Below are positions 1-64,000 of a DNA stretch of 64,000 bases, in pieces. The stretch lies in assembly GCF_900100385.1 (NCBI RefSeq), contig NZ_FNFC01000005.1, forward strand, positions 62,001 through 126,000, in the 5' to 3' direction. Position 1 is the stretch's first letter, and each line of letters begins with the position of its first letter. The position numbers and the translations under genes are program-made. The notes beneath the pieces were generated by a model, which ran no database searches, was not told the origin of the DNA, and saw only the letters and a list, made by a program, of their open reading frames with translations. The DNA comes from Halovenus aranensis (GTDB taxonomy: Archaea > Halobacteriota > Halobacteria > Halobacteriales > Haloarculaceae).

Positions 1-510
1 GCCGAGTTCGCCGAGCGCGCCGAGTTCGTCCAGAAGTACGGCACCGGCTCCGTGCTCTCGCCGTTTGACGCCTACATGGTTCTCCGTGGACTGAAGACCC
101 TGCCAGCTCGGATGGAGCGACACCAGCGAAACGCTCTCGCCGTCGCAGAGTTCCTCGACGCCCACGCGGCGGTCGAGGCTGTCCACTACCCCGGTCTCCC
201 GACTCACCCCCAGCACGACCTCGCACGCGAACAGATGAGCGGCTTCGGCGGCATGCTCTCGTTCGAACTGGAGGGCGGCCACGAGGCGGCGGCGACGGCA
301 CTCGGTCACCTCGAGGAGATACAACTCGCCGTCAGCCTCGGCGGTGTCGAGTCCCTCATCGCACACGTCCCGTCGATGACCCACGCCTACCTCAGCGAGG
401 ACAAGCGCCGAGAGATGGACATCTCCGAGGGACTCGTCCGGATGTCAGTTGGTATCGAGAGTACCGAAGACATCATCCACGACCTCGAACGCGGCTTCGA
501 CCAGCTCTAG
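1..510 (+). CDS. Cys/Met-metabolism PLP-dependent enzyme, C-terminal part (cystathionine gamma-synthase/lyase type)
   Basis: The frame is open from the first base and ends at a TAG, giving the last 169 residues of a fold-type I PLP enzyme of trans-sulfuration. The motif GTGSVLSPFDAY followed by LRGLKTLPARMERHQ is the signature region after the PLP lysine in this family, and the stretch SLGGVESLIAHVPSMTHA, then VRMSVGIES, is the usual C-terminal substrate-carboxylate region. The PLP lysine lies upstream of the window, so gamma-synthase and gamma-lyase activity cannot be told apart. The next feature is a tRNA on the opposite strand. Confidence 0.9.
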   Translation, partial: AEFAERAEFVQKYGTGSVLSPFDAYMVLRGLKTLPARMERHQRNALAVAEFLDAHAAVEAVHYPGLPTHPQHDLAREQMSGFGGMLSFELEGGHEAAATALGHLEEIQLAVSLGGVESLIAHVPSMTHAYLSEDKRREMDISEGLVRMSVGIESTEDIIHDLERGFDQL

Positions 511-618
511 TGCGGGCGAGGTGCCAGAGAGTTCGTTTTACTCACCGTCTTCGCGCACAGCAGACAGTGCAATCGCCGGCAGAAATATGACAGCACGTGA
601 GCGTTCGGCGAGAAGTCA

Positions 619-691
619 CGCCGCCGCCAGGACTCGAACCTGGGACAACCACGTTAACAGCGTGGTGCTCTACCATCTGAGCTACGGCGGC
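619..691 (-). tRNA. tRNA-Asn (anticodon GTT)
   Basis: The complement folds into a full cloverleaf of 73 bases: acceptor GCCGCCG/CGGCGGC, D arm GCTC/GAGC, anticodon stem CCACG/CGTGG with loop CTGTTAA (anticodon GTT), T arm CCAGG-TTCGAGT-CCTGG and discriminator G, as expected for tRNA-Asn. No 3' CCA is encoded, so it must be added after transcription. The CCA-adding enzyme gene begins 90 bases away on the other strand. Confidence 0.97.
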
Positions 692-781
692 CCACTTCCC
701 GGTACAGCCATGAGTAAAATAGGCGTTTCGCTTCGGCCCCGCATCGACACGCTTTCACGTACTTGTCAGCAACGCCCCTGT

Positions 782-2152
782 ATGAGCGACGAGGACAGCG
801 CGTTCGATGCGGTTGTCGCAGACGTTGCCGAGCGGGTCGACCCCGACGGAGCCGAGCGTCAGGCGATGGAGGAGGCGGTTCAGCGGCTCAGAGAACGCAC
901 CGCAGCGGCGCTCTCGGAACTCCCCGTCGACGCCGAGGTCATGCAGGTAGGTTCGACCGCGCGGGACACCTGGCTCGCCGGCGAGCGCGATATCGACCTC
1001 TTCGTCTGCTTTCCAACTGCTATCGACAGCGACGAACTGGAACGGTACGGTCTCGATGTCGGCCACAGCGTCCTCCCCGACGGTCGCGAGGAGTTCGCCG
1101 AACACCCCTACGTCGTCGGCGAGGTCGACGGCTTCGACGTCGACCTCGTCCCGTGTTACGCCGTCGATTCGGCGAGTGACATTCGGTCCTCGGTCGACCG
1201 GACGCCATTCCACACCCGGTATCTCCGCGAGCGAATGACCCCCGCCCTCGCCAGCGACGTGCGCGTCTGCAAACAGTTCATGCGCGGCATCGGTGTCTAC
1301 GGCAGCGACCTGAAAACGAAGGGATTCTCGGGGTACCTGACCGAGCTGTTAGTCCTCGAACACGGCGGCTTTCGCGGACTCGTCGAGGCCGCCGCCGACT
1401 GGAGTCCGCCCGTCCGGTTCGACCCAGCAGACCACGGGACCGCCTCGTTTGCCGACCCGGTGGTCGTCATCGACCCGACCGACCCCGAGCGCAACGTCGC
1501 GGCCGTCCTCTCGCGCGAGAACGTCGCCCGGTTCCAGCATTTCGCCCGAGAGTTACTTGACGAGCCCCGCGACGGGCTCTTCCGCCGGGAGGAGGTCGAG
1601 CCGCTCTCGGCATCTGCGGTGCGGGAGAGGTTTACGACCCGCGGCACAACACCACTGGCGCTCCGTCTCGACCGCCCAGACATCGTCGAAGACCAGCTGT
1701 GGCCACAGCTCGAACGTTCCAAGGAAGGTATCGGCGACGAACTCGTCCGCCGCGGGTTCGATATCTTCCGGACCGACGCCTTCGCTGACGATGAGACGGT
1801 CGTCTTGCTGTTCGAGCTTGCCGTCGCCGAGCGGCCGGCAATCGAGCGCCACACCGGGCCGCCTGTCCACGTTCAGGCCCACGCAGGACGGTTCTACGAC
1901 GGCTACGCCGAAAGCGACGCATACGGCCCGTTCATCGAGGACGACCGGTACGTCGTCGAGCGCGAGCGAGCGTTTACCAGCGCAGCGTCGTTTCTCGACA
2001 GTGACGCGCTGTACGACGTAGCACTCGGCGCACACATCGAGTCAGCTATCGAAGACAGCTACGAGGTACTCGACAGCGACGACGTACCAGCTCTGGCCGA
2101 CCGGTTCGGCCGGGAGCTAGCCCGGTATCTCTCTCCGTCAGCTCGCGGGTGA
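782..2152 (+). CDS. cca: CCA-adding enzyme (archaeal class I CCA tRNA nucleotidyltransferase)
   Basis: Adds or repairs the 3' CCA of tRNAs with CTP and ATP and no template. The 456-residue product has the usual archaeal length. The nucleotidyltransferase core shows GS at residues 57-58 and the metal-binding D70xD72 (GERDIDLF), with a third acidic residue in the later FDVDLVPC strand. The ATG at 782 was chosen because a longer reading frame would run back through tRNA-Asn, while conserved sequence begins only here. The enzyme's neighbour tRNA-Asn lacks an encoded CCA. Confidence 0.95.
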   Translation: MSDEDSAFDAVVADVAERVDPDGAERQAMEEAVQRLRERTAAALSELPVDAEVMQVGSTARDTWLAGERDIDLFVCFPTAIDSDELERYGLDVGHSVLPDGREEFAEHPYVVGEVDGFDVDLVPCYAVDSASDIRSSVDRTPFHTRYLRERMTPALASDVRVCKQFMRGIGVYGSDLKTKGFSGYLTELLVLEHGGFRGLVEAAADWSPPVRFDPADHGTASFADPVVVIDPTDPERNVAAVLSRENVARFQHFARELLDEPRDGLFRREEVEPLSASAVRERFTTRGTTPLALRLDRPDIVEDQLWPQLERSKEGIGDELVRRGFDIFRTDAFADDETVVLLFELAVAERPAIERHTGPPVHVQAHAGRFYDGYAESDAYGPFIEDDRYVVERERAFTSAASFLDSDALYDVALGAHIESAIEDSYEVLDSDDVPALADRFGRELARYLSPSARG

Positions 2153-2156
2153 GTGC

Positions 2157-2885
2157 TCACAGGGGTTCTGTCGACTGACGGACGACGAGATACGCGGAGA
2201 CAGCCATCACGTTCACCGCTGGAATCACCGAGAGCGCGGCCCAGAGCAGCGGCCTGCCCTGCCAGTCGGTCGTCGTCCGGAGGTTCCAGGCGTCGAAGTA
2301 GAGAGAGACCGGCAAGACGAGAAACGTCGCGACCAGCCAGACGGCGACAAACGCCCGCGAGAACAGAGCTCCGCCGGCCTGAAATAGGCCACCCAGGAAG
2401 ATGAGCAGACTCGGGAGCAATCCGACGATGATGCCAGCGTACGCGCGGCCGTCGCCTCGTCGCTCCTCGCTGGGAACGACCGGCACGGCGTAGTCGTTCT
2501 CGACTGTCAAGAGGAGTTGGTTGTCTTCCAGGTCGGCAGCCTGGTCGAGCGAGCGCAGGTCCAGGAGTCGCCCCAGGCGGCTGTCGGTGTCGGACCGGGC
2601 GAAGTACGTCGTCGCCTCGCCCGCGGTCTGCTCGATATCGATGGTGAGCGCCAGCGCGTCCGCCGTTTGGCTCTCGGAGGGGAACTCAGCCGGTACCGCA
2701 GAGCCAGAAACGGAGGCGACATCGACGACCTCGCCGCGGAGTTTGCTCCCCTCGGGCAGCATGTCAAGTGCCTCCTCGATATCCGGCGGGGAGTCCGCCT
2801 CGGACTCGGCCTGTGGCTCCTCCGTGAGGTCCGGTCCAGGGCCAGCGTCGTCCTCGTGGGCCGTCTCGGTGTCGTCATCGTGCAC
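2157..2885 (-). CDS. Membrane protein of unknown function with acidic N-terminus
   Basis: 242 residues from a GTG start. The first 50 residues are rich in Asp, Glu and Pro and probably disordered. Residues of about 50-140 look like a soluble domain, and three hydrophobic segments follow near 148-172, 175-198 and 210-234. I recognise no catalytic motif. It is convergent with the CCA-adding enzyme (4 bases between the stops) and lies downstream of the DoxX-like gene on the same strand, so the two may be cotranscribed. Confidence 0.75.
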   Translation of the reverse strand: MHDDDTETAHEDDAGPGPDLTEEPQAESEADSPPDIEEALDMLPEGSKLRGEVVDVASVSGSAVPAEFPSESQTADALALTIDIEQTAGEATTYFARSDTDSRLGRLLDLRSLDQAADLEDNQLLLTVENDYAVPVVPSEERRGDGRAYAGIIVGLLPSLLIFLGGLFQAGGALFSRAFVAVWLVATFLVLPVSLYFDAWNLRTTTDWQGRPLLWAALSVIPAVNVMAVSAYLVVRQSTEPL

Positions 2886-2934
2886 AGCCTGGATTCGACA
2901 GGAGCGTAACTAAACGTGTCGCTTGGAACAGCCT

Positions 2935-3363
2935 TCACTCATCGGGAGCGGTGGCGGCTCGTTTCTCGGCGGACAGCCGTCCGACCAGGTCTCCCAGCGT
3001 GGGGTCCCAAGAGGAGTAGGGGCCAGTGCCAGCGACAGCGATACCCACAGCCGACACGAAGACAAGGACACTGAACGGGTTCGGTCCAGCCGCGACGATG
3101 GCGATTACCATCCCGACCGCGAGGCCACCCGCGCCGAGGCGACCGGCGATACCGAAGGTAATCGAGACGATGGCGACGAGTTCGACAATCCCCGTGAACG
3201 GAACGGCCAGTTCCGGGAACGGAAGGCCGTACCCCTCGAACGCGTCCACCCGGGCCGGGTACTCGGTGAACTTCCGGACGGCCGGATACGCGGTGAGGAC
3301 CACCGCAACAACCCGGAACACCACCGGAAGCCATCGGCTCAGCCCAGTCGGTTCGTTACGCAT
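2935..3363 (-). CDS. DoxX-like small membrane protein
   Basis: 142 residues with four hydrophobic segments and the DoxX/DoxD-like layout: a first helix, then KFTEYPARVDAFEGYGLP, the usual loop between helices one and two, then PFTGIVELVAIVSI. Members of this family are membrane proteins linked to quinone or sulfur redox in some archaea, but the role here is not shown. It starts with ATG and is divergent from the NMD3 gene. Confidence 0.75.
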   Translation of the reverse strand: MRNEPTGLSRWLPVVFRVVAVVLTAYPAVRKFTEYPARVDAFEGYGLPFPELAVPFTGIVELVAIVSITFGIAGRLGAGGLAVGMVIAIVAAGPNPFSVLVFVSAVGIAVAGTGPYSSWDPTLGDLVGRLSAEKRAATAPDE

Positions 3364-3569
3364 CGGTGGCCCTCCGGATATCGGTCGCCAGCGCTGTCGT
3401 GGTCGAGACGAACGTCGGTATTCTCATGACAATTATACGTCAGACGGCAACTATCCTATAGATTTCACCAATATGTTGGCGTCGGTTGGAATCCACGGCT
3501 GAGACAGGTGTGTGCCACATGGAGCGCGAAACGCGGCACTTACAAGCGGCAGCGGCCTACCGCGTATCA

Positions 3570-4661
3570 ATGAGCGGTTCTGGCGAGTTCTGCCCGCGGT
3601 GTGGCAACATTATCGAGCGCGAAGACACACTCTCCCGAGAGGGGGTCGACAGCGCGCTCTGTGACGCCTGCTACATCGACGAGTACGACCTCGTCGACGC
3701 CCCCGACCGCGTCCAGGTTCGGGTCTGTTCACAGTGTGGGGCCGTCCACCGGGGGAACCGGTGGGTGGATGTCGGAGCAGAGGATTACACCGATATCGCT
3801 ATCGACGCCGTGACAGAGGCGCTGTCAGTCCACGTCGACGCGACGAGCATCTCCTGGCAAGTCGCCCCCGAGCAGGTCGACGAGACGACCATCCGGATGC
3901 ACTGCCAGTTCTCGGGCGTGCTCCGAGAGACGCCGGTCGCCGAGGAGGTTGTGGTTCCGGTGAAACTCAGCCGGGAGACCTGTGAGCGCTGTGGCCGTAT
4001 CGCAGGCGGCTCGTACGCCAGCGTCGTTCAGGTCCGCTCGACAGAGCGGGACCCGAGCGAAGAGGAGACCGACCGCGCCGCCGAGATTGCACACGAACTG
4101 GTGGCCGAACTCGAGGACAAAGGCGACCGGGAAGCGTTCGTCACCGAGGTTTCGGACGTAGCTGGCGGGCTCGATATCAAGCTGTCGACTAACCGCCTCG
4201 GCGAACAGGTCGCTCGACGCATCGTCCGGGATTTTGGCGGGTCCTACAGCGATTACGAGACGCTGGTCACCGAAGACGCCGACGGCAACGAAGTCTACCG
4301 GGTCACCTACGCGGTCCATCTCCCGCCGTACCGGCCGGGCGAGGTCATCTCGCCCGGCGACGAAGACCCGGTACTCGTCGAGAGCGTCCGGGGAAACCTC
4401 AAGGGGACGCGCCTGACCACGGGCGAGGACTACGAGGCCAACTACGAGGACGGCGACGCCCCCGACGCCGACCGACTCGGAACGGCCGACGACGGCGAGG
4501 AGACGACGCTGGTCGCGGTCACCGACGAACACGCCGTGCAGGTGCTCCATCCACGTACCTACGAGACCGAAAGCGTCGCCCGGCCCGACTACCTCGACCC
4601 TGACGCCGAGACCGTCAGCGTCATTGACACGCGCGAGGGGTTGTTCGTGTTGCCAACGTAA
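3570..4661 (+). CDS. NMD3-family ribosome-associated zinc protein
   Basis: 363-residue archaeal homologue of eukaryotic NMD3, the adaptor for 60S subunit export; in archaea it is thought to act on the large ribosomal subunit. N-terminal zinc ribbons are visible as FCPRCG, LCDACY, VCSQCG and ETCERCGRI, followed by the beta-rich NMD3 domains, including HLPPYRPGEVISPGD. The ATG at 3570 is preferred over an upstream in-frame ATG at 3519: the family begins at the first zinc ribbon, and a TATA-like element (CTTACAAG) lies about 28 bases upstream, consistent with a leaderless message. Confidence 0.9.
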   Translation: MSGSGEFCPRCGNIIEREDTLSREGVDSALCDACYIDEYDLVDAPDRVQVRVCSQCGAVHRGNRWVDVGAEDYTDIAIDAVTEALSVHVDATSISWQVAPEQVDETTIRMHCQFSGVLRETPVAEEVVVPVKLSRETCERCGRIAGGSYASVVQVRSTERDPSEEETDRAAEIAHELVAELEDKGDREAFVTEVSDVAGGLDIKLSTNRLGEQVARRIVRDFGGSYSDYETLVTEDADGNEVYRVTYAVHLPPYRPGEVISPGDEDPVLVESVRGNLKGTRLTTGEDYEANYEDGDAPDADRLGTADDGEETTLVAVTDEHAVQVLHPRTYETESVARPDYLDPDAETVSVIDTREGLFVLPT

Positions 4662-4755
4662 TCGAAACCGCAGACAGGCCCGGTAACAATCGCTTCGGAG
4701 TCACAACTGCCAGAAAGAGAAATCAAAACCCTGCTGTTCGGTCGACGCAGCGATG

Positions 4756-5163
4756 TCAGGAACTCCGCTCGCGCTGGAGTTCGCGGTCGATACTGTCGAT
4801 GTCGCCGTCGTCGTCCATCTGGCGTTCGAGTTCGCGTTCGAGTTCTGCCTCAGAAATTTCGCCGTTGGCGTACCGCGTCTGTACGTCGTCGACTCCGCTG
4901 TCTGTCCTACTGTACTCGGTGTCGCGGGACAGCGACGTGGTCCGTGAGCCGCCGTAGTCGGCGGTCTCGTCGTCGCCGCTGACCAGCCCGTACAGCCGAT
5001 ATGCGCCGTACAGGAGACCGCCAACGACAGCGAGTGTCACGGCGGTCGTCGCGAGCCACCAGAGGAAGCCGATGGCGGCGAACACCGCCGAAACAACGAT
5101 GTTGACCGCTGCCAGCGCCACCACAGCCAGCACCAGCCAGAGGATGATTTTTCCCGTGTCCAT
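4756..5163 (-). CDS. Membrane-anchored SHOCT-domain protein
   Basis: 135 residues. Two hydrophobic helices occupy about residues 5-60, followed by a polar linker and a C-terminal SHOCT-like helix-turn-helix (RYANGEISEAELERELER), a short oligomerisation module common in haloarchaeal membrane proteins. The start at 5163 (MDTGKI) was preferred to a GTG three codons upstream because the hydrophobic segment follows directly. Confidence 0.75.
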   Translation of the reverse strand: MDTGKIILWLVLAVVALAAVNIVVSAVFAAIGFLWWLATTAVTLAVVGGLLYGAYRLYGLVSGDDETADYGGSRTTSLSRDTEYSRTDSGVDDVQTRYANGEISEAELERELERQMDDDGDIDSIDRELQRERSS

Positions 5164-5282
5164 AACCCACATTAGAGCGGCACGCGCAAAAAACGTGCGC
5201 CACCATTTCCGGCACTGTCGTGTCTCGGGAGCGACTGCGCCGAGGGGTGTCGTTCTTGTGTGTCGCCGCCGTTGGTCCGCCC

Positions 5283-6638
5283 GTGGCGACGGTTAGACTC
5301 GCTTTCGAGGAGGGGTCGATTCGTATCGAGAGCGACGCCGATATCGAGGCGGCGCTCGGGTCAGTGCCCGACGTGCAACCGGACCCCCGGACGGAGAGCT
5401 ACCGCGCACCGGCGTTCCGGTACGCCGCGGTGTGTGAGGCGCTGTCGACACGCGAGTTGGCTGTCGACGACAGGGTCCTCGACCTGCCGTCGCTGTCGCT
5501 GGCGTCGAGCTACCGGCTTCGTGACTATCAGCAAGAGGCACTCGATGACTGGCGCGCGGCCGGCGACCGCGGCGTTCTCGAACTGCCGACCGGGAGCGGA
5601 AAGACGGTCATCGGCCTCGGCGCAATCGAGGCCCTCGACACACCCACGCTGGTCGTTGTCCCGACAATCGACCTGTTGACACAGTGGGAAGACGAGCTTG
5701 CGGCCGAGTTCGACGCCCCGATTGGTCGCCTCGGCAGCGGCGAGCAGCGCGTCGAGAACGTGACCGTTGCCACCTACGACTCGGCGTATCTCCGGGCGGA
5801 CGAACTCGGCGACCGCTTCGGGCTCGTCGTCTTCGACGAGGTCCATCACCTCGGCGGCGAAGGCTACCGGGATATCGCCCGCCTGCTCGCCGCCCCGGCC
5901 CGCCTCGGCCTGACGGCGACCTTCGAGCGCCCGGACGGCGCACACGAGGTGATAGCGGAACTGCTCGGCACGCTGGTCACCCGACGTTCTGTCGAGGAGT
6001 TGGCGGGAGACCATCTCGCAGACTACGACATCAAGCGCATCGAAGTCAGTCTGACACCCGACGAGCGCGAGGTTTACGAGCGCCACCAGTCCGTGTTCAC
6101 CGACTACCTCGCCAGTTCGAACATCACGCTCCGGAGCCCCAGCGACTACCAGGAACTGGTCAAACGCTCCGGGACAGACCCCCGAGCGCGGGAGGCGCTC
6201 CTTGCGAAACAGCGCGCCCGCGAAGTGATGATGAACGCCGAGGGGAAAATCACCAGGCTCGCCGAGATTCTCGACCGCCACAGAGACGACCGCGTTCTCG
6301 TTTTTACCGCACACACCGAGTTGGTTTATCGCCTCTCCGAGCGGTTCCTGCTGCCCGCGATTACCCACGAGACAGGGGCGGCCGAGCGTCGCGAGATTCT
6401 GGACCGCTTTCGCGAAGGCGAGTACTCGCGTGTCGTCACGGCAAACGTCCTCGACGAGGGTGTCGACGTGCCCGACGCAAACGTCGCCGTCCTGCTGTCC
6501 GGTTCGGGGAGTGAGCGGGAGTTCACACAGCGACTCGGTCGGATTCTCCGGCCGACCGACGACGGCAGTCGCGCGCTGTTGTACGAACTCGTCACCGAGG
6601 AGACCGCAGAGGAACGGGTCGCGCAACGGCGGCGGTGA
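5283..6638 (+). CDS. XPB/Rad25-like superfamily 2 DNA helicase
   Basis: ATP-dependent DNA helicase related to archaeal XPB, acting in repair or DNA opening. With the GTG at 5283 the protein has 451 residues: an N-terminal damage-recognition-like domain (1-75), Walker A LPTGSGKT at 101-108, Walker B DEVH at 185-188, LGLTATFERPDG as motif III, and FTQRLGRILRP as motif VI. A longer GTG start at 5220 is possible but adds unrelated sequence. Archaeal XPB normally sits next to its nuclease partner Bax1; here a Bax1 homologue is encoded about 31 kb away at 37965. Confidence 0.88.
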   Translation: MATVRLAFEEGSIRIESDADIEAALGSVPDVQPDPRTESYRAPAFRYAAVCEALSTRELAVDDRVLDLPSLSLASSYRLRDYQQEALDDWRAAGDRGVLELPTGSGKTVIGLGAIEALDTPTLVVVPTIDLLTQWEDELAAEFDAPIGRLGSGEQRVENVTVATYDSAYLRADELGDRFGLVVFDEVHHLGGEGYRDIARLLAAPARLGLTATFERPDGAHEVIAELLGTLVTRRSVEELAGDHLADYDIKRIEVSLTPDEREVYERHQSVFTDYLASSNITLRSPSDYQELVKRSGTDPRAREALLAKQRAREVMMNAEGKITRLAEILDRHRDDRVLVFTAHTELVYRLSERFLLPAITHETGAAERREILDRFREGEYSRVVTANVLDEGVDVPDANVAVLLSGSGSEREFTQRLGRILRPTDDGSRALLYELVTEETAEERVAQRRR

Positions 6639-6661
6639 CTGTCGGCCCGTCCCGAGTCAGG

Positions 6662-6925
6662 TCACTCGAACAGCCCTTCTTGGCGGAATCCGGTCATCAG
6701 GTCGTCGATAAGTGCCTCGGCCGTCTCGTAGGGGTAGTCCTGGTAGTCGGCGTACGCCGAGCCAAACTCCATGACACCGACGCTCACGTCGTCTGCGTCG
6801 AAGGTCGTACTCGGACCCTCCGGGAGGACAGAAGTCAGTTCCATCGGCTCCTCGACAGGGTACTCTGCCTGTTCGAACACTTCCTCTAGCTCCGCTCTGA
6901 GTTTCTCGGCAGTCGTCGCTGTCAT
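6662..6925 (-). CDS. MTH865-like small protein
   Basis: 87 residues. The pattern EVFEQAEYPVEEPMEL, then LPEGPSTTFDADDVSVGVMEF, then YPYETAEALIDDLM matches the MTH865-like EF-hand-related family of small archaeal proteins, whose function is unknown. The ATG at 6925 is preceded by a run of A residues on its strand. A longer frame exists upstream but would run into the divergent RDD gene. Confidence 0.8.
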   Translation of the reverse strand: MTATTAEKLRAELEEVFEQAEYPVEEPMELTSVLPEGPSTTFDADDVSVGVMEFGSAYADYQDYPYETAEALIDDLMTGFRQEGLFE

Positions 6926-6982
6926 ATGTGTTTTTTTGCAGGAGAGAACAAAAGGGGCCGGGGTAGGCAGGCGAATGCCTAA

Positions 6983-7423
6983 TTGAGTCGAGACCAATCC
7001 TCTGGTGTGGTCGAGCCAGCATCGCTTCGCAGTCGAACGCCCGCGTTTCTCTGTGACCAGGCTATCGTGTTGGTGCTCGGTGTCGTCCCGACAGTCGCCG
7101 CCGGTGTACCACTCGCCGACATCGTCGACCCTGGCACGACCCGCCGACAGGTGTTCGTCCTCTTGATGGGCATCGCGTTCGTCTACCACTTCGTCCTGGA
7201 ATGGCAGACTGGGACGACCGTCGGAAAACGCCTGCTCGGGCTCGGTGTCCGCCGGGACGACGGAACCGCGATCGGTGTCGGCGAGTCGTTCGTCCGGAAC
7301 GCGCTACGACTCATCGACGGCCTCGGTTACTGGGGGGTGGCGGTCGCTATCATCCTGGTCCGCGGCGACGGGAAACGACTCGGGGACGTGTTCGGCCGAA
7401 CACTCGTCGTCTCGGTAGCGTAA
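6983..7423 (+). CDS. RDD-family membrane protein
   Basis: 146 residues with three hydrophobic helices. The second half carries the RDD signature TVGKRLLGLGVRRDDGTAIG followed by VRNALRLIDGLGYW. The founding feature (Arg-Asp-Asp in helix 1) is partly kept as LCDQAIV. Possible roles include ion or osmolyte transport, unproven. The start is a TTG at 6983; a GTG at 7007 is a reasonable alternative and would remove eight residues. Confidence 0.75.
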   Translation: MSRDQSSGVVEPASLRSRTPAFLCDQAIVLVLGVVPTVAAGVPLADIVDPGTTRRQVFVLLMGIAFVYHFVLEWQTGTTVGKRLLGLGVRRDDGTAIGVGESFVRNALRLIDGLGYWGVAVAIILVRGDGKRLGDVFGRTLVVSVA

Positions 7424-7507
7424 CCCCCGGCCACGCGAGGGAGGCTTCGGCGGTACTGTCTGAACGAGCGTGACGTTGATGTGGTCGGCCGCCGTTGACT
7501 CCGGAAC

Positions 7508-8728
7508 ATGACCGGTACGAAGGCCCCGACTGGGCCGTACACGACACGATTCGAGGCGGTCGTCGAACAGGTCAGCGACCGAGCGGTCGTTCTCGACGAA
7601 ACCTACTTCTACGCAGAGGGAGGCGGACAGCCTGCCGACCGCGGGACACTCGCGGGCTACGAGGTGACAGACGTACAGCACGCGGACGACGGTGTCGTAC
7701 ACACGCTGGCCGAGACGCCGGACGTGACGGCTGGCGAGGCCGTCGCCGGCTGTATCGACGAGTCGTTTCGGCGGTACTGCATGCGGGCGCACACAGCCAG
7801 TCACGTCGTCTACGGTGCTGGCCGCCGGTTACTCGACGACTTCGGCTACGGCGGGTTCGACATCTCGCCCGAAAAGGTGCGCGTCGATTTCACGACGACG
7901 ACAGACATCGACGACGGAGTGTTGCTCGAACTGGAGCGACTGGTAAACCAGGCCGTCTGGGAGTCACGGCCGGTTTCCTGGGAGACACGGCCGACTGCAG
8001 ACGCACTCGAACTGGCCGAAATCGCGTTCAACACCAAGACAGAGGAGGGTATCGACGGCGAGACGGTCCGCGTCGTGACCGTCGGTGGCACCGACGGCAA
8101 CGGCGACCCCTGGGACGTGGCCGCCTGTGGCGGCACGCACGTCGAGAACACACGAGAGATTGGACCCGTGACGGTTCTGGAGCGGTCGAATCCGGGGGAG
8201 GGGATGACACGCGTCGAGTTCGCTGTCGGTCGGCCGGCAATCGAGCGGCGTATCGAGGAGAAAGCAGCCGCGTTCGAGGCGGCCGCCGCTGCCGAGACGA
8301 ACATCGCTACGCTCCCGGAGCATGTCCAGAGCCTGCACTCTGACATTGCAGCACTCGAATCAGAGCAGGCGAAACTCAGGGAGCAACTCGCAAAACGCCG
8401 CATCGACGAGCTTCGAGACGAGGTAGTCGAGCGCGACGGCGGGGCGTGGCTGGCCGGGACAGTCGAGGAGATGGGACCGAACGACCTCAGCGAGACGGCC
8501 GCCGAGATGGCCGGTGAGGCCGCCGATGTCGTCGCGCTGGCCGGACGCGACGGCCGAACGTTCGTGGCAGTTGCCGCCGCCGACGGATTTGACGCCGGTG
8601 CTATCGTCGAGGACGTAACAGACGAGTTCGGCGGTGGCGGCGGCGGCAGCGCCGATACGGCACAGGGTGGCGGTATCGATGCCGCGCCAGAGAGGGTCGT
8701 CGCATCGCTCCGCGAGAGTAGCGACTAG
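7508..8728 (+). CDS. AlaX-type alanyl-tRNA editing protein with DHHA1 domain
   Basis: 406 residues. It contains the AlaRS-like editing domain that hydrolyses Ser- or Gly-tRNA(Ala) and lacks the synthetase catalytic core. Zinc ligands are visible in RAHTASHVVYG and in ACGGTHVENTREIG. The N-terminus has the typical DETYFYAEGGGQPADRG. A coiled region of about 265-305 leads to a C-terminal DHHA1 domain ending with a glycine run and DTAQGGGI. This is the long AlaX class. The ATG at 7508 matches the family start. Confidence 0.92.
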   Translation: MTGTKAPTGPYTTRFEAVVEQVSDRAVVLDETYFYAEGGGQPADRGTLAGYEVTDVQHADDGVVHTLAETPDVTAGEAVAGCIDESFRRYCMRAHTASHVVYGAGRRLLDDFGYGGFDISPEKVRVDFTTTTDIDDGVLLELERLVNQAVWESRPVSWETRPTADALELAEIAFNTKTEEGIDGETVRVVTVGGTDGNGDPWDVAACGGTHVENTREIGPVTVLERSNPGEGMTRVEFAVGRPAIERRIEEKAAAFEAAAAAETNIATLPEHVQSLHSDIAALESEQAKLREQLAKRRIDELRDEVVERDGGAWLAGTVEEMGPNDLSETAAEMAGEAADVVALAGRDGRTFVAVAAADGFDAGAIVEDVTDEFGGGGGGSADTAQGGGIDAAPERVVASLRESSD

Positions 8729-8828
8729 CCATCACAGACACGACTACGACGGCAGGACGAGTCGAGCCACCACACACCGTAGAGTTCGTGTCTCCGCGAC
8801 GCCAGCGTGAGTCAGCAGGGCCGCGTCG

Positions 8829-9761
8829 TCACTCCTCGCCGTTCAGCTCGCCTTTCAGCTGGCCGAACTCGGCGACGCGCTCGGCGTGGGCGTTGTGCTG
8901 GTGGATGGACTCGTCGTTTGACTGTTTCATCGTCACGACGGCCTCGTCAGGCAGGTCCGGGAACTCCGTGACAACGCCTTCGGCCATCGAACGAACGCAG
9001 TCCTCGACGAACTTCGCGTCGCTGTGTGCGTCGTAGGTCATGTGGTCCTCGTCGGGCCGTTTGGCGAGGTTGTAGATGCGCGCGCTCATCGAGTCCCGAG
9101 CCACGTCGATGAGGTCGCGCAGGTCGACCTCCGGCGCCCCCGGGCTCTCGATAGTGACCGTCGCGTGGCCGCGCTGTGAGTGGCCCGGCTGGGGCACCTC
9201 GTCGAGGAACTGCTCGACCGTCTCGTCATCGACGCCCAGGGCATCGAGCGTCTCGCGGGCGCGGCTGGCAGACATCCCTTGCGAGCAGGGACAGACCGTC
9301 ATACCGGTGACAGTGACACCGATTTTCTCGGTCGTCCCCTCCTCGGTCGCGGTCGCTGCCGCGGTGACATCCGCAGAGTGCTGTGTCTCTCGGTCTGTCG
9401 CCGGCGTCTCCTCGCGGACGATGTACTCGGCTTCCATCTGCACCTCGGTTTTCGTCGTGTACTCGTGTTTGTCGAGCAGTCGCTCGGCAACGTCGCCACA
9501 AACATCCTCGATACGGTAGGTCGGTTCACTGACCGCATCTTCGAGCGTCTCGTCGACAACCTCCATGTTCCGGCTCATGTCAGCCCCCTTCCGCCAGGAC
9601 GGCAAGTCGACGTAGACGTCGAACTCCGCCATGAGAACGATAGGACGCTTCTCGGGCCGCGCGACTTTCACGAGCTTCTCGACACCCGTGACGCCAACCC
9701 GATTCAGCCCGACAGTAACGTCGGGACTGTCGGCTTGTACGTCCGGTAATTGTTGACTCAT
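8829..9761 (-). CDS. mptA: GTP cyclohydrolase MptA (type IB, COG1469)
   Basis: 310 residues. Catalyses the first step of archaeal pterin synthesis, GTP to 7,8-dihydroneopterin 2',3'-cyclic phosphate, feeding tetrahydrofolate or methanopterin-type cofactors. Recognisable family segments are [12 protein letters not shown] near the start, [14 protein letters not shown], and the metal-site region [10 protein letters not shown] around residue 157, followed by [10 protein letters not shown]. Length and order match archaeal MptA. The ATG at 9761 fits the family start. Confidence 0.93.
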
Positions 9762-9837
9762 CGGGCCGGCCTAGGGAAAAGGGTAGGTTAGTGCTTTCGG
9801 TACCGGGGAAACAGACGAGAGCGGTCGCTTGGGGGCG

Positions 9838-10434
9838 CTACTCCTCGGGCGGGTCGAGCAGTGATTCGTCGTTCAGGTCACGGAACGCGGCCTCGAAGTC
9901 CTCGTCGTCGAAGGTAGAAATCGTCTCGTCGAGGTCGTCCTGAATCGAGTCCATCTTCGCTTCGAGGTCGTCGAACGCCTCGCTTTCGGCCAGTTCGGAC
10001 TCGGGTTTGTTCGCGACCAGCGTCGCGTGTTTGGCGGTCAGTGCGTAGTAGCGTCGCAGGCGCTCCTCGTACTCGGAACAGGTGAGCAGACGCTCGATAG
10101 TCTCGAAGAGGTCGTCGCGCGAGACGGGCTTGATGACGTAGTCGTCGAACGGCATCTCGATGATATCGAAGTCGGGGTCGACTGCGGTCACCATCGCTAC
10201 CCGAACGTGTAGGTCTCGCTCCCTGATTTTTTCGAGCACTTCGTCTCCCGAGATACCTGGCATCCGACGGTCGAGCAAGACGATATCGACCGCGTCGTCC
10301 ATCTTATCGAGTGCCTCCTGGCCGCCGTACGCCGTCGAGACGATGTACTCCCCCTGGAGTTGTGCCGCATACGCGTCCGCCACGTCCGGCTCGTCGTCCA
10401 CGACGAGCACTGTCGCAGGCTCGGAGCTACTCAT
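9838..10434 (-). CDS. HalX-domain response regulator
   Basis: 198 residues. Residues 1-115 form a CheY-like receiver: VLVVDDEPD holds the acidic pair, IVLLDRRMPG holds the phospho-acceptor Asp, and YVIKPVSRDDL holds the conserved Lys. The C-terminal 70 residues are the HalX domain typical of haloarchaea, probably a helical dimerisation or output element. No DNA-binding domain is visible and no histidine kinase is adjacent. The ATG at 10434 begins exactly at the receiver; a longer upstream frame is not conserved-looking. Confidence 0.9.
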   Translation of the reverse strand: MSSSEPATVLVVDDEPDVADAYAAQLQGEYIVSTAYGGQEALDKMDDAVDIVLLDRRMPGISGDEVLEKIRERDLHVRVAMVTAVDPDFDIIEMPFDDYVIKPVSRDDLFETIERLLTCSEYEERLRRYYALTAKHATLVANKPESELAESEAFDDLEAKMDSIQDDLDETISTFDDEDFEAAFRDLNDESLLDPPEE

Positions 10435-10577
10435 TCGTTTCCGTCTAGAGACGACTGGATGCAAAAGGTTTCCGGGTGGTTCTCTGACAGGTCGACGCTG
10501 TGGCTCTCTGGGCGGCGGCTTTTTCCTGCTGGCGGCCAAACCGCTGTCCATCGGCAAACAGAGATGTACACCAGCGT

Positions 10578-11582
10578 ATGACTGAGGACATCCCGGGCGA
10601 GCGACACGACAGAAAAACAACGCGTCATCCCGCGGACCCGCCCAACTGGCACCACGAAACCGCCTACGTCAACGACATCGAAATTCACTACGTGACCGTC
10701 GCGCCAGCACCCGGTACGGTCGACCACCCGACAGGGACTGCCCCGCTGGTGGTCCTCCTGCACGGGTTTCCCGAGTGTTGGTACACCTGGCATCGCCAGC
10801 TCGACACGCTCGCCGATGCCGGCTATCGCGTCGTCGCACCGGATCTGCGGGGGTACAACCGCTCGTCGACACCGGCTGGTGTCCCCAGCTACCAGATGGA
10901 CGAACTCGTCGCCGACGTGCGCGGCCTCGTCGAACACCGTAACGCGGCCCAGACAGCAGTTATCGGGCACGACTGGGGTGGCCTCATCGGCTGGGAGTGT
11001 GCCATGCGCGAACCCGAGATGGTCAGCCAGCTTGCCGTCCTCAACGCGCCCCATCCCGACCTGTACCGGCGTCGGCTCCTCCAGTCGCCGAGCCAGCTCG
11101 TTCGCTCGTCGTACGTCGGCGCCCTCCAGCTTCCGTGGCTCCCCGAGCGGCTGTTCGAAGCCGACGGCTACCGGCTCGTCGAGCTCTCCATCGAGGGTCT
11201 GGCGGCCGCAGATGCCTTCTCGACCGAAGACGTCGACCGGTTCCGGGCCGCGCTGGAGCGCAGCGACGCGCCGTCTGGCCCGCTCAACTACTACCGCGCG
11301 ATTGCACGCGATACGCTCTCCGAGGGACTGTCGTCGCTGCTCCGGGGTGAACGACCGTCACCGCGACAGGTCGACGTGCCGACGCTCGTACTCTGGGGAG
11401 AGCAAGACCCTGTACTCGGGAGCGCCCTTACTGATGGGCTCGACGCGGTCGTCGACGACCTTCGTGTCAGTCGGTTTCACGAGAGTAGTCACTGGCCACA
11501 CGCCGCCCAACCACAGCAGGTGGCCGACGAGCTACGGCGATTTCTCGCCCGCTCGTCCCGGCCCACGCGAGACGGCGACTGA
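10578..11582 (+). CDS. Alpha/beta-hydrolase, epoxide-hydrolase-like
   Basis: 334 residues of the alpha/beta-hydrolase fold. HGFPECWYTWHRQ is the oxyanion HGxP motif and VIGHDWGGLIGWECA carries an Asp at the nucleophile position, as in epoxide hydrolases and haloalkane dehalogenases. WGEQDPVLG is the acid strand and SSHWPHAAQP carries the catalytic His. Substrate is not predictable. A poorly conserved N-terminal stretch of 25 residues precedes the domain. A HAD hydrolase gene follows after 45 bases in the same direction. Confidence 0.85.
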   Translation: MTEDIPGERHDRKTTRHPADPPNWHHETAYVNDIEIHYVTVAPAPGTVDHPTGTAPLVVLLHGFPECWYTWHRQLDTLADAGYRVVAPDLRGYNRSSTPAGVPSYQMDELVADVRGLVEHRNAAQTAVIGHDWGGLIGWECAMREPEMVSQLAVLNAPHPDLYRRRLLQSPSQLVRSSYVGALQLPWLPERLFEADGYRLVELSIEGLAAADAFSTEDVDRFRAALERSDAPSGPLNYYRAIARDTLSEGLSSLLRGERPSPRQVDVPTLVLWGEQDPVLGSALTDGLDAVVDDLRVSRFHESSHWPHAAQPQQVADELRRFLARSSRPTRDGD

Positions 11583-11627
11583 CACGATTCCGTCTTCCTT
11601 TTGTAGCTCAGGTGATGAAATCGAGCC

Positions 11628-12302
11628 ATGCCAGCCATCGAGACCGTTGTCTTCGACCTCGATACGACGCTCTGTGAGAACACCCAGAGCGACGAGGAGA
11701 TTCACGAGGCTGTGTTTTCCCGCGCCGGCGTGGAGCCACAGTTCACCGTCGAGGCCGTCCGGAACGTCGACCCGGCAGAGATTCCGACCGTCGAATCGGA
11801 CCAGGCGTTTTACGAGCAACTCTACCGCGCTGTGTCTGGTGGGCTCACAGACGAGCAGTATCGCAGGCTCGCCGAAACGACGGTGGCTGTCGTCGACGAA
11901 ACTGACGTAGAGTTCCGAGCAGGGGCACGCGAGGGGCTGGAGTACGCCCGCGAGCAGTACGACAGCCTCGGCATGCTGACCTACGGCGACCCCGAAACGC
12001 AGCGGGCGAAACTCGACCGGCTGGGTATCGCCGACCTGTTCGACGCGGTCGTCGTCTGCGGGCCGAAGACGGACATTGCGGGCAAGCCTGACCCCGAAGC
12101 GTTTCAGGCAGTGCTTGACAGACTGGAGGCAGTCCCGGAGACGAGCATCTACATCGGCGACTCGCTGCAGGGAGATATCGGTGGGGCGAACAACGTCGGG
12201 ATGCAGTCGGCCTGGGTCCCCGGCGAAACGCCGCCCGCAGACCCCGACCCCGAACCCACACACGTGCTGGAGTCGCCGGCAGAGGTCCGGGAGATTCTGT
12301 GA
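11628..12302 (+). CDS. HAD-superfamily hydrolase
   Basis: 224 residues. Motif I is FDLDTTLCENTQ (nucleophile Asp, with Thr-Thr where DGTL is usual), motif II is MLTYGD, motif III is KPDPEAFQ, and motif IV is YIGDSLQGDIGGANNVG. An alpha-helical cap of type C1 lies at about residues 15-90. It is probably a phosphatase of small molecules; the exact substrate is unknown. It is convergent with the Lrp gene, and the two stop codons abut. Confidence 0.88.
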   Translation: MPAIETVVFDLDTTLCENTQSDEEIHEAVFSRAGVEPQFTVEAVRNVDPAEIPTVESDQAFYEQLYRAVSGGLTDEQYRRLAETTVAVVDETDVEFRAGAREGLEYAREQYDSLGMLTYGDPETQRAKLDRLGIADLFDAVVVCGPKTDIAGKPDPEAFQAVLDRLEAVPETSIYIGDSLQGDIGGANNVGMQSAWVPGETPPADPDPEPTHVLESPAEVREIL

Positions 12303-12785
12303 CTACTCGGCGAGTTCCTCGACGAGTGTTTCTGCTGTGTACTGCTGGAGCGGGTAGTGACTGTCTAGTTCGCGGGAAATCACGAATGTCGAGTTGGTTC
12401 GGGAAACATCTTCGAGCGCCTCGAAATCAGAGATGAGTCGCTCGACGCTCTCACTGCTCGGAAGACGCGCAAGCGCCATGAAGTCAGTTTCACCCATCGT
12501 GAAAAACACCTTCGTCACCCCCTCGATATCGGCGATTTTCGGGCCGCTCTTCCGGTGATTCTGTTCGTTTTTCGTGAACACCTCGACTAAGACCGTGATA
12601 TCGAGGCCGAGTTCGTCGAGGTCGATGTCCAGACGGTCGTTCGTGATAACGCCAGCCTCTCTGAGGTTGTTGAGACGGTAGTGAACGGTCGATATCGGAA
12701 TCCCCGTCGCCTCGCTCACCGCGTCGGTGCTCGTCGTCTCAAGTTCTTCGATTGATTTCAGTATCTGGATGTCTTTCTCGTCCAT
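12303..12785 (-). CDS. Lrp/AsnC-family transcriptional regulator
   Basis: 160 residues. N-terminal winged helix at 1-60 (DIQILKSIEELE, then IPISTVHYRLNNLREAGVI) followed by a RAM/AsnC effector domain. These proteins form dimers or octamers and often bind amino acids. The gene is divergent from a DMT transporter, and the 160-base shared promoter region carries three TTGAAATA elements, so control of the transporter and autoregulation are plausible. That link is inference from layout. Confidence 0.9.
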   Translation of the reverse strand: MDEKDIQILKSIEELETTSTDAVSEATGIPISTVHYRLNNLREAGVITNDRLDIDLDELGLDITVLVEVFTKNEQNHRKSGPKIADIEGVTKVFFTMGETDFMALARLPSSESVERLISDFEALEDVSRTNSTFVISRELDSHYPLQQYTAETLVEELAE

Positions 12786-12806
12786 ACAGTCGTATATTCC
12801 GCATCA

Positions 12807-12914
12807 GTTGAAATAGATTCGGCATTGACGCTATATATTGGTAGCAAGTCGAACCTGATTTGAAATACGCAGCGTCTCGAAGAAAGACTGCCGTAGTAGT
12901 CACGCTATTTCAAC
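12807..12914. promoter_or_regulatory. Divergent Lrp/transporter promoter region with three TTGAAATA elements
   Basis: TTGAAATA occurs at 12808-12815 and 12860-12867, and its reverse complement at 12906-12913. The outer two extend to a 10-base inverted repeat, GTTGAAATAG and CTATTTCAAC. Spacing is about 50 bases between neighbours, near five helical turns. The elements lie between an Lrp gene and a transporter gene and are candidate operators. Confidence 0.5.
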
Positions 12915-12945
12915 ACCAGCCCATAATTGAATTACTTTCGAATAA

Positions 12946-13902
12946 ATGTCTGTAACAACGAAGCGGTTTCAACTGCCGGCCGCGCTCGTCCTCGTCGGTG
13001 TCGGTCTCCTCTGGGGGGCGGCGTTCCCGGCAATCGACGTGGTCGTCGACGAGGTTCCCCCGCTTGGCGCTGCTGGATTTCGGTACGCCGTCGCGGGCGG
13101 TATCGTGCTTGCGTACGCGGCCGTGGTGACAGACCAACTCCTCCCACGTGACCGGGACGAACTTCTCGGTATCGCGGTCGTCGGCGCGTTCATGTTCGGC
13201 GGCTATCAGGGCGCGCTGTTCGTCGGTACGCAGTACGTCTCAGGTGCTGTGGCCGCAGTCGTCGTGACGATGTCGCCAATAGTCGCGGCGGTCATTGCGG
13301 TCCCGCTGCTGGGTGAGTCTCGCGGGCTACTCGACGCCTGCGGGTTCGTACTCGGTCTCGCCGGGGTCGCTGTCATCGCACAGCCCTCCCCGGGCTCGGG
13401 TGTTCTCTCGACGACGGTCGTCGGTGTGGGGCTCGTCTTCGTGGGGACCGCCATGTTCGCTGTCGGGTCGGTGACTATCCAGCTTGCCGAGGGCGGGCTT
13501 CCCCTCGAAGCGTTACAGGGGTGGGCGATGGTCGTCGGTGCCGGGCTGTTGTTCTGTGGCTCGGTGTTGAGTGGCGAATCGATGCCTGCCCCGACCGCGC
13601 TCTCGCCAGCAGCGGTCGGCTCGCTGCTGTATATCACCCTCGGCGCCGGCGCGGGCGGCTACCTGCTGTATTTCGGGTTGGTCCGCCGTGTCGGGGCGAC
13701 CGAGACGACGCTCGTGGCCTACCTCGAACCCGTGTTCGCGACGCTCGTCTCGATTCTGTTCCTGGGACACGCGCTCGCTGTCACGACTGTCGTCGGCTTT
13801 CTCGCCGTTGCGACGGGGTTCGCACTGGTCAGCCGCGAGATGGTCGCCGACGCGCTCACAGACGGTTTCCCGGGAGGTGACTGGTTGACCGACACACCGT
13901 GA
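12946..13902 (+). CDS. DMT-superfamily transporter (EamA)
   Basis: 318 residues with ten hydrophobic helices arranged as two EamA repeats; LLWGAAFPAIDVVVDEVPPL and FRYAVAGGIVL are typical of the first, and YLEPVFATLVSILFLGHAL of the second. It is probably an inner-membrane exporter of metabolites such as amino acids. The ATG at 12946 follows an AT-rich promoter and is probably leaderless. It is divergent from the Lrp regulator. Confidence 0.88.
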   Translation: MSVTTKRFQLPAALVLVGVGLLWGAAFPAIDVVVDEVPPLGAAGFRYAVAGGIVLAYAAVVTDQLLPRDRDELLGIAVVGAFMFGGYQGALFVGTQYVSGAVAAVVVTMSPIVAAVIAVPLLGESRGLLDACGFVLGLAGVAVIAQPSPGSGVLSTTVVGVGLVFVGTAMFAVGSVTIQLAEGGLPLEALQGWAMVVGAGLLFCGSVLSGESMPAPTALSPAAVGSLLYITLGAGAGGYLLYFGLVRRVGATETTLVAYLEPVFATLVSILFLGHALAVTTVVGFLAVATGFALVSREMVADALTDGFPGGDWLTDTP

Positions 13903-13962
13903 GTCGAAAGCCAGGGCAGTAACATCAGAAACTACTTTCGGAGACCGGCCAGAGACGGCAGT

Positions 13963-14523
13963 ATGTCTCCGCCCCCCAAGACACGTGATGTCGGCAGACG
14001 ACAGTTCCTCCGTATCGCGGCAGCCAGCAGCCTCGGGGCCGTCGTCGCGACGGCCGGTTGCATGGACAGCGACGACGCCTCGGCAGACGACCCCGTCGAA
14101 GCCGTCGATTCGTACTTCCAGGCCCTCGCAGACGGCGAGCGCGAGCGGGCGAACCAGTACGCACACGAAGACGGCGACTACAGTATCGGCGAGAACCCCG
14201 CGAAACAGTTCGAGGTCGCGCTCGCGGCCGACGAGATTTCCCTCGCTGGCCCCGAGGAGGTCGACCTCGAAACCGCGGTGGCGAACAAGTACGGCGACGC
14301 GGACGCCGAGAGCGAGGTCGTCCAGACCGCAATCGAACAAGAACGGGAGGCAATCGACACCCTCCAAAAAGAACACGACTTCGAGGCCCACGCCTACGTC
14401 CGCCACGAGGCTACGGCCGAGGGGCTGTCGTTCAATCCGACTGTTCTACTGTTCGAGACCGGAGACGGCTGGCAGCTCTGGTCACAGCCGACGATTCCCC
14501 CGATGCAGGTCACAGATTCCTGA
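13963..14523 (+). CDS. Tat-exported lipoprotein of unknown function
   Basis: 186 residues. The N-terminus has a twin-arginine signal RRQFLRIAAASSLG and a lipobox TAGC with Cys near residue 32, so the mature protein should be lipid-anchored on the outer face of the cytoplasmic membrane. The mature part is acidic and begins with DPVEAVDSYFQALADGERERA, which resembles small NTF2-like or DUF4878-type secreted domains; that assignment is uncertain. It is convergent with the radical SAM gene. Confidence 0.8.
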   Translation: MSPPPKTRDVGRRQFLRIAAASSLGAVVATAGCMDSDDASADDPVEAVDSYFQALADGERERANQYAHEDGDYSIGENPAKQFEVALAADEISLAGPEEVDLETAVANKYGDADAESEVVQTAIEQEREAIDTLQKEHDFEAHAYVRHEATAEGLSFNPTVLLFETGDGWQLWSQPTIPPMQVTDS

Positions 14524-14528
14524 GTCGC

Positions 14529-15521
14529 TCAGGCGAGCGGCGTCCGCTCGACGACCGTCCCGTCGACGGTCGGGTACTGCTCGACGATTTCGCCTTCCTC
14601 GATGTCGCCTTCTTCGAGCATCTCTTCGAGGAGCCACCACGCCAACTCGACGTGGCTCGATTTGACAGCGTAGTAGTCGGCCGGGACCCCGAGCTCGTCC
14701 AGTCGCTCGGCGCTGACCCAGGCCTTGCCGTAGACGATGGTGCCGTCTTCGGTCACCTCGTCGAAGGGTCGCCGGACGTTCTGGGCCATCCGTTTCATCC
14801 GGTTGCGGTGCTGGGCGGCGTCTTTGAACACAGAGGTACAGAAGTAGACCTTCTCGTGGTCGCCCATCACGTCGAGGATTTCGTGGCTTCCCTCGACGGC
14901 GCTCATGTGGCCCTCTTTGCGCTCGAAGCCTTCCTCTTGCATCCGCCGGAAGTTCCCCTGACTCATCTCGAACTCGTTGATGTTACAGTAGTCGGCTGCC
15001 CCTTCGTCGAGGAACTCGAGGAACTCCTCCTCGGCGCGAATCCCCGGAATCTCGAAGGCAGGGGTGAGACCTTCCTCACGGGCGATGTAGAGGATATCTT
15101 CCCACTCGGTGCCGTGGAGGTCGCCCCACTGTTCGAGGGGCGGGTGGAAGCGAATCTCGTCGAGACCGGCCTCTGCTAGGCGGCGCATATTCTCGCGGCC
15201 CCCGGTGATGCCGGTGTAGAGGTGGGTGTGGTGGTCCTCGCCGAACTCGTCTTTGAGTAGGCTGAGATAGTGACAGGTGCGGTCGAGCACTTCCTGTGGC
15301 TCACCGCCAGTTATCGAGGTGCCGAGCGCGTCCATCCGTTTGGCCTCGGCGATGACGTCCTCGTCGGATTCGACTTTCCGCTCGTTGGCGTAGATATCGG
15401 TCACGTTCTTGCGGTTCTCGCCGAGCGGACAGTAAAAACAGTCGCGCTGGTCACAGTAGCCGTAGACAAACATGACCATCTTGCCCCCTTCTGCACACTG
15501 TTCACAGCCCTTCGATATCAT
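14529..15521 (-). CDS. Radical SAM protein
   Basis: 330 residues. The cluster motif YGYCDQRDCFYCPLGE near residue 25 resembles the radical SAM CxxxCxxC arrangement with an extra Cys (C-x4-C-x2-C). SITGGEPQEV matches the GGEP SAM-binding motif. Further cysteines occur in the N-terminal ISKGCEQCAEGGK and in YCNINEF. This is a conserved archaeal family without a known substrate. The ATG at 15521 was chosen over one 19 codons upstream because the ISKGCEQC block is where family conservation starts. Confidence 0.85.
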   Translation of the reverse strand: MISKGCEQCAEGGKMVMFVYGYCDQRDCFYCPLGENRKNVTDIYANERKVESDEDVIAEAKRMDALGTSITGGEPQEVLDRTCHYLSLLKDEFGEDHHTHLYTGITGGRENMRRLAEAGLDEIRFHPPLEQWGDLHGTEWEDILYIAREEGLTPAFEIPGIRAEEEFLEFLDEGAADYCNINEFEMSQGNFRRMQEEGFERKEGHMSAVEGSHEILDVMGDHEKVYFCTSVFKDAAQHRNRMKRMAQNVRRPFDEVTEDGTIVYGKAWVSAERLDELGVPADYYAVKSSHVELAWWLLEEMLEEGDIEEGEIVEQYPTVDGTVVERTPLA

Positions 15522-15660
15522 TCGAACAGTTCTATTCGGTGAAGCATCAAAAGCTGTGCGATACGCACGCTTGGGCAAGGCGAGCCGTGAGTTTCGCTGA
15601 CAGCCACCACATGAGAACGAAACTTCAGCTATTTATTACTCGGTCGTTGAAGACGGGCGT

Positions 15661-17028
15661 ATGTCACAGGATAGCTCAGAGCGTGAAGAGTGGTCGACGC
15701 GTGTCGCATTCATTCTCGCGGCAGTCGGGAGCGCCGTCGGGCTCGGAAACATCTGGCGGTTCCCGTTTATTACCGGCGAAAACGGCGGTGCGGGCTTTCT
15801 GCTCGTCTACCTCGTCTTTATCGTCGTCGTCGGTTTCCCGGCGATTCTCGTCGAGTTCGTCATCGGTCGTCACACCGAGCGGAATCCGGTCGGTGCGATG
15901 CAGGAAATCGGCCGCGGTGCCTGGCAGTACGTCGGCTGGGTGTTCGTGGTAGCGACCTTCGTCATCATGTCCTACTACAGCGTCATCGCGGGGTGGACTA
16001 TCCGCTACACGGTGCTCGGTCTGCAAGACGGCTATATGGCCGACATCGACGCGGCCGCCAGCCAGTTCGGCCAGCTCTCCTCTGGCCTCGAAGCGATGGC
16101 GTTGCACGGCCTCTTTCTGGTCGGCATCGTCGCTATCGTTGGCCTCGGTATCCGCCAGGGTATCGAGCTCGCTGTGAAGCTGATGGTGCCAGCGATTATC
16201 GCCATCGTGCTCGGTCTCGCGGCCTGGGCGTCGACGCTGTCGGGTGCAAGTGAGGGGTACTCCTTCTACCTCGAACCGGATTTCGGCCGCATCGCCGCCC
16301 AGTGGACCACGATTTTGCCGGACGCGGCCGGACAGGCCTTCTTTACGCTCTCGCTCGGGTTCGGTATCATGATAACGTATGCCTCCTACATCGACGAAGA
16401 CCGAAACCTCGCCGAAGACGGCGCGATTATCATCGGCTTCGACACGGCGATTGCCGTCCTCGTCGGTCTCATCGTCTTCCCGATTCTGTTCACCGCCGGC
16501 GTCGACCCCGGCGAACCCGGGCCGGGCGCGATTTTCGTCAGCCTGTCGGCGGCGTTCGGTGACCTCTCGCTTGGCTGGCTCGCCGGCACCGTCTTCTTCG
16601 GGACGGTCATCATCGCCGCCCTGTCGAGTGCTATCAGCCTCACCGAAGTCGTCGTCTCGTATGCCGTCGACGAGCACGGGATGGACCGCCTCCGTGCGAC
16701 GGTGTTCGTCTGTGCGGCGCTGTTCGTCCTCGGATTGGCGCCCGCCTACGACATCGTGCTTCTCTCCCTGTACGACGGGCTGATGAACGGCATCCTGCTG
16801 TTGCTCGGCGGGTTGCTCATCTCGGTGTACGTCTCCTGGCTCTGGTCGGGGCCGGCCGTCGAAGAACTGGGAGCGGGTATCGGCGACCTCGGACCGCTCG
16901 GACCGACCTGGATATGGCTGGTGCGGGTGCCCGTCGTCATCGTCATCGTCGTCTCGCTGTGGCTGGGTATCGTCGACTACGTCGACTTCCTCACCGGCGA
17001 CTTCGCCGACTGGCTGTCGGACCTGTAG
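15661..17028 (+). CDS. Sodium-dependent transporter, SNF family
   Basis: 455 residues and about 11-12 transmembrane helices. Helix 1 has the family signature VGLGNIWRFPFITGENGGAG, followed by YSVIAGWTIRY. It is a probable Na+-coupled symporter for an amino acid or osmolyte, with the LeuT fold. A TATA-like TATTTATT lies about 28 bases upstream of the ATG. Bacterial and archaeal SNF proteins of this length usually lack helix 12. Confidence 0.93.
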   Translation: MSQDSSEREEWSTRVAFILAAVGSAVGLGNIWRFPFITGENGGAGFLLVYLVFIVVVGFPAILVEFVIGRHTERNPVGAMQEIGRGAWQYVGWVFVVATFVIMSYYSVIAGWTIRYTVLGLQDGYMADIDAAASQFGQLSSGLEAMALHGLFLVGIVAIVGLGIRQGIELAVKLMVPAIIAIVLGLAAWASTLSGASEGYSFYLEPDFGRIAAQWTTILPDAAGQAFFTLSLGFGIMITYASYIDEDRNLAEDGAIIIGFDTAIAVLVGLIVFPILFTAGVDPGEPGPGAIFVSLSAAFGDLSLGWLAGTVFFGTVIIAALSSAISLTEVVVSYAVDEHGMDRLRATVFVCAALFVLGLAPAYDIVLLSLYDGLMNGILLLLGGLLISVYVSWLWSGPAVEELGAGIGDLGPLGPTWIWLVRVPVVIVIVVSLWLGIVDYVDFLTGDFADWLSDL

Positions 17029-17117
17029 CTCGGGCGAGCGATTCTACTGCTATCGTTCGCCAATCAACAGTTGCGTGAGCCAACAGAACCTTATCGTTTC
17101 GAGACTAACAGCGGGTA

Positions 17118-18074
17118 ATGAACCCCGCGACACCTGCAGACGGCCTCGGCCAGACCGCAGGCGGCGACACCGTCGACGCGGCGACGGGGACGACGCCAGC
17201 AGCGGCCTTCCAGCAACTCGGCAACGAGACGCGAGTCGATATCGTCCGTCGCCTCCACGTCGAGGGGCCGTGCTCGTTTTCGGCGCTGTTCGAGGGGAGC
17301 GAGAGCGACTCCTCTGCCGGATTCGCGTACCACCTCCGGGAACTCGACCAGTTCGTGCGCCAGCGTGACGACGAGCGCTGGGAGTTGACTAGTGCCGGCC
17401 GAGCGGCCGCACGCGCTGTCGCGTCCGGGCAGTTCACGACCAGCGTCGAACCCGAGTCCGTCTCGCTCGAAACGGCCTGCCCGCTCTGTCGGGACGGTGC
17501 CCTGACGCTGTCGGTGTCTGACGGCGTCGCGGACGTGACCTGCAGCGGGTGCGAGCAGTCGGTCACGCGCCTCTCGTTTCCCACAGGTGCCGAGATTCGA
17601 GATGCGACAGACCTACCGGCGGCACTCGACAGCTATCACCGCAACCGTATCCGGTCGTTCGTCGAGGGCGTCTGCCCGGACTGTGGGGGTCCCGTCGAAC
17701 TGACGCCGGAATCGCCCGACGACGGCTCGGCTATCCAGTTTTCGTGTGACTGCTCGCGGTGCCGGGCGAGTGTCGACTGTCCGGCCACGCTCTCGGTCAT
17801 CGACCACCCCGCTGTCGTCTCATTCTACGACGACCACGGACAGGACGTGACCGAGCGGCCGCTCTGGAACGTCGGCCCGGAGTGGCGCGAGCGTCTCCTC
17901 TCGACGGAGCCCTGGTGTCTCCTCGTGAGTACACGGCTGGACGAGGAGGTCCTCGAGCTGTATCTCCGTCGTGACGGCACCGTCCACGACCACCGCCGCC
18001 GTCCCGTCAGCGGTGCCACGCAACGAGAATCCGGCGAGAAGGCGAGCGACCTCGGTGACGACGCAGCGGCCTAA
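17118..18074 (+). CDS. Winged-helix regulator with zinc ribbons (ArsR-like N-terminus)
   Basis: 318 residues. Residues 28-90 form an ArsR-like winged helix (AFQQLGNETRVDIVRRL, then FAYHLRELDQFV). Two CxxC pairs follow: CPLC with CSGCE, then CPDCGG with CDCSRCRA, which suggests zinc ribbons. The C-terminal 100 residues form an unrecognised effector-like domain. A clear paralogue is encoded at 54038. A TATA-like element about 25 bases upstream suggests a leaderless message. Confidence 0.82.
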   Translation: MNPATPADGLGQTAGGDTVDAATGTTPAAAFQQLGNETRVDIVRRLHVEGPCSFSALFEGSESDSSAGFAYHLRELDQFVRQRDDERWELTSAGRAAARAVASGQFTTSVEPESVSLETACPLCRDGALTLSVSDGVADVTCSGCEQSVTRLSFPTGAEIRDATDLPAALDSYHRNRIRSFVEGVCPDCGGPVELTPESPDDGSAIQFSCDCSRCRASVDCPATLSVIDHPAVVSFYDDHGQDVTERPLWNVGPEWRERLLSTEPWCLLVSTRLDEEVLELYLRRDGTVHDHRRRPVSGATQRESGEKASDLGDDAAA

Positions 18075-18131
18075 CGCCCGTCGACGGCGCAGCCAACAGA
18101 GTTATAATCGTCAGTGCTGCTATCTCGGTGC

Positions 18132-18371
18132 ATGTACGAGGAAGCACTGGAACTGATTGTCCCCATCGCCGTGACGGCGGTGTACACCGGGGCAGTCTCG
18201 CTGTTTGCCGGGCTCGGATTCCTGTTCGAGTACAAGAGCCTCCTGTTTCTGAGCGGCGGTGAGACGTTCATCGGGCTCTGGGCCGCTATCGTCGGCCTCA
18301 TCGCGCTCAACGCGTCCTATCACGTCTTACAGGACAAACTGGCCGGTTCGGTCACCGGAATCGGCGGCTGA
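18132..18371 (+). CDS. Small membrane protein
   Basis: 79 residues with two hydrophobic helices at about 8-32 and 42-65. No domain is recognised. The start at 18132 is supported by a TTATAA box at 18101-18106, placed about 28 bases upstream, the usual leaderless spacing here. It stands between the winged-helix gene and the proteasome operon. Confidence 0.65.
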   Translation: MYEEALELIVPIAVTAVYTGAVSLFAGLGFLFEYKSLLFLSGGETFIGLWAAIVGLIALNASYHVLQDKLAGSVTGIGG

Positions 18372-18395
18372 GTACCGCAAGGACGGTCGGCTACC

Positions 18396-19106
18396 TCACA
18401 GCTCTGTCTCTTCGAGGAGGTCCCTCCGCTGGCCCTCGTCGAAGGTGGTCAAGCCGTCTTCCCGAGCGACCGCAACGTCAAGCGACTCTGTCGATAGCTC
18501 CCGCTCGTCGCCGGAAAGCGCCCGGAGCGCGAGCCGGAGCGCCGTATGCTCGTCCAGTTGCTGTTCGTACTCGGCTTCGAGAGCCTCTCTGATAGCGTCG
18601 CTCTCGTGGCCGATAGCTGTCGCCCGCCACTCGGTAGGCGTCCCCGAGGGGTCGACATCGTAGAGCCGCGGCCGGTCGACGACGCCGCCGACGAGGAGGG
18701 CCGCACCGAACGGCCGCGTCCCGCCGACCTGTGTCGACTCCTGGACGAAGTCGGCGAGGGCTTTCGCCGTGGCTTCGACGCCGGGCTGTTCGTCGTACCG
18801 GAGCCGTTCCTGGTGGGCGAACTGACGACCCTGTTCGACGAGGCGACGGCCGTCGGCGACGTGGCCCGCGGTGGCGATACCGAGTTGGCCGTCGATATCT
18901 CGAAGCTTCTCGATGCTCTCGGGGACCACGAGCGGCGAGCGCGCCGACCCGTAGGAAGCGAAAACGACGCTCTCGGCGGCGGTGATTCCGACTGTCGGAC
19001 CTCCGCGGGCGACGGCCTCGCGGGCGTACTCGACCTGATAGAGGCGGCCGTCCGGCGAGAAGATAGTGCTCCCGCGGTCGTAGGCCTGCTGGTTGTTCGG
19101 CTCCAT
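18396..19106 (-). CDS. psmA: 20S proteasome alpha subunit
   Basis: 236 residues. The N-terminal gate helix region AYDRGSTIFSPDGRLYQVEYAREA is the alpha-type signature. The Lys in ESIEKLRDI matches the pocket lysine that binds the C-termini of the regulatory ATPases. The start codon overlaps the stop of the beta gene (ATGA). Compared with what I recall of standard haloarchaeal PsmA, the segment after ARGGPTVGI lacks the usual DK/R residues, so this may be a second, divergent alpha subunit. Confidence 0.9.
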   Translation of the reverse strand: MEPNNQQAYDRGSTIFSPDGRLYQVEYAREAVARGGPTVGITAAESVVFASYGSARSPLVVPESIEKLRDIDGQLGIATAGHVADGRRLVEQGRQFAHQERLRYDEQPGVEATAKALADFVQESTQVGGTRPFGAALLVGGVVDRPRLYDVDPSGTPTEWRATAIGHESDAIREALEAEYEQQLDEHTALRLALRALSGDERELSTESLDVAVAREDGLTTFDEGQRRDLLEETEL

Positions 19107-19789
19107 CAGTTCTCACCTCCCGGGGCCTCCATCTCGATGCCGTCGGCAGTAATCCGCGCGACGGTCACGCCGTTGCCGCTTGCGGTGTCACGCTCGCTCG
19201 CCGCCTCGACCGCGTCGATAGCAACCTCGGTCGCTTCTCCGACCGACAGTCCCTCGCTCATCCGGCCTTCGAGCAGGCCGTAGGCGGTCTGGAGGCCGCT
19301 ACCACCTGCGGCGTAGCTGTCTTCGATGACGCTCCCGCCGCCGTCGAGTTCGTAGACGTGGCCGCCGTCGTCGTCGACGCCCGCGAGCAACGGCTGGGCG
19401 GGCAACCCGCGGACGAGATGACCCGCGGTCTGTGCGAGTGCGCCCATGCTCATGGGCTCGCCCCGCCGTGTCCGGTAGAGACTCGCCTCCGCCCGGAGGG
19501 ACTGGATGAGTTGCTGTGCCGGGCCGACGCTGCCCGAAATTGCCATCGCTGCGGTCGGGTGGACCTTTGATATCTTGCGGACGTTCTTGCTCGCGGTGAA
19601 CCGCCCGCCCAGACTCATCCGCCTGTCGGCGGCCATCACCACACCCTCGGCCGCACTCAGGGCGACGATGGTGGTCCCCGTCTCGTATGTCGGCCCCGTC
19701 GACTCCGGCGCCTCGACAGGGTCTGGTCGTCCGTCGAGTGTCACCTCGCTGCGCTCGGTGAATGTGTCTGAACCGCTTCTGTCGTACAT
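19106..19789 (-). CDS. psmB: 20S proteasome beta subunit
   Basis: 227 residues. A propeptide of about 38 residues precedes the cleavage site ETG|TTIVAL, giving Thr39 as the N-terminal nucleophile of the mature protein. The partner residues are present in MAADRRMS (Asp17 position) and FTASKNVRKIS (Lys33 position). SGSVGPAQ is the conserved loop. The gene is cotranscribed with the alpha gene. Start at 19789; its promoter carries an AT-rich 16-base palindrome. Confidence 0.92.
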   Translation of the reverse strand: MYDRSGSDTFTERSEVTLDGRPDPVEAPESTGPTYETGTTIVALSAAEGVVMAADRRMSLGGRFTASKNVRKISKVHPTAAMAISGSVGPAQQLIQSLRAEASLYRTRRGEPMSMGALAQTAGHLVRGLPAQPLLAGVDDDGGHVYELDGGGSVIEDSYAAGGSGLQTAYGLLEGRMSEGLSVGEATEVAIDAVEAASERDTASGNGVTVARITADGIEMEAPGGEN

Positions 19790-19827
19790 TACAACCGTGC
19801 TAAGGGCGATGGGAGGAAATATATTAT

Positions 19828-19843
19828 CTAAAATATATTTTAG
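19828..19843. promoter_or_regulatory. 16-base palindrome in the psmB promoter
   Basis: CTAAAATATATTTTAG is a perfect palindrome next to the AT-rich TATA region of psmB (AAATATATTAT at 19818-19828). It would overlap the TFB/TBP site, a usual place for an archaeal operator. An AT-rich palindrome can also occur by chance in a promoter. Confidence 0.4.
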
Positions 19844-19964
19844 CAGCACCGCTGACGCGAACTCATAGTGATTATTGCGGTGATTTTCGTGACCACGTCC
19901 CAGGCATCATCGTGTAAAATCCGTCTGACGTTGTCACAGCGGTACAGACTCGCAATAAGCACTA

Positions 19965-20948
19965 TCAGGGCAGACGGCCAACGACTGCATCGCGAATCTG
20001 ACCGGTCGAGGCGGTCCCGCCGAGGTCGGGCGTTCGAGGCCCGTCGGCGAGGACACCCTCGACGGCTTCGCGGACCTGATTTGCCTCGGCGTGATGACCG
20101 AGATATTCGAGCAACAGCGCGGCCGAGAGCATCGTCGCCGCAGGGTTGGCGACGCCGTCGCCGGCGATATCCGGGGCGGTTCCGTGCACGGGCTCGAACA
20201 GGGCGTTCTCGTCGCCGATGTTGGCCGATGGGAGCATCCCGAGTCCACCGACGAGTCCGGCGGCGAGGTCCGAGAGGACATCGCCCGCGAGGTTCGGGCA
20301 GACGACGACACCATACGCCTCGGAGTTCATTACGAGTTCCATCGCCAGCGCGTCCATGAGTTCGGCGTCGTAGGCGGCCCCGCGGCGCTGGCTCACCCGC
20401 TCGACGGCATCGAGAAAGAGCCCGTCGGTCGCTGTCATGACGTTCGCCTTGTGGGCGACGGTGACCCGGTCGTAGCCGTTGCGCTCGGCGTACGCAAAGC
20501 CGAAGTCGGCGATGGCTTCGGAGGCCTCGTCGGTCACGACGCGGGTCAGCGTTCGCACGCCGGCTGTGATTTCGCTCTCGATGCCCGAGTAGACGCCCTC
20601 CGTGTTCTCGCGGATGAAGACCAGATCGGTCTCGGGCGCAAGGGCGTCGGTGCCCGGATACGCGCGTACTGGTCGCACGTTCGCGTAGGAGCCGACGACC
20701 GACCGCAGCGGGAGAATTACGTCGGCGGCGGTCTCTCCTGCCGCGCCAAACAGCGTCGCGTCCGCGTCGGCGACCGTCTTGCGGGTCTCCTCGGGCAGCG
20801 CCTCGCCGCGCTCGGCTTTCGTGGCGTCGCCGGCCTCGGCGTGAACGAACTCGATTGACGCGTCGGCGGCGTCGAGTACGTCGACGGCGGCGGGGACGAC
20901 CTCTCGGCCGATGCCGTCGCCGGGGACCACGGCGACCTCGTGGGTCAC
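19965..20948 (-). CDS. leuB: 3-isopropylmalate dehydrogenase
   Basis: 327 residues. NAD-dependent oxidation and decarboxylation of 3-isopropylmalate in leucine synthesis. Family motifs are [12 protein letters not shown] at the start, [12 protein letters not shown], and [21 protein letters not shown] with the metal-binding Asp residues, then [16 protein letters not shown] start at 20948 overlaps the leuD stop (GTGA). It is the last gene of the ilv-leu chain. Confidence 0.95.
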
Positions 20949-21562
20949 GGCTGCCCTCCGTCGACGTAGGGGAGGTCGGTGGCCGTCGCGTCGATTGCCG
21001 CCTGGTTCGAGCGCATGAGCGCGGTCGTATCCCAGATGCCATCGACCAGTGCCGTCCGCTGGCCCTCGCCGACGGTGGCGTCAACGGTATTATCGCTGTA
21101 TGTCACTGTCTCGGCCTCGATATCGACCGTCACCTCCTCGTCTGGATTTCCGTCGACCCACTCCTGGAGGGCCGTAATCTCCTCGGCGCTCGCGGTCACG
21201 GTCGGAATCCCGAGCGAGAGGCAGTTTCCGGCGAATATTTCGGCGAAGCTCTCGCCGACGATGGCGTCGATTCCCCAGCGCATCAGCGCCTGGGGGGCGT
21301 GCTCTCGCGAGGAGCCACAGCCGAAGTTGGCGTTGACGACCAGTACGTTCGCGTCCTCGTGGCGGGGGCGGTTCATCGGGTGGTCGGTCGGCTCGTCGGC
21401 CTCGTCGTAGCGCTGGTCGAAAAAGGCAAACTGACCGAGCCCCTCGAAGCTGACGACCTTCAGGAACCGGGCCGGGATAATCTGGTCGGTGTCGATGTCG
21501 TTTCCGCGAATCGGGACGGCCGTCCCCGAGACGCGAGTCACCGACGGAACGCCGTCGCTCAC
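20945..21562 (-). CDS. leuD: 3-isopropylmalate dehydratase small subunit
   Basis: 205 residues. Pairs with LeuC to isomerise 2- to 3-isopropylmalate. Shows [16 protein letters not shown] and [14 protein letters not shown], the swivelling-domain signatures. A GTG start at 21562 overlaps the leuC stop. Length matches bacterial-type LeuD rather than the short archaeal form. Confidence 0.95.
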
Positions 21563-23001
21563 ACCGACACCCCCGGCTGTGAGCCCGGCGTCCCCGTCGG
21601 CGGCAGGTCGCGCACGTCGGTCACCTCGCCAGCGACGGCCGCGGCGGCGACCATCGAGGGGTTCATCAGGACGGTTCGGCCCGCCGAGCTACCCTGGCGG
21701 CCGACGAAGTTCCGGTTCGACGAGGAAGCACAGACCTCGTCGCCGACCAGCTGGTCGTCGTTCATCGCGAGACACATCGAACAGCCGGGTTCGCGCCACT
21801 CGAAGCCGGCCTCGACGAACGTCTCGCGGAGCCCTTCGGCCTCGGCGGCGGTGCTGACGCGCTGGCTGCCGGGCACCACGAGTGCGCGCACGCTGTCGTG
21901 GACCGTTCGACCATCGAGGACGCTGGCTGCCCGCCGGAGGTCCGGCAACCGCGCGTTGGTACACGACCCCAGAAAGGCCACGTCGACCGGGTACCCCTCC
22001 ATCGTCTCGCCGGGTTCGACGCCCATGTGCGCCTGTGCGTCGCGCGCCCGCTGTCGTTTGTCTTCCGGGAGCGATGAGGGCTCGGGTACCGGGTCGGTGA
22101 TACCGACGCCCTGCTCGGGTGTCGTCCCCCAGGTCACCATCGGTTCCAGAGCGGTCCCGTCGACGGTGACAACGTCGTCGTAGTCGGCGTCGGCATCACT
22201 TCGGACCGACTCCCAGTACGGGCGGAGCCGCTCGAACTCCCCGGGGTTGTCCTCGAAGTAGTCGGTCGATTCGAGCCACGCGTAGGTGGTCTCGTCGGGG
22301 TTGACATAGCCTGCCCGTGCGCCGCCCTCGATAGACATGTTACAGAGACTCATCCGGCCGGCCATATCCAGCGCCTCGATTGCCTCGCCGCCGTACTCGT
22401 AGACGTAGCCGACGCCGCCGTCGGTGCCCAGCCGGCGGATGATTCCGAGGATGACGTCTTTCGCGGTGACGCCCTCGCCGAGTTCGCCGGTCACCTCGAT
22501 GTGTCGGACAGCCTTCTTTTCCATCGCCACAGTTCCAGTGGCGAGCACGTCCCGAATCTGGGAGGTGCCGATGCCGAACGCGAGCGCGCCGAAGGCACCG
22601 TGTGTCGCGGTGTGTGAGTCGCCACAGACGATGGTCTTGCCGGGCTGTGTCAGCCCCTGCTCTGGGCCGACGACGTGGACGATACCCTGGTCGCCGGTCG
22701 TCGGGTCGAGCAACTCGATACCTGCCTCCGCGGCGTTTTGCTCCAGGGACTGCATCATCTCCTCGGCCGCGTCGTCGTAGGGACGAGTCCGGTCGTCGGT
22801 CGGGACGATGTGGTCGACGGTGCCGAGTGTTAACTCCGGACGAGCGACGTCCATCTCTCGTTCGGCGAGCATCGAGAACGCCTGCGGGCTCGTCACTTCG
22901 TGGATGAGGTGGAGGCCGACGAACAGTTGGTCTTGCCCGTTCGGGAGCGTTGTCACGCGATGGGCGTCCCAGACCTTATCGTACAGCGTCCCCTCGCTCA
23001 T
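21559..23001 (-). CDS. leuC: 3-isopropylmalate dehydratase large subunit
   Basis: 480 residues of the aconitase family. [4Fe-4S] ligands are in [13 protein letters not shown] and [23 protein letters not shown] is the active-site block. Length and order match bacterial-type LeuC. The ATG at 23001 overlaps the stop of the small upstream gene (ATGA). Confidence 0.96.
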
Positions 23002-23330
23002 TTGTCTACGTCAGTCTCCGCGCCGCGCTCGAAGGTCCGGTTCGGGCCATCGACCGGCGGCGTGTGGTCTATCTCTTTCATCGTCTGGCTGAACTCGTCG
23101 TCAGCGTCTGTCTCTCTATCGCTCGTTTGTTGGCCGCCGTCGGGGCGGGCGGTTTTCCCCTCGTTCGCCCGCTCGAAGACCCGCCGCGTCCCCTCGACCG
23201 GTGGGGCGTGGTCCATCTCTTTCATCTTCATCGGCTCGCCGTCGTCTCGGGTTGGTTTGCGCACGGTTTCTCTGTCGTCGGTCGTGTCGTTCGTGTCTGT
23301 CATTGGTGTGGTCGTCGTGTGTTCAGTCAT
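22998..23330 (-). CDS. Conserved-position orphan in ilv-leu operon with an internal repeat
   Basis: 110 residues, hydrophilic and highly charged. Two copies of one motif are visible: [20 protein letters not shown] at about residues 36-55 and [20 protein letters not shown] near 83-102, joined by a low-complexity acidic linker. The first copy is preceded by MK. The gene overlaps both neighbours, ilvC by 8 bases and leuC by an ATGA, so it is translated within the operon. I recall a similar gene at this place in other haloarchaeal ilv-leu operons, with no known role. No enzyme or DNA-binding motif is visible; a binding or scaffold peptide is possible. Confidence 0.85.
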
Positions 23331-24336
23331 CAGCCGGTGCCGGCTCTCGTTGCTGGTCGCTCCAGGCGAAAAGTTCGCGCAACCGGTCGCCGACCTGTTC
23401 TATCTCGTGGTTCTGTTCGGCGCGTCGGTGCTGTCTGTAGGCCGGCCTGTTGGCCTGATTCTCCGCAATCCACTCGCGGGCGAACTCGCCGGACTGGACG
23501 CCTTCGAGAATGTCGTCCATCGCCTCTCTGTCGATGACATCCTCGCCGCGGGTCAGCCCGCCGTATTCGGCGGTGTCAGAGACGGAGTCCCACATCTCGG
23601 TGTGGCCACCCTCGTACAGCAGGTCGACGATGAGCTTGAGTTCGTTCAGGCACTCGAAGTAGGCCATTTCGGGAGAGTAGCCGGCCTCGACCAGCGTCTC
23701 GTAGCCCGCCTTGACGAGGTCCGTGACCCCGCCACAGAGGACCGCCTGCTCGCCGAAGAGGTCGGTCTCTGTCTCCTCGCGGAAGGTCGTCTCGATGACG
23801 CCCGCCCGGGTGCAGCCGATTGCGCTCGCGTACGCGAGTGCCTCGGCACTGGCTTGGCCGGTTGCGTCCTGATAGACCGCAAACAGGCCGGGGGTCCCCT
23901 CGCCGCGCTCGTAGGTCCGTCGGACCAGATGGCCCGGACCCTTCGGTGCGACCATCGTCACGTCCACGCCTTCGGGCGGCTCGATTTGGCCGTAGTGGAC
24001 GTTGAACCCGTGGGCGAACTGGAGGGTGTCGCCGGCCTCGAGTTCGGGTGCAATCGCCTCATAAACCGCCGGCTGGACCGTATCGGGGACCAGCATGACG
24101 ACGATATCTGCCTCGGCGGTGGCCTCGCTGGGAGTTGTGACGCGGAGGCCGTCCGCCCTGGCGTGTTCACGCGACCGCGAGTCGGGTCGGAGGCCCACGA
24201 CGACGTCGACGCCGCTGTCGTCGAGATTCTGTGCGTGGGCGTGGCCCTGACTGCCGTAGCCGAGTACCGCGACCGTCTTGTTCGCAAGCTGTGCGCGCTC
24301 TGTGTCGCTGTCTGTGTACACTGTTGTCTCAGTCAT
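23323..24336 (-). CDS. ilvC: Ketol-acid reductoisomerase
   Basis: 337 residues. NADPH-dependent isomerisation and reduction of acetolactate in valine and isoleucine synthesis. [19 protein letters not shown] is the nucleotide-binding loop. Metal-binding residues are in [12 protein letters not shown] and the [17 protein letters not shown] helix. Class I length. The ATG at 24336 overlaps the ilvN stop by 8 bases; a longer frame would extend far into ilvN. Confidence 0.96.
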
Positions 24337-24985
24337 CTGCAATCGTCTCCGTTTTGACTTGGGCCTCCGTCGGCGCCTGATTCGGTTCGCTGACCTGTGC
24401 TGTGGGTTTCTCGCCACGCGCCAGCGCGGCGTAGCCGGTCCGGGTGAGTTCGCGGATGCCGAACTGGCGGTAGGCGTCGATTGCCGCGTCGATGCGCTGT
24501 TCGTCGCCCGTGATTTCGACCGTAATCGAGCGCGGGCCGGCATCGAGCGTCTGGCCGTCGTACATCTCCGTGATGGCGTTGACCTGGTCGGGGCTGTCGC
24601 CGTCGACTTTCACGATGACCAGCTCGCGCTGAACGGCCTCCTCTAACTCCCGCACCGAGATGACCGGAATCCGCTTTGCGAGCTGTTTTTTCACTTGGTC
24701 GATGTTCGGACGGCTCTCCTCGACGACGATTGTCATTCTGGCGAGGCTGTCGTCGATTGTCTCCCCGACCGTCAGCGATTCGATGTTGTACTGTCGGCGG
24801 CTGAACAGACCCGACACCTCCGCGAGGACGCCGGGTTCGTGTTTGACCAGCGCCGACAGCACGGCTCGCCGGGGCTCGTGTGTCTGCCGGTCAACCCCCT
24901 CGACAGGAATCCCCTGGTCGGTTCGCTCGCCGTCTGGCGTCCGGCGCTTTTCGGGTGGCGCGCCGGGCAGTTCGCCGCGGCTCAT
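24329..24985 (-). CDS. ilvN: Acetolactate synthase small (regulatory) subunit
   Basis: 218 residues. An ACT domain begins near residue 38 ([20 protein letters not shown], then [12 protein letters not shown]), the valine-binding regulatory module, followed by the IlvN C-terminal domain ([10 protein letters not shown]). The N-terminal 35 residues are a charged extension. The ATG at 24985 overlaps the ilvB stop (ATGA). It should confer feedback inhibition on IlvB. Confidence 0.95.
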
Positions 24986-26778
24986 TCCAACCCCTCCAGT
25001 TGCTCGTCGTTCAACGCAAAGCGGGCGTTGTCGCCCCCGCTTGGCACCATCGGATAGACGTTCTCCTCGGGGTCGATGTGTGCGTCGACGACCGCCGGAC
25101 CGTCGTACTCGTGTGCCGCGGTGAGCGTCGCCTCGACATCCTCGGCCTCGTCGATGCGAAACCCGCGGGCACCGAATGCCTCGGCCAGCGTGTCGAACTC
25201 GGGGACCCAGCCGTACTCCGAGGCCATGTGTCGGCCCTCGAAGAAGCCGTCCTGCCACTGGCGGACCATCCCGATTGCCTCGTTGTTCAACACGACGACG
25301 GTGATATCGAGGTTCTCGCGGACCGCGACCGACAGCGACTGAATCGTCATCAACAGGGAGCCGTCGCCCTCGAAGCAGACGACTTCTGTCTCGGGCGCGG
25401 CGACCTTCGCACCGATTGCCGCGGGGAGGCCGTATCCCATCGTCCCCAGCCCGTGACTCGACACCCAGGTCCGGGGTTCGGTGTACTCCCAGAACAGGCA
25501 GGCCCACATCTGGTGTTGGCCAACGCCGGTCGTGACAATCGTCTCCTCGGGCGTCACCGCGTCGGCCGTCTCGACGACGTACTCCGGCTTGAGCGGGTCC
25601 GAGTCCGGCATCTCGTACTCGAGTGGGTACGTCTCGACCCACCGCTTGCAGGTCTCGTGCCACTCCGTGAGGTCGGGGCCCGTCGCTATCGCGTCGTCGA
25701 GCTGGTCGAGGACCCGTCTCGCGTCGCCGACCAGCGGGTAGTCCGCGAAGATGTTCTTGCTCATCTCCGCCGGGTCGATGTCGACGTGTGCGACCTCGGC
25801 CTCGGGGGCAAACGTCTCGACACCGCCGGTCAGCCGGTCGTCGAACCGCGTCCCCACGCCCAACAGGAAGTCGCAGTTCGCCAGCGCGAGGTTCGCGTAG
25901 CCGGTGCCGTGCATCCCGGCCATCCCCATCGACAGCGGGTCGTCCTCGGGGAACGACCCCAGACCGGGCATCGTCGTCACGACCGGAATCTCGTACTCGC
26001 GGGCGAAGCTCCTGAGCCGGTCACAGGCCTCGCCCTTGATGACGCCGCCGCCGGCGAGAATCACCGGCCGCTGTGTGGCTTCGAGCGCCTCCGTGGCTGC
26101 CCGGACGACGACCTCGTCTGCCTCGGTCGGCGGGCTGTAGGTGTCCGGCGTCTCGGGGCTGTCGGGTTCGCTCGTCGTCTCGGCGAGGGAGACGTCTTTG
26201 GGGAGGTCGACCAGTGTCGGCCCCTGACGGCCGTCGTTTGCCAGCGCCCAGGCCGTTCCGACGGCATCGCCGACGGTGTCGGGGTCCTGGGCGAAGCTGT
26301 TGTGTTTCGTAATCGGCTGTGTGACGCCGGTGGTATCTGTCTCCTGGAAGGCGTCACTGCCGACGAAATCGGTCGGGACCTGGCCCGTCAGCGCGAGTAC
26401 CGGGTCCGAGTCCATGCTCGCGTCGGCGAGGCCGGTGACGAGATTCGTCGCGCCCGGTCCCGAGGTGGCGAGACAGACGCCCGGCTCGCCGGTGACGATG
26501 CCGTAGGCGTCGGCCGCATGCGCCGCCCCCTGTTCGTGGGCCATCGTGACGTGGTTCAGTTCGTCGTGGTCGTAGAGGGCGTCGTAGACGGGCATGATTG
26601 CCCCGCCTTGCACCCCAAAGAGGTCGTCGACGCCGGCGGCTTCGAGTGCCGCCACGACCGCGTCCGCACCTGTTTCGACACCGTCGGATTCGGACGGTTC
26701 CGCTTGCGACGCGGATGTGTCCGATTCCGGAGGGTCGTGCTGTGCTGTCGGTGGTTGCTGCTGTGCTGTTCTGTCCAT
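24982..26778 (-). CDS. ilvB: Acetolactate synthase large (catalytic) subunit
   Basis: 598 residues. Thiamine-diphosphate and FAD enzyme condensing two pyruvates, or pyruvate and 2-oxobutyrate. The catalytic Glu is in MAHEQGAAHAADAYG; the ThDP/Mg motif is EGDGSLLMTIQSL with VVVLNNEAIGM. The first 35 residues are a Ser/Glu/Gln-rich extension. The ATG at 26778 lies 71 bases after the stop of a 25-codon leader ORF and has only a weak upstream GGATG, so translation may depend on the leader. Confidence 0.95.
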   Translation of the reverse strand: MDRTAQQQPPTAQHDPPESDTSASQAEPSESDGVETGADAVVAALEAAGVDDLFGVQGGAIMPVYDALYDHDELNHVTMAHEQGAAHAADAYGIVTGEPGVCLATSGPGATNLVTGLADASMDSDPVLALTGQVPTDFVGSDAFQETDTTGVTQPITKHNSFAQDPDTVGDAVGTAWALANDGRQGPTLVDLPKDVSLAETTSEPDSPETPDTYSPPTEADEVVVRAATEALEATQRPVILAGGGVIKGEACDRLRSFAREYEIPVVTTMPGLGSFPEDDPLSMGMAGMHGTGYANLALANCDFLLGVGTRFDDRLTGGVETFAPEAEVAHVDIDPAEMSKNIFADYPLVGDARRVLDQLDDAIATGPDLTEWHETCKRWVETYPLEYEMPDSDPLKPEYVVETADAVTPEETIVTTGVGQHQMWACLFWEYTEPRTWVSSHGLGTMGYGLPAAIGAKVAAPETEVVCFEGDGSLLMTIQSLSVAVRENLDITVVVLNNEAIGMVRQWQDGFFEGRHMASEYGWVPEFDTLAEAFGARGFRIDEAEDVEATLTAAHEYDGPAVVDAHIDPEENVYPMVPSGGDNARFALNDEQLEGLE

Positions 26779-26841
26779 TGATAGACATCCGTGACTGCTG
26801 GTCGATGGCGATGCGGTCGGGGTGACGAGAGGAGAAGTAGT

Positions 26842-26861
26842 GTAGGGGCTCAGGCCCCTAC
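26842..26861 (-). promoter_or_regulatory. Perfect hairpin overlapping the leader stop codon, upstream of ilvB
   Basis: GTAGGGGC (8 bases), a four-base loop and GCCCCTAC form a perfect stem. On the coding strand the loop reads CTGA and contains the TGA stop of the leader ORF. The following bases towards ilvB are pyrimidine-rich (about 15 of 21). It could be an attenuator or pause structure, or a site affecting ilvB translation. Confidence 0.6.
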
Positions 26862-26927
26862 AATAATGCCGAGGAAAGCGATGCCGCTGGCGGCGACAAA
26901 CGCCCGGGTGCCAGCGGTCAGTTGCAT
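26850..26927 (-). CDS. Leader peptide ORF upstream of ilvB (25 residues)
   Basis: An ATG at 26927 opens 25 codons ending with TGA at 26852-26850. Seven residues are Leu, Ile or Val, ending with FLGIIVGA; the run I21-I22-V23 uses ATT ATT GTA, codons unusual for this GC-rich genome. A TATATA box at 26953-26958 places the predicted transcription start within a few bases of this ATG, so the ORF should be first on a leaderless message. Its last codons enter the hairpin at 26842-26861. It could be a regulatory leader peptide or a tiny one-helix membrane protein; function is inferred only. Confidence 0.6.
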   Translation of the reverse strand: MQLTAGTRAFVAASGIAFLGIIVGA

Positions 26928-26952
26928 TACTACAACTCTCCTGTCGCCGTGG

Positions 26953-26958
26953 TATATA
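26953..26958 (-). promoter_or_regulatory. TATA box of the ilvB-leuB operon
   Basis: TATATA sits inside GTTATATACC on the coding strand, about 28 bases before the leader ATG at 26927, the spacing expected for a leaderless haloarchaeal promoter. Confidence 0.65.
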
Positions 26959-27076
26959 ACGCTTTCGGGGAGCCCGTGCCGAGTAGTCGCGTTGCTGGTC
27001 GTGGTGAGCGGACACAGCGTTGCGCTCAGACAGCAGCCCCACGGCGCTGTCGCTACTGCTCGGCCGGGACATCGGC

Positions 27077-28289
27077 CTAGACGCGAACCTCCTCGCGGCG
27101 GGCGATGCCGGCATCGCGGGCGAACTGTTCGAGGTCGGTAGCGGTGACGTGACCGGCAGAGACACCGCTTTCTTTGACCTTCTGTGTCACCGTGTGAACC
27201 TCCTCATCGGTGGGGTCGAAACCGACCTCTTCGAGCCGTTTGCGTACCGAGTGGGTCCCGGTGTGTTTGCCGAGGACGAACTCACGCTCTGCACCGACCA
27301 TTTCCGGCGTCATCACGCCGGGCTCGAACGTCTCGCTGTTTTCGATGACGCCAGCGGCGTGGATGCCGCTCTCGTGGGCGAAGGCGTTGTCGCCGACGAC
27401 TGGCTTGTTACCCGGTACCGGGACCGCCGAGCGCTGTTCGACGGTCCGTGAGATGTCAGCGATGCCTGTGGTGTCGATACCGGTGTCGACGTCGTACAGC
27501 GATTCGAGCCCCATGACGACCTCCTCGTATGCCGCGTTGCCCGCGCGCTCGCCGATGCCGTTGACCGAGACCTGGACCTGGTCTGCGCCGCCGCGAACGC
27601 CTGCGAGGGCGTTCGGCGTCGCCAGCCCGAAGTCGTCGTGGGTGTGGACATCTACCCGGGCGTCGCCGCTGTGTTCGACGATATCGGCGACGAGCTCGCC
27701 GAACCGCTCGGGCGTGGCAACGCCACAGGTGTCCGGGACGTTTATCCAGTCTGTGCCGGCGTCGGCGGCCGCCTCGACCATCTCGAACAGGAACGCCTCG
27801 TCGGTTCGAGTGGCGTCCATCGGCGAGAACATACACGTCGCGCCGGCCTCGACGACACGCCTGACGGACTGGACAGCACGTTGTTTCGCTTCTGTTCTGG
27901 TCGCGTGCATCGAGTCCTCGAGTTGTACGTCGCTGGTCGAGGCGAACACGTGGACCATGTCGACGCCGCTGTCGAGTGCCGCCTCGATGTCGTCGTCCAC
28001 CACGCGGGCGAGCCCACAGACCGTACTCGAACTGGCCGCGGCGATGTCACGGACCGCCTCGAACTCGTCGTCGCTGTTGACCGGGAATCCCGCCTCGATG
28101 ACGTGGGTTCCCATCTCGTCGAGTTGCGCCGCTATCTCGCGTTTGTCGTCGTACGAGAACGACGTCCGTGGCGTCTGCTCGCCGTCGCGCAGCGTGGTGT
28201 CGAAAATCCGTACCTGACCGTGGGAACTAGTTGTCCCCTGGAAGAACTCGATCCGCCGGGGTCGCCGACGTATCCTCGTTGTAAACCAT
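27077..28289 (-). CDS. leuA: 2-isopropylmalate synthase (LeuA/citramalate-synthase family), with apparent N-terminal frameshift
   Basis: Condenses acetyl-CoA with 2-oxoisovalerate, or pyruvate for citramalate. The body reads DTTLRDGEQTPRTSFSYDDK, then DVHTHDDFGLATPNALAG (metal-binding HxH) and GIHAAGVIENSETFEPG. At about 403 residues it lacks the C-terminal leucine-binding domain. The main frame has no ATG, GTG or TTG between its upstream stop and the active-site DTTLRDGE. The nearest promoter-supported ATG (28289, TATA at 28316) is in a different frame that stops after 20 codons. Joining MVYNEDTSATP to RIEFFQGTTSS needs loss of one base near the GGGG run at 28258-28261. This is a sequencing error, a mutation or recoding. 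Confidence 0.8.
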
Positions 28290-28315
28290 TTGCGTTCCTA
28301 TACCTATCGAGCAGG

Positions 28316-28321
28316 TATATA
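28316..28321 (-). promoter_or_regulatory. TATA box of leuA
   Basis: TATATA on the coding strand, about 29 bases before the ATG at 28289. It supports that ATG as the real leaderless start of leuA even though the downstream frame is shifted. Confidence 0.55.
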
Positions 28322-28401
28322 GTTCTATCCCCAATGTGGCACTAGTCAGCATATAACATATTATCCGACCCATTAAGTCCCCCGGGGACAACGACGAGCC
28401 A

Positions 28402-30144
28402 ATGAGTGAGCAACCGGCAGACCACGGGAAAGACCCCGAGCTACCGAGCAACGAGGTGACCGACGGCCCCGAGCGCGCCCCGCATCGGGCGATGTTCCGG
28501 GCGATGGGATACGACGACGACGACCTCTCCTCGCCGATGGTCGGAATCGCGAACCCGGCGGCTGATATCACGCCGTGTAACGTCCATCTCGACGACGTTG
28601 CCGAGAGTGCCTACGAGGGTGTCGACGGTGCCAGCGGGATGCCAATCGAGTTCGGAACCATCACCATCTCGGACGCAATTTCGATGGGGACCGAAGGGAT
28701 GCGGGCGTCGCTTATCTCCCGGGAGCTGATTGCCGACTCCGTCGAGCTGGTCGCCTTCGGCGAGCGCCTGGACGGTCTCGTCACGGTCGCCGGCTGTGAC
28801 AAGAACCTGCCCGGCATGTTGATGGCGGCGATTCGGACAGACCTCCCCTCGGTCTTTCTCTACGGTGGCTCTATCATACCCGGCGAACACGAGGGGCGCG
28901 AGATTACGGTCCAGAACGTCTTCGAGGGCGTCGGCGCGGTGGCACAGGGCGAGATGTCCGAGGCCGAGCTCGACGAGATGGAGCGCAACGCCTGTCCCGG
29001 TGCCGGCTCCTGTGGCGGGATGTTCACCGCCAACACGATGGCCTCGATTAGCGAGGCCCTCGGATTCGCGCCTCTCGGGAGCGCCTCGCCGCCCGCCGAG
29101 AGCGAGCAACGCTACGAGGTGGCCCAGCGAGCCGGCGAGCTCGCTGTCGAGGTAATCGAACAGCAGCGTCGCCCCAGCGACTTCCTCTCGCGGGAGTCCT
29201 TCGAGAACGCGATTGCGCTCCAGGTCGCCGTCGGCGGCTCGACGAACGGCGTTCTCCATCTGCTCGCACTTGCCGCCGAAGCCGGAGTCGACCTGTCGGT
29301 CGACGATTTCGACGAGATTAGTCGCCGAACGCCGAAGATTGCCGACCTCCAGCCCGGCGGCGAACACGTGATGAACGACCTCCACGAGGTCGGCGGCGTG
29401 CCGGTCGTCCTCCGGCGACTGCTCGAAGCGGACCTGATTCACGGCGACGCATTGACCGTCACGGGCCGGACGATTGCCGAGGAACTGGCCCATCTCGAAG
29501 CCGAGGGACGGCTACCGTCAGACGAGAAAATCGACGAGGAGTGGCTGTATACGCCCGCGGAGCCGAAACAGGACGCGGGAGCAATCAAGATACTCTCGGG
29601 CAACCTCGCCCCCGACGGCAGCGTGTTGAAGGTGACCGGCGACGACGAGGCCTTCCACCACGAGGGGCCGGCTCGGGTCTTCGAGAGCGAGGAAGAAGCG
29701 ATGGCCTACGTCCAGGCGGGACACATCGAGAGCGGCGACGTCATCGTCATCCGCAACGAGGGACCGCGCGGCGGACCCGGCATGCGGGAGATGCTCGGCG
29801 TCACCGCCGCCGTCGTCGGCCAGGGTCACGAGGACGACGTGGCGCTGCTCACCGACGGGCGGTTCTCTGGTGCGACCCGGGGGCCGATGGTCGGCCACGT
29901 CGCCCCCGAAGCCTACGTCGGCGGCCCGATTGCTGCCGTCGAGGACGGCGATACCGTGACCGTGGACATCCCGAACCGTGAGCTGTCGGTCGACCGCAGC
30001 GGTGCGGAACTCGACAGACGGTTGGCCGAGCGCGACGACCCACAGCCGGCCTACGAGACCGGCGTTCTGGCGAAGTACGTCCGCGATTTCGGGTCGGCCG
30101 CAAACGGTGCCGTCACCAATCCCGGCGTGAGTTGGGACAGGTGA
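28402..30144 (+). CDS. ilvD: Dihydroxy-acid dehydratase
   Basis: 580 residues. Removes water from 2,3-dihydroxy-isovalerate or -methylvalerate, the step before the final transamination to valine or isoleucine. Fe-S ligands are in [19 protein letters not shown] and [37 protein letters not shown] is the C-terminal signature. It is divergent from leuA. TTAAG about 28 bases upstream is a plausible TATA element for a leaderless start at 28402. Confidence 0.96.
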
Positions 30145-30145
30145 G

Positions 30146-31435
30146 TCAGGCGTTCTCGATTGCCTGGTCGAGGTCGGCGGTAATGTCCTCGGGGTCCTCG
30201 ATGCCGACTGAGAGGCGAATCATGTCCGGCTTGACGCCGGCTTCGAGTTGCTCTTGGTCAGTGAGTTGCTGGTGTGTCGTCGAGGCGGGGTGGATGACCA
30301 GCGTCTTCGCGTCGCCGACATTCGCCAGAAGCGAGGCGAGTTCGGTGTTGTCCACCGCCGACTTGGCAGTCTCGAACTCACCGAGGCCGAACGTGACCAT
30401 GCCGCCGTAACCGCCGTCGAGATACTCGCTGGCCTCCTCGTGTGTCTCGTGGTCTGGCAGTCCGGGGTAAGAGACCCACTCTACTTCGGGGTGGTCGTCG
30501 AGGAACTGGGCGACCGTGAGTGCGTTCTCGGCGTGGCGCTCGATACGGAGGGGGAACGATTCGAGCTTCTGGAGCGTGACCCAGGCGTCGAACGGTGCCT
30601 GTGAGTTTCCCAGGCTGCGGGCTCCCCGGGCGATTGCGGCGTATGTGAGGGCGGCCTCGCCGAACCGTTCGGCGAAGTTGACGCCGTGGTACGCGGGGTT
30701 GTCCTGTGCGAGTTCAGGGTATGTATCGGCGTGGTCGGCCCAGGGGAACGAGCCGCCGTCGACGACGACGCCCCCGACGGTCGAGCCTGCGCCGTGAATC
30801 CACTTCGTCGTCGACTCCCAGATGATGTCGGCTCCGTGTTCCAGCGGGCGACAGAGCGCGGGCGTGGCGAAGGTGTTGTCGACGAACAGCGGGACGCCGT
30901 GGTCGTGTGCGAGGTCGGCGACGCGCTCGATGTCGGGCGTCGTCAGCGCCGGGTTGCCGAGCGTCTCGATGTGGACGTAGGCGGTGTCCTCGTCGATGGC
31001 CTCCGCATAAGCCTCGTAATCGAGTGTGTCAACAAAACGCGTCGTGACGCCACGGCGTTCGACGGTGTGATTCAGGTACGTGTAGGTGCCACCGTACAGC
31101 GACTTTGCAGAGACGATGTTGTCACCGGCCGAGGCGAGCAGGAAGGTCACGAGGTCGAAGGCGGCCATCCCGGAACTGGTCGGGACGGCACCGACGCCGC
31201 CTTCTAAGGCGGCCAGTCGGTCGCCAAGTTGTGCGGTCGTCGGGTTCAGCAGCCGAGAGTAGATGTATCCCTCCTCTTCGAGCGCGAACAAGCGCGCGGC
31301 GTGGTCGGGGTCCTCGAAGACGAACGAGGTGCTCTGGTGAATCGGCGGTGCGCGCGCACCCGTGGCCGGGTCGGGGTCGGTCCCAGCGTGGACCGAGCGC
31401 GTGTCGAATCGGTACTCGTCTGATTGCTGTGTCAT
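30146..31435 (-). CDS. metY: O-acetylhomoserine aminocarboxypropyltransferase
   Basis: 429 residues. PLP enzyme making homocysteine (or methionine) from O-acetylhomoserine and sulfide. YSRLLNPTTAQLGDRLAALE and TSSGMAAFDL are family signatures; the PLP lysine is in WESTTKWIHGAGSTVGG. The 429 length distinguishes it from the shorter gamma-synthases. MetX, which supplies the substrate, is encoded on the same strand upstream, but an IS element and other genes now separate the two. It is convergent with ilvD. Confidence 0.93.
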   Translation of the reverse strand: MTQQSDEYRFDTRSVHAGTDPDPATGARAPPIHQSTSFVFEDPDHAARLFALEEEGYIYSRLLNPTTAQLGDRLAALEGGVGAVPTSSGMAAFDLVTFLLASAGDNIVSAKSLYGGTYTYLNHTVERRGVTTRFVDTLDYEAYAEAIDEDTAYVHIETLGNPALTTPDIERVADLAHDHGVPLFVDNTFATPALCRPLEHGADIIWESTTKWIHGAGSTVGGVVVDGGSFPWADHADTYPELAQDNPAYHGVNFAERFGEAALTYAAIARGARSLGNSQAPFDAWVTLQKLESFPLRIERHAENALTVAQFLDDHPEVEWVSYPGLPDHETHEEASEYLDGGYGGMVTFGLGEFETAKSAVDNTELASLLANVGDAKTLVIHPASTTHQQLTDQEQLEAGVKPDMIRLSVGIEDPEDITADLDQAIENA

Positions 31436-31520
31436 GTCTACTGGTTCGCGGGGTCACCACCTAAACACGGCTGCCGCGTCAGGAACTGCCGCAGTCGGGG
31501 ACGAGGGACAGAGCAGACGG

Positions 31521-31534
31521 TTAATCCGGATTAA
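31521..31534. promoter_or_regulatory. 14-base palindrome TTAATCCGGATTAA and AATCCGG repeats
   Basis: A perfect 14-base palindrome lies in the divergent region between metY and the acidic-protein gene. AATCCGG recurs at 31555-31561 and 31564-31570, and GATTCGG at 31574-31580. These are candidate operator half-sites; the regulator is unknown. Confidence 0.45.
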
Positions 31535-31577
31535 ATGGGCTAAACTGTCCGTCAAATCCGGTAAATCCGGGTCGATT

Positions 31578-31596
31578 CGGGTACAGCGAGTACCCG
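31578..31596. promoter_or_regulatory. Hairpin just before the acidic-protein gene
   Basis: CGGGTAC, a five-base loop AGCGA and GTACCCG form a perfect 7-bp inverted repeat next to a TTAAG that may be the TATA element for the ATG at 31622. Confidence 0.4.
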
Positions 31597-31621
31597 GGTT
31601 AAGTGGGTCTCGACACGAGCA

Positions 31622-32335
31622 ATGGATGCGATGAACGCAACGAAACTACTCGCGGCAATGCTTGCGGGACTGGTGCTGATTGGCGGCGTCGCCGCCGTCG
31701 GCACCGCCACGCAGGCAGGCGCACAGGTCACAGAGAACGATGCAAACCCCGGCCAGGGGAGTGCACCTGACGACCCCGGCAACGGTAACGCACCTGTCGA
31801 CGCAGGTCCGGACGCTGACGACAGCGACGATGCCGAAAGTGACGATGACGGAGACAGCGCTGAGAGCGCGACCGAAGCCAACGAGAGCGCCGACGACCGC
31901 GCCGAGGATACTGCCGACCCAGCCAACAACGCAAGCGAGAACGCGGCGAACGCGAGCGAGGACCGCGAGGTCGGTCCCCCGGGCGGACTGCCCGATCAGG
32001 TGCCTGACCACGTCTCGGAGATTCACAGCGCCATCACGGCGTTCCTTAACGACGACATCGACGACCTCGGCGAGACGCTGGCCGAGATACTCGGCGACGA
32101 CAGCGACGAAGACGAAACCGAGAGCGAAGACGAAACTGAGAGCGAGGAAGAGACTGAAGATGAAGAAGACGACGAGAGCGAAGAGGACGCTGAAGATGAA
32201 GAAGACGACGAGAGCGAGGAAGAAACTGAAGATGAAGAAGACGACGAGAGCGAGGAAGAAACTGAAGATGAAGAAGACGACGACGAGAGCGAAGCAGAGA
32301 CTGAAGACGAAGAAGACGACGACGCTGACGACTAA
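31622..32335 (+). CDS. Secreted highly acidic repeat protein
   Basis: 237 residues. An N-terminal hydrophobic segment (residues 7-30, ending TATQAGAQ) looks like a signal peptide or anchor. Then follow a disordered Asp/Asn/Pro/Gly-rich stretch, a short helical segment (VSEIHSAITAFLNDDIDDLG, about 130-150) and a C-terminal tail made almost wholly of Glu and Asp in tandem 12-residue repeats. No catalytic motif is visible. The tail could bind cations or keep hydration at the cell surface. It is divergent from metY. Confidence 0.75.
   Translation: MDAMNATKLLAAMLAGLVLIGGVAAVGTATQAGAQVTENDANPGQGSAPDDPGNGNAPVDAGPDADDSDDAESDDDGDSAESATEANESADDRAEDTADPANNASENAANASEDREVGPPGGLPDQVPDHVSEIHSAITAFLNDDIDDLGETLAEILGDDSDEDETESEDETESEEETEDEEDDESEEDAEDEEDDESEEETEDEEDDESEEETEDEEDDDESEAETEDEEDDDADD
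32159..32305 (+). repeat. Tandem 36-base repeat encoding an acidic 12-residue unit
   Basis: Four units start at 32159, 32195, 32231 and 32267. Each encodes DEEDDESEEETE or a close variant; the last unit has one extra Asp codon. The copies are nearly identical at DNA level, so the number of units may vary between strains. Confidence 0.8.
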
Positions 32336-32462
32336 CACGACAGAGCGCGGGCGAGGACAGCACAAGTCGGTTCCGGCGGCCCGCGGCTCGTGACGCGGGC
32401 GAAACAGCCAGAGTGGCCTGGGACGGTTCCACGGCGAGACAACAGCCGCCGTGTGGGGGCCG

Positions 32463-32710
32463 TCAGGCCGTGACTTGTTTTATCTCGTAGAGGAACACCC
32501 AGACACCCGTCAGTAGTCCGACCGGAATAACGATGCTGGGACTTCCTCCGAAATCGGGAGATTCATCACATCGACGAGCAACTGGACTGTCAGCTCCGAC
32601 AGCCGCTCGAACAGTTCGATGTTCTGTCTGATTGTGTCGGTAAGCACTGCCCCCAAGACTACGAGTACCATTGATGCGAGCCCGTGTACCGTCCCCTTGA
32701 CCAGCGACAT
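32463..32710 (-). pseudogene. Frameshifted small two-helix membrane protein
   Basis: From an ATG at 32710 one frame encodes MSLVKGTVHGLASMVLVVLG and continues to LPISEEVP, then runs to an early stop. A second frame continues naturally with SIVIPVGLLTGVWVFLYEIK to a TGA at 32463. Joining them near 32545 gives a protein of about 82 residues with two membrane helices. One base has been gained or lost. It lies next to the left end of the IS element. It could also be a sequencing error. Confidence 0.5.
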
Positions 32711-32800
32711 ACCCGAGCGGTTCACAGAGATGGCTATTCAATCTTTTCAGGCCACAGTCTCCCCGGAAAGCGTCTCGTTAGCTGATAGCAGGCGCTAAGC

Positions 32801-32860
32801 CCTCTCCCTCAAGCAGCACCGCAGTCCGCGCAAGCGGACAAGGAGCGCAGTAGGGAGGGG
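32801..32860 (+). repeat. Left-end imperfect hairpin of the IS element
   Basis: CCTCTCCCT (32801-32809) pairs with AGGGAGGGG (32852-32860) with one wobble; inside lies a perfect stem GTCCGC-GCAA-GCGGAC (32824-32839). The outer arms resemble those of the right-end hairpin. Such structures are recognised by the transposase. Confidence 0.65.
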
Positions 32861-32965
32861 ATACAGCGCCGTCATCGTCTTCCATACACTGTTCTATTTC
32901 CGACCCACAGGCCCACGCAGTCGTAACTTCTTTCTACTAGGCTCTGCGAATATTGACTGAACCCA

Positions 32966-33370
32966 ATGGAGTACGACCTCGACACGGGAGCGCACTCGGT
33001 GTATTCACTCCACTACCACCTGATACTCACCACCAAGTATCGGCGTGGTGTGCTCACCGAGGATCGAACCCAATTCATTCGCGGGGTCATCGAGGGGTTC
33101 GCGGACAAGTATGGTGTCACACTGACCAATCTCGACGGCGAAGACGACCACGTTCACATTCTGTTCCGGGCTGAGCCGACCACAGACCTCGTGAAGTTCA
33201 TCAACACCGTCAAGGGTGCAACTGCTCGACGCATCCGCAACGAGTACGAAGATGAACTTAAAACCGACCTGTGGGGCGACTCCTTCTGGAATGACTCGTA
33301 CTGTCTCATCTCGACAGGACAAGTCTCATTGGATGTGTTGAAAGAGTACGTCGAAGACCAACGAGCATGA
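32966..33370 (+). CDS. tnpA: IS200-type transposase TnpA (Y1 HUH)
   Basis: 134 residues. Single-strand DNA transposase. The HUH motif is H62-V-H64 in EDDHVHILF, and the nucleophile is probably Tyr128 in SLDVLKEYVED. The conserved start HYHLILTTKYRR is present. All key residues are intact, so it may be active. Its stop overlaps the tnpB start (ATGA). Confidence 0.95.
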   Translation: MEYDLDTGAHSVYSLHYHLILTTKYRRGVLTEDRTQFIRGVIEGFADKYGVTLTNLDGEDDHVHILFRAEPTTDLVKFINTVKGATARRIRNEYEDELKTDLWGDSFWNDSYCLISTGQVSLDVLKEYVEDQRA

Positions 33371-34626
33371 ACTACAACTACAGGTATCGCCTCGAGCCGA
33401 CCGAAAGCCAGCGTGAGACGCTGGACTACCACCGCGATACCTGTCGGCAACTCTACAACCACGCCCTGTATCGCTTCAACCAGATTCCCGAAGACGAGGG
33501 CACCGTCAAACAGCGTGTCCGCACGATTCGTGACGAGCTTCCCGACCTCAAAGACTGGTGGGACGCACTCACCGACGTGTACTCGAAAGTGCTTCAACCC
33601 ACTGTCATGCGGATTGCGAAGAATATCACACGCCTCGGCCAACTCAAAGAACGAGGGTACAAGATCGGTGAACTTCGGTGGAAGTCACCACGCGAGTTTC
33701 GCAGTTTCACCTACAACCAGTCTGGCTTCGAACTCGACAAGAAGGGTGGTCAGACTGTATTGTCACTGTCGAAACTCGCCGATATTCCTATCGAACTTCA
33801 CCGACCGCTTCCCGAGGACGCCACAATTAAACAAGTCACGCTCAAAAAGGAGAAAACCGGCGAGTGGTTCGCTATCTTCGGCATCGAGATGGACACAGAA
33901 CCGCCAGCCAAGCCACCGCTGCCGGATATTGACACTGACGAGATGGTCGGGATTGACGTGGGGATTCTGAAGTACGCCCACGATACAGACGGCACAGCAG
34001 TCGAATCACTCGACCTCTCGGAGGAACGCGACAGGCTCGAACGAGAGCAACGGAAACTCTCGGGCAAAGAGCATGGGTCGAACAACTGGGAGAAGCAACG
34101 TCAGCGTGTTGCTGAGTGCCATCTCGACATCAAGCGCAAGCGGCGTGATTTCCTGCACAAACTCTCGAACTACTACGCTCGGGAGTACAAACTGGTGGCG
34201 GTCGAAGACCTCGACGTGAAAGGGATGCTGGAATCGCCGCGTAACAGCCGCAATACGGCCTCGGCAGCGTGGAACACCTTCACCGATATGCTCGAAACGA
34301 AGTGTGAACGGGAAGGGACGCACTTCGTAGAGATTGACCCTGACGGCACCACCAAAGAGTGCGCTCAGTGTGGCGTCGAAACAGACAAACCGCTCTGGGT
34401 GCGTGAACACTCTTGTCCGGCCTGTGGATTCGAGGCGGACAGAGACGCAAATGCAGCGTGGAACATTCTTTTTCGCGGACTCACCGAACTAGGAGTGGGT
34501 CACTCCGAAGGAACGCCTGTGGAGACTGCGCTCCCTGCGGGAACTGCAGTTGTTCCTGCAAAGCGCGTCGTGGAAGCAGGAAGCCCCACCCTCAGCGAGC
34601 GCGTCAGCGCGAGCAGGGTGGGGTAG
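33367..34626 (+). CDS. tnpB: TnpB RNA-guided endonuclease of the IS element
   Basis: 419 residues. RuvC-like residues are Asp197 (MVGIDVGI), Glu280 (LVAVEDLD) and Asp360 (DRDANAAWN); the zinc finger is C342-x2-C345 and C350-x2-C353. TnpB proteins use an RNA from their own 3' end and the right end to cut DNA that lacks the element. The last codons, encoding GSPTLSERVSASRVG, form the right-end hairpin, as expected if the 3' part of the gene also serves as guide-RNA scaffold. All catalytic residues are present. Confidence 0.94.
   Translation: MNYNYRYRLEPTESQRETLDYHRDTCRQLYNHALYRFNQIPEDEGTVKQRVRTIRDELPDLKDWWDALTDVYSKVLQPTVMRIAKNITRLGQLKERGYKIGELRWKSPREFRSFTYNQSGFELDKKGGQTVLSLSKLADIPIELHRPLPEDATIKQVTLKKEKTGEWFAIFGIEMDTEPPAKPPLPDIDTDEMVGIDVGILKYAHDTDGTAVESLDLSEERDRLEREQRKLSGKEHGSNNWEKQRQRVAECHLDIKRKRRDFLHKLSNYYAREYKLVAVEDLDVKGMLESPRNSRNTASAAWNTFTDMLETKCEREGTHFVEIDPDGTTKECAQCGVETDKPLWVREHSCPACGFEADRDANAAWNILFRGLTELGVGHSEGTPVETALPAGTAVVPAKRVVEAGSPTLSERVSASRVG
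34584..34623 (+). repeat. Right-end hairpin of the IS element, probable guide-RNA scaffold end
   Basis: CCCCACCCT (34584-34592) pairs perfectly with AGGGTGGGG (34615-34623), with an inner GCGC-GTCA-GCGC stem. It overlaps the final codons of tnpB. By analogy with studied TnpB systems, the bases right after this end would be the guide; here those bases are the 3' end of metX. Confidence 0.65.
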
Positions 34627-34627
34627 T

Positions 34628-35803
34628 TCACCTGTCGGCAACACACTGCGTTCTGTTCTCGACGCCGTTGGCGAGAAACCGAGCCAGCGGCGGGCCGACA
34701 GCATCCGTCTCGACCAGAAAGGCGTCGTGGCCGTGGTCAGACTCGACGACCCGGTGTGTGACAGGCGTGTCGCTCTCGCGAAAGGCCGCGGTGAGGCAGT
34801 CGGCCTGCTCGACGGTGAAATGCCAGTCGCCGGTAAAAGAGATGACCAGCGCCTCGCCCTCGAAGTCGACGAGTGCTTCGGCGGTCGAACCGCGCCCGTC
34901 GGCGAGGTCGTAAGCGTCCATCGCCCGTGTCAGATACAGATACGCGTTCGCGTCGAACCGCTTGACGAACGAGGCAGCCTGATAGTCGAGGTAGGACTCT
35001 ACGTCACGATAGGCAAAGCGCTCGCGTGCCGGGTCCGCGGGGAAGTCGTGCCCGTCGGTGTCACCGTCGGCTTCGCGTCGTCCGAATTTGCGGTCCATCG
35101 ACTCCTTCGAGAGATACATGATGTGGCCGAGCTGTCGGGCCAGCGCGAGCCCGTCACGCGGCGGCTGTCTATCGTAGTAGTTACCGCCATTCCAGTTCGA
35201 GTCCGACCGGATGGCTCGGCGCGCGACCGCGTCGAGACTCAGACACTGTGTGTCGAGTCGCGGTGCCGTCGCAACCGGCGCGACGAGGTCCACGTCGCTG
35301 GGGTAACGAGCGACCCACTCCAGCGCGTTCATTCCGCCGACGCTACCGCCGACGACCGCGTGGAGGCGGTCGACGCCGAGCGCATCCAGCAGCCGACGCT
35401 GGGCCCGGGTCCAGTCACCGACGGTCACCGCCGGAAAGGCAGGGCCCCAGCGGCCGTGCTCGCCAGCACCCCGTCCGTCTGGCGCGTGACTGGCCGGCCC
35501 CGAGGAGCCATAACACGAGCCAGGAACGTTCGCACAGACCACGTAGTACTCGTTCGTGTCGATGGGTTTTCCCGGGCCGACGATATCGTGCCACCAGGCC
35601 GCCGCCTGTCCCGCCTGACCACTCGTGGCGTCGCCGATGTCGGCGACGTTCTGACTCCCGGTGAGCGCGTGACAGACGAGGACGGCGTTCTCGCCGTCGA
35701 ACTCGCCGTAGGCCTCGTAGGCGATTGCCAGGTCCGGAATCGTCTCGCCACACTCGAAGGTGAACTCGCCCAGCGAGACCGTCTCGGCGGTGACCCGTGT
35801 CAT
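34628..35803 (-). CDS. metX: Homoserine O-acetyltransferase
   Basis: 391 residues, alpha/beta-hydrolase fold. Acetylates homoserine with acetyl-CoA for MetY. The nucleophile Ser is in [14 protein letters not shown], the acid in [11 protein letters not shown] and the His in [22 protein letters not shown] is the family oxyanion region. The stop codon (34630-34628) lies within the bases that may belong to the IS right end, so the natural C-terminus may be altered. Confidence 0.93.
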
Positions 35804-35804
35804 C

Positions 35805-35819
35805 TACCAGTATCTGGTA
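35805..35819. promoter_or_regulatory. TACCAG-TAT-CTGGTA palindrome before metX
   Basis: A perfect inverted repeat one base upstream of the metX start codon. Further copies of the half-site occur in the same intergenic region: TTACCAG at 35856-35862 and CTGGTAA at 35942-35948. It is a candidate operator for metX or for the divergent hydrolase gene. Confidence 0.4.
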
Positions 35820-35960
35820 TCCGGAGTCACATTCCGACTTCGCCACCGGCGGATATTACCAGCGTCGGGGACACTCTCCGTCCAGGCGCTGTCTTCGCCC
35901 ATAGTTGCTGTGGGTGAAATTACGGGCAAGATTCATACTTCCTGGTAAACGTGTTCCTCT

Positions 35961-37901
35961 GTGACAACCAGCGACAAGACTGCGATATCACGTCCGTGCG
36001 TGACTCGTCGGCGGTTTCTTGCGGGGTCGTGTGCGGTAGCGGCCGGTGTCTCGGCAGGCGACGCTGTCACAGCGGGCTCCGGACAGGCAGCCGACGGGCA
36101 GTCGACGGTTGGCCTGGACGATATCGAGTCGCGTGTCGCCGAACTACTCACCGACAGTCTCGACGAACACGACATTCCGGGGGCAGCGGTCGCGGTCGTC
36201 AAAGACGGCGAGGTGACGATGACAGAAGGGTACGGGGTCGCCGACCGCACGACCGACCGCCCAGCCGAAGCGACGACACCGTTTCGTATCGGCTCAATCT
36301 CCAAACCGGTCGTCTGGACCGCGATTGCGCGACTGATTCGGCGCGGAGACCTCGACCCGGCGACGCCCGTGTCGGCATACCTCGATGACGATATCGTCTC
36401 GTGGAACGAGCCGGTGACGCTCGGAAACCTTGCGACCCACACCGCGGGGTTCGAGGCGACGAACCGCGGCATGTGGTACGACGACCCCGCCGACGTCGGG
36501 TCGCTCTCCCGCCATCTCGACCCGATGCCGGCACAGGTCCGCTCGCCAGGCGAACTCGGGGCGTACTCCAACCACAGCGCTGCACTGGCCGGGCAGGTAC
36601 TCGCCGCTGTCACGGACCGACCGTTCCACGAGGCGATGTCCTCGCTGTTGTTCGCGCCAGCCGCGATGGGGGCGAGCAGCTTTCGCCAGCCGTTACCCCA
36701 GGACCTCTCGGAGGCACACGCGACCGGCCACGACGCCGCCAACGTCGACGGGAAGTTCGCTGGCCTCGGCATCGCGCCCGCCGGTGCACTGTCGACGACG
36801 GCGAACGACATGGCCCGGTTCATGCAACTCCACCTGAACGACGGGGTTGTCGACGGCGACCGCGTTCTGGCGTCCGAAACAGTCGACCTCCTCCACCGGC
36901 AGTGGTTCACCCACCACGAAGCGCTCGCTGGGATGACGCTGGGTCTTATCGAACAGAACTACGGGGGAGTCCGCGTCCTCCATCACAGCGGCGCGACCCG
37001 CACGTTCCACAGCAAGATGGTGTTGATTCCGGAGTGGGGGTTCGGCCTGTTCATCACGTTCAACAGCAACGACGCGGCCGGACCACGCGAGAAAATTCCT
37101 GAGAAAGTCCTCGAGGATGTGGTACCCGACACCGAGAGCGACAGCATGCCAGCCGATACGGGCCCCACACGGGGGAGCGAACTGGAGGGGACGTACCGCT
37201 CGCTGTCCGTCGGTGAACACGCACACGACAGTTTCCTGACCAACCTCGGGGCTGTAGCCGTTGAGGTCTCCGTCGCCGACGACGGTGCGCTGGTTCTCGA
37301 TAACGACGGAGACGAGAGCCGCTGGGTCGAACTCGAACCGCTCGTCTTCCGGAACGAAGAGACGGGCGAGCGGCTCGCGTTCGGCGAATCCGACGGCGAC
37401 ATATCCTATCTGTTCCTGGGTGGCACGCCGACGGCACTGGGTCGGCAACCGTGGTACGAGTCCGCATCGTTGCACGGTGTCGCAGCGCTCGTGGCACTGG
37501 TCGGCGTCGCCTCCGGGTGGCTTCTGTGGTCACCGTCACGAGAGGACGGGGAATCTTGGCGCGACTGGCTGGCGTCGTGTCGGTCGAACCGCTCCCGGCT
37601 GGCTAAGCTGAGTCTCTGGGTCGGTGGCAACGCGTTTGCGGTTTTTGTCCTGTCTACGTTCGTCTACCTGTTCTGGGACGTGTTCGCGTTGCTGTCGGAC
37701 CCGTCACTGGTGTACCGGCTGGCGTTCGTACTCCCGATGGTCGGCGCAGTCGCCTCGGTCGTGAGCGGCGTGCTCGGCGTCCGACTATGGCTGGAGGGGG
37801 ACTGGCGGCTCCGGACGCGACTCCACTACAGCTTCGTCGCGGCCTGCCTGCTGTTTATGAGCGCGTTCCTCGGGTACTGGAACCTGTTGCTCCCGCCCTG
37901 A
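35961..37901 (+). CDS. Tat-exported serine beta-lactamase-like hydrolase with membrane tail
   Basis: 646 residues from a GTG. A twin-arginine signal (TRRRFLAGSCAVAAG) begins near residue 15. The penicillin-binding/beta-lactamase fold shows S112-I-S-K115 (SxxK) in RIGSISKPVVW, and YSN in LGAYSNHSAALAG. A beta-rich domain follows at about 400-490, and the last 150 residues form four membrane helices. It is probably an extracellular, membrane-anchored esterase or peptidase; the substrate is unknown. Confidence 0.87.
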   Translation: MTTSDKTAISRPCVTRRRFLAGSCAVAAGVSAGDAVTAGSGQAADGQSTVGLDDIESRVAELLTDSLDEHDIPGAAVAVVKDGEVTMTEGYGVADRTTDRPAEATTPFRIGSISKPVVWTAIARLIRRGDLDPATPVSAYLDDDIVSWNEPVTLGNLATHTAGFEATNRGMWYDDPADVGSLSRHLDPMPAQVRSPGELGAYSNHSAALAGQVLAAVTDRPFHEAMSSLLFAPAAMGASSFRQPLPQDLSEAHATGHDAANVDGKFAGLGIAPAGALSTTANDMARFMQLHLNDGVVDGDRVLASETVDLLHRQWFTHHEALAGMTLGLIEQNYGGVRVLHHSGATRTFHSKMVLIPEWGFGLFITFNSNDAAGPREKIPEKVLEDVVPDTESDSMPADTGPTRGSELEGTYRSLSVGEHAHDSFLTNLGAVAVEVSVADDGALVLDNDGDESRWVELEPLVFRNEETGERLAFGESDGDISYLFLGGTPTALGRQPWYESASLHGVAALVALVGVASGWLLWSPSREDGESWRDWLASCRSNRSRLAKLSLWVGGNAFAVFVLSTFVYLFWDVFALLSDPSLVYRLAFVLPMVGAVASVVSGVLGVRLWLEGDWRLRTRLHYSFVAACLLFMSAFLGYWNLLLPP

Positions 37902-37964
37902 ACCACGACTCGAAGCACGCGCCAGTGCCACACCGTTTTTCACCGTGCTGTACGGAGTGAGAGT

Positions 37965-39488
37965 GTGCTGACCAAAGACCTCCTCCGTGTCTCCCGGCGC
38001 GGCGGCTATCACCCCCAGTTCGCCGACGAGGACCACGAGCAGGTGGCCGCCCGCGTCATCGGCTGTTATCAGGGCCACGTCGGCGAGCGCCGCGAGACCT
38101 TGCAGGAGGCGCTGTCGGATATCGAGCGCGAGAGCGAGGATTTCAAACTCGTCCGCGGGTTCGCCAAACTGCTCGACCGCGAGGCGACCTGGGAGGTGCA
38201 GTCGCCGCTGGCTCCAGAAGACGCGCGGGAGGCGGCGTTCGTCGCCGGCGAGGCCGTCGGCGTCGTGACCGAGGGCCAACGGGCCGCCGCGCTCGACCGA
38301 GCGGCCGAGCGATTAGACGCCACGCCCGAGGCCGTCGAAGCGTCGCTGTACGCCGACCTCGAATCCAGAGAGGGACTCGCGGCGGTCGACCCGCGGTGGT
38401 CCCCGGCCGAGCTCGTCGAACAGTACAATCTCTCGCTCGCTCAGACCGCGCTGTTCGACGCGACCGAGATTCGAATCCGGTCGAGTGACCCGAAAGCCGT
38501 CGTCTCGGCGCTCAAACGACTCCGCTTGCTGTACGAGATACGCCGCCTGCCCGAGAGCGAACGCCGGGCTGTCGGGGGCAACGACCGCGAAGTCGTCGTC
38601 ACCGGTCCAGACGCGCTGTTCGAAAAGACCCGCCGGTACGGCACGCGATTCGCCCGCCTGCTGAGGACCGTCGCCAAAGCCGCCGAGTGGCGACTGGAGG
38701 CAACCGTCGACGACCGTGGCACCGAGCGCGAGCTCGTTCTCACAGACGCAGACGTGACCGTGCCAGGCGTCGAGCCGGTGACCGAGGTCACCTACGACAG
38801 CGGCGTCGAGGCGGAGTTCGCCCGCCGTTTCGAGTCGCTGGAACTCGACTGGACGCTGGTTCGCGAGCCAGACGCGGTCGCGGCCGGCGAACACGTCGTC
38901 ATCCCCGACTTCGCCCTCGACTACGAGTTCGGTGACTTCCGGGTCTACTTCGAGATTATGGGTTTTTGGACCCCCGAGTACGTCGAGAAGAAGCTGGCTC
39001 GACTTGAGGCGGTCGCGGACGTCGAGTTGCTCGTCGCGGTCGACGAGAGCCTCGGCGTCGGCGAGGAAATCGAGGCCCGGGACCACCGCGCAATCCCCTA
39101 CTCGGGGAGTGTCCGCATCAAGGACGTGCGGAACGCGCTCCGGCGCTACGAGGAAGAGCTACAGGCCAACGCCGCCGAGACACTACCCGAAGAACGCCAC
39201 CCCAAGGCCGACGTGGTGACACTGGAAGCGCTCTCGGAGGAGTATGGGGTGAGCAAGCAGACGCTCGACGACGTATCCTTCCCCGACCACGAGCGCGTCG
39301 GCGGGACGCTCGTCAGAGCGGCGGTACTCGATGCCGTCGACGAAGCGGTAACGCCCGGTATGTCACTCGCGGCGGTCGAGGACGTGCTCGACGCGTACGA
39401 CCTCTCGGAGACGAGCGCGGTTCTCAGCCGTCTGGGCTACGCCGTCGAATGGGAGGGACTGAGCGGCGGCACGGTCAGAGAGCGGTAG
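37965..39488 (+). CDS. Bax1-type nuclease (DUF790)
   Basis: 507 residues. Archaeal nuclease that works with XPB helicase in DNA repair. The start MLTKDLLRVSRRGGYHPQF is typical. The nuclease core shows IPDFALDYEFGDFRVYFEI, then GFWTPEYVEKKLARL, with the acidic pair and Lys expected for a PD-(D/E)xK-like site. The start is a GTG at 37965. In many archaea this gene touches the XPB gene; here an XPB-like gene lies at 5283. Confidence 0.88.
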   Translation: MLTKDLLRVSRRGGYHPQFADEDHEQVAARVIGCYQGHVGERRETLQEALSDIERESEDFKLVRGFAKLLDREATWEVQSPLAPEDAREAAFVAGEAVGVVTEGQRAAALDRAAERLDATPEAVEASLYADLESREGLAAVDPRWSPAELVEQYNLSLAQTALFDATEIRIRSSDPKAVVSALKRLRLLYEIRRLPESERRAVGGNDREVVVTGPDALFEKTRRYGTRFARLLRTVAKAAEWRLEATVDDRGTERELVLTDADVTVPGVEPVTEVTYDSGVEAEFARRFESLELDWTLVREPDAVAAGEHVVIPDFALDYEFGDFRVYFEIMGFWTPEYVEKKLARLEAVADVELLVAVDESLGVGEEIEARDHRAIPYSGSVRIKDVRNALRRYEEELQANAAETLPEERHPKADVVTLEALSEEYGVSKQTLDDVSFPDHERVGGTLVRAAVLDAVDEAVTPGMSLAAVEDVLDAYDLSETSAVLSRLGYAVEWEGLSGGTVRER

Positions 39489-39517
39489 CTTGACCGTACT
39501 CACACGACCTCGTCGGC

Positions 39518-40024
39518 TCAAAGCTCGCGCTGGCGGCCCTTTGGAACCATCGACGCGAGCTCGCCGTAGGTGTAGAGACCGACCCCGAGTGGCTCCTGCT
39601 CGCCGGCAATCTCACGCGTGACGATGAGATACCCCCAGTCGCCGTCCCAGTCGAGTTCCTGGTCTTCGCCGGCCAAAAAGCGCCTCGCCTGGTCCTCGGT
39701 GAGTTCGAGGCAGTTCGTCGTGGCGTGTGTGCCAAAGCGCTGGACGGCTTCGAGCGTCGGCTTCCAGTGCTCTCCACGAGTTCGCAGGGCGGTCATGCCG
39801 AGCGCCTGGATTTCGACTGGCGACTCGACCTCGCCCCGGAAGGCCCAGATTTTCCCCGAGCCACGCTCCCAGAAGGAGTACGCCTCGAAGACCGGGGGTT
39901 CGATACCGAACCGCTCGGCGAACCAGTCGAGCACTTCCTGGCGGGTCGGCCGCTCCTCGACGACGCGCTCGTCCTCGGTCGCCGGGAGTCGGTCGAAGCG
40001 CTCGCCGACGTTCTCGTCGGTCAT
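39518..40024 (-). CDS. PUA-like partner of the RNA m5C methyltransferase
   Basis: 168 residues. Resembles the C-terminal RNA-binding part found fused to NOL1/NOP2 methyltransferases in other lineages (segments such as PPVFEAYSFWERGSGKIW and LGMTALRTRGEHWKPT). The ATG overlaps the stop of the methyltransferase gene (ATGA), which supports a joint function in RNA modification. The domain assignment is from pattern and context only. Confidence 0.75.
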   Translation of the reverse strand: MTDENVGERFDRLPATEDERVVEERPTRQEVLDWFAERFGIEPPVFEAYSFWERGSGKIWAFRGEVESPVEIQALGMTALRTRGEHWKPTLEAVQRFGTHATTNCLELTEDQARRFLAGEDQELDWDGDWGYLIVTREIAGEQEPLGVGLYTYGELASMVPKGRQREL

Positions 40025-40932
40025 CACTCGGTCACCTCCAGTTTCGCACAGAAGAAGCCGCCGGTGTCGTTGTGGTGCGGGTAGATGCGCTTGGCGCGAG
40101 TGAGCGACTCGTCGAACGTCTCGTCCTGCCACTCGGTGATGCCGGGAGCGGCTTCGAGCGGGCAGTCGAAGTCGACGACGCGACAGGGGTACTCCCCGAG
40201 CGCGTAGTCGAGTATCGCCTCGTTTTCCTCGGGCGCGAACGTACACGTCGAGTAGACGACGGTGCCGCCGGGGCGGGTCACCTCGATAGCGCGGCCGAGA
40301 ATCGCCCGCTGGACACCGGCAATACCGTTCACGTGTTCGAGCGTCCACTCGTCCAGCGTGTCCGGGTTTTTGCGTATCGTTCCCTCACAGGAACAGGGCA
40401 CGTCGACGAGGGCGCGGTCGTAGGGTTCTAACCCGAACGGTTTGAGCGAGTGGTTCCTGGCGTCTTCGCGGGTGACCGCGACGTTCGTCACGCCCAGCCG
40501 TTCCGTGTTCGAGCGCAGCGCCGAGAGCCGGCCGAGGTTGTTGTCAGTCGCCACCACCAGCCCGGTATCCTCCATCAGCGCGGCGAGCTGTGTCGTCTTA
40601 CTCCCCGGGGCCGCACAGGCGTCCCAGACGCGCTCGCCGGGCTGTGGGTCGAGGACGCGTGCTGGAAGTGCCGACACCTCCTCTTGGCCGTGGAGCCAGC
40701 CGTGGACGTACGGCCAGTTCGACCCTGGCTGGTCGTTGGGTAGCCGGAACAGACCGGGGTGCCAGGCCGCCTGCTCGTGGGCGAGGTCCACTTCGTCGAG
40801 CGCCTGTCGCGTACGCCCGACTGTCGTCTTGATTGTGTTCGCTCGGACGACCGACGGCAGCGGGCGGTCACAGGCCGCTCGAAATGCCTCGACATCGTCG
40901 ACGAGCGGGTCGTACCGCTCCAGTACGTTCAT
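40024..40932 (-). CDS. RsmB/NOP-family RNA (cytosine-5) methyltransferase
   Basis: 302 residues. SAM-dependent m5C methylation of rRNA or tRNA. Shows the SAM-binding WDACAAPGSKTTQLAALM, the Cys-Pro-like catalytic region DVPCSCEGTIRKNPD, and VYSTCTFAPEENEAILD with the catalytic Cys. The short N-terminus lacks an extra RNA-binding domain, which the overlapping downstream gene may provide. Which RNA is methylated is not shown. Confidence 0.92.
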   Translation of the reverse strand: MNVLERYDPLVDDVEAFRAACDRPLPSVVRANTIKTTVGRTRQALDEVDLAHEQAAWHPGLFRLPNDQPGSNWPYVHGWLHGQEEVSALPARVLDPQPGERVWDACAAPGSKTTQLAALMEDTGLVVATDNNLGRLSALRSNTERLGVTNVAVTREDARNHSLKPFGLEPYDRALVDVPCSCEGTIRKNPDTLDEWTLEHVNGIAGVQRAILGRAIEVTRPGGTVVYSTCTFAPEENEAILDYALGEYPCRVVDFDCPLEAAPGITEWQDETFDESLTRAKRIYPHHNDTGGFFCAKLEVTE

Positions 40933-41024
40933 TGGTTGCCGTTTGCCTGTCCGGTGTTTGTCGGTTTCGGAACGACACTCCCCGTCGGGAACCTTTTATT
41001 ATCGCCGGCCTGCGAGAGGATGAC

Positions 41025-42368
41025 ATGTCCGAACACGACACGGCGACACACGAGGCGGCGGTGTCAACCGACGTACACGACGACCCCGTCGGATTACTTC
41101 AGGACCTGATTCGGTTCGAGACGGTCAACCCACCGGGCGACGAGAAGGCCTGTATCGACTGGATTGGCGAGTTGCTCGACGCCTACGGCCTCGAATACGA
41201 CACCTACGCACAGGACCCAGACCGTCCGAACCTGTTCAGTACCGTCTCTGGGGGCGACGGCCCGCCGCTGTTGCTCTATGGCCACGTCGACGTCGTCCCC
41301 GTCACCGGCCAGGACTGGACACACGACCCCTTCGAGGCTGTAATCGAGGACGGTCACGTGTGGGGTCGCGGGGCGCTCGACATGAAATCGGGGGTTGCGA
41401 TGTTTCTCGCGACGTTCCTTCGACTCGCGGCCGAGGACGAACAGCCACCAGGTGACGTACATCTCTTGGTCGTCTCGGACGAGGAGGGTGGCGGCGACGA
41501 CGGACTGGGCTATCTCGTCGAGGAACACCCGGAACTGTTTACCGATATCGACCACGCAATCGGCGAGTTCGGCGGCTACGACCTCGAACTGGCCGGCGTC
41601 GAAACCTATCCGATTCAGGTCAACGAGAAACAGGTCTGCTGGCTGGAAGCGACCTTCCGGGGCAACAGTGGGCACGCCTCGTTCCCACACGAGGGGACGG
41701 CGATGGGCAAGATGTCGTCGTTCGTCGAGACCGTCGATAGCCAACGCCTGCCGGTCCATATCACGCCCGCTGCCGAACAGATGTTCGAAGCACTGGCCGA
41801 TGCCGTCCCGCCCGAGCAAGCCGAGCAGTTCGAGGCACTGCTCGACCCCGACCAGACCGACGGCGTTCTGGACGCGATGGAGACAGAGACGAAGATGTTC
41901 GACGCGTTGCTCCACAACACGGCGAATCCGACAATCGTCGACGGCGGTGACAAAGAGAACGTGGTCCCCGAGGAGGTCACCGTCTTCCTTGACTGTCGGC
42001 TCGTCCCCGGACAGAAGCCCGAGGACGTGATGGCTGAACTGCGCGCGGTGACGGGCCAAGACCCCGAGTTTGAGGTCGTCCGGTTCGACTCCGGCCCGCC
42101 GTCGGCCGACCTCGACACCTTCGAGGAACTCGGCGCGATACTCGAAGCCGAGACCGGTGGCGTCCCGATTCCGCTGTTGATGGCCGGCGCGACCGACGGC
42201 CGCCACCTCGCACAGGTCGACGTACAGAGTTACGGCTTTATTCCGATGCAACTCGACGACCTTCCCTTCCTCGAACTCGTTCACAGCGGCGACGAACGCG
42301 TCCCCGTCGACGCCGTCGAGTGGGGAACCGAACGCGTCTACGAGGCCGTCCAGAGCTACGCCCAATAA
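41025..42368 (+). CDS. M20-family metallopeptidase
   Basis: 447 residues of the ArgE/DapE/CPG2 family. Metal-binding motifs are LYGHVDVVP, then WGRGALDMKSG, and SDEEGGGDDG with the Glu pair. The lid and dimerisation domain includes FRGNSGHASFPHEGTAM. It could be a carboxypeptidase or an aminoacyl deacylase. The ATG at 41025 has an AT-rich TTTTATTAT box about 28 bases upstream, consistent with a leaderless message. Confidence 0.9.
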   Translation: MSEHDTATHEAAVSTDVHDDPVGLLQDLIRFETVNPPGDEKACIDWIGELLDAYGLEYDTYAQDPDRPNLFSTVSGGDGPPLLLYGHVDVVPVTGQDWTHDPFEAVIEDGHVWGRGALDMKSGVAMFLATFLRLAAEDEQPPGDVHLLVVSDEEGGGDDGLGYLVEEHPELFTDIDHAIGEFGGYDLELAGVETYPIQVNEKQVCWLEATFRGNSGHASFPHEGTAMGKMSSFVETVDSQRLPVHITPAAEQMFEALADAVPPEQAEQFEALLDPDQTDGVLDAMETETKMFDALLHNTANPTIVDGGDKENVVPEEVTVFLDCRLVPGQKPEDVMAELRAVTGQDPEFEVVRFDSGPPSADLDTFEELGAILEAETGGVPIPLLMAGATDGRHLAQVDVQSYGFIPMQLDDLPFLELVHSGDERVPVDAVEWGTERVYEAVQSYAQ

Positions 42369-42554
42369 CGCTGCATTCGCCCGCAGTAATTACCACTGTG
42401 TATTTTCTCATAGCTCAGATGCTTTCTGATAATGTATTTGTCCAATATCTATCATATTATCCAGGAGGAGCGCTTTCGAAACAGTTTCTGAGAGAACGGG
42501 ATACATTGGCCAGAGGGGGGCTGAAAGGGCAAATCTCGGCAGAAGTGTGTTAAC

Positions 42555-42569
42555 GGTACTCAGAGTACC
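42555..42569. promoter_or_regulatory. 15-base palindrome next to the TATA box of the UPF0058 gene
   Basis: GGTACTC-A-GAGTACC is a perfect inverted repeat placed one base before TTATAA (42571-42576). This overlaps the usual TFB-recognition position and suggests an operator. Confidence 0.5.
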
Positions 42570-42603
42570 ATTATAACCCTCCAGTCTATATGGTAAGACG
42601 ACC

Positions 42604-42840
42604 ATGAAAAAGCAGGAGCTCATTCACCTTCACGGTCTCCTTGCCCAGGTACAGAATCACTACGAAGAAAAAACAGGAGACACGGTCGACCACGACGAGT
42701 ACATTTCTCTTGGCGTACAACCAACCTCGATTCACAAGTCGAAGACCGAACACAAAGAAGCCGTCTTTGCTCTCGCACGAGACATCACCTCGGAAATGAC
42801 CACTGAGGAGACCGAGCCGGTTTCTGCTGCCGCCGACTAA
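42604..42840 (+). CDS. UPF0058-family small protein
   Basis: 78 residues. MKKQELIHLHGLLAQVQNHY is the family start, followed by the conserved SLGVQPTSIHKSKTEHKEAV. The fold is alpha-helical and the function unknown; it is conserved across haloarchaea. The ATG is about 30 bases after TTATAA, so it is probably leaderless. Confidence 0.88.
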   Translation: MKKQELIHLHGLLAQVQNHYEEKTGDTVDHDEYISLGVQPTSIHKSKTEHKEAVFALARDITSEMTTEETEPVSAAAD

Positions 42841-42946
42841 TTTCTGCCACTCCAAGTGGCGCGTCAACCACTACCCGACAGTGCCGCATCTGCCGAAGGC
42901 GGCGGCTCTCGGGAAATCGTAACCGAAGGAAAAGTGACCGGTATCG

Positions 42947-43426
42947 TTACTCGTCGATGAGTTCCTCGAACTCGGGGAGGACCTCGTCGTCAGTCTCCGG
43001 GCTCTGGACCGGTGTCTCCTCGGTGCTCTCCTCGGCGGTGTCGTCGGTGGGCTCCTCAGCAGTGTCCTCGGTCGAGTCCTCGTCGTCGTCTTCCTCGATG
43101 ACCTCGATTTCGAGTACGTCGAGTGGGATGTTCTGGAGGCGCTGGCCGATTTCCTTTCGAGCGATACGAGCGGCGTGTTCCTCTCGCTCGACGTTGAACA
43201 CGGTCATCTCCAGCTCCAGTGCAACGAGTGCTTCGTCGGCTGCGATGAACGCCGGCGGCAACTCCTCGCCGGAAGGAGCGGTCCGCTCGCCCATGTTTAT
43301 CTCGACGTAGTTGAGGTCGGGGTTCAGCATCTCGCCGGTCTTCGAGATGGCGATACGAACCGCTTCGTCGGGCGTTTCCACGTCGTATACGGGAACAGCC
43401 GCTTCGACGACAACTCTGCAGTTCAT
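42947..43426 (-). CDS. UPF0212 (DUF555) family protein
   Basis: 159 residues. CRVVVEAAVPVYDVETPDEA and ISKTGEMLNPDLNYVEI match the family. The C-terminal 45 residues are a Glu/Asp/Thr-rich repetitive tail, probably disordered. The function is unknown. A second in-frame ATG two codons upstream (43432) is an equal candidate for the start. Confidence 0.85.
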   Translation of the reverse strand: MNCRVVVEAAVPVYDVETPDEAVRIAISKTGEMLNPDLNYVEINMGERTAPSGEELPPAFIAADEALVALELEMTVFNVEREEHAARIARKEIGQRLQNIPLDVLEIEVIEEDDDEDSTEDTAEEPTDDTAEESTEETPVQSPETDDEVLPEFEELIDE

Positions 43427-43538
43427 ATCCATATTTTGACGGTCGACGAATATGAAGGTTAGCCCGAATGTCTGCTGTCTTTCATGAACCAGGTGGAACT
43501 CGAAACGGACAAGACGGTCCCAGCCTACCGTATAGACG

Positions 43539-44450
43539 ATGGAACAGGGAGCTATCGACCTGTCAGCGCTACCGAGTGGATTCGACCTCCAGTCGACACT
43601 GGAGAGCGGGCAATCGTATCTCTGGTGGCGCGAAGACGGAGAGGATTTCGGCGACACGACACAGTACGGCGGGGACGCTTGGTATCTGACGACTGCCCGT
43701 GTCGACGGTGAGCCTGTGGTCGTCCGGGTCCGCCAGCGCGACGACCGTCTCGACTGGGAGGCGACTGTCGACGCCGAATCTCTGCTGACCCGTCGGCTCC
43801 GGCTCGGCGATGACCTCGATGCTATCCGAGCAACCGCTCCCGACGACGAACTCGTCGAGCAGGCCTACGAGGCCTACTGGGGAATGCGGCTGGTCAACGA
43901 CCCGCCCTTTGGCTCGCTTATCTCGTTTATCTGCTCGGCCCAGATGCGCGTCTCCCGCATCCACGAGATGCAACAGTCTCTCCGCGAGGCCTTTGGCACG
44001 CCGGTCGAGTTCGACGACTCGACCTATCACGCCTATCCGACCCCGGAACAGCTAGCCGCCGCCAGCGAGACAGAACTTCGGGACCTCTCGCTTGGCTACC
44101 GCGCGCCCTACGTCCAGCGCTCGGCCGAGCTGGTCACCGAGGGAACGCCCATCGACGTTCGTGACCTGCCCTACGAGGAGGCGCGCGAGGCACTCACCGA
44201 GTTCGTCGGCGTCGGCGAGAAAGTCGCCGACTGTATCCTGCTGTTCTCGCTCGGTTACGACGAGGCAGTCCCCCTCGACACCTGGATTCGCGGGACAATC
44301 GAGGAGTACTACCCCGACTGTGACCGCGGGAACTACACCGAGACCTCGCGGGCAATCCGGGAGGCCCTCGGCGGCGAGTACGCCGGCTACACCCAGACGT
44401 ACCTCTTTCACTTCCTCCGGAACGGCGGCGGTGACAACCTCGGAGAGTGA
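43539..44450 (+). CDS. ogg: 8-oxoguanine DNA glycosylase/AP lyase (OGG1-type)
   Basis: 303 residues. Base-excision repair of oxidised guanine. The N-terminal OGG domain has DLQSTLESGQSYLWWR, and the helix-hairpin-helix-GPD core shows FVGVGEKVADCILLFSLGY (catalytic Lys) and PLDTW (catalytic Asp). SLISFICSAQMRVSRI is the conserved helix. The ATG at 43539 fits the domain start. An acylphosphatase gene follows closely. Confidence 0.92.
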   Translation: MEQGAIDLSALPSGFDLQSTLESGQSYLWWREDGEDFGDTTQYGGDAWYLTTARVDGEPVVVRVRQRDDRLDWEATVDAESLLTRRLRLGDDLDAIRATAPDDELVEQAYEAYWGMRLVNDPPFGSLISFICSAQMRVSRIHEMQQSLREAFGTPVEFDDSTYHAYPTPEQLAAASETELRDLSLGYRAPYVQRSAELVTEGTPIDVRDLPYEEAREALTEFVGVGEKVADCILLFSLGYDEAVPLDTWIRGTIEEYYPDCDRGNYTETSRAIREALGGEYAGYTQTYLFHFLRNGGGDNLGE

Positions 44451-44486
44451 GGTATCGTTTTGAGGGCCCCCCTCGAAGTGACGCGC

Positions 44487-44765
44487 ATGAGCGACCGGAC
44501 GCGAGCACACGTCTACGTCTCGGGCAAGGTACAGGGCGTCTACTTTCGGGCGACGACACGGGACACCGCGCGCGAACGCGGCGTCGACGGCTGGGTTCGG
44601 AATCTCGACGACGGCCGCGTCGAGGCGGTCTTCGAGGGGTCACAGGAGCCAGTCGAGGCGATGGTCGAGTTCTGTCACGAGGGGAGTTCGGCGGCCCGCG
44701 TCGACGACGTGGAGGTCACCTACGAGGAGCCACAGGGCGATGACGGTTTCGAGGTTCGGTGGTAG
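44487..44765 (+). CDS. Acylphosphatase
   Basis: 92 residues. Hydrolyses acyl phosphates. The motif VSGKVQGVYFRATTRDTA holds the catalytic Arg, and WVRNLDDGRVEAVFEG holds the catalytic Asn. The start at 44487 (MSDRTRAHV) is preferred to an upstream TTG. Confidence 0.94.
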   Translation: MSDRTRAHVYVSGKVQGVYFRATTRDTARERGVDGWVRNLDDGRVEAVFEGSQEPVEAMVEFCHEGSSAARVDDVEVTYEEPQGDDGFEVRW

Positions 44766-44891
44766 TTATCGCTGCTGGAGAGAACGGAGCTACTGTATGC
44801 AGAACAGCAAGAAAGCCCGCCAGCGCATTCACCAGTTACATCCATTCCTAGCGGCGACACGCTTTTTCTGCCGGCGCTCGCAGAGTCGGGC

Positions 44892-45536
44892 ATGGTAGAG
44901 GACCCTGCGCCGTCGGACGAACCGCGGGCCGACGAGGAGACACAGCCGGCAGCCGACACCGACGGACAGACTGGGGACGGGGGCAGTGACACCGCCGTCT
45001 CGGACGTGCCGGCGGACGTACAGAAATACGAGAAGTTCCAGAAAATCGACGGCAGCACCTACGACCGCGCAAACGAGTTCCTGCGCGAGCGGACGTACAT
45101 CACGGCCCGCGAGTGGGCTATCGCCCGGCTGTGTGCCGACTTCCGGACCGAGACGGGCGTCGAAATGACGAAAATCGGCGAGAATCTTCCCCATCTCGTT
45201 CCCTTTATGACAGATACCTACTCTCCACAGGCGGTCAACCAGGCCCGTAGCTCCTTCGAGGAGAAAGTTCGTATGGCCGGCGCGACGTTCCTCTATGGCG
45301 CGATGTCGGACTTTTTCACCGCCGAAGAACTCGACGATGTGATGTACGAGGCGACCGAGGTGGCGAAGTTCCTGCTCGAAGTCGAGGGCGTCGACCTCTC
45401 GGTCGAAGAAGAGCTAGAGGCTGAAGACCGCATCTCCGAGGTGATGCGCGACGTTCGAGAGCACAGCGTCGAGTTACGCCACGACGAGGTTACCTGTCCG
45501 GAGTGTGGCCACGAGTTCGACGCCAGCGACGAGTGA
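44892..45536 (+). CDS. DUF5806-like protein with zinc-ribbon tail
   Basis: 214 residues. The first 40 are disordered and acidic. The helical core has YEKFQKIDGSTYDRANEFLR and YITAREWAIARLCADFR, a conserved haloarchaeal arrangement of unknown function. The C-terminus ends with TCPECGHEF, half of a zinc ribbon that may pair in a dimer. It is convergent with the NifU gene. Confidence 0.78.
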   Translation: MVEDPAPSDEPRADEETQPAADTDGQTGDGGSDTAVSDVPADVQKYEKFQKIDGSTYDRANEFLRERTYITAREWAIARLCADFRTETGVEMTKIGENLPHLVPFMTDTYSPQAVNQARSSFEEKVRMAGATFLYGAMSDFFTAEELDDVMYEATEVAKFLLEVEGVDLSVEEELEAEDRISEVMRDVREHSVELRHDEVTCPECGHEFDASDE

Positions 45537-45551
45537 CTGGATGGCGATCTC

Positions 45552-45878
45552 TCAGAACGGCGGGCTGTAGTCTTCGTATTCGCTCATCGTCTCCATCTCG
45601 TCGGTCTTCGAGGGCATCACCGCCGCGTCGGGTCGCGTCGACCGGACGACTTCGACGTCCTCAAGCTCGTCGACGCTCTCGGGGAGTCGGCTCTCGATTG
45701 CGTTCATCGTCATCGGCGCGATGCCACAGCCAGAGCAGGTGCCGCCGATGGCGACGGTTACGTGACCGCGCTCTGAGTCGACCTCTTTCACCTCGAAGGA
45801 GCCGCCGTGTTGCTGAATCTGCGGGACGTTGTTAGTCAGGTAATTCTGGGTCTGCTGTCTGAGGCTTTCGGAACTCAT
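45552..45878 (-). CDS. NifU C-terminal domain protein
   Basis: 108 residues. The Nfu-type motif TCSGCGIAPMTMNAIE contains the CxxC that holds a labile [4Fe-4S] cluster for transfer to target proteins. VTVAIGGTCSGC matches the family fold. The ATG at 45878 is used in place of a GTG one codon upstream. Its promoter region is shared with a DtxR-like regulator and holds repeated CCTAAAA elements, so iron or redox control is plausible. Confidence 0.88.
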   Translation of the reverse strand: MSSESLRQQTQNYLTNNVPQIQQHGGSFEVKEVDSERGHVTVAIGGTCSGCGIAPMTMNAIESRLPESVDELEDVEVVRSTRPDAAVMPSKTDEMETMSEYEDYSPPF

Positions 45879-45920
45879 CACAACGACTACTACGACAGCA
45901 AGTGTAATAAAAATAATGCT

Positions 45921-45940
45921 TTTTCGTACCGCCTAAAACC
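45921..45940. repeat. Direct repeat copy 1 (TTTTCG-N4-GCCTAAAACC)
   Basis: A 20-base element that recurs at 46004 with two differences. It lies just upstream of the TATA region of the NifU gene. The CCTAAA core is shared with the palindrome at 46085. Confidence 0.55.
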
Positions 45941-46003
45941 CCTGAAATTGTGGAAAAGCCGCGAAAAACAGATTTGTTCTAATATTATGCGGTATATCTG
46001 AGG

Positions 46004-46023
46004 TTTTCGCATCGCCTAAAACC
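46004..46023. repeat. Direct repeat copy 2 (TTTTCG-N4-GCCTAAAACC)
   Basis: Second copy, 83 bases from the first and identical at 18 of 20 positions. The flanks also form GGTTTT...AAAACC inverted arms. Confidence 0.55.
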
Positions 46024-46084
46024 GCGTTCGAGCCAGGTGTCCGGAATCGAATCGATGAAAGGAGCACCACAAGCTATTTTATCT

Positions 46085-46100
46085 TTTAGGTACACCTAAA
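46085..46100. promoter_or_regulatory. DtxR-type operator palindrome
   Basis: TTTAGGT-AC-ACCTAAA is a perfect inverted repeat, close to the TTAGG-type sites I recall for DtxR/MntR regulators. It lies between an AT-rich TTTTAT element (46077-46082) and the DtxR-like gene, a fitting place for autorepression. Confidence 0.6.
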
Positions 46101-46116
46101 TTATAGGAGTCACGTG

Positions 46117-46170
46117 ATGCACAGAGGAGGTCGCCATCGAGGTTATCCCGTCAGACGGAGGGAGCGATGA
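46117..46170 (+). CDS. Upstream ORF overlapping the DtxR-like start
   Basis: An ATG at 46117 opens 17 codons (MHRGGRHRGYPVRRRER) whose TGA overlaps the ATG of the regulator (ATGA). Seven of the 17 residues are Arg. It could couple translation of the regulator to a leader peptide, or it may be chance. Preceding GGAGG sequences offer ribosome sites for both frames. Confidence 0.35.
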   Translation: MHRGGRHRGYPVRRRER

Positions 46171-46577
46171 CTAGCAAGCTAGAGTATCTTCTCGCGGTTT
46201 ACATCGAGGAGAGTCGTGGGTCTCGGCCGGTTCCGTTCGACAAAATCGCCGACAAACTCGACCGGTCGCCGGCGACCGTCACCGAAACGTGTCAGCGTCT
46301 CGATGAGGAGGGGCTGGTCAGACACGAACCCTACCAGGGTGTCACACTCACGAGCGACGGGCGAGAGGTAGCCGAATCACACCACGACCGGTACGTCGTT
46401 CTCTCGTGGTTTTTCAGGAGTATTCTCGACCTAGAGGAGTACGAGCGGGAAGCAATGGAGATGGCCGGCGTAATCAGCCCCGAAGTCGCCGACCGACTCG
46501 CGGCGACGCTGCCGTACACAGACGAGTCACAGACGCCGACCAGTGCTGCGGGTGAGCCACAGAACGCCACCGAGTAA
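46167..46577 (+). CDS. DtxR-like winged-helix regulator with altered metal site
   Basis: 136 residues. The winged helix at 1-65 (YLLAVYIEESRG, then IADKLDRSPATVTETCQRL) is that of DtxR/MntR proteins. In the following dimer domain (SHHDRYVVLSWFFRSILDLE, then EREAMEMAGVIS) the usual metal ligands, including the Glu-His pair of LEH, seem replaced by Ala-Gly. The protein may therefore respond to something other than metal. GGAGG lies 6 bases before the ATG. An operator-like palindrome lies upstream. Confidence 0.75.
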   Translation: MTSKLEYLLAVYIEESRGSRPVPFDKIADKLDRSPATVTETCQRLDEEGLVRHEPYQGVTLTSDGREVAESHHDRYVVLSWFFRSILDLEEYEREAMEMAGVISPEVADRLAATLPYTDESQTPTSAAGEPQNATE

Positions 46578-46587
46578 CACCGGCGTC

Positions 46588-47109
46588 CTACTCGCCGCGC
46601 ATCCGGATACGGAGGACATACAGCACCTGTTTTTGGGTATCGACACGACAGCCGAGCCGGAAGGGTCCGATGAGCAGTTTGTCGTGTGGCGCGTCCGCGA
46701 GCGATTCGAGGTCTTCGGTTGGATTACGCCACTCGCCGCTGACGAGGTCGTTGAGCGTCGTCACGATGCGCTCCTGTGCGTAGTCGTCGCGTCGGTCGAG
46801 GTCGACCGCGGCCGTCTCGGTGAGCAGCCAGTCCCACGCGTTGTCACCAGACGGCTCGTCGACGCCGATGTCGGCGGTGACCTCTGCGCTGGTCGAAAGT
46901 CTCTCAGCCTGGATGTCGACCTCGCTGGTCAACATCGCACGCAGGTCGCCGCGGTCGAACTCCGGGTGCCTGACAGCGTCGGCGGCCGCCTGTTCGAAGA
47001 AGGCTTCGATGCTGCCGTATCCCAGGTCCTCGTACCGACCCTCAATCTCTGCCAGCAGTTCCGTGTCGAGTGCGACCGAGACCGTCTCCGAGTCAGCTGA
47101 ATCCGTCAT
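46588..47109 (-). CDS. Ribbon-helix-helix protein with RelE/ParE-like C-terminus
   Basis: 173 residues. Residues 8-45 resemble a CopG/Arc ribbon-helix-helix (ETVSVALDTELLAEIEGRYE, then GYGSIEAFFEQA). The last 60 residues (LLIGPFRLGCRVDTQKQVLYVLRIRM) resemble the strand pattern of RelE/ParE toxins. It may be a fused antitoxin-toxin or a single regulator. No separate partner gene is adjacent. The assignment is from pattern only. Confidence 0.55.
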   Translation of the reverse strand: MTDSADSETVSVALDTELLAEIEGRYEDLGYGSIEAFFEQAAADAVRHPEFDRGDLRAMLTSEVDIQAERLSTSAEVTADIGVDEPSGDNAWDWLLTETAAVDLDRRDDYAQERIVTTLNDLVSGEWRNPTEDLESLADAPHDKLLIGPFRLGCRVDTQKQVLYVLRIRMRGE

Positions 47110-47218
47110 ACTACTGTCGTCTCGTGGAAGGTCGATAAATATTACCCCGCGAATCCTCGTCACAGGTCAGATCTGCCACGCTCTATCGGCCGTCGACAGT
47201 CAACGCGTCGGGTCGCAG

Positions 47219-49615
47219 TCAGTCGTCGCTGTGTGCTGAGGCAGTCTGAGAGCGTTCGTCACCAACCTCGAAGTTTTCGAGTCGGGCCTGCAGACTTTCG
47301 GCCTGCTCGGCCAGTGACTGGACGTTTGCCGTCACCTCGGTCATCGAAGACGCCTGTTCCTCGGCGTTTGCCGACACAGTCTCTGATTCGGCGGCCGTCG
47401 ACTGACTGATGTCGGCGACCTCGTCGGCCATCGCGACGACTTCTTCGGAGCTTGCAGCCTGGTCGTCCATCGCCTCACTGATTTCCTGCACGCCGTCGTT
47501 CGTCGTTTCGATGTTCGAGGCGACGTTGGCAAACGCCTCGGCCGTCTCCGCGACGGCATCGCTGGTCTCGCGGACCTGCTGTTCGGCGGCCTGTATCTCG
47601 GCGACGGTGGCGCTGGTCTGTTCCTGGACTTCTGCGACGAGCTGTGCGACATCGTCGGCAGAAGCCTGCGTCTCGCCGGCGAGCTGTTTGACCTCGTCTG
47701 CGACGACGGCGAACCCTTCGCCGCTGCCGGAGCCGTCACCGGCGCGGGCGGCCTCGATGTTCGCGTTGAGTGCGAGCATGTTCGTCTGCTCGGCAATGTC
47801 GGCGATCAGGTCGACAATCTCGTCGATTTCGGTCATCAACTCGTCGAGCGCCTCGACGTTGTCGACCGTGTCGACCATCTTCTGCTGGACGTCGTCCATC
47901 TGTCCGATGGCCTCCTGTGCGGTGTGTTCGCCGCTCGTTGCCAGCTCCTCGGCCTCCTGTGAGGTGGTGGCGACATTCTGTGCCGTCGACGCGACCTCCT
48001 CGATGGTCGCCGAGAGGTTGTTCATCTCGCTCGAGATCTGTTCGAGTTGCTCGCGCTGGTCGTCGGTGCCACTCGCTATCTCCTGGACGCTCTCGCTGAT
48101 ATCTTCGCTGGCGCGTTTGGCCTCCTGAGCGCTCGCGCTCGCCTGTTCGCTTGCGGCCGCAACCTCGTGGGAGAAGCCCTGAATCTCCTGTATCGTCGAC
48201 TCGATGTCGGCTAACATCCCGTTGACGCCGGTGGCAATCTCGTACATCGCGTCGTTGTCGATGTCGGTGTCCAGCCGCGCGGTGAGGTCGCCATCGGCGG
48301 CCCGTTCGACGACGGCCCCGAACTCCGTGGCCTGCGTTTCGAGGGTGTCGACCAGCCGCTCTGCCTCCTCGCGGGACCGCTCTGCCTCCTCGCGTGCGTT
48401 CTCGACATCTGCGATGAACTGCTGGACATCGTCGTGCATATCGTCGAGCGAGTCACCGAGTCGGCCCGGAACCTCCTCGTCGAGCACATCGGCATCGAAG
48501 CGCTGTTCGGCGAGCGCATCAGCCTGGTCGGCGACGGTGCCGAGGTAGGCGGTGATGTCTCGGAATCCATCTCTGGCCTGCCCGAGTTCGTCGATACGAC
48601 CCTCGTCGGTGACGGTGTTGTCGATATCGCCGTTTGCCACGGCAGTCGCCTGATTGGACAGTTCCGTGAGCGAGCGAACCGGACCGCGACTAATCATCAC
48701 GCCCAACACGAGCAGCCCCAGAAGCGCAGCCGCGACAAGGGCAATCACGTTGTTCCGAACCTGCCGCTGGGTGCTCAGCGCCGTCGACTTCGGCGCCCGC
48801 TTGATTGTGACCCAGTTCGATGCGCCGCCGACCGGTGCGAAGGCAACGAGGTCGTTGTCGGTAGTCAGTGTCCCACCCTCGTTTTCCTCGATTGCGGAGA
48901 GAATCGGCGTCGCTCCGTCCCGGTCGTACTGCGTCAACAGCGTGGTCTCGTCCCTGTCGAACAGCACACTTCCGGTCGTACTGCCGATGACAGTAGTTGT
49001 GGTGCCGTCGATAGAGCTTCTGAACTGTTCGGCGCGCTCGGCGGTTTCGAGCACCATCACCACTGCGTGGTCACTCTCTGGCACCGGCGAGAGCATCGCT
49101 ATCGACGTGTTTCCCGACGACGAGGTGTACACCCAAGACTGGATAACCGTCTGTGAGTCATCGAGCGCAAGCTCACTGAACGGCTGTTCCTGAGGCCATA
49201 CAATATCGGTATCGGTAATCTGGTCTCCCTCTCGCTGAGTCTGTGTGCTTGCGGTGATTTGTCCCGTCTCGTAGTTGAGATAGTGGAGTGCAACTACCTC
49301 CGGTGGCTGTTCCTCGAGTTTTTCGTTCAACGTCGCACGAACGCCGCCTGAATCCCCTGCAGCCAGCCCTCTGTGTTCGGACAGTGATTTGGCAGTTTGG
49401 CGTTGCGTGTCGATCCACTGACGGATACTGTCACTCTCGAGTTGGGTGTTCCCCAGTAACGTCTGCTCCTGTTGGTCTGTCACCTCTGCGGAAACCTGCG
49501 TCTGGGCATAGAGGCCAATACCGGCGACGACCACCAAAATGAGCAATGCAAACAGTGCAAACTTGCGAGTGTAGCTTTTCCGTATCGAGTCGGGAAAGTA
49601 TTTTTCTAGTGACAT
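47219..49615 (-). CDS. Methyl-accepting chemotaxis transducer with extracellular sensor
   Basis: 798 residues. TM1 at about 19-38, an extracellular domain of about 40-280 that looks Cache-like ([26 protein letters not shown]), TM2 near 290-310 and HAMP ([24 protein letters not shown]). The cytoplasmic signalling tip is [19 protein letters not shown]. It should signal through CheW/CheA to the archaellum. The ATG at 49615 precedes TM1; the longer upstream frame adds no conserved-looking sequence. Confidence 0.92.
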
Positions 49616-49918
49616 TAGTTGCCCCGTTTTGGACCAGCCGAGCCGACACCGCAAACCGGGTCCGGTGGTCCCGTCTGGATGGATAGGTATTCCCGAAATT
49701 AAACCTATCTGCCGCAGTATCAGATTTGACAACTGATGTGGCGTTTCCTACAGTTTATTTTATTATTCGACAGTCGTATATCCATATCATGAAACAGTAT
49801 CACCCGGTGGTATCAGCCGACACGTGCGTGTCTTCATTACGCTCTGTGAAGTAATCATAGTACAGACACATCGAGGACGAGTCAGGGTATCCGCGTCACG
49901 CGGAGCGTGAGTATACGG
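49616..49918. other. Intergenic region between the chemoreceptor and ribB
   Basis: I see no gene. The 49740-49860 part is AT-rich. A hairpin TCCGCG-TCA-CGCGGA at 49890-49904 lies just downstream of the ribB stop and may help end that transcript. Confidence 0.5.
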
Positions 49919-50593
49919 TCACACGAACCGCTCGATAAGCTGTCGGCCCTCGACGAAGGGGATGCCGTGAGCCTCGGCGTAGGTCGCCGCGTCGGCGGGC
50001 GCGAGCGCCTCCCCGGTGTCGTCGTCGAGCATCTCACAGACGACGACCGCAGGCGAGCGTTCGGCGGCCTGGGCCAGCGCCAGCCCCAGTTCGGTGTGAC
50101 CGCGCCTGTCGGCGAGGCGGTTCGGCGCACCCCGGAGGACGTTGACGTGACCAGGTGACCGGAACGTCGACTCGAAGTCGGTTTCCTCGGGTGCGGTCGC
50201 GGCGGCCGCAAGTTCCCGGATAGTCAGCGCACGGTCGTTGTCGGTGATGCCAGTGTCGGTGTCGCGGTGGTTCACCGGCAGCGAGAACGACGACCGCTCG
50301 TCGTAACTCAGGTCGTGGTCATCCGCAACGGGATGGTCGAGCACGTCCTGGAGGAAGGGGAGTCCGAATCTCTCTGCAACGTCGTGTCCGAGGGCTACAC
50401 AGATGAGTCCGCCGGCGTCGTTGCGGAGGCGGGACACCGCAGACGGAGTTACGGCCGCAGCCGGGTAAATGAGGTCGGTCTCGCCCTCGCGGTCGGCGGC
50501 GTCGTGGACACAGACCGGGTCACCCCGCCGGAACGCGTCGATAGCACTTGTAACCGCACTCTGCTCGCTGCCTGCGTTACTGCTCTGTGACAC
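49919..50593 (-). CDS. ribB: 3,4-dihydroxy-2-butanone 4-phosphate synthase
   Basis: 224 residues. Makes the four-carbon precursor of riboflavin from ribulose 5-phosphate. The metal and substrate motifs are [29 protein letters not shown] and [15 protein letters not shown]. Its start overlaps the end of the riboflavin kinase gene by 17 bases, so the two genes form an operon. Confidence 0.94.
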
Positions 50594-51275
50594 GGATAGT
50601 CACCTCCGTTCCGTCCTCGACTGGGAGTACGTCGCGAAGTTTTTCCGGTGCGATGAGCTCGAGATGGTCGTCGCCGTGATGGGTGCGTTCGGGTGTGATG
50701 ACGTGTGTCTCGGCGTAGGGGTCGTTCTCGACTGTCAGGGTCGCCGGGAAACAGTAGGCCGGGCCGTAGGTCCGGTCTTCGCTCTCCCAGCCGTCGATAA
50801 CGACGGGGTCGAGCGTATCCAGCCGGGTCCGGGCACGGATACTCTCCTCCGTGAGGTCGACGTTCAACGTCCCGGGGAACGGCTCGTAGCCCAGTTTCTC
50901 GCGGAACTGGCGCATATATCCAGAGAGCGTGATGTAGTGGCGACCTTCGCCCATGCCACTGGTCACTGTCCCCGAGAGCGACAGTTCCTCGTCGGCCTCG
51001 AAGATACGACGGTAGGTCTCGTATTCGGTGCGGAGGCGACGCCGTCCATCGTCGCTAATCGTAATCCACTGTCCGTCGCTGACGACATCTCTGACGATAA
51101 ATCCCTCCTCTTCGAGTCGCTGGAGGCGGCGCGAGGCGGTCTGTGTCGAGGCGTCCAGCCGCTCAGCGAGCGTCGCACACGAGAGTTTCCGTTCGCCATC
51201 GAGCGCGCCGACCAGCGCGAGGTGTTTCAGCGTCAGTACCTCGGCACTGTCGAGCGCCCGCCGTGTCTCTGCCAT
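50577..51275 (-). CDS. ribK: CTP-dependent riboflavin kinase with HTH domain
   Basis: 232 residues. The N-terminal winged helix ([20 protein letters not shown]) is fused to the archaeal kinase domain that phosphorylates riboflavin with CTP. Kinase signatures are [14 protein letters not shown] and [11 protein letters not shown]. The HTH suggests a bifunctional RbkR-type protein that also regulates riboflavin genes. The cotranscribed ribB gene fits this role. Confidence 0.94.
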
Positions 51276-51404
51276 AGCTATTACTCAGGCGTTCTCGTGT
51301 ATAAGCATAACGAACGCGTTATGCATCTCAAAAGTGTTAACGCAGCGACGGTCGTGTGAATTCGAACGTTAGTACCGTGGTATCATAACGGCGTCGCTCT
51401 TCGT

Positions 51405-52127
51405 TCAGTTCTGGCGTTCGGGACCGTCGCCGGTCTCGGATGATGCCCCGTCAGTCGCGCCGTGGCTGGAGGCGGGCGCGCCATCGCCGAGTTCGTCGAC
51501 ACTGACCTGACCAGGCTGGGTGCCTCCCTCGCCGAACATATCGGAGACAGCCGTCTCGGTCGAGTCGCCGAACCCTGCGCTCAGGAGCCGAGTCATCGCG
51601 TCTTCGACGGTGTCGTCGATTTCCTCGTAGTGGTTCGGTTCGACTTCGATGACGAAACCGGTGGTGATATTTGGCGCTGTCGGAAGAAAGAGAATCTCCC
51701 GACCGTCCGTAGACGTGTTACCCGTCTTGAATGCCGTCATTCGCATGCCGTCCCAGACCTCTACCTTGACAGGCGCTTGTAGCTCGCTCGTTCCGCTGAG
51801 TGCCGTCTCGACGGCCATCTTCGATGCGTTGTAGATGATTCGAAGCCCAGGCAGCGAGTTCATCAGGTCGTCGAGCGCGCGCTCGGCGACGGTACCGACC
51901 GCGGTTCGCATCAGATACCCGACAGAGAACACCAGCAAGACGAACAGGATGATAGTGAGCACCACCTGAAGCGGGTCCTGAGGCAGCCCGTAGGTCTCTG
52001 CAAGCTGTTCGACAGGGAGTGGAATCCGTGTCAGGTAGCCGTACAGCCACGCGAGAACGACGATAGTCACAACGATAGGGACGAGAATGATGAGTCCACT
52101 CGCAAAGTCGCGTTTCCACGAGGCCAT
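51405..52127 (-). CDS. DUF502-family membrane protein
   Basis: 240 residues with two N-terminal helices (FASGLIILVPIVVTIVVLAW and VVLTIILFVLLVFSVGYL). The family signature region follows: LMNSLPGLRIIYNASKMAVE, then REILFLPTAPNITTGFVIEV. The C-terminal 45 residues are a disordered polar tail. The role is unknown. The ATG at 52127 (MASWKRDF) fits the family start. Confidence 0.87.
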   Translation of the reverse strand: MASWKRDFASGLIILVPIVVTIVVLAWLYGYLTRIPLPVEQLAETYGLPQDPLQVVLTIILFVLLVFSVGYLMRTAVGTVAERALDDLMNSLPGLRIIYNASKMAVETALSGTSELQAPVKVEVWDGMRMTAFKTGNTSTDGREILFLPTAPNITTGFVIEVEPNHYEEIDDTVEDAMTRLLSAGFGDSTETAVSDMFGEGGTQPGQVSVDELGDGAPASSHGATDGASSETGDGPERQN

Positions 52128-52275
52128 TGCATAGGTTACATCACGGCCAAGTAATGAGTTCTTTTGTTTCCATATCGACACGGAGGGGCGACGGGAATAC
52201 CGCGGTCACACAGTCCGAGCGGTTTGGTCAGCCGGCGGCTCGAATATAAGAGGCACGCCGCCTTATCGACACGTA

Positions 52276-52650
52276 ATGGGAGAGCCGTCGTTTGCAATTC
52301 CGGTGCATCCGACCCGAACATACCCCTACAGCGGTGGTCTCAAATACGAGGGTGGGACACTGTTTCGCGTCTGTCCCGACGAGGACCACCCGACTGACGA
52401 ACTGGCGTCGCTCGTCGAGACCGTCCTAGAGGCGGGGCCGTACCGGTACGGCGATTTCGTCTCGCTGCCGATGCCGCTGTATCTCGTCCGCGACGACGAG
52501 ACGGGAGACGTGTTCCGCGTCTCGGTTCGGGACGGAGCGATTAGATTTCACGTCCTCCCGGAGACAGGCGCTCCCGGCCTGCAGGCGCTGTACGGCCGGC
52601 TCACCGAGCGCACAGAGTCAGACTGGTGTGTCGAGCGAGAGACCGAGTGA
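52276..52650 (+). CDS. Haloarchaeal protein of unknown function
   Basis: 124 residues, soluble and acidic, with a beta-rich pattern (GTLFRVCPDEDHP, YRYGDFVSLPMPLYLVRDDE, VFRVSVRDGAIRFHVLPE). I recognise no domain. A TATAA element at about 52243-52249 places a leaderless start at the ATG. It is convergent with the MFS transporter gene. Confidence 0.68.
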   Translation: MGEPSFAIPVHPTRTYPYSGGLKYEGGTLFRVCPDEDHPTDELASLVETVLEAGPYRYGDFVSLPMPLYLVRDDETGDVFRVSVRDGAIRFHVLPETGAPGLQALYGRLTERTESDWCVERETE

Positions 52651-52655
52651 CGCGC

Positions 52656-53912
52656 TCAGTCCTCGGCCGGTACCTGGTATGTCGTGTCCGCAGACGACTC
52701 GACTGGCGTCGTTATCACGAACAGCAGACCGGCGCTTGCGACGAACGTCACGCCGAGGGCCGCAACCGCGGTAATTGGTGTCGACACGTCAGCAACGACG
52801 CCGGCAAGTGGCTTCAGCGGCGCGCGAACGACCGCGTAGCTCATTGAGGCCGCGCTCAGGACGGTGGCTCGCTCGGTTTCGGCGGCTCTGTCGTTGAGAT
52901 ACTGGCCGACCAGCGGCTTCGCAAGTGCCTCGCCGCCTTTCATCACAAAAAACACCGGCAGCGCAGCCGCCGGCACCAGCGCCGGAAACACGAGCACTCC
53001 CGCGACAACAGTAGGGACAGACGCGAGCGCAACGTGTTCCCCAACCCAGTCGCCGACTGTGTCGGCGTGATAGCTGGCCGTGGCAGCGACGACTGCGAAG
53101 CCGGCATACACGAATCCGAGTGTTGCCTCCTCAGGCATCGCCGTCATCGAGGCGGGGCCGCCGACCGACAGCCCGGCGAATACGTCGACGACGATTGGCT
53201 GGATGTAGGAGTCGGCCGCGGCGACGACGCCAAAAAACAGCGCGACAAAGGAGACAAACGACCGGAGCGGTGGCCGGAGGAACTGCGTCCGGAGGATACG
53301 AAGAGACTGTCGCGGTCTCGTGGTCGACGCTGTTTTCCCGTCGAACTGCGAGTTTCGGGGCATCGACAACACGACGACGACACCGCAGGCGTTGAGTAGT
53401 GCCGATGCGACGAAGGGATAGACTGGATGTGCGACATAGAGGAAGCCACCGGCAATCATCGTCACCGCCGAGCCGAGTTGAGACACCGCTCCGCCACGCC
53501 CTTTGACGCGCGTGAATGCCTCCTCGTCGGCAGTCGTCCGAAGAGTCGCATACAGCCACGCGTCGTCGGTCCCGTGGTGAAGCGCCATCGACAGTGACCA
53601 GACGATGTACAGCGCCACGAACGCGCGGAACGTGTCCGCGACGACAAAGCCCGCAAGCGAGAGACTCATCGCCGCCATCCCTGTCGCGAGCGTGTTCCGT
53701 CGCCCGATGCGGTCGGCGATGTACCCTGTCGGCAACTCGAAGACAACGACGAGCACCGCCGAGACGGCACTCAGCGTCCCAATCTGTGTGTAGCTCAGGT
53801 CGTTCCAGAGCAAAAACAGCGTGAACACCGGCCAGATGAACCCGACCGAGTCGCTGAGGCGGTAGAGATAGTACTTGAGGATAGCCGAACTGTGAGTCGA
53901 CTCCGTGCGCAT
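52656..53912 (-). CDS. Major facilitator superfamily transporter
   Basis: 418 residues with about 12 hydrophobic helices. The loop 2-3 motif is ELPTGYIADRIGRRNTLATG, the MFS signature. SLSMALHHGTDDAWLYATLR resembles the MFS subgroup seen in drug or sugar-efflux proteins. The substrate is unknown. The start at 53912 (MRTEST) was chosen over one 12 codons upstream. Confidence 0.88.
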   Translation of the reverse strand: MRTESTHSSAILKYYLYRLSDSVGFIWPVFTLFLLWNDLSYTQIGTLSAVSAVLVVVFELPTGYIADRIGRRNTLATGMAAMSLSLAGFVVADTFRAFVALYIVWSLSMALHHGTDDAWLYATLRTTADEEAFTRVKGRGGAVSQLGSAVTMIAGGFLYVAHPVYPFVASALLNACGVVVVLSMPRNSQFDGKTASTTRPRQSLRILRTQFLRPPLRSFVSFVALFFGVVAAADSYIQPIVVDVFAGLSVGGPASMTAMPEEATLGFVYAGFAVVAATASYHADTVGDWVGEHVALASVPTVVAGVLVFPALVPAAALPVFFVMKGGEALAKPLVGQYLNDRAAETERATVLSAASMSYAVVRAPLKPLAGVVADVSTPITAVAALGVTFVASAGLLFVITTPVESSADTTYQVPAED

Positions 53913-54037
53913 GGTCGAGGTATCAATCAACAGTGTTGCCGCCACCAAATACGCTCGCTAATGCGCGTTTTAGCAACAGTCTCGACATACCGGCTGACAG
54001 ACAGAACAGTAATCAGCGCGGCACCCCTTCCCGGCAC

Positions 54038-54898
54038 ATGGACAGCGGGGACGCAGGGTTGTCGCCTGCGGCGGCGTTTGCCCTGCTCGGACACGAGCAT
54101 CGCGTCGACATCCTGCACGCGTTGCTTGGCGCAACCCAGGACGATGTGGCGACACCAGTCTCGTTTGCACGGCTATTCGACCGGACCAGTATCGGCGTTA
54201 GCTCGCAGTTTAGCTACCATCTCGACGAGCTGACTGGCCAGTTCGTCAGGGATACCGGCGACGGGTACGAACTTCGATATGCCGGGTGGAAAGTTGTGAC
54301 AGCGATTCTCGCTGGAACGTACAACGAGCGTGCCGGGTTCGGACCTACATCTATCGACGGGATCTGCCCGCGCTGTGACGCCGATGGTCTCGTGGCGACT
54401 TACGAGTCGGAGTGGCTCACTATCTCCTGTCGGGCCTGTGAGACTCGTCAGGTCAACTATCCGATTCCGCCCGGCGTGGTCCAATCCCGGTCGATTCCCG
54501 AGGTGCTCGATGCGTTCGACCGCTACGTCAGGTCACATATGACGCGCGCTCTGGGCGGTGTCTGTCCCGCCTGTCTCGGCGTCATGGAAATCGAGACCCC
54601 ACCGTCCGACAGCGACGGCTTGGTGGCAGGGGTTTGCAGACGCTGTGGGAACCAGCTATACCCACCGGTTGGGCTATTTCTGCGCGACCACGAGGCTGTC
54701 TCCTGGTTCCGCCACGAGTACGACAGCGACCGGCTTGGCGTGCCGTTCTGGGAACTCGACTGGTGTGTGACCGACGACACCGCGACTGTGACCGCGACCG
54801 ACCCCTGGCGCTGTCGACTCAACCTGACAGCAGGGGAGGCGACACTCGTGTTATCACTTGGCGAGGGGCTGACTGTCCGCTCGGCCACCGTCGAGTGA
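54038..54898 (+). CDS. Winged-helix regulator with zinc ribbons, paralogue of the gene at 17118
   Basis: 286 residues. The winged helix is at 8-75 (FALLGHEHRVDILHALLG, then SSQFSYHLDELTGQFV). CxxC pairs in ICPRCDADG with SCRACE and in VCPACLG with VCRRCGNQ follow in the same order as in the gene at 17118. The C-terminal half is an unrecognised domain ending in short beta strands. It is divergent from the MFS carrier, which it might control. Confidence 0.8.
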   Translation: MDSGDAGLSPAAAFALLGHEHRVDILHALLGATQDDVATPVSFARLFDRTSIGVSSQFSYHLDELTGQFVRDTGDGYELRYAGWKVVTAILAGTYNERAGFGPTSIDGICPRCDADGLVATYESEWLTISCRACETRQVNYPIPPGVVQSRSIPEVLDAFDRYVRSHMTRALGGVCPACLGVMEIETPPSDSDGLVAGVCRRCGNQLYPPVGLFLRDHEAVSWFRHEYDSDRLGVPFWELDWCVTDDTATVTATDPWRCRLNLTAGEATLVLSLGEGLTVRSATVE

Positions 54899-54941
54899 GC
54901 GATGGCAGGGGATTAAGTTCGTCTCGGCCGGAGAGGGGAGT

Positions 54942-55478
54942 ATGAAGATATACACCGGCCGCGGTGACGAGGGACAGACCGACCTCCGGACGATGGAGCG
55001 CGTCTCGAAGGCGAGCGAACGCATCGAAGCCTACGGGAGTGCCGACGAGGTGAACTCACTCGTGGGACTGGTTCGGCCGACGGGCTACGATGACCTCGAC
55101 GAGGACCTCGGCGCAATTCAGAACCACCTTCACATCGTCCAGGCGGATTTCGCCAACCCCGACCCCGACGAGGACGACCCCGCCGTCACGGACGAGCACG
55201 TCGCGGAACTCGAATCGATGATAGACCGCTACGACGAGGAACTCGACCCACTGGAGAGTTTCATCCTCCCCGGCGGGTCAGACGGCGGCGCACACCTCCA
55301 TCACGCCCGGTCTGTCTGTCGCCGTGCCGAGCGACGGGCTGTCGCGCTCGTCGGTGCCGACGACGGCGTCAATCAGAGTGCTGTCGTCTATCTTAACCGC
55401 CTCTCGGATGCGTTGTTTACGCTTGCTCGCGTCCTCAACCAGCGTGAGGGCGTGACCGAAGAGAGTCCGACATACTAG
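54942..55478 (+). CDS. Cob(I)alamin adenosyltransferase, PduO type
   Basis: 178 residues. Adenosylates cobalamin with ATP. The ATP-binding N-terminus is YTGRGDEGQTDL; ERIEAYGSADEVNSLVG and ILPGGSDGGAHLHHARSVCR with RRAER match the PduO family. The ATG at 54942 is 44 bases after the winged-helix gene. It is a salvage or late step in cobalamin synthesis. Confidence 0.93.
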   Translation: MKIYTGRGDEGQTDLRTMERVSKASERIEAYGSADEVNSLVGLVRPTGYDDLDEDLGAIQNHLHIVQADFANPDPDEDDPAVTDEHVAELESMIDRYDEELDPLESFILPGGSDGGAHLHHARSVCRRAERRAVALVGADDGVNQSAVVYLNRLSDALFTLARVLNQREGVTEESPTY

Positions 55479-55531
55479 AGCGTGACCGGAAGATAATTCT
55501 TAAGTCCGGTCGTCGAGAAGCTACAGACGAC

Positions 55532-55606
55532 GGGTTGGTGGTCTAGCCCGGTTATGACGGCTCCTTCACACGGAGCAGGCCGGCGGTTCGAATCCGCCCC
55601 AACCCA
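55532..55606 (+). tRNA. tRNA-Val (anticodon CAC)
   Basis: A full cloverleaf: acceptor GGGTTGG/CCAACCC, anticodon stem GCTCC/GGAGC with loop TTCACAC (anticodon CAC), T arm GGCGG-TTCGAAT-CCGCC and discriminator A. The 3' CCA is not encoded. The D arm is somewhat irregular but within archaeal range. Confidence 0.95.
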
Positions 55607-55646
55607 TGAGCACTTTCGCGGAACGTAGTGGAGCGAAACGCGCAAT

Positions 55647-55727
55647 GGGTTGGAAGGATTCGTCCCAGGAAAGGCGCGCGCAGCGCAGCGAGCACGTCTT
55701 TTCGAGGTTCAATTCCGCCCCAACCCA
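55647..55727 (+). pseudogene. tRNA-Val-like relic
   Basis: An 81-base segment 40 bases after tRNA-Val begins with GGGTTGG and ends with CCAACCC plus A, identical to both acceptor arms of the tRNA. It has a T-loop-like GGTTCAATTCC, but no D arm or anticodon arm that I can fold. The 14-base TCCGCCCCAACCCA at 55714-55727 repeats the tRNA 3' end at 55593-55606. This could be a decayed duplicate or the attachment-site scar of an integrated element. Confidence 0.55.
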
Positions 55728-55975
55728 CTCATTTTCCTGCCGTTCGTGGCGGAGATAGAGCAGGCTGGCGTCTTGCCGAGCGAAACGAGGCAAGGGCAGA
55801 GAGGCGCGTTAGCGCCTCTACCGCGTTCGAATGCACCCGACTTTTATCGCGGCCAATCGATGAGTGACAGCTGGGGATGTTGCTTCGAGTCCGCGACACG
55901 GGTGAACCACCAGAGAAATATGGAATGTGATATGTCGACAGAATATTTAATAACTGTCGAAATCAATATCGTTGA
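55728..55975. other. Gene-free region before the multi-PAS regulator
   Basis: No coding region is supported. A perfect hairpin AGAGGCGC-GTTA-GCGCCTCT lies at 55800-55819, and a TTCGAAT near 55828 resembles another T-loop remnant. The right part (55941-55955, TATTTAATAA) is a TATA-like promoter about 27 bases before the ATG at 55976, flanked by TGTCGA repeats. Confidence 0.5.
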
Positions 55976-58900
55976 ATGTCCACGGACCCCCTCCGGGGCG
56001 ACGTAGTGGTATCCGTTTTCGAAGCCGGTGCAGAGTCGTTCGAGCCACAGACGACAGCAGCGATTGCCGAGACACTCGACGAGCCCAGAGAACGGGTGGC
56101 CGACGTTCTGGCGACACTCGCCGAGCGCGGAGAGGTAGAGAGCAAGTCGGTCGGTGAAACCCAAATATGGTGGTTAGCACAGCCCTCGGAGAGGCGAACG
56201 GCAACTGGAGACCTCCAGCCAGAGCAGCGGCGGCGGCTTGACCTCTTCGAGAATATCCAAGACGTTGCCAACGTAGGAGCCTGGGAGTACGACATCGAAG
56301 CCGACGAGGGCTGGGGAACCGACGAGGTGTTGCGGATTCACGGAGTAGACTCCGACGCGCACGTGTCACCAGCAGAGAGCATCGAGTTCTACCATCCGGA
56401 CGACCGGCCGGTCATCAGAGAAGCATTCGAACGCGCAGTCGAAGACCGCGAACCATACGACCTGGAGTTGCGCCTCATCGGCGCCGACGGAATCCACCGC
56501 TGGGTCCGGACACGTGGGCAGCCACAGTTCGAAGACGGCGAGGCAGTCCGCGTTCACGGGACCATCCAAGATATCACGGACCGAAAAGACCGAGAGCAGG
56601 AGCGCCAGCGGAAGGAAGCATTTCTCAGTAATATACAGGAGATTGCACATATCGGCGGATGGGAGGTCAGTCTGGGCTCTGAAACACTGCAGTGGACCGA
56701 GGAACTCTATCATATTCACGGCGTTGGACCCGACTACGAACCGACAATCGAGGAAGCTATCGCGTTCTATCATCCAGACGACCGGGAGACGGTACGGGAC
56801 TCGTGGGACCGATTGCTCTCGGACGGAGAGCAGTTCGACTTAGAGTTGCGTATCGTCAGAGCCGACGGGGAGGTCCGCTGGGTGCGGACGATGGGTGACA
56901 CGTGGCTCGACGAGAGCGGTGAGATGGTTGGCGCTCGCGGCGTATTTCAAGATATTACCGACCGGAAGCAACGCGACCAGGAACTCGAAACAGAGCGGCG
57001 GTTCATCCAGCAGGCACTCGATGCACTCGATGATATCTTCTACGTGTTAGATACTGACGGGACGCTCAGACGGTGGAACGAGCAGGCCCACGAAGCGCTC
57101 GCGTATACGGAATCGGATTTCGCAGACGCAAACGCCGTCGATTTCTTTCCGGAGGACGAACACGAGACCGTTCTCGACGGCATAGAGACGGTACTCTTGG
57201 ACGGTGACGCCACTATCGAGGCAGACCTGCTCACCGCTGACGGTGAGCGTCGCCCCTACGAATACAAGGGGACGCGCCTGACCGATAGGGACGGGAACAC
57301 GACTGGAATCGTCGGTATCGGTCGTGATGTGACTGCGCGGCTAGAACGCGAACGCCGGTTTCGGGCGCTCGTCGAAGGGTCAAACGATATCATCTCTGTC
57401 GTCGACACCGAGGGAGTCTACCGGTACCAGAGCCCGTCCGTCGAACGTATCCTGGGATACGACCCAGAGGAGAGGGTCGGTCACGCGGTCGTCGAGTACA
57501 TCCATCCAGACGACCGCGAAACAGTCAGCGACCGGTTCGAGAAGTGGCAGACGGACTCGTCTGTTGATGGGACAATCACGTACCGGATTCGACATGCCGA
57601 CGGCTCGTGGCGCTGGATGGAGGCCCGCGGTAACCAGCAACTCGACAATCCGGCAGTCGAGGGGTACGTCATCAACAGCCGCGATGTCACCGAACGGAAA
57701 CGGCGAGACCGGGAACTTCGACTGCGGAGTCGGGTGCTCGAAGAGGCACCAGTCGGCATCTCCATCACGGACCACTCACAGGCCGACAACCCTCTCGTCT
57801 ATGTAAACCAGCAGTTTGTAGACCTGACCGGCTACTCACGGGAGGAGGCAACCGGTCGCAACTGTCGTTTCCTGCAAGGCGAGGCAACCGAGCCGGGTCC
57901 TGTGGCCGAGATACGGCAGGGTATCGACGACGACAGCGCAGTCTCGGTCGAACTCCGGAACTACCGGAACGACGGAACAGAATTCTGGAATCACCTCGAC
58001 GTTGCGCCGGTCGAAGACGAGTCGGGAGTCGTCGGTAACTACGTCGGCTTCCAGCGAGACGTGACCGCGCGGAAAGAGCGAGAACGCGCGCTCGAAAAAC
58101 GCGAGCGTATTCTGCGCGAACTCCACACGGCGACACGCGAGTTCTATCCACCGGCGTCGGAGACGGAAATCGCCGAGTTCCTAGTCGAGTTCGTCGAGAC
58201 TGGCTTCGAGTTCGAGTACGTCAGCGTCAAGCAATTCGACGAGCAAGCGGGTGTCCTGCAGCCGACTGCACGGTCCTCTGCCGTCGACGGAAGGCGTGTG
58301 GTGGGTCCTGTCGAACCCGGCACCAACCCAATCTGGGAGGTGTACCGACACGGCACCTCCCGGCTGTTCGACGGCGACACGCTCACGGAGTTCGACAGTC
58401 TCGACACTCTCACTAACCAGATGCTGGTCGTCCCAATCGGTGATTTCGGTGTGTTAGTGACGTTTACGACGGGAGACAGCGAGTTCGACGACGTCGACAC
58501 AGACCTCATCGAAGTCGTTGCGACGAACGCGGAATCGGCCTTCCAACGACTCCGGAGCGACAGCGTCCGGACCGAACTCGTAGACGAACTCTCGACCCAG
58601 CAGACCAGAGTCACCGAACTGCGAAGCGTCATCGCCGCGATTCAATCGATTCAGCGGCGTCTTGCCGGGAGCGAGAGCCGTGACGCCCTCGAAGCCGGCG
58701 TCTGTGAGGAACTGTGCGAGACGGACCCCGTCGATTTTGTCTGGGTCGGTCGACCGCTGAGTGACGACACGAACCTCAAACCTACCGCATGGGCGGGTGA
58801 CGGGAGCGCCTATCTGGATTCGGTCGAGACCGGAACGGCGGACGAATTAGTCCCCGCACAGCGTGCAGCGGCCGGCCGGAGCGCCTACTGTCACAACAAT

Positions 58901-59812
58901 ATCTCGTCACTCGTCGTCGAGGAGTGCTGGGCGAAAGAAGCACTCTCTGCTGGGTTCCAGTCGGTAGTGAGCGTTCCGCTCGTCTACGACGACGTGCTCT
59001 ATGGCGTTCTGACAGCTCACTCACAAGAGAACGATGCGTTCAATCAGATGTACGAGCATCTGTTCGCCGACGTCGCGTCTCTCCTCGTGAACTACAGCCG
59101 CCTCCTCGAACACCGATTTGACGCCTCACCACAGGAATTCACCGAACTCGAGTTCGAGTTATCCGACCCGACGTACCCGTTGCAGCGACTCGCCGGCAAC
59201 ACAGAGAGCAAGATTCGTTTCGACACTGTCGCGGAGAACATGACAGACGAAATCCGTGTCATCGGGACGGTACTCGACGGAAGCCCCGAACAGGTGTGTG
59301 CCGCCGTCTCGTCGGTGACCAGTATTCTCGACGCACAGCTGTTCGGTGACAACGACCAGATTTCCCTGACGATACAGAAGCCGTTTCTCGCTTCGGTCGT
59401 CGGAAAGCACAGAGGCAAGCTTATTCATGCAGTGTCAGACGAGTCGGAGACCCGATTTCAGGTCCACTTACCGAAAACCACGTCCAAACGTCCGTTACTC
59501 GACTCGTTATCGTCTCGGTACCGGGAGATAGAACCGGTCGCACACCGACAAATCGATACCTCCCGGCTTTCCGGAATGCAACAGGTCGCCTCCATTCTGA
59601 CCGACCGGCAGTACGAGATTCTCAACGCCGCCTACCACGGAGGCTACTACGAGACGCCACGACAGGTCACGGGCGAGGACCTCGCCGAAAGTTTCGACAT
59701 CTCGAGTCCCGCCATCTACAACCACCTGCAGTCTGCACACCGGAAATTACTCGAAACCGTCATGCGGACGGCCTCCGATATCAGTGATGAAAGGGAGGGG
59801 TTAGACAGTTAA
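55976..59812 (+). CDS. Multi-PAS/LOV sensor with GAF and bacterio-opsin-activator type HTH
   Basis: 1278 residues, soluble. A winged-helix-like N-terminus (1-70) is followed by four PAS-PAC units (about 85-580) and a fifth PAS (585-700) with the LOV signature GRNCRFLQG; its Cys630 is the flavin-adduct position. Partner Asn residues in NYRNDGTEFWN and Gln in GFQRDVT complete a canonical LOV site. GAF-like regions lie at about 715-870 and 885-1045. The C-terminal HTH (LTDRQYEILNAAYHGGYYET, about 1205-1262) is of the type in Bat regulators of bacteriorhodopsin. An opsin gene lies 3.5 kb away. Light-responsive transcription control is inferred. Confidence 0.9.
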   Translation: MSTDPLRGDVVVSVFEAGAESFEPQTTAAIAETLDEPRERVADVLATLAERGEVESKSVGETQIWWLAQPSERRTATGDLQPEQRRRLDLFENIQDVANVGAWEYDIEADEGWGTDEVLRIHGVDSDAHVSPAESIEFYHPDDRPVIREAFERAVEDREPYDLELRLIGADGIHRWVRTRGQPQFEDGEAVRVHGTIQDITDRKDREQERQRKEAFLSNIQEIAHIGGWEVSLGSETLQWTEELYHIHGVGPDYEPTIEEAIAFYHPDDRETVRDSWDRLLSDGEQFDLELRIVRADGEVRWVRTMGDTWLDESGEMVGARGVFQDITDRKQRDQELETERRFIQQALDALDDIFYVLDTDGTLRRWNEQAHEALAYTESDFADANAVDFFPEDEHETVLDGIETVLLDGDATIEADLLTADGERRPYEYKGTRLTDRDGNTTGIVGIGRDVTARLERERRFRALVEGSNDIISVVDTEGVYRYQSPSVERILGYDPEERVGHAVVEYIHPDDRETVSDRFEKWQTDSSVDGTITYRIRHADGSWRWMEARGNQQLDNPAVEGYVINSRDVTERKRRDRELRLRSRVLEEAPVGISITDHSQADNPLVYVNQQFVDLTGYSREEATGRNCRFLQGEATEPGPVAEIRQGIDDDSAVSVELRNYRNDGTEFWNHLDVAPVEDESGVVGNYVGFQRDVTARKERERALEKRERILRELHTATREFYPPASETEIAEFLVEFVETGFEFEYVSVKQFDEQAGVLQPTARSSAVDGRRVVGPVEPGTNPIWEVYRHGTSRLFDGDTLTEFDSLDTLTNQMLVVPIGDFGVLVTFTTGDSEFDDVDTDLIEVVATNAESAFQRLRSDSVRTELVDELSTQQTRVTELRSVIAAIQSIQRRLAGSESRDALEAGVCEELCETDPVDFVWVGRPLSDDTNLKPTAWAGDGSAYLDSVETGTADELVPAQRAAAGRSAYCHNNISSLVVEECWAKEALSAGFQSVVSVPLVYDDVLYGVLTAHSQENDAFNQMYEHLFADVASLLVNYSRLLEHRFDASPQEFTELEFELSDPTYPLQRLAGNTESKIRFDTVAENMTDEIRVIGTVLDGSPEQVCAAVSSVTSILDAQLFGDNDQISLTIQKPFLASVVGKHRGKLIHAVSDESETRFQVHLPKTTSKRPLLDSLSSRYREIEPVAHRQIDTSRLSGMQQVASILTDRQYEILNAAYHGGYYETPRQVTGEDLAESFDISSPAIYNHLQSAHRKLLETVMRTASDISDEREGLDS

Positions 59813-59882
59813 CCAAGGCAGTCCTGCCACTCTTTTTTGTTTATCGTTCTATTTGATTGATATTCCGAAGCAGTACTAGTGT

Positions 59883-62246
59883 ATGCGGCTCGCACAGACA
59901 CTCAACATCGACAGCCTGAATCTCCGGCCGAAGCTGATTGCATCGTTTCTGGTCGTCGCGTTGCTAGTCGCCGGGACGGGTGCGCTGGGTTACCAGAGCC
60001 TGAACACGCTGGATAAGGAAGCGCACGCAATCGCTCAAGAAGGAGAGAACGTCGACCACACGATGGAGATGGTCGTCGCAATCGAACAACAACAGGTCGC
60101 AGTGCAGGCCGCCCAGCTCGACCACCCAGGAGCGAGCGAAGACTACGCCGCCGCGGAGGACCACTTCGACGAACAGGCACGGGCGATGAGTCTCAGCGGC
60201 GACGAGCAGGCACAGTTCGAAACGCTCCGCGAGACTCACGAGGAGTACAACGACCTCGGGAGCGAGTACTTCGAGGCCAGTGAAGCGGGTGACAAGGAAC
60301 TCACAGCACAGAAGCTAGCCGAGATGAATACCCTGCGAACCGAAATGGAAGAGCAGGCACACACGCTCGAAGAAATGATGCAAGACGAGATGGCGGCCCA
60401 GGTAGCGGCCGCCGATAGCGCGACCCAGACGACACAGATGGAGCTGGTGGCGCTCACCGTCGTTGCTTTCGTCGTTGCTATCGGCATCGGCGCTCTGTTG
60501 AACCGCCACATCACGCCACCGCTCGAACAGCTTTCTGCATCTGCCAGAGCGCTCAGTGAGGGTGACCTCGACACCGAGATGGACGACCACGAGATGGACG
60601 ACGAAATCGGCCGCATGGTCGATTCGTTCACCGAGATGCAGCAGAACCTGCGGGGTGTCTTCGGCGACCTGCATACGGTCAGCAGAAACCTCGAAACCGG
60701 CACCCTGCAACAGGACATCGACACCGACTACCCCGGTCGATACGGCAAGATAATGCAGCGTCTCGACGACGGAACCGACCAGCTCACGGGCAGTTTCGAC
60801 GAAATCGAAGGCGCGAGCCAGTCGTTACGAGAGGGTCGTCTCGACCGCACAATCGACACGGGCCGTCCCGGGCAGTACGGCGAGGTGCTTACCGATATGC
60901 AGCGAGGAACCGACAGACTGTCCGACAGCTTCGGACAGATATCGACGGCCAGCAACGACCTCAAACGCGGCCGCCTCAACCAAGATATCGAGACGGGGTA
61001 TCCCGGCGAGTACGGCCGCGTACTCGACGACCTCTCCGAAGGCGTCAGCCAGCTGCGTGCAAGCGTCAGTAGCGTCCAGGCCATCGCCGACGACGTGGCG
61101 GCTTCGAGCCAGCAGGTATCCGCCAGTGCCGAGGAGATAGAAAACGCAAGCGAGGACGTTTCGGAGTCGATACAGGAGATATCGACCGGGACCGACACCC
61201 AAAGCGAGAACATAGAGACGGTCGCCGACGAGATGAACCAGCTGTCTGCGACCGTCGAGGAGATAGCCTCCTCTGCGGAGGAGGTCTCTGCAACAGCAAC
61301 GACAGCGGTTGAGCGCGGTGAACAGGGCAGAGCTCACGCTGCTGAGGCGACGGACGAAATTGCGGCCATCGAATCACAGGCCGAAGCGGCATCCACGCAG
61401 GTACGGACGCTCGAACGAGAGATGGAGAAAGTGAGCGAGGTAGTAGATATGATTGCCGATATCGCCGAGCAGACAAACATGCTCGCGCTGAACGCCTCGA
61501 TAGAGGCCGCCAGAGCCGGCGAGGCGGGTGACGGGTTCGGCGTCGTCGCCGAGGAAATCAAACAGCTCGCCGAGGAGACCAGTGATGCGACGATACAAAT
61601 CGAGAACCGCATCGAGGAGATACAGGCGACGACCGGCGAAACAGTCGGTGACATCGAAGCGATGAGTGAACGCGTCCGGACAGGCACAGACACTGTCGAG
61701 GACGCAGTCGAGATGTTCGATGAAATTGCAGAGGCAATCCGGGAGGCCGAACGCGGTATCCAGGAGATAAGCGAGGCAACCGACGACCAGGCAGCGTCCG
61801 CCGAGGAAGTCGTTTCGATGGTCGACGAGGTGTCGAGCATAAGCCAGCAGACCGCAGCCGAAGCGACGAACGTGTCTGCGGCGTCCGAGGAACAGACCTC
61901 GTCCCTGTCAGCAGCGGCGACCAACATACAGCAGCTCTCACAGCTCGCCGAAGAACTCCACGACAGCGTAGCCGACTTCGAGGTCGAAGGCGACGGAACA
62001 CGGCCGACGCCCGAACCGGCCGACGTAGACAACACCGCCGACCGAACAGACGTGAACGGGGCAGACAGCACTTCGGTGAACAGAGCAGACGCGAGCGAAC
62101 GGACGGAACAGCAGACGAGCGAGACCGCCGATACTGGCTCGGACATAACCGTACTTGAGCCGGGCACAGACCTCTCAGTCACCGATACGAACGGCGCTTC
62201 CGAGCAGTCTGATGACGACGGCAGTCGGCATATGGAGGCCGAATAA
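59883..62246 (+). CDS. Methyl-accepting transducer with repeated HAMP-like units
   Basis: 787 residues. TM1 is at about 20-38, then a four-helix-bundle-like sensor (40-180), TM2 at about 186-206 and HAMP from 208. Three 45-residue repeats follow (about 275-390), each with ID/ET-x-x-PG-x-YG. The signalling tip is [19 protein letters not shown]. The C-terminal 90 residues are a disordered acidic tail. It is 70 bases after the LOV regulator gene and reads towards the opsin gene. It is not next to a sensory rhodopsin, so its signal is unknown. Confidence 0.93.
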
Positions 62247-62542
62247 CGACGGCCGAACCAGTCGCCGGCACGTCAGACCAGAGACGCACGTTCACACTCG
62301 GCTCGATACTGTGTTCTATCGGCGCGATTGACGAGGTCGTCGGCCACAACAGAACAACGAAACGTCCAGAGACACCCCGACAACCACAGGCGTGAGAGAG
62401 TTCCGTGAGCAGACAGTGACCGTTGCACTCCCGGAAGTGGCGACACCGCCGTCGCCATGGCAGGTGTGGCGAGAGCAATCGTTTCACCCCAAACAGGGTA
62501 GGTACATATCTTAGTAGTTAGTACAGATAAAATACAGTACGG
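62247..62542. other. Gene-free region after the transducer
   Basis: No supported ORF or RNA gene was found. The right end (62500-62542) is AT-rich, with TTAGTAGTTAGTA and AAAATA elements, and probably holds the promoter of the small ORF at 62543. Confidence 0.5.
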
Positions 62543-62653
62543 ATGAGCGATGTCGAGTATCAAGAAAATGGCGATACAGCACTACTGACTACAGATAACC
62601 AGGGAGAGTGGATAGAATCCAATAGTATCGTACTCCTCTCGGAGTGGGCCTAA
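62543..62653 (+). CDS. Very small acidic protein
   Basis: 36 residues from an ATG at 62543 to TAA. The pattern VEYQENGDTALLTT, then GEWIESNSIVLLSEW resembles short haloarchaeal proteins with a Trp-Ile-Glu/Ala-Ser/Asp core (DUF7331-like); I am not certain. An AT-rich promoter lies just upstream. It is near the opsin gene, where other haloarchaea also carry short accessory ORFs. Confidence 0.5.
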   Translation: MSDVEYQENGDTALLTTDNQGEWIESNSIVLLSEWA

Positions 62654-62840
62654 CCTCGACGACTACCCGGTACGTGCGTTGTTCGCCAGAACGGTTACGC
62701 CGGGTAAAACCCCAAAGTACCGACGATGTACCACGTCGACGCTCTCTGGTGCTGTTTTTATCAGAGCGGGAGCGGGCCACGAGCAGCAAACGGCTGCGGC
62801 CGAGTACATCGGCCCATGTGACACCACACTACGACGTGTC

Positions 62841-63113
62841 TCAGACAAACGCCACGGTCGGCCCGGGCAGTCTGTTCAGGAGTCCCAACCCGACGAATCC
62901 ACCGAGCACCAGTCCACCCGAGAGGCCGAGATAGGAGACGATAACCTGCCAGTCTGTCGCCGTTCCGCCACCGACAACGGCGATACCAAAACCAATTCCT
63001 GTGAGTGTGGCCACCCCCAGCATGAACAGCCCACCCATTACTGCGACGCCGAGGAAAACGTTGACCGCCTGTTTGAGTCGATACCCGGACAGATTATCGA
63101 ACACTGGCGTCAC
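62841..63113 (-). CDS. Small membrane protein downstream of the opsin gene
   Basis: 90 residues from a GTG start, with two hydrophobic segments at about 15-48 and 58-84 that could be two or three helices. No family is recognised. It lies 233 bases downstream of the opsin stop on the same strand and may be cotranscribed or independent. Confidence 0.6.
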   Translation of the reverse strand: MTPVFDNLSGYRLKQAVNVFLGVAVMGGLFMLGVATLTGIGFGIAVVGGGTATDWQVIVSYLGLSGGLVLGGFVGLGLLNRLPGPTVAFV

Positions 63114-63305
63114 CTCGTACTCCCCACGTCAGCCGAGAGTCGGGCAGCGCGAATAACATCCTTACTCGCCCAGATGAGCGGGCATCTGTTGTAACTGGTG
63201 GTCGAAGACGTTGGTGTAAGCGCGATACGGTGGTTACACGACGCGAAGACAGACGCGGCTATGGCATCAGTGACCCCGAAAAATGAAATCGGCCACACCG
63301 TGAGC

Positions 63306-63325
63306 CGTCGGAACGACGTGTCCGA
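63306..63325 (-). terminator. Hairpin downstream of the opsin gene
   Basis: GTCGGA, an eight-base loop and TCCGAC form a six-base stem 21 bases beyond the opsin stop. There is no clear T-run, so its role as terminator is only suggested. Confidence 0.3.
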
Positions 63326-63346
63326 CAGCGCGACAGTGTGAATCGG

Positions 63347-64000
63347 TTAGTCGGCTGCTGCGGCTTCGGGTTCAGTTGTCGCGGTGGCTGAACCGTCGAG
63401 GACGTTGTGACTGCGCAGCAGGATGATACCGAATCCGACCTTCGCGGTCACATCGAGTACCATGAATCCGGCAGTCTCTGCGTAGAGGTCAAGCAGACCC
63501 AGTCCTTCGGAGCCGACGAGCCACCAGACGGGGTAGGCGAACCATAGCACGACAATCATCCACCGCAGAGTGCTGAACGTGCTTTTGGTGTCCCCGGATA
63601 GCTGTGATACCTTGTCCGAAAGTCCACGGAACAGGTAAAACACCAGCACGAGGAAGAACGCGGTACTGACTGCCCACCAGAGGACTCGGTGCCCTTCGAC
63701 GGCGAGGCCGAGCGAGTCGACTGGTGCAATGGTCAGCGTAGCGACCAGACCGGTCAGAATCATCATCACGTCGAGTCCGACCAGCGTACTGATCGTGTTC
63801 CTGTCTGCGCCGGCGAGCAACGCCAGGTCATACAGCAACAGCGGCGTCGTCAGAATCCAGTCGGTGTACCGCGGCCAGTAGATTTTCAGCTCCTCTGTGC
63901 CTTCGATAAACGGTGCCAGGTCGATGACACCGAATCCCGTCGCCATCGCGAGGTAGTTCGTGAACGCGATGCCGGCGATGAACGTCGTGATGATGTAGAA
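63347..64000 (-). CDS. bop: Bacteriorhodopsin-like proton pump, C-terminal part
   Basis: The frame is open to the window edge; 217 residues are visible, covering helices B-G. The helix C region [20 protein letters not shown] keeps the Asp85 and Asp96 equivalents needed for proton release and uptake, plus the Arg82 equivalent. The retinal Lys is in DVTAKVGFG of helix [11 protein letters not shown] and [12 protein letters not shown] resemble cruxrhodopsins. A light-driven outward proton pump is therefore expected. The start lies outside the window. Confidence 0.95.

Follow-up and report, generated by a model that had tools for sequence, protein, structure and literature searches.

The locus described here lies in the window, that is, the whole 64,000-nt stretch of Halovenus aranensis DNA that was analyzed, and consists of a short open reading frame (ORF) on the minus strand that is preceded by a TATA-like box (TTATATACC) and followed by ilvB, the gene for the large subunit of acetolactate synthase (Table 1). 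The nearest homologs of this ilvB gene are those of Halovenus salina and H. rubra. The 32-nt distance between the box and the ATG is consistent with a leaderless start. The leader peptide, MQLTAGTRAFVAASGIAFLGIIVGA, has the C-terminus Ile-Ile-Val-Gly-Ala-stop, and the last codons of the ORF overlap a hairpin, denoted stem B; another hairpin, stem A, is located within the ORF. The pattern GTAGGGGCN{0,8}GCCCC occurs only once in the window, at this site (0.01 occurrences expected), and the pattern ATTGTAGGGGCN{2,8}GCCCC occurs once in the 3.29-Mb genome, which also has leaders upstream of valS, pheS, and trpS2.

An earlier, sequence-only reading of this stretch had described the TATA box, the 25-codon ORF, the hairpin whose loop includes the stop codon, and ilvB at a distance of 71 nt, all of which were confirmed. 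Two further claims held in part: the perfect hairpin, given as 8 bp, is actually one pair longer, and, among the seven Ile, Leu, or Val residues that had been counted in the peptide, conservation in relatives extends only to the final Ile-Val pair. The share of these three residues in the N-terminal part of the leader is ∼19%, which is not unusually rich.

Table 1 Features of the ilvB leader locus in the window
Feature	Position	Strand	Remarks
TATA box TTATATA	26953..26959	minus	First T (26959) 32 nt upstream of leader ATG
Leader ORF, leaderless	26850..26927	minus	25 codons; ATG 26927, stop TGA 26852..26850
Stem A, within leader ORF	26884..26917	minus	CCGCTGGC...GCCAGCGG; arms 26917..26910 and 26891..26884
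Proposed control codons	26859..26867	minus	ATT ATT GTA (Ile-Ile-Val)
Stem B hairpin	26841..26862	minus	TGTAGGGGC-CTGA-GCCCCTACA; 9 bp, TGA stop inside tetraloop
Pyrimidine-rich, G-free tract	26828..26843	minus	ACACTACTTCTCCTCT; directly after stem B
Spacer, leader stop to ilvB ATG	26779..26849	minus	71 nt; open in the leader's -1 frame, which is the ilvB frame
ilvB, acetolactate synthase large subunit	24982..26778	minus	ATG 26778; proposed regulated gene

Conservation of the ilvB leader across Halobacteriales

The leader design is kept in about 170 of 176 ilvB upstream regions from approximately 60 genera of Halobacteriales. Of the 137 haloarchaeal ilvB upstream regions in a first set, only one lacked both the motif and any close variant of it; in an enlarged set, the standard leader is present in 166 of 171 regions, and variant leaders, all retaining GTA, were identified in four more (genomes G018, G032, G049, and G123). 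The motif is absent from five further regions, namely, four from families f9 and f11, where another gene is located directly upstream, and one from G058, which is poorly assembled and contains assembly gaps. One ilvB paralog in G050 truly lacks the leader. A strict form of the motif at first seemed to miss genomes, most of which, among those examined, have GTAGGGGT/ACCCC or looser variants. All these counts come from related species and do not represent independent events.

Leader lengths are widely variable among the ilvB loci. Among the 152 leaders with a good TATA box, 126 have the ATG 32 nt from the first T of that box. In an unbiased test, where the box was placed independently of the motif, the first ATG following the box shared the reading frame of the motif in 68 of 77 cases; in the remaining 9, an out-of-frame ATG comes first, mostly a few nucleotides before the in-frame one. 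One criterion for attenuation, a conserved start and stop of a short ORF upstream of the ilvB operon, is met. The sequence-only reading was to be abandoned if the start, the stop, and the Ile and Val codons proved not to be conserved in relatives. The alignment of haloarchaeal ilvB upstream regions that it had proposed was run, and all of these elements, along with the hairpin, are conserved across Halobacteriales.

Rare, proposed control codons at the end of the leader

The C-terminus, (I)VGA(x)-stop, is the sole conserved part of the ilvB leader peptides. The Val codon is GTA in all of the standard leaders (166/166), compared with 1.4% of the Val codons in the ilvB genes. It is preceded by ATT in 126 and by ATC in 35 of the 166 leaders, so that ATT accounts for 126 of 161 Ile codons at this position, against 10.4% of the Ile codons in ilvB genes; overall, the residue preceding Val can be I, F, L, M, or V. 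The GTA count is biased because the search pattern included GTA, yet only 1 of the 171 ilvB regions lacks a recognizable leader. Furthermore, 45 of 159 hairpins leave the A of GTA unpaired, yet this nucleotide is conserved there as well, indicating that pairing alone does not explain the GTA.

The hairpin and the tract that follows it

Stem B was found in every one of the 159 distinct sequences, and in 150 of these, the stop codon is in the terminal loop despite the variable loop size. The inner pairs of the stem show compensatory changes (C-G, U-A, and G-C), and GTAGGGGC and GCCCC are near-invariant at the nucleotide level. Conservation of a hairpin that overlaps the control codons is thus observed, and the dependence of its folding on the position of the ribosome is inferred. 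Stem A occupies the same place and shows compensatory changes within the same family, is weak across families, and has modest support overall (mean z of -1.1).

The nucleotides at +2 to +17 after stem B are pyrimidine rich, with a G content of 4.4% compared to 23 to 31% around this tract, and T reaches its maximum at +12 to +14 nt. A strong T run after stem B is not found: T5 is present in only 5 of 156 sequences, so a classical archaeal terminator is not evident. Since a stretch of T followed by C characterizes published Haloferax termination sites, 503 of which have hairpins no more than 10 nt upstream (PMC7237163), the G-free tract may represent a weak terminator of the attenuator type.

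No conserved partner for an alternative pairing of stem B could be identified, and a GGGG partner was not seen in the ilvB spacer. At trpS2, a 2:3 antiterminator pairing was considered and rejected given that it did not exceed shuffled sequences. Another criterion for attenuation, mutually exclusive terminator and antiterminator structures, is accordingly not met for either ilvB stem B or the trpS2 2:3 pairing. The Rfam covariance models yielded no match for the ilvB, valS, pheS, trpS2, or leuA leaders, and identity with a T-box or another Rfam regulatory RNA was rejected on these grounds.

Codon-matched leaders at other genes

The motif search in the genomes revealed a second locus, valS, encoding valyl-tRNA synthetase (upstream loci L184-L213 and L170-L174). 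Leaders with GTA GTA or a single GTA precede 22 of 30 valS genes, counting two forms together. One form (GTA GTA GGG GC..) places Val codons, encoded by GTA and often doubled, before the same type of hairpin, without a conserved Ile. The other, which is found at valS genes of a different type, is a 10-codon ORF, M-x5-V-V-R-x, with GTA GTA CGT and no evident hairpin. Separately, a stretch located between the leader and valS, TTTCGACGGATGTATTGT..CCGACCAG.ATTCA, is strongly conserved in families f6 and f7 (L187, L188, L191-L193, L196, and L201).

Leaders ending in GFGFFF(A) or a similar sequence, mostly of 25 to 29 codons, were detected upstream of pheS in 21 of 30 genomes (loci L214-L243), and leaders with W-R-W or a similar W-x-W upstream of trpS2 in 10 of 11 (loci L244-L254). 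The WRW of trpS2 sits in the loop of an 8- to 12-bp hairpin, the arms of which covary by compensation. The trpS1 paralog served as a control and has the leader in none of 19 cases; as further negative controls, ileS (n = 30), archaeal leuS (n = 17), hisG (n = 29), and trpB (n = 30) likewise showed no conserved leader. In Haloferax volcanii, differential RNA-seq has led to the listing of upstream ORFs at pheS (26 codons) and at a trpS (23 codons) (PMC4983044); the section of that report bearing on these ORFs contains no comment on amino acid sensing.

A further criterion for attenuation, the placement of codons specifying the amino acid that the gene makes or charges at a conserved position close to an RNA structure, is therefore met, with Ile-Val at ilvB, Val at valS, Phe at pheS, and Trp at trpS2. 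The peptides and structures differ, and the codons are always those of the gene's own amino acid, a combination that is difficult to account for unless tRNA charging is sensed in a codon-specific manner. This matching, in independent leaders, supports the attenuation reading and is the decisive result for codon sensing; the output step is not shown by it.

Proposed mechanism

The anatomy of the ilvB leader, its conservation, the rare-codon bias, and the existence of codon-matched leaders at valS, pheS, and trpS2 are shown. The likely interpretation is that the leader is an amino-acid-sensing, cis-acting attenuator that works through the ribosome translating it, and the conclusion drawn is one of codon-specific ribosome sensing in archaea. 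The original suggestion of attenuation is, in this respect, strongly supported; the mechanism itself, including translation of the leader, stalling, the direction of the effect, and the level of the output, remains inferred from purely comparative evidence, in the absence of expression, ribosome-profiling, or 3'-end data.

In the proposed sequence of events, transcription would start at or near the ATG, and leaderless initiation would immediately load a ribosome on the leader. The final sense codons of this leader, Ile (ATT) and the very rare Val codon (GTA), lie at the foot of the hairpin whose loop contains the stop codon. As long as charged tRNA-Ile and tRNA-Val are plentiful, the ribosome would reach the stop codon and leave, the hairpin would fold, and expression of the ilvB operon would be curtailed, most probably through premature termination within the pyrimidine-rich tract directly after the hairpin. 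Under a shortage of Ile or Val, the ribosome would stall on ATT or GTA and cover the 5' arm, so that the hairpin would stay open and the operon would be expressed. As known from ribosome footprints, a stalled ribosome covers ∼12 to 15 nt downstream of the A site; a ribosome stalled at the Ile or Val codon is thus predicted to cover the 5' arm of stem B.

The level of the output can only be inferred without expression data. Early transcription termination is the first choice because of the G-free tract, with the case for and against an output at the transcription level being roughly balanced; coupling-sensitive termination by FttA/aCPSF1, which has been proposed in archaea (PMC11616081), is a possible route. 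An output at the level of translation is favored by a second small ORF that ends in an ATGA overlap with ilvB, and it appears less probable than not. An effect on mRNA stability is unlikely. Several points count against the model. A ribosome at the stop codon would cover the hairpin as well, so the timing must favor release; ileS, the Ile counterpart of valS, has no leader; and the continuity of the -1 frame into the next ORF (see below) is not explained by attenuation.

Alternative explanations

Nascent-peptide arrest is an unlikely alternative, in which the C-terminal Ile-Val-Gly-Ala would stall the ribosome near the stop codon, perhaps by sensing a free branched-chain amino acid rather than uncharged tRNA. 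In its favor, conservation in the peptide is confined to (I)VGA(x)-stop, and the stop codon is at a near-fixed distance. Conversely, the same logic is found with unrelated peptides elsewhere (VVRx, GFGFFF, and WRW), the Gly and Ala of IVGA are dictated by the stem nucleotides GGGGC, and the residue preceding Val is variable.

Even less plausible, to the point of being very unlikely, is an RNA or DNA element that acts independently of translation, such as a protein-binding hairpin, a riboswitch, or an operator, with the ORF being incidental. The near-invariance of GTAGGGGC and GCCCC in nucleotides is compatible with such an element. However, the start position, the frame, and the stop in the loop are kept while the leader length and loop size vary, one valS form without an evident hairpin keeps GTA GTA in a 10-codon ORF, the codons match the amino acid of the gene, and there is no match to an Rfam family.

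Finally, the possibility that the ORF ahead of ilvB encodes a small functional protein with a single membrane helix, which had been the main alternative in the sequence-only reading, is not supported and is the least likely of the three: the peptide in the window does contain a hydrophobic stretch, but the N-termini of its relatives are unrelated and often polar or basic, the length varies, the differences among related leaders are spread evenly over the codon positions (583/526/544) without a third-position bias and thus give no sign of selection on the peptide, and the criterion for such a protein, a conserved hydrophobic helix with protein-level selection, is not met.

Relation to known attenuation systems

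Ribosome-mediated attenuation is a textbook bacterial mechanism, and the enterobacterial ilvGMEDA and leu leaders are attenuators of this kind. The ilvBNC leader of Corynebacterium glutamicum (PMC11857589) resembles the haloarchaeal one in that a short ORF carries codons for the end products, among them rare control codons, next to hairpins upstream of ilv genes. In contrast to the bacterial attenuators of branched-chain amino acid genes, the haloarchaeal leader has a leaderless start and, where the bacterial leaders contain long runs of control codons, only a few of them (Ile-Val); its stop codon is inside the hairpin loop, and it lacks a U-run intrinsic terminator and an established antiterminator pairing. 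Attenuators of pheST and trp are likewise known in bacteria (for an actinobacterial survey, see PMC1262725), where Phe codons in a leader before pheS and Trp codons in a leader hairpin provide the parallel; the haloarchaeal leaders differ from these in being leaderless and in having no evident terminator hairpin. T-box riboswitches also sense tRNA charging upstream of aminoacyl-tRNA synthetase and amino acid genes. Unlike the haloarchaeal leaders, which have no Rfam match, T-boxes bind tRNA directly and need no translation of a leader.

No description of amino acid attenuation in archaea was found in the open-license literature searched, in agreement with the earlier statement that no archaeal example was known. 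If the interpretation is correct, attenuation would occur at several genes throughout much of a single archaeal order, combined with leaderless starts and a hairpin of another design, and tight transcription-translation coupling would be in regulatory use in archaea. The leaders would also constitute a natural reporter set for codon-specific ribosome stalling in archaea, and the proposed mechanism can be tested directly in Haloferax or Halobacterium.

Reading-frame continuity downstream of the ilvB leader and the leuA start

A second small ORF was observed in 106 of 136 ilvB loci (among L001-L168), where it ends in an ATGA overlap with ilvB. It mostly starts 62 to 77 nt after the leader stop and encodes a peptide of ∼8 to 52 amino acids that is mostly basic and often includes ..RYR... 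ATGA-type overlaps are a coupling arrangement that has been described for archaea and bacteria (PMC6728339). A CCAGC/GACCAG element near the next start is conserved and only moderately enriched.

In 104 of 121 genomes, the leader is followed by a first ATG that lies in the -1 frame relative to it. Between the hairpin and this ATG, the -1 frame is devoid of stop codons in 120 of 121 genomes, compared with 79 to 80% for the other frames and 77% for shuffled sequences. The differences in the spacer by codon position (238/284/311) show that the third position is slightly more variable. This continuity resembles selection for reading through, but no recognizable slippery site was found in the ilvB leader. 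As a general mechanism, -1 frame continuity was rejected, being absent at valS, pheS, and trpS2. A bolder, and improbable, reading is that the ilvB leader is also a recoding switch that operates by -1 frameshifting under Ile or Val shortage. Ribosomes would leave the leader frame near GTA-GGG, bypass the stop codon of the hairpin loop, and then translate the spacer in the -1 frame, entering the second small ORF, whose stop overlaps the ilvB start, or, in the window, entering ilvB directly.

Another start-site puzzle concerns leuA. In the window, no ATG, GTG, or TTG precedes the conserved RIFDTTLRDGEQ region in the frame of leuA (28297..27077, minus strand). In a different frame, a leaderless ATG opens an ORF (28289..28227, minus strand) encoding MVYNEDTSATPADRVLPGDN, followed by a stop; LeuA could then be produced only through a +1 shift, for which GTT CTT C is a possible site. 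This arrangement (..RVL(P/R)GH..), with a leaderless ATG in a frame from which LeuA could be reached only by a +1 shift, recurs in nearly all of the 30 haloarchaea, very divergent ones included, and most of these genomes have no ATG, GTG, or TTG in the leuA frame. Pfeiffer and Dyall-Smith noted the start problem for leuA2 (HVO_1510) and proposed an out-of-frame ATG with ribosomal slippage, by which LeuA might be made only when leucine is lacking (PMC8305020). The leuA2 puzzle is similar to the present one in that it involves a neighboring gene in the same operon region as ilvB, and it differs in concerning leuA, not ilvB, and recoding, not attenuation. By inference from sequence alone, leuA is a stronger case for read-through than the -1 frame at ilvB. 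Should the recoding reading of the ilvB leader be true, then, together with the apparent +1 shift of leuA, it would mean that branched-chain amino acids are sensed by programmed frameshifting in haloarchaea. A haloarchaeal leuA-associated RNA motif has reportedly been published.

Follow-up and report, generated by a model that had tools for sequence, protein, structure and literature searches.

The window (the whole 64,000-nucleotide stretch of Halovenus aranensis DNA analysed here) encodes a predicted flavin-LOV transcription factor of the Bat type that is directly followed by the gene of a methyl-accepting chemotaxis transducer, and this pair recurs across related haloarchaea with a palindromic, operator-like site (GGTTA-N6-TAACC) before the transducer gene. 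The LOV residues, the regulator-transducer pairing, and the operator-like site with its co-occurrence with the regulator are established at the level of sequence, and the LOV fold by a predicted model. We propose that the regulator probably controls the downstream transducer via the palindrome, with blue light and other inputs tuning the expression of one chemoreceptor.

The regulator gene (positions 55976–59812, forward strand) encodes 1278 residues with five PAS units, two GAF domains, a BAT domain and an HTH_10 domain. The two Pfam models that together mark a Bat-type regulator both scored above their curated cut-offs: BAT (PF15915) over residues 1055–1196 (76.8 bits against 25.8) and HTH_10 (PF04967) over residues 1208–1260 (68.5 bits against 23.1). 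This agrees with the preliminary description of a Bat-type regulator with PAS and GAF domains. Five S-box stretches were found, the LOV domain being the fifth PAS unit, and a search for transmembrane segments returned none in the 1278 residues. A LOV domain, GAF domains and a C-terminal HTH thus occur in a single haloarchaeal protein, the combination that characterises the archaeal LOV-HTH class (PMC4844311). The regulator is best explained as a transcription factor of the cytoplasm that combines several sensors, among them a predicted blue-light (LOV-flavin) module.

Two other features of this part of the window are recorded here in their own right. A tRNA-Val(CAC) gene occupies 55532–55606, and its last 22 nucleotides recur (91%) at 55706–55727, 121 bp downstream; the duplication, just upstream of the LOV-Bat gene, is attachment-site-like and suggests a past integration. 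At 53933–54898, upstream of a cobalamin adenosyltransferase gene, lies a protein with two uncharacterised domains, DUF7347 and DUF7351.

The LOV domain, with flanking N-cap and J-alpha-like helices, spans residues 582–716 (57719–58123, forward strand). Its motif GRNCRFLQG (residues 627–635; 57854–57880, forward strand) contains the adduct-forming Cys630 (codon 57863–57865), and the flavin contacts lie in NYRNDGTEFWN (N662 and N672) and GFQRDVT (Q693), together with R647; these four residues align with the YtvA contacts N94, N104 and Q123 and its second Arg. All nine LOV-defining residues listed by Yee et al. (PMC4682037) are present in addition to the adduct Cys, the Cys and the flavin contacts are invariant across nine aligned archaeal LOV domains, and, of the 15 PAS loci examined in the genome to which the window belongs, this one alone has the Cys motif. 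The closest solved structure is the YtvA LOV domain (2pr5, E = 7e-33), with every flavin contact aligned, and the NCBIfam YtvA and LOV-histidine-kinase models both match strongly (YtvA_fam, 156.7 bits over residues 585–718); this match covers the LOV part only and stays below the cut-off of 250 bits for full-length membership of the YtvA family (NF052652). The AlphaFold2 model takes the LOV fold (pLDDT 87.9), and Foldseek superposes it on the LOV crystal structure 9vf7_A with a TM score of 0.95 and an rmsd of 1.1 Å. The YtvA match and the superposition on LOV crystal structures place the similarity far above chance. Its residues and its model thus mark this PAS unit, the fifth, as a canonical LOV domain, and from these we infer flavin binding and Cys-adduct photochemistry.

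Most of what the preliminary description had read from this region therefore stands: the motif with Cys630 in the fifth PAS unit, its residue numbering, and the Asn and Gln contacts. It had located the LOV at 57720–58080, which is the right place with a start one base off, the reading frame beginning at 57719. Its prediction of true flavin photochemistry is upheld as far as a genuine LOV domain with predicted flavin binding and a predicted Cys adduct is concerned; the blue-light control of the neighbouring bacteriorhodopsin gene that it coupled to this is not supported, as described below.

We then compared the regulator and its neighbours across species, defining the subfamily by the C-terminal half of the protein (GAF-GAF-BAT-HTH_10). 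With this half, about ten genomes in the family were found at 45–61% identity, and other Bat proteins drop to about 30%; named genomes, scanned in the same way, contributed further members from Halorientalis, Haloarcula rara, Halapricum, Salinibaculum, Halobellus, Halonotius and Halohasta, among others. The comparison set comprised 16 distinct species, namely that of the window, eleven named relatives (L081–L091), G003, G011, G046 and G255. In all 16, from two families, an orthologous methyl-accepting chemotaxis transducer lies directly downstream of the regulator on the same strand. The window's transducer (59883–62246, forward strand) has 787 residues, with two transmembrane segments, an extracellular helical bundle, HAMP and MCPsignal domains; its orthologues are 35–66% identical to it over the N-terminal 250 residues, and the distance from regulator stop to transducer ATG is mostly 69–188 bp, reaching 660 bp in Haloarcula rara. 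The count leaves out G071, a more distant member whose transducer, 216 bp downstream, is just 34% identical. The other flanking genes of the window that were tested had no counterpart in the pair neighbourhoods of the ten relatives compared. These comparisons point to the transducer as the conserved partner of the regulator and its putative target. In Salinibaculum KK48 (L087:15047-19484), a second LOV protein (727 residues, GRNCRFLQG) and a shorter MCP-like gene adjoin the pair.

A Cys-LOV is present in 11 of the 16 regulators, at varying positions among the PAS units, and each of the 11 has the adduct Cys. It is absent from the regulators of Halorientalis LUM.68, H. pallida, Halobellus Atlit-31R, G046 and G255, which nevertheless keep the pairing, four of the five together with the operator. 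The pair can therefore do without light sensing, and light is to be seen as one of its optional inputs. The same five regulators are consistent with a reading in which the regulator controls the transducer while its LOV domain acts as a redox or flavin sensor, or is not photoactive in vivo, and the other PAS and GAF domains carry the signal. A Cys-less LOV of a Bat protein responds to flavin reduction (PMC4682037), and Bat of Halobacterium salinarum induces bop at low oxygen (PMC2253796). Against this stand the invariance of the adduct Cys, both in the nine aligned LOV domains and in all LOV-bearing members, and the canonical LOV of a haloarchaeal kinase, whose photocycle persists at 3 M salt (PMC12202551). 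We consider this reading unlikely.

Control of the adjacent bacteriorhodopsin gene by blue light through the LOV-Bat protein, as the preliminary description had suggested, appears improbable. The observation behind that suggestion is correct: a bacteriorhodopsin/cruxrhodopsin-type opsin of 275 residues (63347–64000, reverse strand, extending past the window end) has its 3' end 3.5 kb from the regulator stop, and Bat of H. salinarum does regulate bop (PMC2253796). However, the opsin is convergent with the regulator, on the opposite strand, with the transducer gene between them and the opsin promoter about 4.4 kb away. The linkage is not conserved: of the 15 other species, 14 have no opsin in the examined sequence around the regulator, which extended to as much as about 10 kb on either side and was shorter where a contig ended. 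The transducer is the invariant neighbour. The sole other species with a nearby opsin is Halorientalis LUM.68, where the orthologue and an opsin of another type, 30% identical, are about 3.5 kb apart. In 12 carrier genomes, the positions of all opsins agree with this lack of linkage; the conserved linkage to bop that marks Bat sensu stricto is not seen in this subfamily. The palindrome, the one regulator-associated DNA motif that was found, also has no copy close to the opsin, not even when one mismatch is tolerated. We therefore reject opsin control as the main function. The opsin, which lies outside the conserved unit, is best explained as an incidental neighbour of the regulator-transducer pair, and might possibly serve as a second target via a different or weaker site.

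The window's genome contains three further opsins, their types judged by eye from motifs. Past the window end, on contig C21 (L005:12525-19964), the bacteriorhodopsin gene is accompanied by genes for an M50/CBS membrane protease, a TrmB-like regulator, an RPE65-type carotenoid oxygenase and a DNA photolyase; this light-related cluster was not found in the pair loci of the ten relatives.

Comparison of the regulator-transducer intergenic regions revealed the candidate operator. In the window it is GGTTAGACAGTTAACC (59799–59814; palindromic, with no strand assigned), 84 bp before the transducer ATG and overlapping the regulator stop codon. In many relatives the first site is followed, about 33 bp further downstream, by a weaker, TAAC-N4-TANC-like copy; in the window this copy is degenerate, the corresponding weak second site or TATA-like stretch being GTTTATCGTTCTATTT (59839–59854, forward strand), about 44 bp before the transducer ATG. 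At least 9 of the 10 core positions of the palindrome are matched at 13 of the 16 paired loci, a score reached by 4 of 4800 shuffled sequences when the same interval is scanned; sequence kinship inflates these operator counts, and the site is nevertheless kept across two families while the surrounding sequence is not. Two loci, LUM.21 and Halohasta salina, have no good upstream site, and G046 scores just 8/10. Among the LOV-less members, Atlit-31R, H. pallida, LUM.68 and G255 retain it.

The position of the site is tied to the transducer. It lies at −83 to −85 relative to the transducer ATG in 11 of the 13 loci and at −95 or −97 in the other 2, and in Haloarcula rara it is at −83 although the regulator stop is 660 bp from the ATG, which puts the site 577 bp past the stop. 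This constant distance to the transducer ATG, and not to the regulator stop, indicates that the palindrome belongs to the transducer promoter. It also makes it very improbable that the palindrome serves to terminate transcription of the regulator gene or to form a hairpin in its mRNA, functions that an inverted repeat near the regulator stop in most genomes might otherwise suggest; a terminator-like site with a T tract was looked for and none was detected, and the palindrome is missing upstream of homologous transducers without the regulator. Conservation merely for coding GLDS at the regulator C-terminus was discarded as an explanation, the site being non-coding in most relatives.

We also examined the occurrence of the site genome-wide. 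The 3.29-Mb genome that includes the window has one exact palindrome, that at 59799–59814. Of 11 genomes tested, 8 have an exact copy at the transducer promoter, which is the genome's sole copy in 7 of those 8; the remaining 3 have imperfect sites there, with the exact form elsewhere or absent. Since about one exact copy per genome is expected by chance, location and not copy number is informative. With one mismatch allowed, the window's genome has 15 sites, the same number as the reversed-pattern control; with one exact copy and no such excess, a shared regulon motif was rejected for this genome. A class-wide search detected a homologue of the transducer N-terminal part in 40 of 391 genomes. 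Among the 30 transducer loci listed, all 7 with a paired regulator upstream carry the site (one has the second copy only), and it is present in 0 of the 23 homologues without a paired regulator, none of which scores above 7/10 within 250 bp; one of these 23 has a distant, 25%-identical Bat upstream.

On this co-occurrence, the regulator itself is the probable binder of the palindrome, and taxis may be affected in turn. A different factor could bind the palindrome, and regulator and transducer could be co-transcribed, which would make the site an internal promoter element. A one-regulator, one-target pair appears to be the most economical reading.

Taxis machinery exists in the window's genome, which encodes CheW and about 26 transducers. 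The extracellular part of the regulator's partner is predicted as a helical bundle, and a structure search pointed to a generic helical-bundle sensor fold, returning NarQ-like and MCP ligand-binding domains and no match with E below 0.001. A partnership of this transducer with the neighbouring opsin was considered unlikely: the opsin is of the bacteriorhodopsin/cruxrhodopsin type and convergent, and two other opsins of the genome (C53 and C22) have transducer genes of their own within about 0.3 kb. The latter arrangements, at G000:C53:63410-64770 and G000:C22:192220-193562, are as expected of sensory rhodopsin/Htr pairs.

In the circuit that we propose, blue light would drive formation of the Cys630-flavin C4a adduct in the LOV domain, and the resulting change would travel along the LOV C-terminal helix into the GAF-GAF-BAT-HTH_10 part. 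This would alter how a regulator dimer binds GGTTA-N6-TAACC, located 84 bp before the start of the transducer gene, and in the relatives also how it binds the weaker copy, which follows 33 bp or about three helical turns further on and overlaps the likely core promoter. Transcription of the transducer would then follow blue light, integrated with the other PAS and GAF inputs. There is about an even chance that a flavin-LOV factor of this kind sets the amount of a single chemoreceptor by blue light, as a slow, transcriptional, non-rhodopsin input to taxis beside the fast sensory rhodopsins.

The protein class itself is already known, LOV-HTH proteins having been catalogued in 2014 by Losi and Gaertner (PMC4844311). 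Their survey lists 167 archaeal LOV proteins, about 30% of the halobacterial ones carrying an HTH; it states that none of the haloarchaeal LOV-HTH proteins had been studied, and describes the same (RR/GAF/PAS)+LOV+nPAS+kGAF+HTH architecture with the canonical Cys. Relative to the passages of the survey considered, a target, a conserved partner and a candidate operator are proposed only here. Among open-licence full texts, we found no assigned target for haloarchaeal LOV-HTH proteins and no paper tying them to a chemotaxis transducer or to the palindrome.

Bat of H. salinarum shares PAS and GAF domains and the HTH C-terminus with the regulator, whereas it lacks the reactive Cys according to the same survey (PMC4844311) and has bop and brp as its targets (PMC2253796), in contrast to a subfamily paired with a chemotaxis transducer and not with bop. 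Among regulators with an HTH_10 domain, DmsR and NarO have respiration genes as their targets (PMC1447603, PMC11218638), so a Bat-type protein does not imply opsin control. BAT-LOV* of Halorubrum hochstenium (Yee et al., PMC4682037) likewise has a LOV-like domain inside a Bat-type HTH protein, but has Pro in place of the adduct Cys; it is photoreduced poorly and responds to flavin reduction. In ALovD-1 of Halonotius (PMC12202551), a haloarchaeal LOV that is likewise canonical, and is photoactive at 3 M salt, belongs to a histidine kinase, whereas that of the regulator is linked to a DNA-binding domain. Blue-light LOV photochemistry, predicted for the regulator, is found in YtvA and EL222; YtvA provides the closest LOV sequence but differs in output, the regulator's LOV being one of five PAS units before GAF-GAF-BAT-HTH_10. 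EL222, a bacterial LOV-controlled DNA-binding protein, consists of a small LOV plus an HTH of another family.

With a conserved partner and a compact candidate operator that is unique in the window's genome, what was an orphan class of predicted photoreceptors becomes a light-to-gene circuit that can be tested. The pair could likewise serve as a transcription module that is controlled by light, tolerates salt and has a defined candidate operator. If the proposal is true, the haloarchaea, the textbook case of rhodopsin phototaxis, would also feed light into taxis via a flavin photoreceptor that acts on transcription.
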